A stretch of 37,205 nt of DNA from an uncultured Thermomicrobiales bacterium (GTDB taxonomy: Bacteria > Chloroflexota > Chloroflexia > Thermomicrobiales > UBA6265), in assembly GCA_902806325.1 (NCBI GenBank), contig CADCWE010000064.1, positions 1 to 37,205 on the forward strand, read 5' to 3'. Position numbers and translations under genes: made by a program. How positions within the stretch are numbered: position 1 is the stretch's first letter; the number at the start of each line of letters is the position of its first letter. Shown in pieces: positions 1-37,205 of this stretch. The notes beneath the pieces are model-generated. The model was given only the letters and a program-made list of their open reading frames with translations, made no database searches and had not been told where the DNA came from.

Positions 1-1
1 G

Positions 2-133
2 GACGCGATGGAGCGGGAGGCGACCGCCTGGGCCGACCGCCGCAACGCCGCCGCGACGGCGGTCGACTGGCAGTTCACGACCGCCGACGCCCGGATCAAG
101 CTCAAGCGCCTCTACCCGGCGTTTGAGGCTTGA
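2..133 (+). CDS. IS630-family transposase, C-terminal fragment (runs off window start)
   Basis: The window opens inside an open frame of 43 codons ending in TGA. Its end reads VDWQFTTADARIKLKRLYP, which is the characteristic C-terminal end of IS630/Tc1-mariner DDE transposases. These enzymes cut and paste their element into TA dinucleotides. Only the tail is visible, so the catalytic DDE residues and the left end of the element lie outside the window and intactness cannot be judged. A TA dinucleotide lies 9 bases after the stop, inside the stop codon of the opposing DUF4388 gene. No convincing terminal inverted repeat fits between the stop and that TA. The family call rests on memory of this conserved tail, not on a search. 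Confidence 0.7.
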   Translation, partial: DAMEREATAWADRRNAAATAVDWQFTTADARIKLKRLYPAFEA

Positions 134-140
134 CGGACCA

Positions 141-365
141 CTAGAGCGCGTCGCGCAGCCGGTCGGCGTCGAGGATGCCGAGGCGGATCAGCAACCGGCC
201 GAGGCGGACCGACTGGTTGGACGAGATGATCAGGATCAGCTGACCGTCGTCGAGGTAAAGGTAGACCTCGTCGCCGTTGGCCGAGATGGTCAGCTTGCCG
301 GTCTGGCGGTGGATGGCGAGCAGATAGACGAGATCGGCGACGCCGATGTCGGAAAGCTCGCCCAT
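141..365 (-). CDS. DUF4388 domain protein, apparently C-terminally shortened
   Basis: The 74-residue product starts MGELSDIGVADLVYLLA and continues through RQTGKLTI and YLDDGQLI. This is the usual start of DUF4388 (PATAN-like) domains, which are often found in two-component and gliding or secretion regulators. The start at 365 is chosen because the family begins M-G-x-L at this point; an upstream in-frame start at 431 would add 22 residues that do not look family-like. The protein stops right after the helix GRLLIRLGILDADRLRDAL, where relatives usually continue with a second helical segment. The stop lies 8 bases from the end of the IS630 transposase, so truncation by transposon activity is plausible but unproven. 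Function is unknown. Confidence 0.65.
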   Translation of the reverse strand: MGELSDIGVADLVYLLAIHRQTGKLTISANGDEVYLYLDDGQLILIISSNQSVRLGRLLIRLGILDADRLRDAL

Positions 366-484
366 GAACGCCACGTTGGCGCCCCCGCGGTGAGTTTGGC
401 GGTAAGGATCCAGTCCGATCGGACCCGGCAACGATACGCGGTCCTGACGGGCTAGGCCAGCCCCCGATGGTCATGGATCGGAGG

Positions 485-1447
485 TTAGCGGATGCCGGTG
501 GCCACCGCCAGGGTCCGGCGGGCGCCTTCTTCGACGCTGGGCCAGCGGCGGACGAAGGCGTTGTATGCCTGGTGGCCGAGGCCGATGTGGATCTGGCAGC
601 AGCGAAGGCGGACATCGAAGTCGGGCACGACGAGGCCGATGGATGCGTGGTGGCGGAGGGCTTCGGCCCGGAAGTCGATGGCGGACCAGGCGGGGTACCA
701 GGGCTGGTAGAAGAGGATCCAGGCCAGGTCGTAGAGGTGGTCCCCGGCGGTGGCGCAGCCCCAATCGAGGAACGCCGAAGGTCGGTGGTTTTCGACCAGA
801 ACGTTGAAGTTGAGCAGGTCGGAGTGGATCAGGTGGGGTTCAACGGCGGCGTCGGGGATTAGGGATTGGAGGACGGCGTAGGCCTCGTCGAACGGGCCGA
901 TTCCGGTCGGGGAGGCAGCGAGGTTGACCCGCCAGCCGCCGGTGCGGCCGGGTTCGTCGGTGAAGGCAAGCAGGTGGTCGCGCCAGGTGGGAAATGGCGC
1001 CAGGCCGCGGTCGTCCAGGCCGCCGTAGCGGCCCGTGGGCAGCGGGACGGCGCGGGCGGCGTCAAGGGCGGCGAAGAGGGCGGGCAGGGTGCGCCGCATC
1101 CCGGCTTCGTCGAGGTGATCGAGGAAGCCACCGAAGGCCCGCTCGGAGACGGCGTAATGACAACCGAGCGCCTCGCCGATCTCGAGGATGCGGGGGATGG
1201 GGAGAACGGGGGAAGCGTACCCGGCGGCGAAACGGTCGCGGGCGAAGTCGTCCGGGTGATTGCCGAACCGGACGACGAGGTCGGCTTGGTCGTGACGGAA
1301 GGCGAAGGCGGCGGACCACTCGCCGTGGGCAATCGGGATAAGGTCCGCGACGTCGGGACCGTAGCGGGTGCGGAGGAACGCCGCCACCTCCGCTGTGGTG
1401 ACGCGGGTGGCCGGTGCAGCGGGTGGGAGGGATGAAGTTCTGGACAT
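485..1447 (-). CDS. Aminoglycoside phosphotransferase (APH)-family kinase
   Basis: The 320-residue soluble protein has the APH/choline-kinase fold signature. The Brenner motif IHSDLLNFNVLV supplies the catalytic Asp and the Mg-binding Asn, and SAFLDWGCATAGDHLYDLAW supplies the second metal-binding Asp. The N-lobe has the GEWSAAFAFRHDQADLVVRFG stretch that corresponds to the nucleotide loop and the ATP-binding lysine region. It is closer in style to hygromycin-B-type and generic APH family members than to a named resistance enzyme, so the substrate cannot be assigned. ATG at 1447 is preferred because the 47 in-frame codons upstream look non-coding. The gene follows coaX on the same strand with a 109-base gap. 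It is probably a housekeeping or uncharacterised small-molecule kinase; resistance should not be assumed. Confidence 0.85.
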   Translation of the reverse strand: MSRTSSLPPAAPATRVTTAEVAAFLRTRYGPDVADLIPIAHGEWSAAFAFRHDQADLVVRFGNHPDDFARDRFAAGYASPVLPIPRILEIGEALGCHYAVSERAFGGFLDHLDEAGMRRTLPALFAALDAARAVPLPTGRYGGLDDRGLAPFPTWRDHLLAFTDEPGRTGGWRVNLAASPTGIGPFDEAYAVLQSLIPDAAVEPHLIHSDLLNFNVLVENHRPSAFLDWGCATAGDHLYDLAWILFYQPWYPAWSAIDFRAEALRHHASIGLVVPDFDVRLRCCQIHIGLGHQAYNAFVRRWPSVEEGARRTLAVATGIR

Positions 1448-1556
1448 GCGGGAATTGTGGCACGATCGGAAGGTTGGGGAAAGGGGGGCGGATCGGAACG
1501 GGCGGCCGAGGGCAGGGCGGACACCAGAGGCCGTCCAAACAACAGCCGGTTCCCGC

Positions 1557-2342
1557 TCATCGTCCCGACCGAGCCGCCAACCGCCCATGGATCAACCGCA
1601 ACCCCGCGATCGTCAAATCCGGGTCGTGGTGGGTGATCAACGGCGTAGCGCTCGCGAAGACCTCCGCGTAGCCCCCGGTGACGATGACCGGCGCTTCGAC
1701 CCCGAGTTCGGTGCGCATCCGGGTGATGAGCCCTTCGAGCATCGCCAGGGTGCCGAGGACCAGTCCGGATTGGATGTTGGTCACCGTGTTGGTGCCGATT
1801 GCCTTCGCCGGGAGGGCGATCTCGACGCTGAAGAGGCGCGCGGCGCGGCCGGCGAGGGCTTCCAGGGCGATCGAAGGGCCGGGGGCGATGGCGCCGCCGA
1901 GGAAATCGCCGTGCGCGGAGACGACATCGAAATTGATCGCGGTCCCGAAGTCGACCACGATCGCCGGGCCGCCGTAGCGGGCGAAGGCGGCGACGCAGTT
2001 GGCGAGTCGGTCGGCGCCGACCTCGCGCGGGTTGTCGATCAGGGCGCGCATCCCGAGGTCCAGCTCGGCGGAGAGGACGATCGGTTCGACGCCGAGTCGG
2101 TCCCGGCACATCGCGCCGAGCCAGCGGGTGATGCTGGGCACGACGGAGGCAAGGACGACGGCCGCGACGTCGGTCGGGGTGTGGCCGGCGGCGGCGAAGA
2201 GGGGGGCAAGGGCGGCGTACCACTCGTCGGGCATCCGGTCGCGCTGGGTGTTCAGGCGCCAGGTGGCGAACGGGCTCTCGGCTTCGGGGCCGAACAGCCC
2301 GAAGACGGCGTTGGTGTTGCCGATGTCGGCGACGAGAAGCAT
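1557..2342 (-). CDS. coaX: Type III pantothenate kinase
   Basis: CoaX phosphorylates pantothenate, the first committed step of coenzyme A synthesis, and needs a monovalent cation. The 261-residue length is typical. The N-terminal phosphate loop reads VADIGNTNAVFG. The central motifs are GADRLANCVAA and IVVDFGTAINFDVV, which hold the conserved Asp and the DxGTA nucleotide-binding element. GGAIAPG follows. ATG at 2342 is supported by a GGAGGA ribosome site at 2348-2353 and by DIGNTN lying six residues from the start, as in the family. It is transcribed divergently from the S41 protease gene across a 151-base spacer. Nothing is missing or unusual. Confidence 0.96.
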   Translation of the reverse strand: MLLVADIGNTNAVFGLFGPEAESPFATWRLNTQRDRMPDEWYAALAPLFAAAGHTPTDVAAVVLASVVPSITRWLGAMCRDRLGVEPIVLSAELDLGMRALIDNPREVGADRLANCVAAFARYGGPAIVVDFGTAINFDVVSAHGDFLGGAIAPGPSIALEALAGRAARLFSVEIALPAKAIGTNTVTNIQSGLVLGTLAMLEGLITRMRTELGVEAPVIVTGGYAEVFASATPLITHHDPDLTIAGLRLIHGRLAARSGR

Positions 2343-2428
2343 GGTTGTCCTCCGGACGGAGTGGGGAGTAGCGGAGTGACCGGGCACCGGTCGCGGGAAC
2401 GACGATCGTCCGTCCGACCCACGACTCC

Positions 2429-2479
2429 GCTTGTATGATGGCCCGAGCGGCGGGTGAACCGTTCGCCGGCTTGCATGAT
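2429..2479 (+). promoter_or_regulatory. Direct repeat GCTTGYATGAT ahead of the S41 gene (possible promoter/operator)
   Basis: Two 11-base copies, GCTTGTATGAT (2429-2439) and GCTTGCATGAT (2469-2479), differ at one base and sit 40 bases apart in the divergent coaX/S41 spacer. TATGAT within the first copy resembles a -10 element, but no good -35 lies at the correct distance. They may be a promoter for the protease gene or a repeated operator. The repeat itself is seen; the role is a guess. Confidence 0.3.
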
Positions 2480-2493
2480 ACGGAGTTTCCTGG

Positions 2494-3789
2494 ATGGACG
2501 AGATGGACGCGGACACAATCAAGACCCGGCAAGCGCGGCGGGCGCGGGCGTGGCAACTCGCGTTCGCGGTCAATTTCGCGCTCTTGGTGGCGGTGACCAG
2601 CTTCGGCGGCGGAATGCTGTTCGAGCGAGGGGTCGTGCAGAACGATGGCTGGTCCGGCGTTGGCGACGCCATCGGCAGCCTGCGCTCGGACGGGGGAGAC
2701 GGGTTTACCCGCGTCGACGACGTCCGGCAACTGATCGAGGACGAGTACTACTACCGACCGGCCGACGACGAGGCCGAGGAAGCATTCCGCAAGGATCTGG
2801 AGTACGACGCGATCCAGGGGATGACCGCCGGACTGGAGGACGAACACACAACGTTCCTGGTCCCGGTCGAGGCGGCGCCGGTGGCGGCGCAGATGTCGGG
2901 CGAATACGAGGGGATCGGGGTCTGGGTCGAGTACCCGGACGGCGCGGTGACCATCGTGGCGGCGATGCCGGGGTCGCCGGCGGAAGCGGCGGGCCTGAAG
3001 GCCGGGGACGTGATCGAGGCCGCGGACGGGACGCCGCTGACCGGCTTGACCGAGGGCGACGCGCTGGCGTTGGTTCGCGGTCCGGCCGGGACCAGCGTCC
3101 GCCTGACGATCCGGCGACCGGACGCCGCGGCGCCGCTGGACGTTGAGGTAGAGCGGCGGGCGATCGCGGTGCCGTCGGTCACCTACCAGCTCCTGCCGGA
3201 TTCCAAGGTGGCGCTGATCCGGGCGTCCGTCTTCAACGACCAGACGACGCCGCAATTGGACCGGGCGCTGGCATCGGCGACCGCGGACGGCGCGGTCGGG
3301 ATCGTGCTCGATCTGCGCAACAATGGCGGCGGTTGGGTCCAGAGCGCCCAGGAGATGATCGGCCGCTTCGTGCCGGAGGAGACGGGGGTCGCGCTCTACG
3401 AGGACACCGACCCGAACGACGAGGCGCTGACCGACCAACCGATCGTCGGCGGCGGGCCGGAGGTGTTCGATCTGCCGCTGGCGGTACTCGTCAACGGCGG
3501 CACCGCCAGCGCCGCCGAGATCGTCGCCGGGGCGCTGCGCGACCACGACCGGGCACGGGTCGTCGGCGAGCAAACCTTCGGCAAGGGCTCGGTGCAGCGG
3601 GTCCACGATTTCCCCGACGGGTCTTCGGCCCGCGTCACCTTCGCCCTCTGGTTAACGCCGGACAAGATCGCGATCGAGGCGGAAGGGATCGCCCCGGACG
3701 TGGCGGTAACGAACCCGGATCCGGTCGACGGCGCCGCGCCGACCGACGCGCAATTGGATCGGGCGGTGGCGGAGGTGGCGGCGGGGTAA
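2494..3789 (+). CDS. S41 family carboxyl-terminal processing protease (CtpA-type)
   Basis: The 431-residue protein has an uncleaved N-terminal membrane anchor (about residues 20-42) followed by an extracytoplasmic protease. A PDZ domain (about 127-205) contains the GIGVWVEY and GLKAGDVIEAADG elements. The tail-specific protease core follows: LRNNGGGWVQ, the serine motif NGGTASAAEI with Ser339, and FGKGSVQ with Lys364. The 25-residue Ser-Lys spacing is that of CtpA-type Ser/Lys dyads. Such enzymes trim or degrade proteins from the C-terminus outside the membrane. ATG 2494 follows a CGGAG ribosome site at 2481-2485. The gene stands alone and ends at a strong hairpin. Confidence 0.94.
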   Translation: MDEMDADTIKTRQARRARAWQLAFAVNFALLVAVTSFGGGMLFERGVVQNDGWSGVGDAIGSLRSDGGDGFTRVDDVRQLIEDEYYYRPADDEAEEAFRKDLEYDAIQGMTAGLEDEHTTFLVPVEAAPVAAQMSGEYEGIGVWVEYPDGAVTIVAAMPGSPAEAAGLKAGDVIEAADGTPLTGLTEGDALALVRGPAGTSVRLTIRRPDAAAPLDVEVERRAIAVPSVTYQLLPDSKVALIRASVFNDQTTPQLDRALASATADGAVGIVLDLRNNGGGWVQSAQEMIGRFVPEETGVALYEDTDPNDEALTDQPIVGGGPEVFDLPLAVLVNGGTASAAEIVAGALRDHDRARVVGEQTFGKGSVQRVHDFPDGSSARVTFALWLTPDKIAIEAEGIAPDVAVTNPDPVDGAAPTDAQLDRAVAEVAAG

Positions 3790-3835
3790 CCGGGCGAGGA
3801 AAGGCGCGGCCTGGGCGCCAACAAGCCCTTACGTC

Positions 3836-3879
3836 GGCCCAACGGCCACCCCGCACGGAGGTGGGGTGGCCGTTGGGCC
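3836..3879. terminator. 17-bp perfect hairpin between convergent gene ends
   Basis: The arms at 3836-3852 and 3863-3879 are exact reverse complements around a 10-base loop. The hairpin lies between the 3' ends of the S41 gene (3789) and the opposing zinc-ribbon gene (3898), the expected place for a bidirectional terminator. No T-run follows on either strand, so it may act with Rho or as an mRNA-end stabiliser. Confidence 0.6.
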
Positions 3880-3897
3880 AGGGTGAACACGGCGCGT

Positions 3898-4143
3898 TCA
3901 CCCGCAGAGCCGCACGTCCTCCACCATCGCCGAGCAAACCATACAGCGTCGTCGTCGCCGCTCGGTCCGCCGGGGACCGGGCAGCGCGTCGTCGCGGACC
4001 ACGGCGCAGACGGCGAGGGAGCGACCGCCGCAACCGGGGCAGCGCTCGAGGCGGGAGAGCGCGCCGGAGGCGCGTCGCAAGGCCGCGGCGACCAGGTGCG
4101 ACCGGGGTTTGGGCATTGCGGATCGGGTCGAGTGCGTGGTCAT
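3898..4143 (-). CDS. Small putative zinc-ribbon protein
   Basis: This 81-residue frame carries two CxxC knuckles, ERCPGCGG and RRCMVCSAM, about 34 residues apart, followed by a final VEDVRLCG. This is a treble-clef or zinc-ribbon-like arrangement with a basic segment (RRTERRRRR) between the knuckles, as in nucleic-acid-binding small proteins. ATG 4143 is preferred because AAGGGG lies about 10 bases upstream; ATG 4116 is an alternative. The gene faces the S41 gene and is divergent from the PhoB-type regulator, so the PHO-like repeats in the shared spacer might also affect it. I do not recognise a family. The frame could be spurious, but the paired knuckles and the hairpin at its end argue for a gene. 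Confidence 0.5.
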   Translation of the reverse strand: MTTHSTRSAMPKPRSHLVAAALRRASGALSRLERCPGCGGRSLAVCAVVRDDALPGPRRTERRRRRCMVCSAMVEDVRLCG

Positions 4144-4254
4144 CGGGTGCGGCCCCTTGCGTGGTTCGCGGCGTGTCGCGGCGCCGACCTGGCACGATTC
4201 ACGGTACACACAATGCCGCCCGACGAGGTTAAGGGCAGACGTTGGAGGCGGACG

Positions 4255-4294
4255 CTTACAGGAATTTTACGACCCGCTTACCTGCCGTTAACGG
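4255..4294 (+). promoter_or_regulatory. PHO-box-like 11-bp direct repeats
   Basis: Consecutive units CTTACAGGAAT (4255-4265), TTTACGACCCG (4266-4276) and CTTACCTGCCG (4277-4287), followed by TTAACGG, place a TTA(A/C) core every 10-11 bases. A further CTTATCC lies at 4302-4308. PhoB/PhoP-type regulators bind tandem repeats with 11-bp spacing. The array ends about 20 bases before the regulator's ATG at 4317, so autoregulation by phosphate starvation is likely. The spacing is seen; the binding is inferred. Confidence 0.6.
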
Positions 4295-4316
4295 TGGCGG
4301 GCTTATCCTTGGCGAC

Positions 4317-5144
4317 ATGAGCGACGGGATGCCGACCACCGCCCACCAGAGCCAGAGCGGCCCGCCGATTTCCTTCGGCGGCGCCATCGGTCGCCCCCTT
4401 ACGGAGCCGGCCGACCGCGAAGGTGCGTCGGTGCTGGTGGTCGAGGACGACCCGACGCTGCTCTCCACGCTGTCCTACAACCTGACCCGCGAAGGGTATC
4501 GGGTTCTGACCGCCGGCGACGGCGAGACGGGCCTGGAGCTGGCGCGCCGCGAGGCGGGCCGGCTCGACCTGGTCGTGCTCGACATCATGCTGCCCGGCAT
4601 CAACGGGTTCCAGGTTCTGCGCCAACTGCGGGTGGACTCCGACGTGCCGGTGCTGCTGCTCTCGGCGCGGGGAGAGGAGCAGGACAAAGTCGACGGCCTG
4701 GAGCTGGGGGCCGACGACTACGTCTGCAAGCCGTTCGCGCTGCGCGAACTCCTGGCCCGGGTCCGGGCCGGGGTCCGGCGGCGGGCGGTGCCGGCGGCGC
4801 GTCCGCCGGCGGTGCTGTTCCGCGGTTCGTTGCGGATCGAGCCGGAGCGGCACCGGGCCGTGGTCGGCGAGCGCGAGTTGCAGCTGAGGCCGAAAGAGTT
4901 CGGTCTGTTGGTTGCCCTGGCGATGGAGCCGGGGCGCGTCTTCGGGCGGCAGGATCTGCTCGACGCCGTTTGGGGCGAAGAGATCATCGTCGACGAGCGG
5001 ACGGTGGACGTCCACATTTCCTGGCTGCGGGCAAAACTCAACGAGGCCGGGGTGGGGCAGGACCCCATCCGCACCGTCTACGGTGCGGGCTACCGCTTCG
5101 TGGTGCCGGCAGAACCGCCGGTCGAGGAGCCGGGCGCCGGTTAA
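4317..5144 (+). CDS. PhoB/OmpR-family response regulator
   Basis: The 275-residue DNA-binding response regulator has an unusually long N-terminal tail of about 40 residues. The receiver domain follows, with acidic residues in VVEDD, the phospho-acceptor Asp89 in VVLDIMLPG, the switch Ser in LLLSARG and Lys138 in CKPF. The C-terminal winged helix contains LRPKEFGLLVALAMEPGR, DERTVDVHISWLR and VYGAGYRF, as in PhoB/PhoP. It lies directly upstream of pstS and behind PHO-box-like repeats, so it is very probably the phosphate-starvation regulator. No PhoR-type histidine kinase gene is adjacent. ATG 4317 is chosen since upstream codons overlap the repeat array; no strong ribosome site is visible before it. 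Confidence 0.88.
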   Translation: MSDGMPTTAHQSQSGPPISFGGAIGRPLTEPADREGASVLVVEDDPTLLSTLSYNLTREGYRVLTAGDGETGLELARREAGRLDLVVLDIMLPGINGFQVLRQLRVDSDVPVLLLSARGEEQDKVDGLELGADDYVCKPFALRELLARVRAGVRRRAVPAARPPAVLFRGSLRIEPERHRAVVGERELQLRPKEFGLLVALAMEPGRVFGRQDLLDAVWGEEIIVDERTVDVHISWLRAKLNEAGVGQDPIRTVYGAGYRFVVPAEPPVEEPGAG

Positions 5145-5201
5145 CACTTTGGGTTCGGGGCGGACGCGGCGCGCGTTGGGCGCCCGTGGGTCCGTTGGAA
5201 C

Positions 5202-5224
5202 CGCCGGGCGAGAGTCGCCCGGCG
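5202..5224 (+). promoter_or_regulatory. 10-bp hairpin in the regulator-pstS spacer
   Basis: The arms CGCCGGGCGA (5202-5211) and TCGCCCGGCG (5215-5224) surround a 3-base loop, 57 bases before pstS. In the leader it could attenuate read-through or shape the pstS 5' end. A single TTAACA unit at 5141-5146 is only weakly PHO-box-like. Confidence 0.4.
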
Positions 5225-5280
5225 ATCGGCGCCGCGAGGGAGTGGCGCCGGAGGACGCGAGACGGAGGAGAGCGAAACGG

Positions 5281-6342
5281 ATGGCTATGGTGAAACGCGT
5301 GACGCGGGTGATGACGCCGCTGGCGTTGGTCCTCGCCCTGCTGGCGGCGGCGATGGGTCCGGCCATGGTGGCCCGGGCGCAGGACGGCACGCCGGCCGCG
5401 AACGTTGCCCCCTACGAAGCGCCCGAGAACATCGGCGACCTCGAAGGGTCGATCACGTCCGACGGATCGTCGACGGTCGGCCCGATCACCGAGGCCGTGG
5501 CCGAAGAGTTCAGCGGCCTGGCGGAGAACGTTGAGGTCTCGGTCGACATCTCCGGCACCGGCGGCGGGTTCGAGCGTTTTTGCGCCGGCGAGACCGACTT
5601 GCAAAACGCCTCGCGGCCGATTGCGGAGGACGAGATCGCCGCGTGCGCCGAGGCCGGCGTCGAGTGGTTCGAGCTCGAGGTCGCCTTCGACGGCCTGACC
5701 ATCGTGGTCAACGAAGAGAACGACTTTCTGACCTGCATCTCGACCGAATCGCTGGCCGCCATCTGGGCGCCCGATTCGGACATCACGACCTTCGACCAGG
5801 TCAACCCCGAGTTCCCGGCCGAGGAGATCGCGCTCTACGGGCCGGGCACCGACTCCGGGACCTACGATTACTTCGTCGAGACGATTCTTGGCGAGGACGA
5901 AGCCGGTGAGACGATCGACTCGCGCACCGATTACACCGCCAGCGAGGACGACAACGTCCTGGTCGAAGGGGTCGGCGGCGACGAGAACGGGCTCGGCTAC
6001 TTCGGCTTCGCCTACTACACCGAGAACGAGGACTCGTTGAACGCCGTCGAAGTCGCCCAGTCGGCCGACCTCAGCGACTGTGTGGCGCCGAGCCTCGAGA
6101 CGGTCCGCGACGGCACCTACGCGCCGCTGTCGCGCCCGCTCTACGTCTACGTCACGGCCGAGAGCATGGAGCGGCCCGAGGTCCAGGAGTTCATGCGGTT
6201 CTACATCGCCAACGCGGGCGCGTTGTCGCTGGACGTCGGCTTCGTGGACGCTCCCGCGGAGGACTACGCGGCCGCCCAGGCGAAGGTGGAGGCCGCCATC
6301 TCGGGCGAGGCGGAACCGGACAGCGCCACCGCCGGGGCGTAG
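5281..6342 (+). CDS. pstS: Phosphate ABC transporter substrate-binding protein PstS
   Basis: PstS captures orthophosphate outside the membrane and passes it to PstCA. The 353-residue precursor has a basic N-terminus, a hydrophobic core and a cleavage-like MVARAQDG at about residue 34. The phosphate-binding signatures are SITSDGSSTVGPITEAVAEE near the mature N-terminus, DISGTGGGFERFCAGETD, and GPGTDSGTYDYF. The mature protein is strikingly acidic and ends in an Ala-rich tail. ATG 5281 follows GGAGGAG at 5264-5270; an in-frame ATG at 5287 is an alternative. It is separated from pstC by 162 bases that contain a strong hairpin. Confidence 0.96.
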   Translation: MAMVKRVTRVMTPLALVLALLAAAMGPAMVARAQDGTPAANVAPYEAPENIGDLEGSITSDGSSTVGPITEAVAEEFSGLAENVEVSVDISGTGGGFERFCAGETDLQNASRPIAEDEIAACAEAGVEWFELEVAFDGLTIVVNEENDFLTCISTESLAAIWAPDSDITTFDQVNPEFPAEEIALYGPGTDSGTYDYFVETILGEDEAGETIDSRTDYTASEDDNVLVEGVGGDENGLGYFGFAYYTENEDSLNAVEVAQSADLSDCVAPSLETVRDGTYAPLSRPLYVYVTAESMERPEVQEFMRFYIANAGALSLDVGFVDAPAEDYAAAQAKVEAAISGEAEPDSATAGA

Positions 6343-6402
6343 ACTCGTACGCCGACGTACATCCCCGCGCTGGCTCCCCGTATCGTGGGGAGGACGCGGA
6401 TC

Positions 6403-6448
6403 GGTGATCGTCCCCCGGGATTCGTTAGAATCCCTTGGGGCGATCACC
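6403..6448 (+). promoter_or_regulatory. Strong intercistronic hairpin between pstS and pstC
   Basis: Nested arms pair GGTGATCG (6403-6410) with CGATCACC (6441-6448), CCCC (6412-6415) with GGGG (6437-6440), and GGGATTC (6417-6423) with GAATCCC (6428-6434), around a GTTA loop. That is 19 base pairs with small bulges. A smaller CTCCCC/GGGGAG stem lies just before it (6374-6392). No T-run follows. The likely role is partial termination or protection of the pstS mRNA end, which would give more PstS than permease. Confidence 0.65.
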
Positions 6449-6504
6449 CAAACTGCCAGCGTGAGGGCGGGGGCGAAGGGAGAAGGTTCCATGGAGAGGT
6501 TGTG

Positions 6505-7497
6505 ATGAATGAGGAACGCCTAATCGGACAAGCCGCGGCCCCCGGTGTGTCTCCAATGGTGATGGGCGGTGGATCCATCGCGCCGCGGCTAGACCTAAGC
6601 GGCGCCCGGAGCCGGAATCTCTCGGAGCGGTTGATCGGCGTGGTGCTGTTCTTGTGCGGCGCGGTGTCGCTGCTGACCACGGTCGGCATCATCGGGGTGT
6701 TGGTCTTCGAGGCCGTCGAGTTCTTTCTGGAGATCTCGCCGCTGGATTTCTTCTTCGGCACCGAATGGTCGCCGCAAATCAACCAGAATCCGCTCTATGG
6801 GGTGATCCCGCTGATCACCGGCACCCTCACTATCGCGATCATCGCCATGATCATCACGTTGCCGCTGGGCTTGATGAGCGCCATCTACCTCGCGGAATAT
6901 GCCGCCCCGCCGGCGAGGGCGGTCCTCAAGCCGGTCTTGGAGTTGCTCGCCGGGATCCCGACCATCGTCTACGGCTACTTCGCGCTGACGTTCATCACAC
7001 CCAACGTGCTCCAGCCGATCCTTCCCGAGACCGAAGTGTTCAATGCGTTGTCGGCCGGCATCGCGGTCGGGATCATGATCCTGCCGATGGTCGCCTCGCT
7101 GTCCGAGGACGCGTTGCGGGCGGTGCCGCGGGCGCTGCGCGAGGCGTCGTTCGCGCTGGGGGCGACCAAGCTCGAAACGTCGACCCGGATTGTCGTCCCG
7201 GCGGCGCTCTCGGGCATCTTCGCGTCGTTCATTCTGGCGATCAGCCGGGCCGTCGGCGAGACCATGATCATCGTCGTCGCTGCCGGTTCGCGCCCCGCCG
7301 ACGTCATCCCCAATCCGCTCGGGCAGCTCCAGGCGATGACCAGCTACATCGTGCTGACCCTGTCCGGGGACGCGCCGCGCGGGACCACAGAGTACCGGAC
7401 GCTGTTCGCGGTCGGCCTGACGCTGTTCGCGATGACGCTGCTGCTCAACATCGTCAGCCAATGGCTCGTCGCCCGCTTCCGGGAGGTGTACCAGTGA
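6505..7497 (+). CDS. pstC: Phosphate ABC transporter permease PstC
   Basis: This is one of the two membrane subunits of the high-affinity phosphate importer. The 330-residue protein has about six membrane segments, starting at LIGVVLFLCGAVSLLTTVGI. It carries the ATPase-coupling EAA loop around LREASFALGATKLETSTRIVV. PIVYGYFALTFI-like text after LLAGIPT is typical of PstC. ATG 6505 is preferred because GGAGAGG lies just before it (6493-6499), and the 40 in-frame codons upstream overlap the intercistronic hairpin. The gene ends in GTGA, overlapping pstA by four bases, so the two are translationally coupled. Confidence 0.95.
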   Translation: MNEERLIGQAAAPGVSPMVMGGGSIAPRLDLSGARSRNLSERLIGVVLFLCGAVSLLTTVGIIGVLVFEAVEFFLEISPLDFFFGTEWSPQINQNPLYGVIPLITGTLTIAIIAMIITLPLGLMSAIYLAEYAAPPARAVLKPVLELLAGIPTIVYGYFALTFITPNVLQPILPETEVFNALSAGIAVGIMILPMVASLSEDALRAVPRALREASFALGATKLETSTRIVVPAALSGIFASFILAISRAVGETMIIVVAAGSRPADVIPNPLGQLQAMTSYIVLTLSGDAPRGTTEYRTLFAVGLTLFAMTLLLNIVSQWLVARFREVYQ

Positions 7498-8402
7498 GCG
7501 CCGCCGTAGGGGAAGATCTGTTGGCGGCGGATGCGGGCGGTGGACGCGACCAACTCCGCGCTCGCCAGCGTCGCGCCACCGCCGTGTCGTGGGTGTTCTT
7601 GGCCGCGGTGGTGTTCGCGGTGGTCGTCCTGTTGGTCCTGCTGGTCGCGGTCGCCTACCGGGGTGTGCCGTCGCTGTCCTGGAGCTTGCTGAGCAGCAAG
7701 GCGTCGCGGAATGCCGAGAGCGCCGGGCTCCAGACCGCCCTCTTTGGCACGCTCTGGGTGATCTCCCTGACCGCGATCATCGCCCTGCCGGTCGGTATCG
7801 GGGCCGCCATTTACCTCGAAGAGTACGCGCCGCGGAACTGGTGGACGCGCGCGTTGCAGACCAACATCGCCAATTTGGCGGGTGTGCCGTCCGTGGTCTA
7901 TGGGCTCCTCGGCCTGGGCATCTTCGCCAATTTCTTCGGATTCGGGCGCAGCATCATCACTGGGGCGCTGACGATGGCGCTGCTGATCCTGCCGGTGATC
8001 ATCATCGCCAGCCAAGAGGCGATCCGGGCGGTGCCGCTGTCGCTCCGGCAGGGGGCGTATGCCCTGGGGGCCACTCCGTGGCAGGTGTCTCGCCACCACG
8101 TGCTGCCGGTGGCGATGCCCGGGATCCTGACCGGGACCATCCTCGCGCTGTCGCGGGCGATTGGCGAGACAGCGCCGCTGCTGGTCGCCGGCGCCGCCGC
8201 CTATCTGACCTACAATCCCGACAGCTTGACTGACGGATTCACCGCCCTGCCGATCCAGATCTACAACTGGACCGATCGCCCGCAGCAGGAATTCAAGGAC
8301 CTGGCCGCGGCTGGGATCATCATCCTGCTCGTCGTGCTGATCGGCATGAACGCCGGGGCGATCTACCTCCGGCACCGATTCAGCAAGAAGACGAGGTGGT
8401 AG
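7494..8402 (+). CDS. pstA: Phosphate ABC transporter permease PstA
   Basis: This is the second membrane subunit of the Pst importer, 302 residues. The first membrane segment is [20 protein letters not shown]. The permease signature contains [35 protein letters not shown] and the coupling loop [22 protein letters not shown]. The GTG start at 7494 overlaps the pstC stop and follows GGGAGGTG at 7481-7488. The larger open frame that runs upstream through pstC is a shadow. The gene ends six bases before the pstB ATG. Confidence 0.95.
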
Positions 8403-8407
8403 GCCAC

Positions 8408-9265
8408 ATGGCAACCGACGTAAGGACGTTGGGGACCAACGCGACGAGCGGGGCGCTCGCCACTACCGCTCGCAACTCCGCGCCCAAGAGCGAGCGGTCA
8501 AGTGAGCGCATCGTCGAACTCGAGGCCGTCAACGTGTTCTACGGCGCGTTTCACGCCGTCAAGGACGTCACGTTCGACGTGCCGAAAAACCGGATCACGG
8601 CCTTGATTGGCCCGTCCGGCTGCGGCAAGAGCACCGTGATCCGCTGCATCAACCGGATGAACGACCTGGTGCCGGGAGCGCGGGTCGAAGGGCGGATCAA
8701 CTACCACGGGGTGGACATCTGCTCCGCCAAGGTGGACCCGGTCGAGGTCCGGCGGCGGATCGGGATGGTCTTCCAGAAGCCGAACCCGTTTCCGAAGAGC
8801 ATCTACGACAACGTCGCCTGGGGCGCCAAGATCAACGGCATCAAGGGCGACATGAACGCCCTGGTCGAGCGCTGCCTGCGCCAGGCGGCGCTCTGGGACG
8901 AGGTCAAGGACAAGCTCAAGGAGAGCGGCCTCGCCCTCTCCGGGGGCCAACAGCAGCGCCTCTGCATCGCCCGCACCCTCGCGATCAACCCGGACGTGAT
9001 CCTGATGGACGAGCCGGCCAGCGCGCTGGACCCGATCTCGACCCTGAAAATCGAGGACCTGATGCGAGAACTACAACGGCAGTACACCATCGTCATCGTC
9101 ACCCACAACATGCAGCAGGCGGCCCGCGTCTCCGACCAGACGGTCTTTTTCTCGCTCAACGAGCAACGGCAGGGGGTGCTGGTCGAGGCCAGCCCGACGC
9201 GGGAACTGTTCACCAACCCGCGTGACCAGCGGACCGAGGACTACATCACCGGTCGCTTCGGCTAG
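8408..9265 (+). CDS. pstB: Phosphate ABC transporter ATPase PstB
   Basis: PstB hydrolyses ATP to drive phosphate import through PstCA. The 285-residue protein has Walker [10 protein letters not shown] (residues 68-76), the Q-loop in [20 protein letters not shown], the signature [14 protein letters not shown], Walker [14 protein letters not shown] and the H-loop in VTHNMQQA. The PstB-specific [14 protein letters not shown] is present. A roughly 35-residue Ala/Ser/Thr-rich N-terminal extension precedes the domain. ATG 8408 is preferred over an in-frame GTG at 8396 because GAGGTGG lies eight bases before it. Confidence 0.96.
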
Positions 9266-9305
9266 GAATCTTGGCGAGGGCGAACGCGAACGATAGGGGA
9301 CAAGG

Positions 9306-9980
9306 ATGAGCACGATGGCGCGAGTGGCCTACGTCCACCAGATCCAGGAACTGCGGGACGATGTGGTCGCGATGGCGAGCATGGTCGACAAGGCGATCGT
9401 CCGCGCCGTCGACGCGCTGAAGCGCCAGGACATCCCGCTCGGGCGCGACGTGATGGCGAAGGACCGCGAGATCAACGCCCTGCGCTGGCAGGTGGAAGAA
9501 AAGGCGCTCCTCGTCATCGCGACCCAGGCGCCGATGGCGGGCGACCTGCGGACCATCGCGGCGGTGGTTCAGATCGTGACCGACCTGGAGCGGATGGCCG
9601 ACCACGCCGCCGGCATCGCCAAGATCGTGGTCGAGACGGCCGACGAGCCGCTGCTTAAACCCCTGGTCGACATCCCCCGGATGAGCGAGCTGGCGCGGGC
9701 GATGCTTGCCGACAGCATCACCGCCTTCATCGATGGCGACGAACCGGCGGCGCGGGCGATCGTCGTCCGCGACGACGAAGTCGACGAACTCTACAACCAG
9801 ATCTACCGCGAACTCCTGACCTACATGATGGCCGACCCGGGGACGATCAACCGGGCGACCCACCTGCTCTGGGCGGCTCACAACCTGGAGCGGATCGCCG
9901 ACCGGGTCAGCAACATCTGCGAACGGGTCGTCTTCGCGGTGACGGGGACGCTGGAAGAGATGGACGTGGCGGCGTATTGA
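9306..9980 (+). CDS. phoU: Phosphate-specific transport system accessory protein PhoU
   Basis: PhoU links the Pst transporter to the phosphate sensor and shuts down signalling and uptake when phosphate is plentiful. The 224-residue, all-helical protein has the two repeated three-helix bundles of the family. The metal-binding acidic motifs are visible twice: DLERMADHAAGIAK in the first half and HNLERIADRVSNICE in the second. DREINALRWQVEE and RDDEVDELYNQIYREL are the paired preceding helices. It follows pstB by 40 bases and closes the operon in front of a classical terminator. Because no kinase is encoded nearby, its partner must lie elsewhere. Confidence 0.95.
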   Translation: MSTMARVAYVHQIQELRDDVVAMASMVDKAIVRAVDALKRQDIPLGRDVMAKDREINALRWQVEEKALLVIATQAPMAGDLRTIAAVVQIVTDLERMADHAAGIAKIVVETADEPLLKPLVDIPRMSELARAMLADSITAFIDGDEPAARAIVVRDDEVDELYNQIYRELLTYMMADPGTINRATHLLWAAHNLERIADRVSNICERVVFAVTGTLEEMDVAAY

Positions 9981-9996
9981 GCCTGGGGTGGTGATT

Positions 9997-10044
9997 CCCT
10001 CACCCCCAGCCCCCTCTCCTGGAGCGCGGGAGAGGGGTTTTTTT
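9997..10044 (+). terminator. Rho-independent terminator of the pst-phoU operon
   Basis: The arms CCCCTCTCC (10011-10019) and GGAGAGGGG (10029-10037) are followed by seven T residues (10038-10044), directly after phoU. The stem with its CCCTCA prefix belongs to a hairpin family repeated at 19020-19068 and 23893-23965. Confidence 0.85.
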
Positions 10045-10126
10045 GTCTTGCAGGGGACAACGGTGGCGGTGGAAGCGGCGTCGCAGGGGCGGATCGGCAG
10101 CAGACGACCCGGTCCCGTCGAACGAC

Positions 10127-10594
10127 TCACCCATCCTCCGACCGTCGCTGTGCCATCTGGTCCGCCGTTGGCCGACCGGGGTGGGCAGCGCGCCAGCGTT
10201 GGACGATCGCGTGGAGGTGGGGAACCATCTCCTCCAAGTCCAACGGTGCGGCCAGCACGGCGTCGGCGCCGGCGGTGGTCGCGTCCTCCGCCGCGACTTC
10301 GGCCGGGTCGGCGGCGATCAGCAGGATCGGGACGTCGGTGCGGTCGCGCAGGCGACGGACGGTTTCGAGGGCGCCGAGGCCGCCAAGGGCGGCGTCGAGC
10401 AGCACCAGATCGAACGACCGCAGGCGGAACACCTCCAGGGTTTGGACGCCGCTGGCGATCACGCTGATCCAGAACCCGCCGTAGACGAGCCCCTCGACAA
10501 AGAACTGCTTCAGCCCCTCGTCGGCGGTGACGACGAGCAAATGGGGGCGCTCCGCGGCGGAGGGTGGACGAAAGCCGGGGCGGTGCTCGGTCAT
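10127..10594 (-). CDS. Degenerate response-regulator receiver domain protein
   Basis: The 155-residue protein is a single receiver-like domain. HLLVVTADEGLKQFFVEGL stands for the first strand and helix, and SFDLVLLDAALGGLGALE holds the candidate phospho-acceptor Asp. VPILLIAADPAE is the fourth strand. The acidic pair after the first strand is reduced (TADE instead of xDD). The conserved Lys of the KP motif is replaced in VLAAPLDLEEM. Phosphorylation may therefore be lost or unusual. Its start lies seven bases after the M14 peptidase stop on the same strand, so the two are very probably co-transcribed. Partners are not evident. Confidence 0.75.
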   Translation of the reverse strand: MTEHRPGFRPPSAAERPHLLVVTADEGLKQFFVEGLVYGGFWISVIASGVQTLEVFRLRSFDLVLLDAALGGLGALETVRRLRDRTDVPILLIAADPAEVAAEDATTAGADAVLAAPLDLEEMVPHLHAIVQRWRAAHPGRPTADQMAQRRSEDG

Positions 10595-10601
10595 TGCCGG
10601 A

Positions 10602-13109
10602 TCACCGTTCTAGCCCCGCGCAATAGATGGCGTTGAACAGGAGGCGGTAGGTGGCGCGGGCCTGGGCGCGGAACTGGGGCCGGATGCCGATCAGGATCGC
10701 CCGGCCGCGGCCGACCGGGATGTCGAGCACGGCGGCGCGGCCGGCGATCCGGTCCGGGTTCAGGATCCAGCCTGATAGGAGCTGGTTGGCGAGGGGGTAC
10801 TGAGCAACGACGTGGGCCTCGGTGCCGGTGCCGGGGCGGACCTCGAAGGCGGGCGAGGACACGAACATCGCCGCGACCTCGCGCTCGAATCCCCAGCCGA
10901 TCGGATGGGAGGGGTCGACCAGGAGCCGGAGAAGGGAGCCGGGCGAATAGAACTCGTCGGCGCGGACCCCTTCGAGCACGTTGGTGACCGGCAGCGGGAG
11001 GTGACGGATGGCGACGTCGCAGGAGGAGTCGAGGGTGATCAGGCAGCCGCCCTCTTCGACGAAGCGGCGCAGGTTGGCCGCGCCGAGGTCGCCGATGCCG
11101 CCCGCGTACTCGGCGGGGTACTCGCTGAGGAGGTTGCCGTCGAGGATTTCGCGGGCGCCTTCCTGGGCGAGCACGATCGCGTCGAACTGGGCGCGGAGGT
11201 GGCCCTGGCGGATCTCCTGGTCGCGGACGGTTTGGAATGGGAAGGCGTACTGCTCCAGCACGAAACGGGTCCAGCCTTCGTCGATCGCGTTCGGGCGCCA
11301 GGAGCGGTAGAGACCGATCCGCGGTTGCTGAAGCCGCCGCGGATCGCCCGCGGGCAGCGCCGGCAGCGCGTCCACCCCGACGCCGAGGTCGCGTGCCAGG
11401 CGGTCCACCTCGGCCGTCGGCACGTTGGTGACGAGGAACGCACCGGGTTCGATCAGCCGGTCCCCGTAGGGGAAGGCCCGGGTGGAGCGGTGGACCTCGG
11501 CGCCACGGGCGACGAGACGATTGACGAGGGCGGCGGCGGCGTTGCTCTCGGCGCCGATCAGGAAGCACGTGGATCTCGACGAGGAGCGCGCCGGTACGAG
11601 GACCCCGCCCCGCGGCAGCGGGATCTCGGCCACCGGGGCGAGATCGGCCGCGAACGGGGCCTCGACCCGCACTGCGAGCACTCCGAGCAGCAGCGGCAGG
11701 GTGTGGGCAGTGATGTCGTACGGGGGCCGGGGCGGACCGCCGGGGTAGAGTTGGAGGTCCGGGTAGTGCTGGATCTCCATCAGCGTTTTGGCGTAGCCGC
11801 CGAAGGGTTGGGCCATCCGGATCACGTACGACCCGGCGGGAAACTCGACGCCGTGGGCGGCGAACGGGGCCTTGGCGCGCTCGACCTCGACGTCGCCCGC
11901 GCGCAGGACCCGCAGCAATTCGATGGCGGCGACCGGGTCGCGCTGGGTCTCCGGCGGCGGGACCACGAAGGCGTACGGGGCGGACCGGGCCAGGCTGCGC
12001 TCCTGGATGAGGGCGAAGTTGCGGACCCAGCGATCGCGAAACCGGGCGGCGTGGTCCAGCACCGCATCGGTGGCGATCAGGTTGTGCTCGACGATGTCGC
12101 GCAGCGTCCAGCGCCCACCCGGCCAGGGGGCGGGGTGGTTCTGGGTGGTGCGTCGGGGATCGAAGCCGCGGATTTCGGCCAGTTGGTCGGCGGCGAGCTG
12201 GATCGGGGTGGCAACGCGGACGCTGGCCGCCTCGGAGAGGATGCGGACGCCGCCGTGGTAGTGCTGGTAGGCGCGGGAGGGGGAATAGGCGTCGAAGATG
12301 ATCGACGTCGCGATGCCGGTTTTGCCCTGGGCGATCAGTTCGGCGGCGAGGGCGGTGCCGAGGACGTTAACCTGGGACGACACGATCGGGTCCACGTTCG
12401 GGTCGTAGGGGTCGACGAACGGCGGCACCACGTAGCGCGGCCCGTTGGGTTGCATCTGATGGAGGTCGAAGACGATCTGCGGTCGCCAGCGGTTGTGGAC
12501 CCGCTCCACCATGCGGCGGGTCTCGACCTGGGTCAGCATGAACCAGTCGCGGTTGTTGTCGTGCCCGGTATACGGATGGTACAGCTCGGGGGGGGGCGAC
12601 CCCTCGTGGGGGGTGCCGAGGGTGCGTTCGTACCAGTCGGCGACCAACTCCATCCCGTCTGGGTTGAGCGACGGGACCAGGAGCAGCACGACCTCGTCCA
12701 GGACGCGCAGGGTCTGGGAGTCGGTCGCGGTGACCAGGCGATGCACCAACTCTGGGGTCATTTGGGCGGCGCCAACTTCGGTCGCGTGGATGGCGCAGGT
12801 GACGAGGACGACGCAGCGGCCGTCGGCGATCAACTCCTCGCGGGAGTGGTCGCGGCAACGGGGATCGGCCAGCTCGGTCTGGATCCGGCGCAGGTCGTCG
12901 AGGCGGGTAAGGTTGCGCGGGTGGGAGATGGTCAGCAGAACGAGCGGCTGGCCGAGGGTGGCGGGGCCGAGATCCTCGTAGTGGAGGCGATCGGAGGCGG
13001 CGGCGAGGTCGCGGAAATAGGCCAGCATGGCCGGGTAGCGGACCAGCCGGCGCTCTTCCCCCATGGCGAAGCCGAATCGTTGGCTGGGAGTGTCGATCGG
13101 GGCGGTCAT
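10602..13109 (-). CDS. M14 family zinc carboxypeptidase-like protein
   Basis: The 835-residue protein has an N-terminal M14 domain. The zinc ligands are His108 and Glu111 in IHATEVG and His217 in FDLHQM, and Glu293 in VRILSEAAS is a candidate general base. [17 protein letters not shown] is typical of a large-protein M14 subfamily. The C-terminal half (from about residue 430) looks like a glutamine-amidotransferase-like fold and ends [17 protein letters not shown]. No signal peptide is visible, so it may be cytoplasmic, or the start may be misjudged. ATG 13109 is chosen because the 83 codons upstream look non-coding and run antisense to the divergent gene. The substrate is unknown. Confidence 0.88.
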
Positions 13110-13251
13110 GGAGCGGGATGGCGTGAATCGTGCCCAAACCTCACGGACGAGACTCCTCGCGGTTGGGGGCGGCGTTGCACCCAGGATCGTTCCGGAGGGT
13201 GATTGTATCTGGTCGGGGGACGGCGAACGACGACCCGGAGGACGGTTGCGG

Positions 13252-13830
13252 GTGGTGCTCGACACGGACGATGCGGAGACGGTGGCGTTGGTGGAGCGGT
13301 ACGTCGCCCGGTTGGGGTTGGGCGGCGAGCCATTGCGCGTCACGACCTCGCGCGCCACGTTCGCCGGGTGGTTGGGGCGTCACCGGGTCGACGCGGCGCT
13401 GGGGGGCGCCTACGTGTTCTTGCCGGGGCGGCGGGAACACGCGGTGTTGATCAACCTGGAGCGGATCGCCCGGGCGCGACCGAAGGCGCTGGAGATCGTG
13501 GTCGCGGAGGAGTTGCTCCACATGCGGGACCACCTTGACGGGGATCGGCGGCGACACGCCAAGCACGGCCACGACCGGATCGCGCGGCGGGTGGCGGCGC
13601 TGACCGGGACGACGTTGGAGGAGGTTCGGTCCTGCCTATTGCCGGTCCGGCGGCGACCGCTGCGCTACGTCTACGCGTGCCCGCGGTGCGGCGTCGAGGT
13701 ACCGAGGCGGGTGCGCGGGACGTGGTCCTGCGGCCGGTGCGCCCGGGGGTTCGACCGGCGGTTGGTGCTGCGGCTGATCCGGGAGGTGGTGCCGGAGCGG
13801 AGCGGGGAGGGGGCCGAAGGTCCGGGATAA
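13252..13830 (+). CDS. SprT-like zinc protein with altered HExxH motif
   Basis: The 192-residue protein resembles the SprT/SprT-like group. It has a central helix [12 protein letters not shown], a [14 protein letters not shown] segment, and a C-terminal zinc ribbon [13 protein letters not shown] with a partner SCGRCARGF. In active members the helix reads HExxH. Here the first His is Glu86, giving EELLH90, so one zinc ligand appears replaced. Start choice is uncertain: GTG 13252 or 13255 and TTG 13246 follow GGAGGA (13237-13242). A longer frame from 13063 overlaps the divergent peptidase start and looks non-coding. The gene may be a non-peptidase zinc protein. The family call is from motif layout only. 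Confidence 0.6.
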
Positions 13831-13984
13831 TCGGGGACCTCACCGGCGGCATGGCGGCTGGTTGGCGGTTGTTGGCGCGCGGTAGGCTTGACCAGAGACC
13901 GTATGGGCCCGGCGCCTCGGGGCCGGGTGATGCTGGCGCCGCCACTTCGAGGCCGAGACTGGACGGAGACGGGAAACACGGCGC

Positions 13985-15217
13985 ATGGTGGACGATCGGA
14001 TCCCTGGCTGGTTGCGGCTGCTGCTGACCTTGTTGGGTCTGCTGCTGGGATTGGTGACGGGCAACCGGCTCGAGCCGGCGCCGGAGACGGGCGAAACCGG
14101 GTTGGCGGCGGTGCTGAACGGGGTGGTCCGCGAGGCCGGGTTCGCGTCGCTGGACGACGTGATCGGCGACGTTCCCGAAGCGATCGGCGAGATGCCGGGT
14201 GAGGTGCCGCCGGCCGCGAACGAGAGCGATGGCGGCGTGGTCGGACCGCCGGTCGGTGACTCTCCGGGCGGCACCGATCCGGTCGGCGCGGGGGTGGGAG
14301 CAATCGGCGCCGGGGTGTCCGAGGGCCCCATGGCGGAAACGCCCGTTCCCGCTCCGCCGACCGCCGCTCCGCCGATCGCCACCGCCGTGCCGCCGCAAGC
14401 GACCGCGACACCGGTTCCGCCGACCGCGACGCGGGTTCCGGCGACCGCGACGACCACACCGGCGGCGACGGCGACACCCATCCCGATGCCCGTGGTACTC
14501 CGATACGACGAGCCGGTGCTGTGCTGGCTGCCCGAGTTGGAAGTGGCCGCGATGCCGAACGGCGTGCCGGTCGCGCTGCTGGCGGCCGTGACGCGGGTGG
14601 CGTCCGGCGGCGACCCGAACTTGATCGCCTTCGATGGTGCCCGCGGGTTGGCCGGGCTGCGACCGGAGGCGTTGAACGCGCTCGGCGTTTCGTCCGCGCT
14701 CTGGCACGATCCGGCGACGAATCTGACGGCGGCGGGCCGGTTGTTGGCGACGCTGAACCCGAGCGCGGGCGGTTGGGACGCGGCCCTGGCGGCGCTGTTC
14801 GGACCGGGCTGCGACGCTGCCGGGCGGTGCGTCGGCGCGTATGTCTACGCGGTCACGGCGTGGTCGGCGTTCTACGAGCGGGCGCAGGGCAACCCGGGCG
14901 GGAACAACCCGGCGTGGTTGCCGGGGACCTGGGCGCCGCCGCCAATGACTCCGGCGCAGGAGACGGCGTGGGGACCGTTCCCGTTGCCGCCGGGGGTGCC
15001 CGCGCCGACCCCGACGCCGGTCCCGACGGCGACGTTCACCGCGACGGCCACGGCCACCTTCACGGCGACCGCCACGCCGACCCCGACTGCCGCCGGGACG
15101 CCGGTCCCGACGGCGACGCCGACTCCGCCGAGCGTGCCGACGACCGAGCCGGTGACGATTGCCGAGCCGGTGGCGACGGTCGATCCGGCGGTGTCCGGAG
15201 AGGCTTGGTCGGCGTAG
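13985..15217 (+). CDS. Secreted/anchored Thr-Pro-rich protein with lytic-transglycosylase-like core
   Basis: The 410-residue protein begins with a membrane anchor or signal (WLRLLLTLLGLLLGLVTG). A low-complexity Gly/Pro/Thr/Ala linker follows (about 75-165), then a globular core (about 175-310) and a second Thr/Pro/Ala repeat tail. The core reads VTRVASGGDPNLIAFDGARG, then DPATNLTAAGRLLA and ALAALFGPGCD. This follows the goose-lysozyme/SLT layout. The residue where SLT enzymes have the catalytic Glu (ESGG) is Ala206 (ASGG), so cleavage activity is doubtful. It may bind cell-wall polymer or act as a surface protein. The linkers resemble glycosylated or wall-spanning spacers. ATG 13985 has no strong ribosome site. 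Confidence 0.7.
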   Translation: MVDDRIPGWLRLLLTLLGLLLGLVTGNRLEPAPETGETGLAAVLNGVVREAGFASLDDVIGDVPEAIGEMPGEVPPAANESDGGVVGPPVGDSPGGTDPVGAGVGAIGAGVSEGPMAETPVPAPPTAAPPIATAVPPQATATPVPPTATRVPATATTTPAATATPIPMPVVLRYDEPVLCWLPELEVAAMPNGVPVALLAAVTRVASGGDPNLIAFDGARGLAGLRPEALNALGVSSALWHDPATNLTAAGRLLATLNPSAGGWDAALAALFGPGCDAAGRCVGAYVYAVTAWSAFYERAQGNPGGNNPAWLPGTWAPPPMTPAQETAWGPFPLPPGVPAPTPTPVPTATFTATATATFTATATPTPTAAGTPVPTATPTPPSVPTTEPVTIAEPVATVDPAVSGEAWSA

Positions 15218-15264
15218 CCCGGCCCGGCAAAGCCGGAAACGTGCCCGACCCGGTGCAACCAACC

Positions 15265-15441
15265 CTACCGTGCCCGGCGGCTCTTGGCGGGCACGCCCGC
15301 GCCCAACGACGAAACCAGGGGCAGGCTCAGTACCGCCAACAAGATCAGCACCGGTACCGGGCCAAACACCAACAGCATGGCCGCGACCAGCGCGGCGTCC
15401 AGCGCGAAGAGCGCGGCGTGGGCGAGGACGCGGTTGGACAT
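15265..15441 (-). CDS. Small membrane protein (58 residues)
   Basis: The tiny frame encodes two probable membrane helices (LFALDAALVAAMLLVFG and VPVLILLAVLSLPLV) followed by a short basic tail (PAKSRRAR). ATG 15441 follows an AAAGGG stretch about nine bases upstream. The in-frame 52 codons before it look non-coding. It converges on the Thr-Pro-rich protein gene and lies downstream of the glycosidase gene on the same strand. No family is recognised. The hydrophobic pattern and clean start support it as real. Confidence 0.5.
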   Translation of the reverse strand: MSNRVLAHAALFALDAALVAAMLLVFGPVPVLILLAVLSLPLVSSLGAGVPAKSRRAR

Positions 15442-15480
15442 GGCGGGCACCCTTTGGTTCGGCGGAGGACGGGCGAGCCG

Positions 15481-15508
15481 CGATCGGATCCAGCAGCGGA
15501 TCCGATCG
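15481..15508. terminator. 11-bp perfect inverted repeat downstream of the glycosidase gene
   Basis: CGATCGGATCC (15481-15491) pairs exactly with GGATCCGATCG (15498-15508) around six bases, 100 bases past the glycosidase stop and upstream of the 58-residue gene. It has no T-run. It could be a terminator hairpin or a dyad operator for the small gene. Confidence 0.4.
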
Positions 15509-15607
15509 TAGCCTCGTCGGTCGGGTTCTGGAAGGGTGAAAGGTAGCGGTTTGGTCCGGATCGGCCCGGGACTGGTGTCCCGGGAGCGGCCAGACATTGG
15601 TACGGAA

Positions 15608-17782
15608 TCAGTGGGCGCCGCGACCTTGGGTGGTCGCCTCGATTGGACCGTCCGTCGAGACGGCGTAGCCGTCGTATTGGCGACGGACGATCAGCGAACC
15701 GCGCTGGCCGCGGATCTCCATCCCCTGGATCGCGATCTCGGCCATGCCCGGGGGCAGGTCCGGATCCACCACCAGGACGCCGCGGGCGGGGTCCATCCGC
15801 AGCCCGAGGAGACCCGAGACGATCAGCGGCACCGCGGCGGCGGCCCACGCCTGGGGGCTGCAACTGACGGGGTAGGCGACCGGGGTGTCGCCTTTGACCC
15901 AGTTGCGGGCAAACCCGCAATACAACTCGGGCAGGCGGGCCAGGGGGTCGGCGCGGCTGGCGGCGAGCAGGGCGTCGAGGATCGCGTGGGCCTGGGACGA
16001 CAACCCGTAGCGGAGGAGGCCGTGGGCGATCAGGCTGTTGTCGTGCGGCCAGACCGAGCCGTTGTGGTAGCTCATCGGGTTGTAGGTCGGCATCCCTTCG
16101 GCGAGGGTGCGGATGCCCCAGCCGCAATCGAGATCCTGGCGGCGAAACCGCTCGGCCATGCGCGCCGCCCGCTCTTGGGACGGCAGCCCGCAGTAGAGCA
16201 GGTGACCAGGGTTGGAGCTGATCGCGGCGACGGGGGCCTTGGAGTCGTCCAGGGCCTGGGCATAGAAACCTTCCGGTTCCAGCCAGAACCGGTCCTCGAC
16301 GCGGGCGCGCATGGTTTCGGCCTTGGCGGCTAGGTCGGCGGCCCAGGCCGCGTCGCCGAACGCGGCGGCGACGGCGGCGAGACGGGCGTAGGCGGCGTAG
16401 ACGTAGCCCTGGACCTCGACCAGGGCGATGGCGCCGGACACCGGCGTTCCGTCGGCGTGGTGCAGGGAATCGTGGCTATCCTTCCAGCCCTGGTGGCTGA
16501 TCCCTGCTCCCATCCGCCCGCTGCGGTACTCGACGAAGCCGTCGCCGTCGCCGTCGCCGTAGCGCTCGATCCAGTCCAGCGCCCGCTCGGCGTTGGGGCA
16601 GAGGTCACGGTAGAGCGCGGCGTCGCCGGTCCAGGCGACCGTGTCGGCGAAGAGCATGAGCCAGAGCGGGGTCGCGTCGACGGTGCCGTAGTAGGGGGTG
16701 TGGGGGATCTCCCGCAGGCGGGCCATCTCGCCGTAGCGAACCTCGTGCGGGATCTTGCCCGGTTCCTCCTCCCGGTGGGCGTCCTCGGCGTCGCCTTGGA
16801 GAGCGGCCAGCACGCGCAGGGTCCCGGCGGCGCGGTGGGGCGCGAGGTGGAGGGTCTGGAGGCCGACGATCAGGCTGTCGCGGCCGAACGGAGCGACGTA
16901 CCAGGGGATGCCGGCCGCCGGCAGCGACCCTTCCGGGAACGAGGTTTGAAGGGCGCTCAGATCGGCGTGGCATTGGTCGAGGAGGCGGTTGAGGGCGTGG
17001 TGGTCGGTGACGATGGTGGCGGCGTCGTTGGACCGCCCGCCGGTCAGGGTCGGCGCGGCAGAAACCGGAACGCCGTCGGCGGGTAGCGGGCGGACCGTGG
17101 CGGTCATCTCCCAGGCGCCCTTGGCGGGCAACTCGATCCGAAAGGTGGCGACCGCGAGCGGCGGCACTGGCGCCGGTGGCCGGACGGTGACGGGGTCCTG
17201 GCCGGGCAAGAGCTCGGTGGAGCCCGCACCGTCGCCCTCGTCCCGTGGTTCGGAGACCGACAGCCTGGCCGGTTGGTCGAAGGTGATCTCGGTGCCGCTG
17301 AGAACGCCGTCGACGGCACGGTAGCCGAGGCGGATACCGCCAGCGATCGGGGTCGGCGCGACGAGGGTGCCGCGTTTGGCGCGGTTGAATCCGCGGATGT
17401 CGAACAGGTCCCGCAGATCGGCGCTGGCCTCGATCGCCAGATCCAGCGCCACCGCGTGGCCGGAAAAATTGCGGACCAGGTAGCGGACCTCCAGATCGGC
17501 GCCGAGGGTGATCACCTGCTCGACGGCGACGGTGTTGGGAAACACCGGGCCGTCCGCGCCGTCGAGCATCGCGTTGCCGGAGGTGACGACGGCGGCGGCG
17601 GGGCCGAGTCGGCGGGCGCTGAGGGTGGCCAGCGGTTGCCCGTTGAGGGTGGTCTCGAAGCGGTTGAGGTGGCGCGTGTCGCGCAGATACAACCCGGTTG
17701 CGCGTTCGCCGCTGCCGTCGGTGGAGATCTCGCCGGCGAGGTACAGCTCGTCGCTCTTGAGGACGAGGTTGAGATCGAGCAC
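15608..17782 (-). CDS. Glycogen-debranching-type amylo-alpha-1,6-glucosidase
   Basis: The 724-residue cytoplasmic protein has an N-terminal beta-sandwich of the glycogen-debranching N-terminal 'bis' type (LYLRDTRHLNRFETTLNG, VRNFSGHAVALDLAIEASADLRDLF). A C-terminal (alpha/alpha)6 barrel follows: IPWYVAPFGRDSLIVGLQ, VDATPLWLMLFADTVAW, GWKDSHDS and MSYHNGSVWPHDNSLIAHG. The GRDS and WKDS regions carry the usual acidic residues. Such enzymes act on alpha-glucans or short glucosides; the exact substrate is not readable. GTG 17782 follows a TTAGGAG ribosome site. The nearby sugar importer and YesL-like protein suggest a carbohydrate-use locus, although it is not in one operon. Confidence 0.88.
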   Translation of the reverse strand: MLDLNLVLKSDELYLAGEISTDGSGERATGLYLRDTRHLNRFETTLNGQPLATLSARRLGPAAAVVTSGNAMLDGADGPVFPNTVAVEQVITLGADLEVRYLVRNFSGHAVALDLAIEASADLRDLFDIRGFNRAKRGTLVAPTPIAGGIRLGYRAVDGVLSGTEITFDQPARLSVSEPRDEGDGAGSTELLPGQDPVTVRPPAPVPPLAVATFRIELPAKGAWEMTATVRPLPADGVPVSAAPTLTGGRSNDAATIVTDHHALNRLLDQCHADLSALQTSFPEGSLPAAGIPWYVAPFGRDSLIVGLQTLHLAPHRAAGTLRVLAALQGDAEDAHREEEPGKIPHEVRYGEMARLREIPHTPYYGTVDATPLWLMLFADTVAWTGDAALYRDLCPNAERALDWIERYGDGDGDGFVEYRSGRMGAGISHQGWKDSHDSLHHADGTPVSGAIALVEVQGYVYAAYARLAAVAAAFGDAAWAADLAAKAETMRARVEDRFWLEPEGFYAQALDDSKAPVAAISSNPGHLLYCGLPSQERAARMAERFRRQDLDCGWGIRTLAEGMPTYNPMSYHNGSVWPHDNSLIAHGLLRYGLSSQAHAILDALLAASRADPLARLPELYCGFARNWVKGDTPVAYPVSCSPQAWAAAAVPLIVSGLLGLRMDPARGVLVVDPDLPPGMAEIAIQGMEIRGQRGSLIVRRQYDGYAVSTDGPIEATTQGRGAH

Positions 17783-18196
17783 GGGTGGTGGCTCCTAACG
17801 GGGCGATTCGGATTCGGTCGTCGTCGGGGAGCGATCCAACCCCGTTCCCGGACCCGCCGGGTCCCCTCCGGGCGATGGCGGAGAGACGCGCCGCCGAGGC
17901 GGCGCGTCTCTCCGCCCCGCACCCCCAATCCCCGCGGCATTCCGAGCGCGGCGAGGAATCCCGTCGTCCCGTCCGAAACGGGTTCCCCGGTTCACTCGGA
18001 ACGGCAGGTCAGTTGGGGTGCTGGTCGGAGAGCCAGTGTTTAGGACGATGCTCGTCGGCCCTTGACCGTTGGGGCCGCCTCGCGGGTACCGCGTGCCCGT
18101 TGGGCGGTGGTGAGGGGCACGGGGCTCCCCGACGCGGGACGTTCGGCGCCGGATTGGATACCCGGCGGGATTCCGAGTCCGGGATAGGGGAGTATA
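17783..18196. other. 414-base non-coding spacer with palindrome and dispersed-repeat signature
   Basis: This gap separates the divergent glycosidase and YesL-like genes. It holds the 19-bp-arm palindrome at 17877-17916. At 17938-17956 it also holds CATTCCGAGCGCGGCGAGG, which continues into AATCCCG and resembles a widespread intergenic repeat beginning CATTCCGAGCG. No protein-like frame, RNA gene or convincing promoter was found in the rest. Confidence 0.5.
17877..17916. repeat. Near-perfect 40-bp palindrome (19-bp arms)
   Basis: The arms 17877-17895 and 17898-17916 are exact reverse complements separated only by GA. The stem is built from GGCGGAGAGACGCGCCGCC. It would form a very stable cruciform or RNA hairpin. 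Its place in a long spacer rather than at a gene end suggests a dispersed repeat rather than a terminator. Confidence 0.75.
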
Positions 18197-18913
18197 GTGT
18201 GGGACGCATCGGAGCGGGAATCGACGAGGACGGGTGGCGCGTTGCGGACGTTGCGGTTGCTGGGCAAGGGGCTGTCGGACACGTTCGAGCATCTGCTTCC
18301 GTTTGCGGTGTTTTCGGTCTTGTGGTGGATCGGGGTGTTCTTGGTCCCCCTGGCGCCGGGGGCGACGGTGGCCTTGTTCGCGATGACCGACCCGCGCCAC
18401 CAGACGAACCAGCCGGATTGGCGGGTCGCGTTCGCGATCGCCCGGCGCAACCTCGGCAAGGGGTGGCTGCTGGCGGCGGTGCCGCTGCCGCTGCTGCTGG
18501 TGTTGGCCTGGAACCTCTGGTTCTACCTCGGGCGAGACAGCCGGTTTGGGGTCTTGGTCCCGGTCTGGTTCGTCTTTTTGGGCTTGACGGCCTCCGTCCT
18601 GCTGGCGACGTTCGCGGTGGCCGGTCTGTCGGAACAGCCGATCGGGGAGACCTTGAAGCAGGGTCTGGGCGTGGTGATGCTGTCGCCGTTCCGGTGGCTG
18701 GTGTTGACCCTGATCGGGTACCTGATGATCGCCTTGGGCACGGTGCTGGTGGTGCCGCTGATTTTCTTCGTCCCGGCGATGCTGGCGGCGATCGTCAACC
18801 GGGCGGTGCTGTTCGGCCTGGGGATCAAGGTCTTCGACCCGCTGGAGCCGACGCCGGAGCGGGAGGTCGAGCGGGCGTCGTCGGCGAAGCGGAAGTCGCG
18901 GTTCGGGCCGTAG
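18197..18913 (+). CDS. YesL/DUF624-like membrane protein
   Basis: The 238-residue protein has about five membrane segments, including FAVFSVLWWIGVFLVPLAPG, LLAAVPLPLLLVLAWNLWFY and LIGYLMIALGTVLVVPLIFF. The first segment with LPFAVFSVLWW and the MTDPRHQTN loop fits the DUF624/YesL group, which often accompanies sugar ABC importers; function is unknown. The GTG start at 18197 has GGGGAG only four bases upstream, so a TTG near 18242 is an alternative. A 15-residue-long basic tail (SSAKRKSRFG) ends it. It is convergent with the sugar permease operon. Confidence 0.65.
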   Translation: MWDASERESTRTGGALRTLRLLGKGLSDTFEHLLPFAVFSVLWWIGVFLVPLAPGATVALFAMTDPRHQTNQPDWRVAFAIARRNLGKGWLLAAVPLPLLLVLAWNLWFYLGRDSRFGVLVPVWFVFLGLTASVLLATFAVAGLSEQPIGETLKQGLGVVMLSPFRWLVLTLIGYLMIALGTVLVVPLIFFVPAMLAAIVNRAVLFGLGIKVFDPLEPTPEREVERASSAKRKSRFGP

Positions 18914-18932
18914 GGGCAAACCCTCGTTCCGG

Positions 18933-18961
18933 TGGGCGGGCGAGGGAGCGAGACCCGCCCA
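18933..18961. terminator. 8-bp GC hairpin after the YesL-like gene
   Basis: TGGGCGGG (18933-18940) pairs with CCCGCCCA (18954-18961), 20 bases past the stop. It lacks a T-run and is a candidate terminator. Confidence 0.4.
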
Positions 18962-19019
18962 ACGGGGACTCTCAGTCACCGGAGAACGCGCGCATCGCCC
19001 CCCAATCTAACGGTCTGAT

Positions 19020-19068
19020 CCCCTCTCCCTCGTCAAGGGAGAGGGGTGGCCGAAGGCCGGGATGAGGG
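19020..19068 (-). repeat. Dispersed CCCTCTCCC/GGGAGAGGG hairpin repeat (copy 2)
   Basis: The arms 19020-19030 and 19036-19046 pair over 11 bp. Read on the minus strand, the flank gives CCCTCATCCCGGCC before the stem, matching the copy at 23893. It lies between two convergent gene ends (18913 and 19093) and may terminate both. Confidence 0.65.
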
Positions 19069-19092
19069 TTTTGCCCGGAGGGACGTCCGTGC

Positions 19093-19983
19093 TTACCCCT
19101 TAATCCCCGCGCTTGTTTGGCTGGCGACGAAGCGGCGCTGGAAGATGATGTAGAAGATGGCGATCGGCACCGTTGTGATCACGGCGGCGGCCATCACGGC
19201 CGGCCATTCGGTGTAGTTGGCCTGACGGAACATGGCGAGGCCGAGGGGCAGGGTGAAGTAGTCCTCGGAGCTGATGTAGAAGAGCGGCTCCATGAACGCG
19301 TTCCAGGAGCCCTGGAAGCTGAAGATGGCGAGGGCGGAGAGGGCGGGCATCGCGTTCGGGAGCACGATCTGGAAGAACATCCGGAACCGGCTGGCGCCGT
19401 CGATCCTGGCGGCCTCCTCCAGTTCGTTGGGGATCGACTCGAAGAACTGCTTCATCAGGAAGATCCCGAAGGCGTCGGTCAGAAACGGGATCGTCAGGGC
19501 GCCGTAGGTGTCGAGCAGGCCGAGGTCTTTGAGGATGATGAACTTGGGCACGATGGTGACGATACCGGGCACCATCATCGTGCTCAGGAAGATCAGGAAC
19601 ACGATATCGCGCCCCGGAAACCGCATCCGGGCGAAGGCGTAGCCGGCCAGGGCGCCGAAGGCGCAGCGGGCGGTGACCCAGATCGCGGCGACGATCACGC
19701 TGTTGAGAAACCAGCGACCGATGTTCGCCTCGCGGACCGTGGTGTAGGCGGCGGTGGTCCAGGTTTCGGGCCAGAACATGTTGCCCAGGGTCAGGCGCAA
19801 CGTTTCCGGGTTGGTCTTGAAGCTGGTCGCCACCGAAAACGCGAACGGGACGAACATCAGGATCGCGACGAAGACCAGGACGACGTAGGCGACGATCTGG
19901 AGGGTGAGATCGAAGGCGTCGGCGCGGCGTCCGGTGTCGGCGGAGGCGGCTTGGCGTTGAAGGCGTTCGGTGGCGACGGCCAT
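19093..19983 (-). CDS. Carbohydrate ABC transporter permease (MalG-type)
   Basis: The 296-residue inner-membrane protein has six predicted helices and the MalG-type C-terminal permease domain. The ATPase-coupling EAA loop reads LEEAARIDGASRFRMFFQIVLPNAMPA. The N-terminal helix is LQIVAYVVLVFVAILMFVPF, followed by the periplasmic stretch TLGNMFWPETWT, typical of CUT1-family permeases. It is the last gene of a binding protein-permease-permease operon. No ATPase gene accompanies it, so it presumably shares an ATPase encoded elsewhere, as many CUT1 systems do. The sugar is not identifiable from sequence. Confidence 0.93.
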   Translation of the reverse strand: MAVATERLQRQAASADTGRRADAFDLTLQIVAYVVLVFVAILMFVPFAFSVATSFKTNPETLRLTLGNMFWPETWTTAAYTTVREANIGRWFLNSVIVAAIWVTARCAFGALAGYAFARMRFPGRDIVFLIFLSTMMVPGIVTIVPKFIILKDLGLLDTYGALTIPFLTDAFGIFLMKQFFESIPNELEEAARIDGASRFRMFFQIVLPNAMPALSALAIFSFQGSWNAFMEPLFYISSEDYFTLPLGLAMFRQANYTEWPAVMAAAVITTVPIAIFYIIFQRRFVASQTSAGIKG

Positions 19984-20001
19984 GGAGGGGTCCTCCTCGG
20001 G

Positions 20002-20027
20002 CGCGCCGCCGGGTGGGCGGCGGCGCG
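20002..20027 (-). promoter_or_regulatory. 9-bp hairpin between the two sugar permease genes
   Basis: CGCGCCGCC (20002-20010) pairs with GGCGGCGCG (20019-20027) in the 58-base permease-permease spacer. It may tune mRNA stability. Such GC stems can also arise by chance here. Confidence 0.35.
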
Positions 20028-20041
20028 GGTGACGGCGGCGG

Positions 20042-21046
20042 CTAGTCTTTCTTTTCGACCAATCGGCGTTGGATCAAGAAGAGGACGAAGATGATCGCGA
20101 ACAGGACCACGGCCAGGGCCGAGGCATAGCCGAGTCCCTCGCCGAACTTGAACCCTTCGGTGTAAATCAAAAAGACCAGTGTGGTGGTGGTCTTGGCCGG
20201 CCCGCCGGCCGACATGACGTAGATCTGGTCGAAGACCTGGAAGGTGCCGATGAAGCCGAGGGTGACGACGAAGAGGATCACCGGGCGCAGGAGCGGCACG
20301 GTGATGTCGAAGAACTGGCGGCGGCGGGTGGCGCCGTCGAGCGAGGCCGCCTCGTAGACATCGCCGGAGATGTCTTGCAAGCCGGCCAGGAAGACCACCA
20401 TCATCGTCCCGGCGGTGGTCCAGATGTTGAGCATCATGATCGACAGCAAGGCGACGCTTGGCCCGGCGATCCAAGCGGGTGCGCTATCCCAGCCGATCCC
20501 GGTCCAGAGCATCTCCAGTACGCCCTTCGGGTTGGACAGCCAGGGCGGTTTCGGGGTGGGAAGGCCGACCTTGCGGATGATGAAGTTGATCAGGCCGTTG
20601 TTCTGGTACAGCCAAAGAAAAATCATCGAGATCACGACAGAGGACGAGATGGAGGGAAAGTAAAACGCGGTGCGGAAGAATGTTTTGCCGCGGATCTTGC
20701 GGTTCGCCAGCACGGCGAGGAAAAGTCCGACCGCGGTTTGGGTCGGCACCACGCCGAGGGAGAACCAGGCGGTGTTGCGGAACGCGATCCAGAAGTCGGC
20801 GTTGTCGCTCAAAATGTCCTGGTAGTTGGCGAGGCCGACCCAATTGTCGACCGACCCGACGACATCGCGTTGGTGAAGGCTGACCCAAAAGGCGAGAACG
20901 ATCGGGAAAATGATAAAGGTGCCGATGATCAGGATAGCCGGCAAGATAAACAGCCAACCGGCGATCGCGTCCTCGGCGGCCAGCGGGTTCTTGTACTTGA
21001 CCGGTTTGGCACTCCCGGAACCCGGGGCCTGGGCAAGCGTGGCCAT
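20042..21046 (-). CDS. Sugar ABC transporter permease (MalF/UgpA-type)
   Basis: The 334-residue permease has an Ala/Pro-rich N-terminus, then the first helix AGWLFILPAILIIGTFIIFPI. The CUT1 permease domain ends with the EAA loop VYEAASLDGATRRRQFFDITVPLLRP. FIGTFQVFDQIYVMSAGGP is the usual MalF/UgpA hallmark. ATG 21046 is preferred, with GGGGGAAG just upstream; an in-frame GTG at 21061 would add five residues. It pairs with the downstream MalG-type permease to form the channel. It follows the binding-protein gene after a 16-bp hairpin. Confidence 0.94.
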   Translation of the reverse strand: MATLAQAPGSGSAKPVKYKNPLAAEDAIAGWLFILPAILIIGTFIIFPIVLAFWVSLHQRDVVGSVDNWVGLANYQDILSDNADFWIAFRNTAWFSLGVVPTQTAVGLFLAVLANRKIRGKTFFRTAFYFPSISSSVVISMIFLWLYQNNGLINFIIRKVGLPTPKPPWLSNPKGVLEMLWTGIGWDSAPAWIAGPSVALLSIMMLNIWTTAGTMMVVFLAGLQDISGDVYEAASLDGATRRRQFFDITVPLLRPVILFVVTLGFIGTFQVFDQIYVMSAGGPAKTTTTLVFLIYTEGFKFGEGLGYASALAVVLFAIIFVLFLIQRRLVEKKD

Positions 21047-21085
21047 CGGTACTTCCCCCACCGAACGGACGCGCGTGGACGCGGG

Positions 21086-21123
21086 CCGGCGGGGCGCCCG
21101 GTTTCATCCGGGCGCCCCGCCGG
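21086..21123 (-). promoter_or_regulatory. 16-bp perfect hairpin between sugar-binding protein and permease genes
   Basis: The arms 21086-21101 and 21108-21123 are exact reverse complements around a TTTCAT loop. The hairpin sits just past the final in-frame stop of the binding-protein frame and before the permease start. Intercistronic hairpins here are known in sugar importers such as malE-malF, where they lower downstream expression. Confidence 0.65.
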
Positions 21124-21244
21124 GCGGTTAGGCGGTCGGGGTGCCCGCCGGGGCGGTGCCGACGGTGATGTCTTCCTCGGCGACGGCTTGAAGGTTAGCG
21201 AAGGTGGTCGCCACGTCCTGCAGCTCGGCGAAGAGGGACTCCAG

Positions 21245-22438
21245 TTAGGCCTTCGAGTCGATGTTGAACTTTTCTCCGCCGATCCCGAGCTGCCATGGGC
21301 GGGCGTACTCGCCACCGGTGACAAAGACCTCGCGATCGGGGAACTGGCTCACGTACTCGCCGGCCAGAGCCGGGCGAGCCGGCAGGAGGCCGGAGATGCT
21401 GGTCCAGCGAGCCATGCCTTCGGCGCCGGTCAGGTAGTTGACCAGCGTCCAGGCGGCGTCCTTGTTCTCGCTTTGGGCGTTGATGGCGTAGCAGACGGTG
21501 AAGGCCATCGTTGCCGGTCCGGCGGGGCCTTCCGGCATCGGGGCAAAGCCGACCTGGCGGTCGGGGGCGTTGGTCTTCAGGAACTCGATCACCCAGTTGC
21601 CTTCGAACACGATGGAAGCCAGGCCCTTGGCGAAAGCGTCGCCCGGCCACTCCGCGCCGACATCGGTGAAGGTGGCGGCGAGACCGTCGGTGTAGAGCCC
21701 GTAGTAGTACTCCAGGGCGGCGTTGGCCTCCGGCGAGTCGATTACGATCTGCGTGCCGTCCTCGCTCAGGATCTGGGCACCACCCGCGTAATGGAAGGCG
21801 ATGTAGCGGTCCAACGACGGCGGGAAGACGATCGGGGCCTGGCCGGTCGACTCGAGCAGGGTCTCGGCGGCGGTACGCAACTCTTCCCAGTTCGCCGGGG
21901 GAGTGGTGATGCCTGCGTCGGCGAAAGCCTGGGTGTCGTAGACCATCGCCAGGGTCGAGAAGTCCTTCGGCAAACCGTAGGTGACGCCACCCTGCTGGAA
22001 GGCCTGGATCAGGCCGGGGTAGAAGTCCGCGGCGGTGATGCCGGCTTCGCTCATGTAGGAATCAAGCGGCTCCATCACGCCGGCGGCCATCAGGTCCGGG
22101 GCCGGCATGCTGTCGAGGGTGAAGACGTCGGCGGCGGTGCCGGCGCCGAGATCGGTCTGGAGCTTGGTGTTGTACTCGGACGTGATCGGCTGGTAGTCGA
22201 CGACGATGCCCGGGTTGGCGGCCTCGAACTCGTCGAGGATCGTTTCCAGGGCGCCGCGCTCGACAGGGGACGAGGGCGGGGAGACGAGGCGGACGGTGAC
22301 CGCGTCCTGCGCGGCGGCGCGGTTGGTGCGGGAGCCAGGGCCGACGATGGTCGCGGCCGCCAGGGTCGCCGCCCCGGCGGCGGTGGTGCGCAGGAGCGCG
22401 CGGCGGGACAGGGCCAGGCTGTCGATCCGGTGAGTCAC
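21245..22438 (-). CDS. Extracellular sugar-binding protein, with in-frame TAA before its likely natural end
   Basis: This is the substrate-binding lipoprotein or periplasmic-type component of the CUT1 importer, 397 residues as read. The N-terminus SRRALLRTTAAGAATLAAATI resembles a Tat-type signal, ending near RAAAQD. The mature part has family 1 binding-protein features (LVSPPSSPVERGALETILDEFEAANPGI, YGLPKDFSTLAMVYDTQAF, GLASIVFEGNWVIEFL). GTG 22438 follows GGAGGAG. After FNIDSKA comes TAA (21245-21247). The same frame then continues 38 codons of convincing protein (LESLFAELQDVATTFANLQA, then EEDITVGTAP) to a second stop at 21128-21130. A nonsense mutation or sequence error is likely, and the intact gene would span 21128-22438. 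Confidence 0.9.
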   Translation of the reverse strand: MTHRIDSLALSRRALLRTTAAGAATLAAATIVGPGSRTNRAAAQDAVTVRLVSPPSSPVERGALETILDEFEAANPGIVVDYQPITSEYNTKLQTDLGAGTAADVFTLDSMPAPDLMAAGVMEPLDSYMSEAGITAADFYPGLIQAFQQGGVTYGLPKDFSTLAMVYDTQAFADAGITTPPANWEELRTAAETLLESTGQAPIVFPPSLDRYIAFHYAGGAQILSEDGTQIVIDSPEANAALEYYYGLYTDGLAATFTDVGAEWPGDAFAKGLASIVFEGNWVIEFLKTNAPDRQVGFAPMPEGPAGPATMAFTVCYAINAQSENKDAAWTLVNYLTGAEGMARWTSISGLLPARPALAGEYVSQFPDREVFVTGGEYARPWQLGIGGEKFNIDSKA

Positions 22439-22681
22439 TGGTTCTCCTCCTCCGATGACGGGCGCGGGCCGCGTCGTCGTGGCCGCGCCCGTGCCAACGG
22501 CCCGCGTTGACCGGATTCGGCGCCTTCGCGCAGGATCCGTGGCGGGCCGGACATTGCGCTCGGCCCCGCGGACCGGAGCAGCAACCGCCAATCTAGCAGG
22601 TTTCTGGGAAACCACCAGCGTGGTTGACGGCCAGGCCATGATTCGTTCGGCCGACGAGCCGCCGTCGTAGCGGAGGTAACC

Positions 22682-23341
22682 ATGGAGCGGGGCACGGGCG
22701 CGGTCGATCGCCGCCAACTGGCGAAGGAGCAGCCGCCAAAGATCGGAAGATGGCCGCGGACGGACCGCCGCGCCGCCCGGATCGAGCGGGTGCTGGCGCG
22801 GCGGCAGCCGGACCTGGCGGTGGTGCTGGAGAACGTCCACGACGCGCACAACGTCGGCGCGGTGCTGCGCTCCTGCGACGCGGTCGGGGTGCCGGCCATC
22901 CACCTCGTCTACACCGACGAGGTCGTCCCCGACGCGGCGTTCGCCCGCTCGACGACGGCCGGGGCGGCGAAGTGGGTCGAGGTGGTGCGCCACGCCTCCG
23001 CGGCCGAGTGCTTCGCCCAACTCCGGGCGGAGGGGAAGACGATCCTGGTGGCGGCGTTGACCGCGGAGAGCGCCGGGTTCTACGACCAGGATCTGCGGCG
23101 GCCGACGGCGCTGGTCTTCGGCAACGAGACGCGCGGCGTGACGGAGGGGACGATGGCCCGGGCCGACGGCGCGGTCGTGCTGCCGATGATGGGGATGGTC
23201 GAGAGCCTCAACATCTCGGTGGCGGTCGCGGTGGCGCTGTTCGAGGCGCTGCGGCAGCGGCTGGCGGGTGGGGACTACGCGGAGCCGAAGTGGTCGGAGG
23301 AGGAGCGGGCGGCGATGATGGGGGAGTGGCTACGGCGGTGA
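22682..23341 (+). CDS. trmH: tRNA/rRNA 2'-O-methyltransferase of the SpoU/TrmH family
   Basis: The SPOUT enzyme transfers a methyl group from S-adenosylmethionine to a ribose 2'-hydroxyl. TrmH itself modifies G18 of tRNA. The 219-residue protein has all three SpoU motifs: NVGAVLRSCDAVG with the catalytic Arg, TALVFGNETRGVTEG, and VLPMMGMVESLNISVAVAVA with the knot Asn. A short basic N-terminal region and a C-terminal helix ending SEEERAAMMGEWLRR match TrmH in length and layout, so TrmH is favoured over RlmB-type paralogues. ATG 22682 follows GGAGGT. The gene is divergent from the sugar operon across 243 bases with no other feature noticed. Confidence 0.85.
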   Translation: MERGTGAVDRRQLAKEQPPKIGRWPRTDRRAARIERVLARRQPDLAVVLENVHDAHNVGAVLRSCDAVGVPAIHLVYTDEVVPDAAFARSTTAGAAKWVEVVRHASAAECFAQLRAEGKTILVAALTAESAGFYDQDLRRPTALVFGNETRGVTEGTMARADGAVVLPMMGMVESLNISVAVAVALFEALRQRLAGGDYAEPKWSEEERAAMMGEWLRR

Positions 23342-23364
23342 CGTCGACCCTGGGCGAACACCGG

Positions 23365-23865
23365 CTATCCACGCGACTTCGTCTCGTTCCCCTCCCCGTC
23401 CCCAACGTCGTATCCCCGCTCCCCGTTCGCGGGCCGGAAGCGATACTCGAACCAGCCGAGGGCGGACAGGACGACGAAGGTGGCGGCGGTGCCGGCGAAC
23501 GCGGCAACGTAGAACCCGGCACCGACGAGCAGGCCGACGGCGGCGGTGACCCAGATTCCGGCGGCGGTGGTCAGGCCCATGATCTTGCCGCCGGCGGAGA
23601 GGATCGCGCCGCCGGCGAGGAAGCCGATCCCCTGGACCACGGTCGAGGCGATGCGGGAGGGGTCGTAGGGGTCACCGGTGGCGCGGACCTGCTCGCCGAG
23701 CAGGATCGAGCCGATCATGAACAGGGCGGCGCCTTCGGCGACCAGGGCGTAGGTGCGCAGGCCGGCGGGTTTGTTGCTCCGCTCGCGCTCGAAGCCGAGC
23801 GCGGCGCCGAAGACGAGCGCGACGACGATGCGCTCGACGACTTCGAGTTCGGTCAGGGTGTCCAT
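23365..23865 (-). CDS. MgtC/SapB family membrane protein
   Basis: The 166-residue membrane protein has about five helices. Its opening LTELEVVERIVVALVFGAALGFERER is the MgtC hallmark, followed by PAGLRTYALVAEGAALFMI and ASTVVQGIGFLAGGAILSAGGKIMGLTTAAGIWVTAAVG. In other bacteria MgtC-type proteins help survival at low magnesium and modulate phosphate or ATP homeostasis. The short form here lacks the C-terminal ACT-like domain of virulence MgtC. It converges on trmH with only 23 bases between stops. Confidence 0.9.
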   Translation of the reverse strand: MDTLTELEVVERIVVALVFGAALGFERERSNKPAGLRTYALVAEGAALFMIGSILLGEQVRATGDPYDPSRIASTVVQGIGFLAGGAILSAGGKIMGLTTAAGIWVTAAVGLLVGAGFYVAAFAGTAATFVVLSALGWFEYRFRPANGERGYDVGDGEGNETKSRG

Positions 23866-23892
23866 CGGGGGTGGACCTCGTTGGCAGACGGT

Positions 23893-23965
23893 CCCTCACC
23901 CCGGCCCTGGGAGCCACCCCTCTCCCGCGCATTGGGAGAGGGGACCTGAAAGCCTTGCCTGAGGG
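23893..23965 (+). repeat. Dispersed CCCTCTCCC/GGGAGAGGG hairpin repeat (copy 3)
   Basis: The inner arms CCCCTCTCCC (23917-23926) and GGGAGAGGGG (23934-23943) are enclosed by outer CCCTCA (23893-23898) and TGAGGG (23960-23965). The repeat lies between the glutaredoxin-PDZ stop (23988) and the MgtC-family start (23865), on the downstream side of the first. Confidence 0.7.
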
Positions 23966-23987
23966 TGCTGCGGGAATGCGGAGCCGA

Positions 23988-24563
23988 TCAGAACTGCAAG
24001 GTTGCCGTTTGGTCTTCGCCGCCGCGCAGGAAGCGGACCGAGACGGCGTCACCGGCGGCGAGGGTGCCGATCAGTTGGTCCATGGTCGCCATGCCGCGGA
24101 CGCGCTTCCCGGCCAGAGCGACGACGACATCGCCGGGGCGAATGCCGGCCCGGTCGGCGACGGTGTCCGGGCGGACCGCGCCGACGAAGACGCCCTTGGT
24201 GTCCGGCGGCAAGGTGGCGGCGGCTTCGGGATGGCGCGCCAGGTACGATTCGGCGTCGGCGCCGAGGAGGCCGAGCGCGGGCCGCTTCGGCCCGGACAGC
24301 CGCTCGGCAAGTCGGGCGAGGGCGACCTGGTCGAAGCCGAGGATGACCTCGGAATCGGTCGCGACCACCGGCACGCCCTGCTGGCCAGAGCGTCGGATCA
24401 TTTCCATCGCCGCCGCCATGTCTTGGGCGACGTCTTTCTCGACAAACGGCACGTTGTGGGAGCGAAGGAACTCCTTCGCGCGATCGCACCAGGGTCAGGT
24501 CTTGGTGGTGTAGACGGTGACCTGGGGGGCGGACGGGCCGGTCGTCGGAATCGGGGCGGTCAT
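23988..24563 (-). CDS. Candidate selenoprotein: glutaredoxin-PDZ fusion with UGA at the active site
   Basis: Read straight through one UGA, this frame gives a 191-residue protein. Residues 14-90 are a glutaredoxin domain: VTVYTTKT, then codon 23 = UGA, then P24-W25-C26, then the helix DRAKEFLRSHNVPF, the cis-proline loop GQQGVPVV (Pro65) and ILGFDQVALARLAERL. The UGA replaces exactly the first Cys of CPWC. Residues 115-190 form a PDZ domain (GVFVGAVRPDTVADRAGIRPGDVVVAL). ATG 24563 follows AGGAG. A stem-loop fitting the bacterial SECIS rules lies just downstream of the UGA. The likely role is a thiol/selenol redox protein whose PDZ domain binds a partner. Alternatives are a nonsense mutation or sequence error (TGC to TGA). 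Confidence 0.82.
24462..24479 (-). promoter_or_regulatory. bSECIS-like stem-loop after the in-frame UGA
   Basis: On the mRNA, GCGAAGG pairs perfectly with CCUUCGC around an AGUU loop. The UGA is at 24495-24497, and 22 nucleotides separate it from the loop. Bacterial SECIS elements need a stem with a G in the first two loop positions, 16-37 nucleotides after the UGA. All are met, with G second in the loop. It lies inside the coding sequence, as bacterial SECIS elements do. Confidence 0.65.
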
Positions 24564-24630
24564 GGGGGCTCCTGGGATGTTCGGTAAGCGAGCGGTTCGA
24601 TTGCTGGCGAAATGATAGCAGGGGTGGATT

Positions 24631-24680
24631 GGCGCGGTGGGACGAGGGCGCGATGCATCGCGCCCTCGTCCCACCGCGCC
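24631..24680. repeat. Perfect 50-bp palindrome
   Basis: The 25 bases 24631-24655 are the exact reverse complement of 24656-24680, with no spacer (centre GATGCATC). It lies between the DtxR-family regulator stop (24706) and the glutaredoxin-PDZ start (24563). No T-run follows on the minus strand. It could end the metal operon transcript, insulate the selenoprotein gene, or be a dispersed palindromic repeat. Confidence 0.8.
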
Positions 24681-24705
24681 GGGTTCTGGCGACGGTCGGC
24701 CGGTC

Positions 24706-25425
24706 CTACGGCGCGACCTCCCGCTCGACATGCACCGTCCCCGCCAACGGCCGCCCGAGGACGAACTCCCCGCCTTCGGTGCGCACCCGGACCGGGCCAT
24801 CGAACGGCAGGGTCTCGATCAGCTCGATGGCCACGCCGGGGAAGAGACCGAGTTCGCCGAGGTAGCGCAGTTGGGCCGGGTCGCGGTCGGAGACGCGGGC
24901 GATCGCGGCGCGTTCGCCGGGGGCGAGGTCGAGGAGGCGGGTCTCGGGAACCGGGGCGAGGACGCCCTCGCGGCTGGGGATCGGGTCGCCGTGGGGGTCG
25001 ACCGTCGGGTGCCCAAGGGCGGAGTCGAGGCGCGCTTCCAGCGCGTCCGAAAGATGGTGTTCCAGGCGCTCGGCTTCGGCGTGGACCTCGTCCCAGGAGT
25101 AGCCGAGGGTCTCGGAAAGGTAGAGCTCCAGGAGGCGGTGGTGGCGCAGCACCTCGAGCGCGATCTTCTCCCCGGCCGGGGTCAGCCGGACACCGTGGTA
25201 GGGGGTGTGTGCGAGCATTCTTAGCTCGTTGAGGCGCTTGACCATATTGGTCACCGACGGGCCGGAGATGCCGAGTTCGTCGGCCAGGCGCTGGGTCGTC
25301 ACCGTGCCGCCTTCCTGCTCCAAGCGGAAGGCGGCTTTCAGGTAGTCCTCCATCGCGTGGGTGATCCGGGGCGTGGTCTCACCGGCGGCGGTGTTGGGGC
25401 GTTTCGCGGCCGGGGAGGTGGGCAT
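24706..25425 (-). CDS. DtxR/MntR-family metal-dependent repressor with FeoA-type C-domain
   Basis: The 239-residue regulator has three parts. A winged helix (about 20-80) holds MEDYLKAAFRLEQEGG, TQRLADELGISGPSVTNMVKRL and HGVRLTPAGEKIA. A metal-binding dimerisation domain (about 85-150) holds LRHHRLLELYLSETLGYSWDEVHAEAERLEHHLSD. A C-terminal SH3/FeoA-like domain follows (ARVSDRDPAQLRYLGELGLFPG). Such proteins bind DNA when loaded with Fe(II) or Mn(II) and repress uptake genes. It is the last gene of the metal ABC operon (74 bases after the second permease), so it very probably controls that operon. Which metal it senses cannot be decided. ATG 25425 has AAGGA upstream. Confidence 0.93.
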   Translation of the reverse strand: MPTSPAAKRPNTAAGETTPRITHAMEDYLKAAFRLEQEGGTVTTQRLADELGISGPSVTNMVKRLNELRMLAHTPYHGVRLTPAGEKIALEVLRHHRLLELYLSETLGYSWDEVHAEAERLEHHLSDALEARLDSALGHPTVDPHGDPIPSREGVLAPVPETRLLDLAPGERAAIARVSDRDPAQLRYLGELGLFPGVAIELIETLPFDGPVRVRTEGGEFVLGRPLAGTVHVEREVAP

Positions 25426-25499
25426 CCTGGGTCCTTTTCATCGTTGGCGCTGGCGCGGACGGCGGCGTTGGCGTCCCGGGCGGTCGACGGCGATGGGGG

Positions 25500-26591
25500 C
25501 TATCCGGCGGCGACGTCGCGCGCGGCGCCGCGGCCTTGCTCGGTCAACGTGTAGGCGCCGCTGGTGGTTTCCCGGACCAGACCATCACGGACGGCGCCAC
25601 GGGTGACGGCGGCGGCGGTGCGGGCGTTCCAGAGGAAGCGGCAGCGGAGGGTGGCGAGGTCGGCGCTGCCATGATGGCCTTCCAGGTGGGAGAGCAGCAG
25701 GCCGCGGGCGAAGACCCGACGGAGGTGGCGCAGCCGCAGCAGCCGGGCCACCAGCCCGTGCAGGGGCGAGAGCAGGAAGGCGGCGACGAAGAGCAGCCCG
25801 GCCACCGTCGCCATCGCCCCGGCGATCGAGCCGTCGATGCTCCTGGCCAGCCAGTAGCCACCGACCGCCGACGCCGCCCCGGTCCCGACGGCGAGCGCGA
25901 ACATCGTCGTCAGGCGGTCGGTCAGCAGGTAGGCGGTGGACGGGGGTACGATCAGCATCGCGACCACCAGGATCGCGCCGACGCTGTCGAAGGCGACGAC
26001 GGTGGTGGCCGAAACGGCGGCCATCAGCCCGTAGTGGATCACGACCGGCGAAAAGCCGATCGCGGCGGCCAGCCCAGGGTCGAACGTGGCCAGTTTCAGT
26101 TCCTTGTAGAACAGCCCGACGAAGAGCAGGTCGAGCGCCGCCATGATCCCCAGCATCCAGAAGGAGCGGTAACCGAGGTCCAGCCCGAACAGTTCGAACC
26201 GGTAGAACGGGGCGTAGGCGATTTCCCCATACAAGACGTGCTCGACGTCGAGGTGGACCCGGCTCGGAAATCGGGAAACGAAGATGACCCCGAGCGAGAA
26301 CAGCGCCGGGAAGACGAGGCCGATCGCGGCGTCCTCGCGCACCCGGCCGGTGCGATTGATCAGCTCGACCAGCGAGACGGTCAGCAGACCAACCGCCCCT
26401 GCCCCGAGGACCATCAGCAGCGCCGACCGGCCGCCGGTGAAGAAGAATACGCCGACGATGCCGAGCAGGACGCTGTGGCTGATTGCATCGCCGAGCAACG
26501 CCATCCGGCGCAGGACCAGGAAGCAGCCGACCAAGGCACACGACGCCCCGACGAGGACGCCCGTGATGATGACGACGAGTTCGCTGCTCAT
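25500..26591 (-). CDS. Metal ABC transporter permease with C-terminal winged-helix-like tail
   Basis: The 363-residue ABC-3 family (Mn/Zn/Fe) permease has about eight helices over the first 280 residues, including VLVGASCALVGCFLVLRRMALLGDAISHSVLLG and FDSVGAILVVAMLIVPPSTAYLL, both family signatures. Its C-terminal 80 residues are soluble and resemble a winged helix (LATLRCRFLWNARTAAAVTRGAVRDGLV, then YTLTEQGRGAA), which normal ABC-3 permeases lack. ATG 26591 overlaps the stop of the upstream permease by four bases (ATGA), showing tight coupling. The two permeases probably form a heterodimeric channel fed by the lipoprotein. Confidence 0.92.
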   Translation of the reverse strand: MSSELVVIITGVLVGASCALVGCFLVLRRMALLGDAISHSVLLGIVGVFFFTGGRSALLMVLGAGAVGLLTVSLVELINRTGRVREDAAIGLVFPALFSLGVIFVSRFPSRVHLDVEHVLYGEIAYAPFYRFELFGLDLGYRSFWMLGIMAALDLLFVGLFYKELKLATFDPGLAAAIGFSPVVIHYGLMAAVSATTVVAFDSVGAILVVAMLIVPPSTAYLLTDRLTTMFALAVGTGAASAVGGYWLARSIDGSIAGAMATVAGLLFVAAFLLSPLHGLVARLLRLRHLRRVFARGLLLSHLEGHHGSADLATLRCRFLWNARTAAAVTRGAVRDGLVRETTSGAYTLTEQGRGAARDVAAG

Positions 26592-27865
26592 CGCGCCGCC
26601 TCCGTCCCCGGATCGACGACGACCGTTCCCGGGCGCCGCGGGATCGCCTCCGCGGCCTCCTCGCGGGCCAGTTCCGCTTCCAGCAGGCGGAGCGTGTCGT
26701 CCGGCAGCACGCGCTCCATCTCCATCACGCCGTGGTGGATCGCCTCCGGGGGCAGGTTCATCTGCCGACCGAGGTAGCGCTTCCAGACCGCTTCCTGGCG
26801 GCGGGCGCGGCGGACCTCGGTCTCGCCGGTGGGCGTGAGTACCCAGGCGGAATCGGGTCCGGCGCCGACCCAGCCCCGGCGGCGCAGGGCGCGGAGGTCG
26901 CCACCGGCGGCGAGCGCGGGGGCGTCGACGCGGCCGGTCGCCCCGGCGCGGTCGGCGAGGTCGCGCAGCAAGGCGGCGACCTGGAGGCGGCGACGGTGGC
27001 GCCATTGCCGGATCCCGGCCCAGAGGACGCCGCGCTCTGGGGCGAAGAGGACGGAGACGGCGACGATCGCGGTCGCGGCGAGGACGATCGTCGGGCCGGT
27101 CGGCAGGCGGCTGATCCGGGCGCTGAGGACGGCGCCAACGACCCCGCTGAGGGCGCCGAAGAGGCCAGCCAATGCCAACATCCGGCCGAGCCGGTTGGTC
27201 CACTGGCGGGCGGCCGAGGCGGGGGCGATCAGCAGGGCGACCATCAGCACGACGCCGACGGTTTGGAGGCCGATCACCACCGCGACCACGATCAGGGTGG
27301 TCAGCAGGACCGTCAGCGGGGTCGGCGCAAACCCGACCGCGGCGGCGAAATCCGGGTCGAAACTGAGCAGTTTGAACTCCTTAAACAACAGCCAGACGAT
27401 GGCAAGGACGACCGCGCTCAGGACGGCCATCAGTTGGACATCGCGCTCGACCAGGGTCGCCGCCTGGCCGAACAGAAAGCGGTCCAGCCCGCTCTGGGCG
27501 GCATCACCGGTGCGCTGGATTCGGGTCAAGAGCAGGATCCCGACGCCGAAGAAGACCGAGAGGACCACGCCGAGGGCGGCGTCCTCCTTGATCCGGCTGC
27601 CGCGAACGATCGCGAGCAGGGCGAGGGTGCCGATCCAGCCGGAGATCGCCGCGCCGACCATCAGGCCGAAGGTGCCCTTGGCGCCGGTCAGCATGAACGC
27701 CAGGCAGACGCCCGGCAGCGCGGCGTGGGCCAGGGCGTCGCCGACCAGGCTCTGCCGCCGCAGCACGGCGAAGCAGCCGAGGACGCCGCCGACCAGGCCG
27801 AGGACGGCCGAGCCGAGGATCACGTTGCGGAGGGTGTAATCGAGGCCGAGGTCGACGCCGAACAT
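26588..27865 (-). CDS. Metal ABC transporter permease fused to a DtxR-like C-terminal region
   Basis: The 425-residue ABC-3 permease has membrane segments in the first 280 residues (GSAVLGLVGGVLGCFAVLRRQSLVGDALAHAALPG, IGLQTVGVVLMVALLIAPASAA). A soluble tail of about 140 residues follows. The tail has a winged-helix part (VDAPALAAGGDLRALRRRGWV, WVLTPTGETEVRRAR) and then YLGRQMNLPPEAIHHGVMEMERVLPD, which looks like the metal-binding dimerisation helix pair of DtxR repressors. The tail may sense metal or regulate transport. ATG 27865 is used; in-frame GTGs at 27880 and 27889 are alternatives, and none has a clear ribosome site. Confidence 0.9.
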   Translation of the reverse strand: MFGVDLGLDYTLRNVILGSAVLGLVGGVLGCFAVLRRQSLVGDALAHAALPGVCLAFMLTGAKGTFGLMVGAAISGWIGTLALLAIVRGSRIKEDAALGVVLSVFFGVGILLLTRIQRTGDAAQSGLDRFLFGQAATLVERDVQLMAVLSAVVLAIVWLLFKEFKLLSFDPDFAAAVGFAPTPLTVLLTTLIVVAVVIGLQTVGVVLMVALLIAPASAARQWTNRLGRMLALAGLFGALSGVVGAVLSARISRLPTGPTIVLAATAIVAVSVLFAPERGVLWAGIRQWRHRRRLQVAALLRDLADRAGATGRVDAPALAAGGDLRALRRRGWVGAGPDSAWVLTPTGETEVRRARRQEAVWKRYLGRQMNLPPEAIHHGVMEMERVLPDDTLRLLEAELAREEAAEAIPRRPGTVVVDPGTEAAR

Positions 27866-27898
27866 CAGGTAGCCCGCCACGATCGACACGGGTGGTTG

Positions 27899-27918
27899 GG
27901 GCACGGCATGCCGTGCCC
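27899..27918. repeat. GGCATGCC-core 20-bp palindrome (copy 1)
   Basis: GGGCACGGCATGCCGTGCCC is perfectly self-complementary and lies in the 133-base ATPase-permease spacer of the metal operon. Two near-identical copies occur at 36040-36059 and 36082-36101, each with one mismatch, so it is a dispersed repeat. Confidence 0.75.
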
Positions 27919-27998
27919 GGACGGATTTTCGAGGCGGCGCCATGGGCGGAGGGAGCCGCAAGAAGCACCCCAACGGGCATGGAGAACAATGGCGCTCA

Positions 27999-28787
27999 TC
28001 AGTCCGCCGCCGACGTCGCGGGGCCGTGGTCCGGACCTCCCGCCAAGAAGCCGATCCGGCCGCCGTAGGTGAGGTGGAGGTTGTCGTGGGTAAAGGCGTC
28101 CGCGACCGGGCCGGCGGCGACGAGGCGGACGTTGAGCAGGGCGACCTCGTCGAAGTAGTGGTCGACGGTTTGGAGGTCGTGGTGGACGGCGACGACGGTT
28201 TTGCCTTCGGCGCGCAAGCCGCGCAAGAGTTCCACGATCGCCCGCTCGGTGGTGGCGTCGACCCCGGCAAAGGGTTCGTCCATGAAGTAGAGGCGGGCGT
28301 CCTGGGCCAGGGCGCGGGCGAGAAAGACGCGCTGCTGCTGGCCGCCGGAAAGCTGGCTGATCTGGCGACCGGCGAAATCGGCCATCCCGACCTGGCGCAG
28401 GCACTCCATCGCGACCTCGCGCTCCCGTTTGCCGGGGCGACGGAGCCAGCCGAGGGCGCCGTAGCGGCCCATCGTCACCACGTCCAGGGCGTTGGTCGGG
28501 AAATCCCAGTCCACGGAGCCGCGCTGGGGCACGTAGGCGACCAGGTGTCGCTGCTCGGCGTAGGGCCGGCCGAAAATCTTGACCCAGCCGGCGGCGGCGG
28601 GGACCAGGCCGAGCGCGGTTTTGAGCAGCGTGCTCTTGCCGGCCCCGTTTGGGCCGACGATCGCCATCAGCTTGCCCTCCGGGACCACCAGATCCACGTC
28701 CCAGAGGACGGGTCGCGCCTGGTAGGCGACGGTCAGGTCGCGGACCTCGACGGGGGGCGGGGCGGCGCTGATCGTCGGGTCGCTCAT
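27999..28787 (-). CDS. Metal ABC transporter ATPase
   Basis: The 262-residue ATPase energises the Mn/Zn/Fe importer. It has Walker [14 protein letters not shown]-loop [14 protein letters not shown], the signature [15 protein letters not shown], Walker [13 protein letters not shown] and the H-loop [10 protein letters not shown]. The [25 protein letters not shown] stretch is typical of the MntB/TroB/ZnuC group. Its ATG overlaps the stop of the binding-protein gene by four bases. A 133-base spacer with a palindromic repeat separates it from the permeases. Confidence 0.95.
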
Positions 28788-29731
28788 CGGAGGGCCGCCA
28801 CGATGGCGTCGACGTTGGAGCGGACCATGCCGAGGTACGTCCCGCCGGGGCCGCCCTGGTCGCCGAGGGCGTCGGAGTAGAGCGGGTCGCCGATGAAAAC
28901 CTCGCCGCCGGCGTCGCGGACGGCGAGTTGGACCGCCTCGACGGTGCGGCGGGGGACGCTGGTTTCGACGAAGATCGCCTTGATCTGGCGCTCGGCGATC
29001 ATTCGCGCCACGCGCTCGACGTCGTCGATCCCGGCCTCGGTGTCGGTGCTGATGCCCTGCAAGCCGACCACCTCGGTATCGTAGCGGTCGCCGAAGTAGC
29101 CAAAGGCGTCGTGGGCGGTGACCAGGACCCGGCGCTCCTCGGGGATGCTCGCCAACTGCTCGGCGGCGTAGGCGTCGAGGGCGTCCAATTCGAGATGGTA
29201 GGCGGCGGCGTTGGCGGCGAAGGTCTCGCCGCTGGCCGGATCGACCTCGGACAGGGCGTCGCGGACGCGGTCGACGGCCATCCCCCAGAGCGTCGGGTCG
29301 AACCAGACGTGGGGGTCGTGGTTGCCGTCGAACTCGGGCGGGGAGCGGAGGTCGGTTTCCGGGATCCGGTCGGTGACGGCGACGACCGGCCGCTCCTCGC
29401 CGAGTTTCTCCAGGATCTCGCCCATCTTCCCTTCCAGGTGCAACCCGTTGTAGAAGACGATGTCGGCGTCGGTCAGGCGGGCGATGTCGCCCTCGCTCGC
29501 CTTGTAGAGGTGCGGATCGACCCCGGCGCCCATCAGGGGAACGACCTCGACCCGGTCCCCGCCGACCACACCGACGATGTCGGCGATCTGGCCGATGGTG
29601 GCGACCGCGTTGATCTTGCGCTCGGAGACGGGTCCGGAGGAGGCGGTGCCCCCGCAGGCGGCAAGGAGCGGCAGGAGGAGGGCGAGGGGCAGGATCAGGA
29701 GACGTTGCGAGGGTGGTGTTCGCGGTTTCAT
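28784..29731 (-). CDS. Metal-binding lipoprotein (ZnuA/TroA/MntC-type)
   Basis: The 315-residue precursor has a lipoprotein signal ending LLAACGG, so it is tethered outside the membrane by the Cys. The four cluster A-I metal-site regions are visible: [12 protein letters not shown] (His), HDPHVWFDP (His), [16 protein letters not shown] (His) and [13 protein letters not shown] (Asp). [13 protein letters not shown] is a family hallmark. There is no long His-rich loop, so manganese or iron is somewhat more likely than zinc, but this is uncertain. ATG 29731 is preferred since upstream codons overlap the AT-rich promoter. It heads the metal operon. Confidence 0.94.
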
Positions 29732-29758
29732 CGGCGGACCTTCACACATGCACCGAGA

Positions 29759-29777
29759 GATAAAATCAAGTTTTGTC
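29759..29777 (-). promoter_or_regulatory. AT-rich dyad ahead of the metal operon (candidate repressor operator)
   Basis: GATAAAA (29759-29765) and TTTTGTC (29771-29777) form a dyad with one mismatch around TCAAG. It sits in the only clearly AT-rich patch near the operon, 28 bases upstream of the lipoprotein start. The DtxR-family regulator encoded at the operon end could bind here. It does not match a textbook DtxR or MntR box. Confidence 0.4.
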
Positions 29778-29957
29778 ATGGCTATAGTAGTGGGGTGGAG
29801 GGATGGGTGCAAGGGGGAGTTGTAGCCAAGACTCGGTCGCGCCACGCGGGTGGGATGGGATCGCGCTCACGGTTGGACCGAAACGGGGCGGCCACGGAGC
29901 GTCGTCCGGTTCCGACGTCAACCCGATTCCCAGCGACCGCGGCTGGGCGACGGCCCG

Positions 29958-31388
29958 TTACCGCCGCCGCTTCGCCTTCTTCGGGTTTGGCCGCCGTGCC
30001 GGTCGGTTCGGCGCGTTGAGGTGGCCGGGCAGCTGGGGCATCCCGGGGGCGCCGAACTCCAGGCCGTCCAAGTCCGGCAATTTGCCCTTTTTGGCCATCG
30101 CGCCGAACTGGCCCATCATCTTCTGCATCTCTTTGAACTGCGTCAGCAGTTGGCCGACTTCCTGGGCGTCGGTGCCGCTGCCGCGGGCAATCCGCTTGCG
30201 GCGGCTGAACTGGATGATGTCGGGGCGGCGGCGCTCCTTCGGGGTCATCGACCGGATGATCGCCTCGATCCGCTTGTAGTCGTCGTCGTTGATCTCGGCC
30301 TTGGCCTGGCGGAGCTGGGCGCCGAGACCGGGGATCATCCCCAGCAACTCGGTCAGCGGCCCCATCTTCTTGATCTTTTGCAATTGGGCCAAGAAGTCCT
30401 CAAGGTCGAACTGGCCCTTGAACATCTTGTCCTGGAGCCGCTCGGCTTCTCCCTCGTCGGTCTGCTCCTGGGCGCGTTCGACCAGGGACAAGATGTCGCC
30501 CATGCCGAGGATGCGGGAGGCGAGACGCTCCGGGTAGAACGGTTCGAGGGCGTCCAGCTTCTCGCCGGTGCCGATGAACTTGATCGGGACGCCGGTCACG
30601 GCGCGGATCGAGAGGGCCGCGCCGCCGCGGGCATCGCCGTCCATTTTGGTCAGGATCAGGCCGGTGACGCCGAGCCGGTCGTTGAAGGCCTGGGCGACGC
30701 CGACCGCTTCCTGGCCGGTCATTGCGTCGGCCACCAGCAGGATCTCGGTCGGCTTGATCTTGTCGCGGATATCGACCAGCTCCTGCATCAGGCGCTCGTC
30801 GATCTGCAGACGGCCGGCCGTATCGACGATGATCGGGTTGAAGCCGCGCTCGCGGGCGAAGCGGACCGCGTTGGTCGCGATGTCGACCGGGTTGGCGGTG
30901 GTCCCTTCGTCGTAAACCGGGATGTTGACCTGCTTGCCGAGGGCCTGGAGCTGGTTGACCGCCGCCGGCCGGTAGACGTCGGCGGCGACCATCAGCGGGT
31001 TGCGGTTCTCTTTCCGCAGGTGCAGCGCCAGCTTGCCGGTGTGGGTCGTCTTGCCGGAACCTTGAAGCCCGACCATCATCACGATCTGGGGCGGGCGCTC
31101 GGGGATCCGCAGCGGTTCCCGCTCGGCCCCGAGGACAGCGATCAGCTCGTCGTGGACGATCCCGATCGCGGTCTGGGCCGGCGTCAAGGACCTTAAGACG
31201 TCCTGACCGATGGCGCGCTCCTGGACCGCGGCGACGAAGTCCTTCGTCACCTTGAAGTTGACGTCGGCTTCCAGCAGCGCGCGGCGGACCTCGCGCATCG
31301 CCTCCTTGACGTCGTCCTCCGTCAGGCGGCCCTTTCGGCCGAGGCGGCCGAGGGTTTCTGTCAGGCGGTCGGAGAGGGATTCGAACAT
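29958..31388 (-). CDS. ffh: Signal recognition particle protein Ffh
   Basis: Ffh binds SRP RNA and signal sequences and delivers ribosomes to the membrane through FtsY. The 476-residue protein has the N domain (MFESLSDRLTETLGRLGRKG), then the G domain with MVGLQGSGKTTHTGKLA, VAADVYRPAAVNQL, VDTAGRLQ, TKMDGDARGG and GTGEKLDALEPF. The C-terminal M domain starts near KMFKGQFDLEDFL, is Met-rich (KEMQKMMGQFGAMAKKG), and contains the RNA-binding SRRKRIARGSG. A basic tail (RRPNPKKAKRRR) ends it. It lies downstream of ftsY on the same strand, 151 bases apart. No SRP RNA gene was seen nearby. Confidence 0.97.
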   Translation of the reverse strand: MFESLSDRLTETLGRLGRKGRLTEDDVKEAMREVRRALLEADVNFKVTKDFVAAVQERAIGQDVLRSLTPAQTAIGIVHDELIAVLGAEREPLRIPERPPQIVMMVGLQGSGKTTHTGKLALHLRKENRNPLMVAADVYRPAAVNQLQALGKQVNIPVYDEGTTANPVDIATNAVRFARERGFNPIIVDTAGRLQIDERLMQELVDIRDKIKPTEILLVADAMTGQEAVGVAQAFNDRLGVTGLILTKMDGDARGGAALSIRAVTGVPIKFIGTGEKLDALEPFYPERLASRILGMGDILSLVERAQEQTDEGEAERLQDKMFKGQFDLEDFLAQLQKIKKMGPLTELLGMIPGLGAQLRQAKAEINDDDYKRIEAIIRSMTPKERRRPDIIQFSRRKRIARGSGTDAQEVGQLLTQFKEMQKMMGQFGAMAKKGKLPDLDGLEFGAPGMPQLPGHLNAPNRPARRPNPKKAKRRR

Positions 31389-31416
31389 GGCTACTCCGTG
31401 GGGAACGGGAACGGGA

Positions 31417-31527
31417 GAGGACTGAGGACTGAGGACTGAGACGACGCGGTGATCGTTCGCGAAATCGAATGGTTCCGGCGTGGACGAGGTGACGGCGGTC
31501 CGTCTCAGTCCTCCGTCCTCAGTCCTC
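31417..31527. repeat. Heptanucleotide tandem repeats forming a 27-bp inverted repeat
   Basis: GGACTGA repeated three times (31419-31439) and its reverse complement near 31505-31526 form arms 31417-31443 and 31501-31527 with one mismatch and a 57-base loop. The array fills the ftsY-ffh spacer. It resembles short tandem heptamer repeats known from some bacterial genomes. The fold could separate ftsY and ffh expression. Confidence 0.7.
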
Positions 31528-31539
31528 GCCCCGTTTCAT

Positions 31540-32505
31540 TCACAATCCGTCTCCCGTGCCGAAGAACAGCGCGTCGACGTACGTTTCGGGGCGGAACTCG
31601 GCGAGGTCGGTGGCTTTCTCGCCGGTGCCGACGTAGGAGATCGGGGTGCCGAGTTCCTTGGCGACGGAGAAGGCGATCCCGCCTTTGGCGGTGCCGTCGA
31701 GCTTGGCGATCATGATGTCGGTGATCGTGACCGACTTGGCGAACTCTTTGGCCTGGACGAGGCCGTTTTGGCCGGTGGTGGCGTCGATCACGAGCAGTAC
31801 TTCCTGGGGCGCGGTCTCGACGTGGCGGACCATGATCTTGCGCAGCTTTTCGAGCTCGGCCATCAGGTTGTGCTTGGTGTGGAGGCGGCCGGCGGTGTCG
31901 ACGATCAGGACGTCGACGTTGCGGGCGTGGGCCGCGGCCATCGCGTCGAAGACCACCGCGCCGGGGTCGCCGTTCTGGGGACCGGCGATCACGGGGACCT
32001 GGCGGCGCTCGCCCCAAACCTTGAGCTGGTCGATCGCGGCGGCGCGAAACGTGTCGCCGGCGGCCAGCATCACGCTGCGGCCGAACCGCTGGTGGTAGGC
32101 GGCCAGCTTGGCGATGGTCGTGGTTTTGCCGACGCCATTGACCCCGACGACCATGATCACGAACGGGACGCCGCGCTGGAGGATTTTCACCGTCCGGTTG
32201 CGGGTCGCCAACTCCAGCAGTTCGATCATCTCCTGGCGCAGCACCTCGCGGGCGTCGGCGGGGTCCTTGATCCGTTCCCGGTCGACCGTGGCGCGCAACT
32301 CGGCGACCAGTTTCTGGCTGACGTCCCAACCGACGTCGGCCTGGATCAGCAGCATCTCCAAGTCTTCGTAGAGGTCGTCGTCGAGGGCGTTCCGGTCGAA
32401 GAGGCGGGTGATCTCGGAGAAGACGCCACGGCGGGTCTTTTCAAGGCCCTGCTCGAGCAAGACATCCGGCTCGCTTTTGCGTCGGAAGAGGCGGCTGAAA
32501 ACCAA
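31540..32505 (-). CDS. ftsY: Signal recognition particle receptor FtsY
   Basis: FtsY is the membrane-associated GTPase that docks SRP. The 321-residue protein lacks the long acidic A domain of enterobacteria and starts close to its N domain (VFSRLFRRKSEPDVLLEQGLEKTR). The G domain has MVVGVNGVGKTTTIAKLA, LAAGDTFRAAAIDQL, VDTAGRLHTKHNLM, AKLDGTAKGG and the terminal YVGTGEKATDLAEFRPETYVDALF. TTG 32505 is preferred, since AAGGAG lies just upstream; an in-frame GTG at 32526 would add seven residues. The short form is usual for Gram-positive-like and Chloroflexota genomes. Confidence 0.95.
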   Translation of the reverse strand: MVFSRLFRRKSEPDVLLEQGLEKTRRGVFSEITRLFDRNALDDDLYEDLEMLLIQADVGWDVSQKLVAELRATVDRERIKDPADAREVLRQEMIELLELATRNRTVKILQRGVPFVIMVVGVNGVGKTTTIAKLAAYHQRFGRSVMLAAGDTFRAAAIDQLKVWGERRQVPVIAGPQNGDPGAVVFDAMAAAHARNVDVLIVDTAGRLHTKHNLMAELEKLRKIMVRHVETAPQEVLLVIDATTGQNGLVQAKEFAKSVTITDIMIAKLDGTAKGGIAFSVAKELGTPISYVGTGEKATDLAEFRPETYVDALFFGTGDGL

Positions 32506-32583
32506 CGGGGACTCCTTCTGGAACACGCCGAAACGCGGGCGAGATCGCGGCGCCGAAGTATAGCCTGGGGTGATCGGCGCACG

Positions 32584-32616
32584 AAAAAGCCCTACCCCGA
32601 AGAACCAAGGAAGGGC
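32584..32616 (-). terminator. Intrinsic terminator of the winged-helix/membrane protein operon
   Basis: On the minus strand GCCCTTCC (32616-32609) pairs with GGTAGGGC (32596-32589) with one mismatch, followed by five T residues (32588-32584). It begins six bases past the regulator stop. Confidence 0.65.
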
Positions 32617-32621
32617 CGCCG

Positions 32622-33008
32622 CTATGCCCGTCGCGTCGCCTGGATCAGCGCTTCCATGTGGTCGAGGTAGCGTTCGAGGGCGCGGCGGCCGGCCGGGGTC
32701 AGGCGGAACTCGGTCCGGGGGGGGCGGTTGTCGACCTGCTTGTGGGCGACGATGTAGGCGGCTTCTTCGAGCTTGCGGGCGTGGACGCTGAGGTTGCCGT
32801 CGGTGGCGCCGAGCAGGGCTTTAAGGTCGTTGAAGCTGAGGGCGTCGTTGACGGCGAGGGCGCTAACGATCCCGAGCCGCAGCCGCTCGTGGATCAGGCG
32901 GTCGAGGTCGAGGTCGAGCCCCGGCAAGGTGGACGCGCGGTCCCCGGCCACGTCGCGGAGAACGAGGTCGGGGCGGGGATCGTCGCGGGCGGCGGACCGG
33001 CTGCTCAT
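32622..33008 (-). CDS. Winged-helix transcriptional regulator
   Basis: The 128-residue protein holds a single winged-helix DNA-binding domain. Its parts are LIHERLRLGIVSALAVNDALSFNDLKALLGATDGNLSVHARKLEEAAYI (helix-turn-helix), then the wing PPRTEFRLTPAGRRALERYLDHMEAL. This is the MarR/ArsR-like 'DNA-binding domain, transcriptional regulator' layout, in which a short regulator recognises DNA and often controls its neighbour. It starts four bases after the stop of the upstream membrane protein gene, so the two form a regulator-membrane protein pair. No ligand-binding domain or Cys metal site is visible. Confidence 0.85.
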   Translation of the reverse strand: MSSRSAARDDPRPDLVLRDVAGDRASTLPGLDLDLDRLIHERLRLGIVSALAVNDALSFNDLKALLGATDGNLSVHARKLEEAAYIVAHKQVDNRPPRTEFRLTPAGRRALERYLDHMEALIQATRRA

Positions 33009-33012
33009 CGCC

Positions 33013-33633
33013 TCAGCCTCCGTGCTTCCGGGCGATCCAGGCGCCGAACCCGAGGTGGAGGCCGCCGAAGCCGAGCGCCAACCAGGCGTCGGCCCACTCC
33101 ACCGGAGTGAACGCGGCCAGACCTCCGAGAACGATGAACGTGCTGCCCATCACCGGTAGGGTGCGAACCGAAAACGCACCGCCGGTGACGACGGCGGTGC
33201 CATAGACCAGGAGCCAAACGCCCGGCACCAGCGCCAGTTGATCGGCGCGGACCAGGGCGACGGTCAGCACGCCGCCGACCAGCATCGGCGGCGCAAAGCT
33301 GAGCGCGAGGCGCCGTCCCGGGCCAGCCAGGAGCGGCACCCCGGCCGCCCGGGCCTTGAACGCCACGGTGGCGGCGGCGATGCCGAACGCGAGCGCGGCT
33401 TCACCGAGCCAAATCACGAGCCACCCGGTGGAGCGATCCAACCCGGCGGCGAGCGCGGCGGCGACCAGCGCGGTGATCCCGATCGCGAACAGGCCGCGGC
33501 CGGAGATCGCCGTGAACGAGGCGGCGCGCTCCATCGTCGCCCGGATGAAGCGCAGATCGTCGACCGCCCGCAAGTGGAGCGGGGTCGGGGGGAGCGGTTC
33601 GGGGTCGCGGCGAAGCGGTTGGATGACGGCCAT
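33013..33633 (-). CDS. Six-helix membrane protein paired with the winged-helix regulator
   Basis: The 206-residue protein has an N-terminal cytosolic segment (LRFIRATMERAASFTAISG) and about six helices, including GLFAIGITALVAAALAAGL, LVIWLGEAALAFGIAAATVAF and VWLLVYGTAVVTGGAFSV. I recognise no named family. The conserved-looking MERAxSFTAxSG element precedes the first helix. ATG 33633 is used; an in-frame GTG at 33648 is an alternative, and neither has a clear ribosome site. Its stop lies four bases before the regulator's start, and one terminator closes the pair. It may be the target or the sensor partner of that regulator. Confidence 0.75.
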   Translation of the reverse strand: MAVIQPLRRDPEPLPPTPLHLRAVDDLRFIRATMERAASFTAISGRGLFAIGITALVAAALAAGLDRSTGWLVIWLGEAALAFGIAAATVAFKARAAGVPLLAGPGRRLALSFAPPMLVGGVLTVALVRADQLALVPGVWLLVYGTAVVTGGAFSVRTLPVMGSTFIVLGGLAAFTPVEWADAWLALGFGGLHLGFGAWIARKHGG

Positions 33634-33948
33634 GGGGGAAGGGTACACCGTCGGTGCGGGGCGTCAACCGGACAACCGGACGAACCGGACAACGGGAGCA
33701 TGGACTCGGCATGGATCGCACGCGACAATGGTAGGATCGGTGCGATCGCGTGCGTTCGGGGACGCCGTCTCCTCGCCATCCGGAGCGTACCGGAGCATCT
33801 CCTGCCGCGGCGGCGTTCCCGTCATTCTCCCGGTGGCGTCGGAGTCGAAACGTCGCCTGAGCGTGAGATTCGTCGCTTCGCTCGCAATGGCCTTGTGCCC
33901 GAGTGAACTCGCGTTCCCACCGATATCCAACCGGAGGGCGAAGGGCAC
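33634..33948. other. 315-base non-coding spacer with short repeats and a dyad
   Basis: The divergent spacer between the membrane protein and the MFS gene has three CCGGAC units (33668-33690). It also has an inverted repeat CGCACGCGA (33717-33725) / TCGCGTGCG (33746-33754) that encloses TAGGAT (33732-33737), a -10-like hexamer. If that is a promoter, the MFS leader would be about 200 bases. Nothing else was recognised. Confidence 0.35.
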
Positions 33949-35139
33949 ATGCCGCGGTCGGGCTTGTTGGTCGCGGTCTACGTGCCGACGGCGTTGCTGG
34001 CCTTCGGGCAGGGGTTGTTGCTGGCGACGCTGCCGCTGCACGCGGCGAATTTTGGGGTCTCGACCTTCTTGATCAGTTTGGCGGTGGCGGCGGCGGCGCT
34101 GGGGACGTTGGTGACCGACGTCCCGGCCGGGGCGCTGCTGGCCCAGATCGGGTTGCGGCGGGCGATGCTGGTCGGGTCGGGACTGGTGGCCCTGCCGACG
34201 CTGGTGCTCGGGTTCGGCGGCGGCTACGAGGTGCTGCTGGTGCTGCGGGTACTGTCCGGGATCGGGACGGCGCTCTGGGCACTGTCGCGCCACGCCTACA
34301 TCACCGAGTCCGTGCCGAACGCGAGCCGGGGTCGCTCGCTCTCCGTCTTCGGCGGCATTAACCGGATCGGGACGCTGGCGGGGCCGGCGGTCGGTGGGGT
34401 GCTCGGCGAGGCGCTCGGGCTACGGGCGGCGTTCGTCGCCTCCGGCGTGTTGGGGCTGGTCGCGCTGGGATTGGCGGCGCGCTACGTCAGGCCGGGCGCG
34501 CAATCCGCCGGGGCATCCACCCGCCGGACGCGCTGGACCACGGTCGGGCGGTTGCTGCGAACGAACCGGCGTGATCTTTCGGCGGCGGCGGTGGCCCAAA
34601 CCTGCGCCCAGACGATCCGGGCCGGGCGGCAGTTGATCATTCCGCTCTACGGGGCGGTCACGCTGGGATTAGACGCGGCCGAGATCGGCTTCATCATGAC
34701 CTTTGCGGCGCTGCTGGACGTGGCGATGTTCGTGCCCGCGGGGATGGTGATGGACCGCTTCGGGCGCAAGGTCGCGGCGGTGCCCAGCTTCGCCGTGATG
34801 GCGTTTGGGGTGGCGTTGATCCCGCTCGCGACGGGGTACCTGGGGTTGCTGCTGGCGGCGGCGGTCGTCGGCTTCGGCAACGGGATGGGGTCGGGGACGA
34901 TGATGACCTTGGGCGCGGATCTGGCGCCGCCGGGGGCGACCGGGGAGTTCCTCGGTTTATGGCGCCTGATCGGCGACGCCGGGGCGGTCGGCGGGCCGCT
35001 GGTGGTTGGGGCCATGGCGGCGGCCTTCGGGCTGAAGGGGAGCGCCTACGCGCTGGCCGCGGTCGGGTTGGCGGCGACGCTGACCTTCGCCCTGTTGGTC
35101 AAGGAAACGCGGGTCACGCCGTTGGAACCGGCCACCTGA
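33949..35139 (+). CDS. Major facilitator superfamily transporter
   Basis: The 396-residue protein has about twelve helices in two six-helix halves. TALLAFGQGLLLATLPLHAAN is the first helix. The cytosolic loop between helices 2 and 3, PAGALLAQIGLRRAMLVGSGL, follows the MFS G-x-L-x-D-R-G-R-R pattern loosely, and its partner in the second half is AGMVMDRFGRKVAAVPSF. The layout is that of a drug/small-molecule exporter (DHA-type) with no substrate clue. ATG 33949 follows GGAGGGCGAAGGG. It reads toward the LigB-like gene with 25 bases between, so they may share a transcript. Confidence 0.9.
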   Translation: MPRSGLLVAVYVPTALLAFGQGLLLATLPLHAANFGVSTFLISLAVAAAALGTLVTDVPAGALLAQIGLRRAMLVGSGLVALPTLVLGFGGGYEVLLVLRVLSGIGTALWALSRHAYITESVPNASRGRSLSVFGGINRIGTLAGPAVGGVLGEALGLRAAFVASGVLGLVALGLAARYVRPGAQSAGASTRRTRWTTVGRLLRTNRRDLSAAAVAQTCAQTIRAGRQLIIPLYGAVTLGLDAAEIGFIMTFAALLDVAMFVPAGMVMDRFGRKVAAVPSFAVMAFGVALIPLATGYLGLLLAAAVVGFGNGMGSGTMMTLGADLAPPGATGEFLGLWRLIGDAGAVGGPLVVGAMAAAFGLKGSAYALAAVGLAATLTFALLVKETRVTPLEPAT

Positions 35140-35164
35140 ACGGACGATCCGAAAGGAGACGACG

Positions 35165-36031
35165 ATGCCGCTGGTCTTCGCCTGTATCGCGCCGCACGGG
35201 TTTCCGTTGATCCCCGACCTCAGCCCCGACGCCGAAGGGGCGATGCCGACGCGCGCGGCGTTGGAGGAGGTCGGGCGCCGGGCGGCGGCGGCCGGGGTCG
35301 AGGCGCTGATCGTGGCTGGGCCGCACGGGGTCCGGGTCGAAGGGGCGATCTGCCTCGGCTACGGGGCGCGGGCGGTGGGCACCCTGCAGTGGAAGGGGCG
35401 GCAGGTGGAGATGAACGTGCCGACCGACCCGGCGCTGGTCGACGCGTTGACGGCGGAAGCGGGGCTGCGCGGGATCCCGGTCGCGTTGGCGAGCTACGGC
35501 GGGAACCGGAGAGAGCAGAGCGCGGTGCCGCTGGACTGGGGCGCCCTGGTCCCGCTCTGGTTTCTGGGGCACGGCCGGAATATGCCGGGCAGCGGGGACG
35601 TGTTGGGCGAGCGACCGAGGGAAGATTCCGGACCGCCGGTGGCGGTGGCGACGCCGTCGCGGCGGTTGGGGCGGGACGTGATGGTCGAGTTCGGGCGGGC
35701 GATCGCCGCGGTGGCGAAGTCGGAACCGCGACGGATCGGGTTCGTGGCGTCCTGCGATTGGGCGCACACCCACCGGGCGGACGGCCCGTACGGCTTCCAC
35801 CCGGCGGCGGAGACGGTGGACCGGCTGGTGGTCGAGGCGATCCGGGAAGGGCGCCCGGGAAGTTTGATCGGGTTGGACGAGGGGTTGGTCGAGGACGGGG
35901 CGATCGACGGGTTGTGGCAGACGCTGATGCTGGCGGGGGCACTGGAGGAGACGGGGTTGGTCGGGGAGCTGCTTTCCTACGAGGCGCCGACCTACTACGG
36001 GATGCTGGTGGCGGCGTACGGGGTGGGATAA
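35165..36031 (+). CDS. LigB/MEMO-like class III extradiol dioxygenase-family protein
   Basis: The 288-residue protein has the LigB-family layout. A start LVFACIAPHGFPLIPDLSP carries the first His; ALIVAGPHGVRV is the second site; VDALTAEAGLRGIPVALASYGG follows; then PLDWGALVPLWFL. In catechol dioxygenases the last motif reads xDHGxxVPL, but here DWG replaces DHG, so a base-acting or ligand His is absent. RRIGFVASCDWAHTH is also family-like and contains a candidate late His pair. It may be a dioxygenase of altered site or a MEMO-like protein of unknown role. ATG 35165 has AAAGGAG seven bases upstream. Confidence 0.78.
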   Translation: MPLVFACIAPHGFPLIPDLSPDAEGAMPTRAALEEVGRRAAAAGVEALIVAGPHGVRVEGAICLGYGARAVGTLQWKGRQVEMNVPTDPALVDALTAEAGLRGIPVALASYGGNRREQSAVPLDWGALVPLWFLGHGRNMPGSGDVLGERPREDSGPPVAVATPSRRLGRDVMVEFGRAIAAVAKSEPRRIGFVASCDWAHTHRADGPYGFHPAAETVDRLVVEAIREGRPGSLIGLDEGLVEDGAIDGLWQTLMLAGALEETGLVGELLSYEAPTYYGMLVAAYGVG

Positions 36032-36039
36032 GGGCGCGC

Positions 36040-36101
36040 GGGCACGGCATGCCGTCCCCGTACGGGGGTCATCGCGGGGAGGGGCGCGGCATGCCGTGCC
36101 C
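36040..36101. repeat. Two GGCATGCC-core palindromes (copies 2 and 3)
   Basis: Copies at 36040-36059 and 36082-36101 each differ by one base from the perfect palindrome at 27899-27918. They fill the spacer between the LigB-like gene and radC. The ATG at 36091, an alternative radC start, is the centre of the second one. Confidence 0.7.
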
Positions 36102-36114
36102 ATCGGAGGACGGC

Positions 36115-36813
36115 GTGGCGTACGGGCTGGGAATCAAGGAGTTGGCGGAGGACGAGCGACCGCGGGAGAAGTTGCGGTTGCGGGGCGCGCCGTCGCTGTC
36201 GAACGGGGACCTGTTGGCGATCTTGCTGAACACGGGGTTGAAGGGCGAGCCGGTGACGGCGGTGGCGCAGCGGCTGCTGGTCGAGCACGGCGGGTTGACG
36301 GGGTTGATGCGGTTGGACGTGACGGAGTTGGCGGCGATTCGGGGCCTGGGCGAGGCGAAGGCGGCGAAGCTGAAGGCGGCGCTGGAGCTGGCGAGCCGGT
36401 TGGTCGCCTTGGGGCCGGAACGGCCCCAGATCGGGACGCCGGACGACGTGGTCAACCTGATCGGGATCGAGATGGCGGCGCTGGAGCAGGAGCAACTGCG
36501 GACGGTGCTGCTGGACACGAAGCACCGCGTCCAGGCGATCCGCACCATCTACCAGGGCACGGTCAACCAGGCCCAGGTCCGCGTCGCCGAGGTCTTTCGC
36601 GACGCGATCCGGCACAACGCGGTCGCGGTGGTCGTCGTCCACAACCACCCCTCCGGCGACCCAACCCCTTCGGCGGCCGACGTGGCGCTGACGGCGGAAC
36701 TGGCGAAGGCAGGGGCGCTGCTGGACGTCGAGGTGTTGGACCACCTGATCATCGGGCACAGGCGGCACGTTTCGCTGCGGCGGCTGGGGCTGGGGTTCGC
36801 CGGGGGGCGGTGA
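36115..36813 (+). CDS. radC: RadC-family JAB/MPN domain protein
   Basis: The 232-residue protein has the RadC N-terminal helix-hairpin-helix region (KELAEDERPREKLRLRGAPSLSNGDLLAILLNTG, AIRGLGEAKAAKLKAALELASR). The C-terminal JAB metallo-domain has the zinc motif VVVVHNHPSGDPTPSAADVALT and ends EVLDHLIIGHRRHVSLR. The family was named for DNA repair, but its role is unsettled. Start is ambiguous. GTG 36115 gives VAYGLGIKEL, matching relatives, with GGAGGA only four bases before it. ATG 36091 has GGGGAGGGG at a better distance but lies inside a palindromic repeat and adds eight residues. Confidence 0.92.
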   Translation: MAYGLGIKELAEDERPREKLRLRGAPSLSNGDLLAILLNTGLKGEPVTAVAQRLLVEHGGLTGLMRLDVTELAAIRGLGEAKAAKLKAALELASRLVALGPERPQIGTPDDVVNLIGIEMAALEQEQLRTVLLDTKHRVQAIRTIYQGTVNQAQVRVAEVFRDAIRHNAVAVVVVHNHPSGDPTPSAADVALTAELAKAGALLDVEVLDHLIIGHRRHVSLRRLGLGFAGGR

Positions 36814-36940
36814 AGGGCAGCCGGCGGACGATGACCGGGTTGGTTCTGATCGTCGTTTCCTCGGCCAACCCTTGCGGCTCATCGCCGCGATGCCGCTACC
36901 GTTCCGTCGGCGCTGGTACAGCAGACAAGGAGACACCGAC

Positions 36941-37205
36941 ATGGAAACCCGACGCGGCTTCGGCGTCGCCGGAGCCCTCGATCACACCGTCGTGCGGGAG
37001 ATCGCGAGGGCGGCAGAGGACGCTAGGTATGCGACGTTCTGGGCCAACGACACGCTGGGGGGCGACGGATTGGCGGCGTTGGCGGCCGCTGCCGAGGTGA
37101 CGGAAACGATCCGCCTTGGGGTCGGGGTGATTCCGCTGGACCGGCAAGGGCCGGAGCGGATCGCGGCGCGGGTGCGGGAGTTGGGGTTGCCGGAAGGGCG
37201 GCTCG
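36941..37205 (+). CDS. Luciferase-like (LLM) flavin-dependent oxidoreductase, N-terminal part (runs off window end)
   Basis: The frame begins METRRGFGVAGALDH and is open to the window end with 88 codons. It continues EIARAAEDARYATFWANDT, LAALAAAAEVTETIRLGVGVIPLD and PERIAARVRELGLPEGRL. The EDARYATFW and IRLGVGVIPL pattern is that of the TIM-barrel LLM class, such as F420- or FMN-dependent oxidoreductases that oxidise organic substrates. ATG 36941 follows AAGGAGA at 36928-36934. Too little is present to choose cofactor or substrate. Confidence 0.78.
   Translation, partial: METRRGFGVAGALDHTVVREIARAAEDARYATFWANDTLGGDGLAALAAAAEVTETIRLGVGVIPLDRQGPERIAARVRELGLPEGRL

Follow-up and report, generated by a model that had tools for sequence, protein, structure and literature searches.

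The minus strand of the window, by which we mean the whole 37,205-nt stretch of Thermomicrobiales DNA analysed here (contig CADCWE010000064.1), carries a gene for a glutaredoxin joined to a PDZ domain, in which a TGA replaces the first cysteine of the glutaredoxin motif CPWC, predicting UPWC (Table 1). Between its ATG at 24563 and its stop at 23990-23988, the reading frame has a single inner stop, the TGA at 24497-24495 (codon 23), and translation agrees in this with the original prediction, which was made from the letters of this DNA alone and placed the interruption at exactly this cysteine. The terminator of the gene is a TGA too, such that UGA would have two meanings, selenocysteine (Sec) and stop, inside one gene. 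UGA also terminates three of the nine open reading frames checked in the window and is, as had been claimed, a normal stop there. Upstream of the gene lie ffh, the genes of a ZnuA-type metal ABC system, and one for a DtxR-type regulator; downstream are an MgtC gene and a convergent gene for a SpoU methylase.

Table 1. Features of the glutaredoxin-PDZ locus, in positions of the window
Feature	Position	Strand	Basis
MgtC-family gene, directly downstream	23365..23865	-	PF02308; same neighbour in 15/19 family genomes
Predicted Sec-glutaredoxin/PDZ fusion gene, 191 aa	23988..24563	-	Translation, Pfam, orthologues
HtrA/DegP-like PDZ domain, residues 120-189	23997..24206	-	PF13180/PF17820/PF00595; DegP and HtrA PDZ matches
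Glutaredoxin domain, residues 15-74	24342..24521	-	PF00462
bSECIS-like hairpin: 7-bp stem GCGAAGG/CCTTCGC, loop AGTT	24462..24479	-	Sequence; compensatory changes in TGA members, absent from Cys members
TGA as predicted selenocysteine, residue 23, position 1 of UPWC	24495..24497	-	TGA 49, TGC/TGT 23 among 72 genes, including this one
AGGAG, ribosome-binding-site-like, 5 nt 5' of ATG	24569..24573	-	Sequence

Translated through the TGA, the protein matches the Pfam families Glutaredoxin (PF00462; residues 15-74, 66.5 bits against a cut-off of 22.9) and PDZ_2 (PF13180; residues 120-189, 45.1 bits against a cut-off of 27), which bears out the two domains that had been recognised around the TGA, and Pfam finds both domains in all seven of the more distant members tested. 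With the glutaredoxin domain above the Pfam cut-off and the predicted Sec at the first residue of CxxC, the protein classifies as a Sec-glutaredoxin (PF00462, UxxC). No signal peptide was evident by eye, and the protein is therefore presumed to be cytoplasmic. Its predicted structure has a mean pLDDT of 79.5 and a pTM of 0.58, with residues 65-74, from the VP-motif Pro onward, at a pLDDT below 50, for which reason we drew no active-site geometry from the model; a fold search with this model returned Deg/HtrA-type entries, i.e., matches to the PDZ half, as the best 50 matches listed.

Beginning 15 nt past the UGA, the message can form a perfect stem (GCGAAGG with CCUUCGC) closed by an AGUU loop, which lies 22 nt past the UGA and has a G at position 2. 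The rules for bacterial SECIS elements (bSECIS), as given in PMC13188914, specify a loop of 3-9 nt with a G within loop positions 1-2, an upper stem of 4-16 bp, a UGA-to-loop distance of 16-37 nt, and an MFE of <= -7.5 kcal/mol. Set against these published criteria, the hairpin falls within them (a 4-nt loop, 7 bp, and 22 nt), and its MFE is -11.8 for a 27-nt local fold and -13.9 for a 48-nt fold. The hairpin is as the original prediction described it, yet equal ones are not rare: the two strands of the whole window contain 678 TGA trinucleotides, 13 of which are followed by a Watson-Crick stem of at least 7 bp at bSECIS spacing, and when G-U pairs are permitted, a 7-pair stem lies in range after 102 of the 678. 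Synonymous recoding that preserved the protein produced a comparable stem in 22 of 3000 trials, and the stability of the 48-nt fold is ordinary (z, -0.82). Given this z score and the 102 TGAs with a 7-pair stem, we dropped single-sequence folding as proof of a SECIS element; taken alone, the hairpin is weak, suggestive evidence.

What we regard as decisive for the Sec reading, judging from aligned sequences, is the comparison with relatives. A nine-row search profile, built from this gene and eight relatives, matched 34 of the 158 genomes from its class and 67 of 400 genomes sampled phylum-wide. The class set comprised 34 of 37 places, the three omitted being glutaredoxin-only (two in G065 and one in G066), and the phylum set of 68 places added 38, six being already in the class set and the 24 left out all being glutaredoxin-only spans with no inner stop counted. 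Among the resulting 72 Chloroflexota genes examined, the active-site codon is TGA in 49 (from 49 genomes) and TGC/TGT in 23; relatives thus have either Cys or TGA at exactly the column for which the original prediction expected Cys or Sec. The TGA members lie mostly beyond this class (30 of 49, in other classes of the phylum) and include seven genomes of one genus (g102) that are single contigs of about 1.7-2.1 Mb, and the protein is conserved among relatives on both flanks of the TGA. An in-frame UGA aligned with Cys or Sec in homologues is expected of a bacterial selenoprotein gene and is seen here.

Other stop codons were also considered as a route to Sec (TAG in G489 and G086, TAA in G419, and a TGA in G277) and were excluded; the first active-site codon is TGT in G489 and in G419 and TGC in G277. 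The genome G086 has, beside a Sec copy elsewhere, a second glutaredoxin-PDZ copy of the Cys type (L119, G086:C3:255374-255889), whose TAG stands between the glutaredoxin and PDZ halves and makes the domains appear as separate genes.

The hairpin follows the codon. Of the 49 TGA genes, 47 have, 22-23 nt past the UGA, a stem of at least 6 contiguous pairs whose loop has a G at its first or second position, and no Cys gene has one (n = 23): 45 TGA genes form 6 to 9 contiguous pairs in either of two fixed registers, two further ones have 7 pairs and a 5-nt loop, and the last two (G137 and L175) have one stem mismatch each, the synonymous control for G137 being unsupportive (2642 of 3000). At the hairpin site, the Cys genes reach at most 4 pairs (n = 23), and three of them have a 6-pair stem (G-U allowed) farther downstream. 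Covariation, computed on distinct sequences, was found in both registers. In that of this gene, 12 of 21 sequences have G-C and 9 have T-A at pair 20/33, and pairs 23/30 and 19/34 have one double change each; in the second, which is offset by one base and occurs where a TCN serine codon comes after Leu, pair 25/29 is A-T in 17, G-C in 7, C-G in 2, and A-C in 2 and pair 19/35 is T-A in 12, C-G in 10, and unpaired in 6 (n = 28 for both). In the first register 145 of 147 cells are paired and in the second 212 of 224, and with the partner shifted by 1-3 columns the counts fall to 55-87 and 89-154, respectively; in the Cys genes, 87 of 154 and 81 of 176 of the identical cells are paired. Within the family of this genome, a change from Arg CGC to Ser AGC is accompanied by a silent change in an Ala codon that restores the pair.

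A protein tree of 34 rows, built after masking of the Sec column, requires eight changes of the Sec/Cys label, at least five of which are forced by well-supported branches. The hairpin label was assigned by hand (1 for every Sec row except G137 and 0 for every Cys row), and among five independent contrasts, the hairpin accompanies Sec in an average of 4.9, with none in the opposite direction (p, 0.0625; a sign test on five pairs cannot reach 0.05). This contrast is in agreement with a coupling of hairpin and Sec, on a sample too small for significance. From the TGA/Cys column and the hairpin in relatives, which strongly support what the original prediction proposed, we conclude that the TGA at 24497-24495 is almost certainly read as Sec and that the gene is a selenoprotein gene; the Sec codon, the SECIS hairpin, and the exchange of Sec for Cys all emerge from comparison of sequences, as does the presence of selA, selB, and selD described below.

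The genome encodes SelA (409 bits), SelB (312 bits, with SelB-wing_2 and SelB-wing_3 domains), and SelD (366 bits). Its own selD has an in-frame TGA near the N terminus (L061, oriented position 1531, contig C27), and SelD itself appears to be a selenoprotein. Of the four sel genes that the original prediction proposed to look for, these three are present, and the fourth, selC, was not detected in the assembly. With RF01852, the best match for tRNA-Sec in the assembly scores 41 bits against a cut-off of 47, and all eight candidates (<= 41 bits) are ordinary tRNAs according to ARAGORN run on the candidate loci; a relative's selC used as a DNA query against the assembly found no selC (best E, 0.05), and ARAGORN detected no tRNA-Sec in the window or near selA, selB, and selD of this genome. 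The assembly, in 273 contigs, has a completeness rating of 93.6%. A clear tRNA-Sec (at least 53.8 bits) is present in 13 of the 19 Sec-type genomes of the class, the six others being this genome, G137, G138, G139, G148, and G152. The best match in G138, which is rated 98% complete, is 84 nt long and, at 47.8 bits, barely above the cut-off of 47; it resembles matches of 83-84 nt that are also present in genomes with a clear selC.

ARAGORN identified a tRNA-Sec with anticodon TCA on all seven family contigs fetched for that purpose. In five of these seven genomes (L096-L102), selC is preceded, at a distance of 52 to 1285 nt and on the same strand, by a large gene, which has a fragmented frame in one of them and is RecQ-like in the one tested. 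In this genome, the match to the RecQ-like gene lies on the minus strand of contig C185 (3602 bases) and stops at base 9, short of the last 75 of the 1108 query residues, and because the RecQ-like gene that precedes selC in five of seven relatives runs off the contig here, selC is expected past the end of C185. A second RecQ-like homologue in this genome (L107, G000:C147:14888-16384) has one TGA and one TAG in the matched stretch. Among the 32 genomes of the class that have the family, a SelB wing domain occurs in all 19 of the Sec type and in 10 of the 13 with Cys only. Sec machinery accordingly fails as a predictor of Sec versus Cys, and because SelB is present in so many Cys-only genomes, we take the machinery to permit Sec and not to dictate it.

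Were the TGA instead a real stop, introduced by a sequencing error or by decay of a pseudogene, the frame downstream would be a remnant or a separate PDZ gene. The fragmented assembly, the failure to detect selC in it, and the other TGAs that end genes in the window would suit such an account, but the recurrence of TGA at the same codon in 49 genomes, seven of them single contig, with both flanks conserved as protein, speaks against it, as does the near-perfect partition of the hairpin between TGA and Cys genes. A read error is very unlikely because 48 other genomes have TGA at this codon, and we consider a genuine stop highly improbable. Nor do we find it credible, to about the same degree, that a suppressor tRNA decodes the UGA as cysteine or another residue. 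Cysteine is indeed the residue in homologues that lack the TGA, and no selC was detected in this assembly; yet a hairpin that is linked to the UGA and obeys the bSECIS rules would then be superfluous, SelB, SelA, and a TGA-containing SelD are all present, tRNA-Sec with the matching anticodon was recovered from every family contig fetched, and UGA terminates other genes and this gene as well.

A different proposal accepts the Sec protein as real and ties its role to metal homeostasis through the upstream metal ABC-DtxR operon and the downstream MgtC; the original prediction had already placed the gene next to a metal-uptake operon. The DtxR-type regulator, which has a C-terminal FeoA domain (24706-25425, minus strand), lies 3' of the metal ABC transporter genes, and its gene ends 142 nt upstream of the glutaredoxin-PDZ gene on the same strand. 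The operon is complete and in the same order upstream of the gene in 2 of 19 family genomes (this one and G151), and it is partial in two more, G149 having a dtxR-type gene alone between ffh and the glutaredoxin gene and G137 having a distant ZnuA-type gene upstream (30% identity). The conserved neighbour on the other side argues in the same direction, since MgtC proteins are linked to Mg2+ limitation. The context does not hold throughout the family, however, given that 15 of the 19 genomes have no upstream match to ZnuA or DtxR (several contigs reach only 0.8-3 kb there), and 9 of the 19 have upstream instead a gene that, recognised by eye, we take to be GMP synthase. In this genome, moreover, dtxR and the glutaredoxin gene are separated by a perfect 25-bp inverted repeat without a spacer (24631-24680; 50 bases, G+C-rich), and a terminator scan of 23300-25500 found no terminator-like site. 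Elsewhere in the neighbourhood, the SpoU gene is downstream in 16 of the 19 family genomes, and ffh is upstream in 9, this one included. In 20 loci of more distant genomes, no match was obtained to MgtC, SpoU, GuaA, Ffh, ZnuA, or DtxR. A link to metal homeostasis may thus exist within the family, without being shared by the set as a whole; as the role of the protein, we consider it unlikely.

The selenoprotein reading suggests the following course of events. SelB would bring Sec-tRNA(Sec) to the UGA at 24497-24495, guided by the hairpin downstream, and Sec would be inserted as the nucleophile of the UPWC active site. In UxxC glutaredoxins, the selenol(ate) is the nucleophile that attacks disulfides or mixed disulfides. 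We infer that the protein is translated in the cell and is redox active and that it most likely functions as a client-directed selenol oxidoreductase: the C-terminal HtrA-type PDZ domain may bring chosen clients, in the form of exposed C termini or hydrophobic peptides, to the selenol, where client disulfides or low-molecular-weight-thiol adducts would be reduced efficiently. The addressing of clients by the PDZ domain is the more tentative part, to which we assign somewhat less than an even chance. The broader proposition, that these proteins constitute an undescribed, phylum-wide class of Chloroflexota selenoproteins in which an HtrA-type PDZ domain addresses the glutaredoxin selenol to clients and in which Sec was repeatedly exchanged for Cys with the SECIS hairpin lost in step, seems to us evenly balanced.

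Automatic annotation would probably end such a gene at the UGA, so that a peptide of 22 residues and a PDZ fragment lacking its glutaredoxin head would remain. Through this family, the Sec-glutaredoxins gain a further domain layout, which suggests a selenol enzyme equipped with a client-binding module of its own. Several switches between Sec and Cys, with the hairpin present or absent alongside, amount to a natural experiment on why a lineage keeps Sec, and with seven single-contig genomes of one genus in the set, cultured species may be testable.

Sec-glutaredoxin is a listed family of bacterial selenoproteins (PMC13188914, PMC1088965, and PMC1794560), with which the protein described here shares both the domain (PF00462) and the position of Sec (UxxC). 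The listings consulted give PF00462 or the name only, whereas a PDZ domain is fused here, in this protein as well as in the seven distant members. We found no description of a glutaredoxin-PDZ selenoprotein in the literature searched, which lay mostly outside subscription journals and included passages of PMC13188914, PMC9312934, PMC1088965, PMC1794560, PMC2398784, PMC4918011, and PMC5736913; term searches of PMC12013277 and PMC5029168 gave no match. The selenoproteins named in a Dehalogenimonas genome paper include SelD and formate dehydrogenase, and the main text does not contain the word "glutaredoxin" (PMC4918011). The PDZ-fused layout of a Sec-glutaredoxin seems to be undescribed so far.

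Among the closest known families is NCBIfam NF041199, the Trx7/PDZ domain-containing (seleno)protein (CxxU), by its name a selenoprotein too, with a thioredoxin-type and a PDZ domain, but it is a 390-position model with CxxU, and the glutaredoxin-PDZ protein scores 30.6 against its cut-off of 300, through the PDZ part only, and is not a member. The best NCBIfam matches of the glutaredoxin domain are TIGR02196 (YruB-family glutaredoxin; 87.7 bits against a cut-off of 88.55) and NF041212 (Uxx-star; 59.1 bits against a cut-off of 66), models of 74 and 70 positions that are too short for a PDZ domain. This protein falls under both cut-offs and outside Uxx-star; among three distant members, two exceed the TIGR02196 cut-off and all stay below that of NF041212 (65.0, 55.5, and 52.7). 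The nearest solved glutaredoxin sequences, 7c10/7c12 and Grx3 1fov (profile positions 5-78 and 6-72), are chains of 82-84 residues with no PDZ domain, and the glutaredoxin half most resembles YruB-type and small bacterial glutaredoxins. The nearest PDZ domains are those of HtrA/DegP (DegP by sequence and, by fold, the HtrA PDZ domain 7l71, with a TM-score of 0.80 by target), and unlike HtrA/DegP, the glutaredoxin-PDZ protein has no protease domain. Sec-glutaredoxins were already known; what seems new here is the domain layout, which extends beyond this class.
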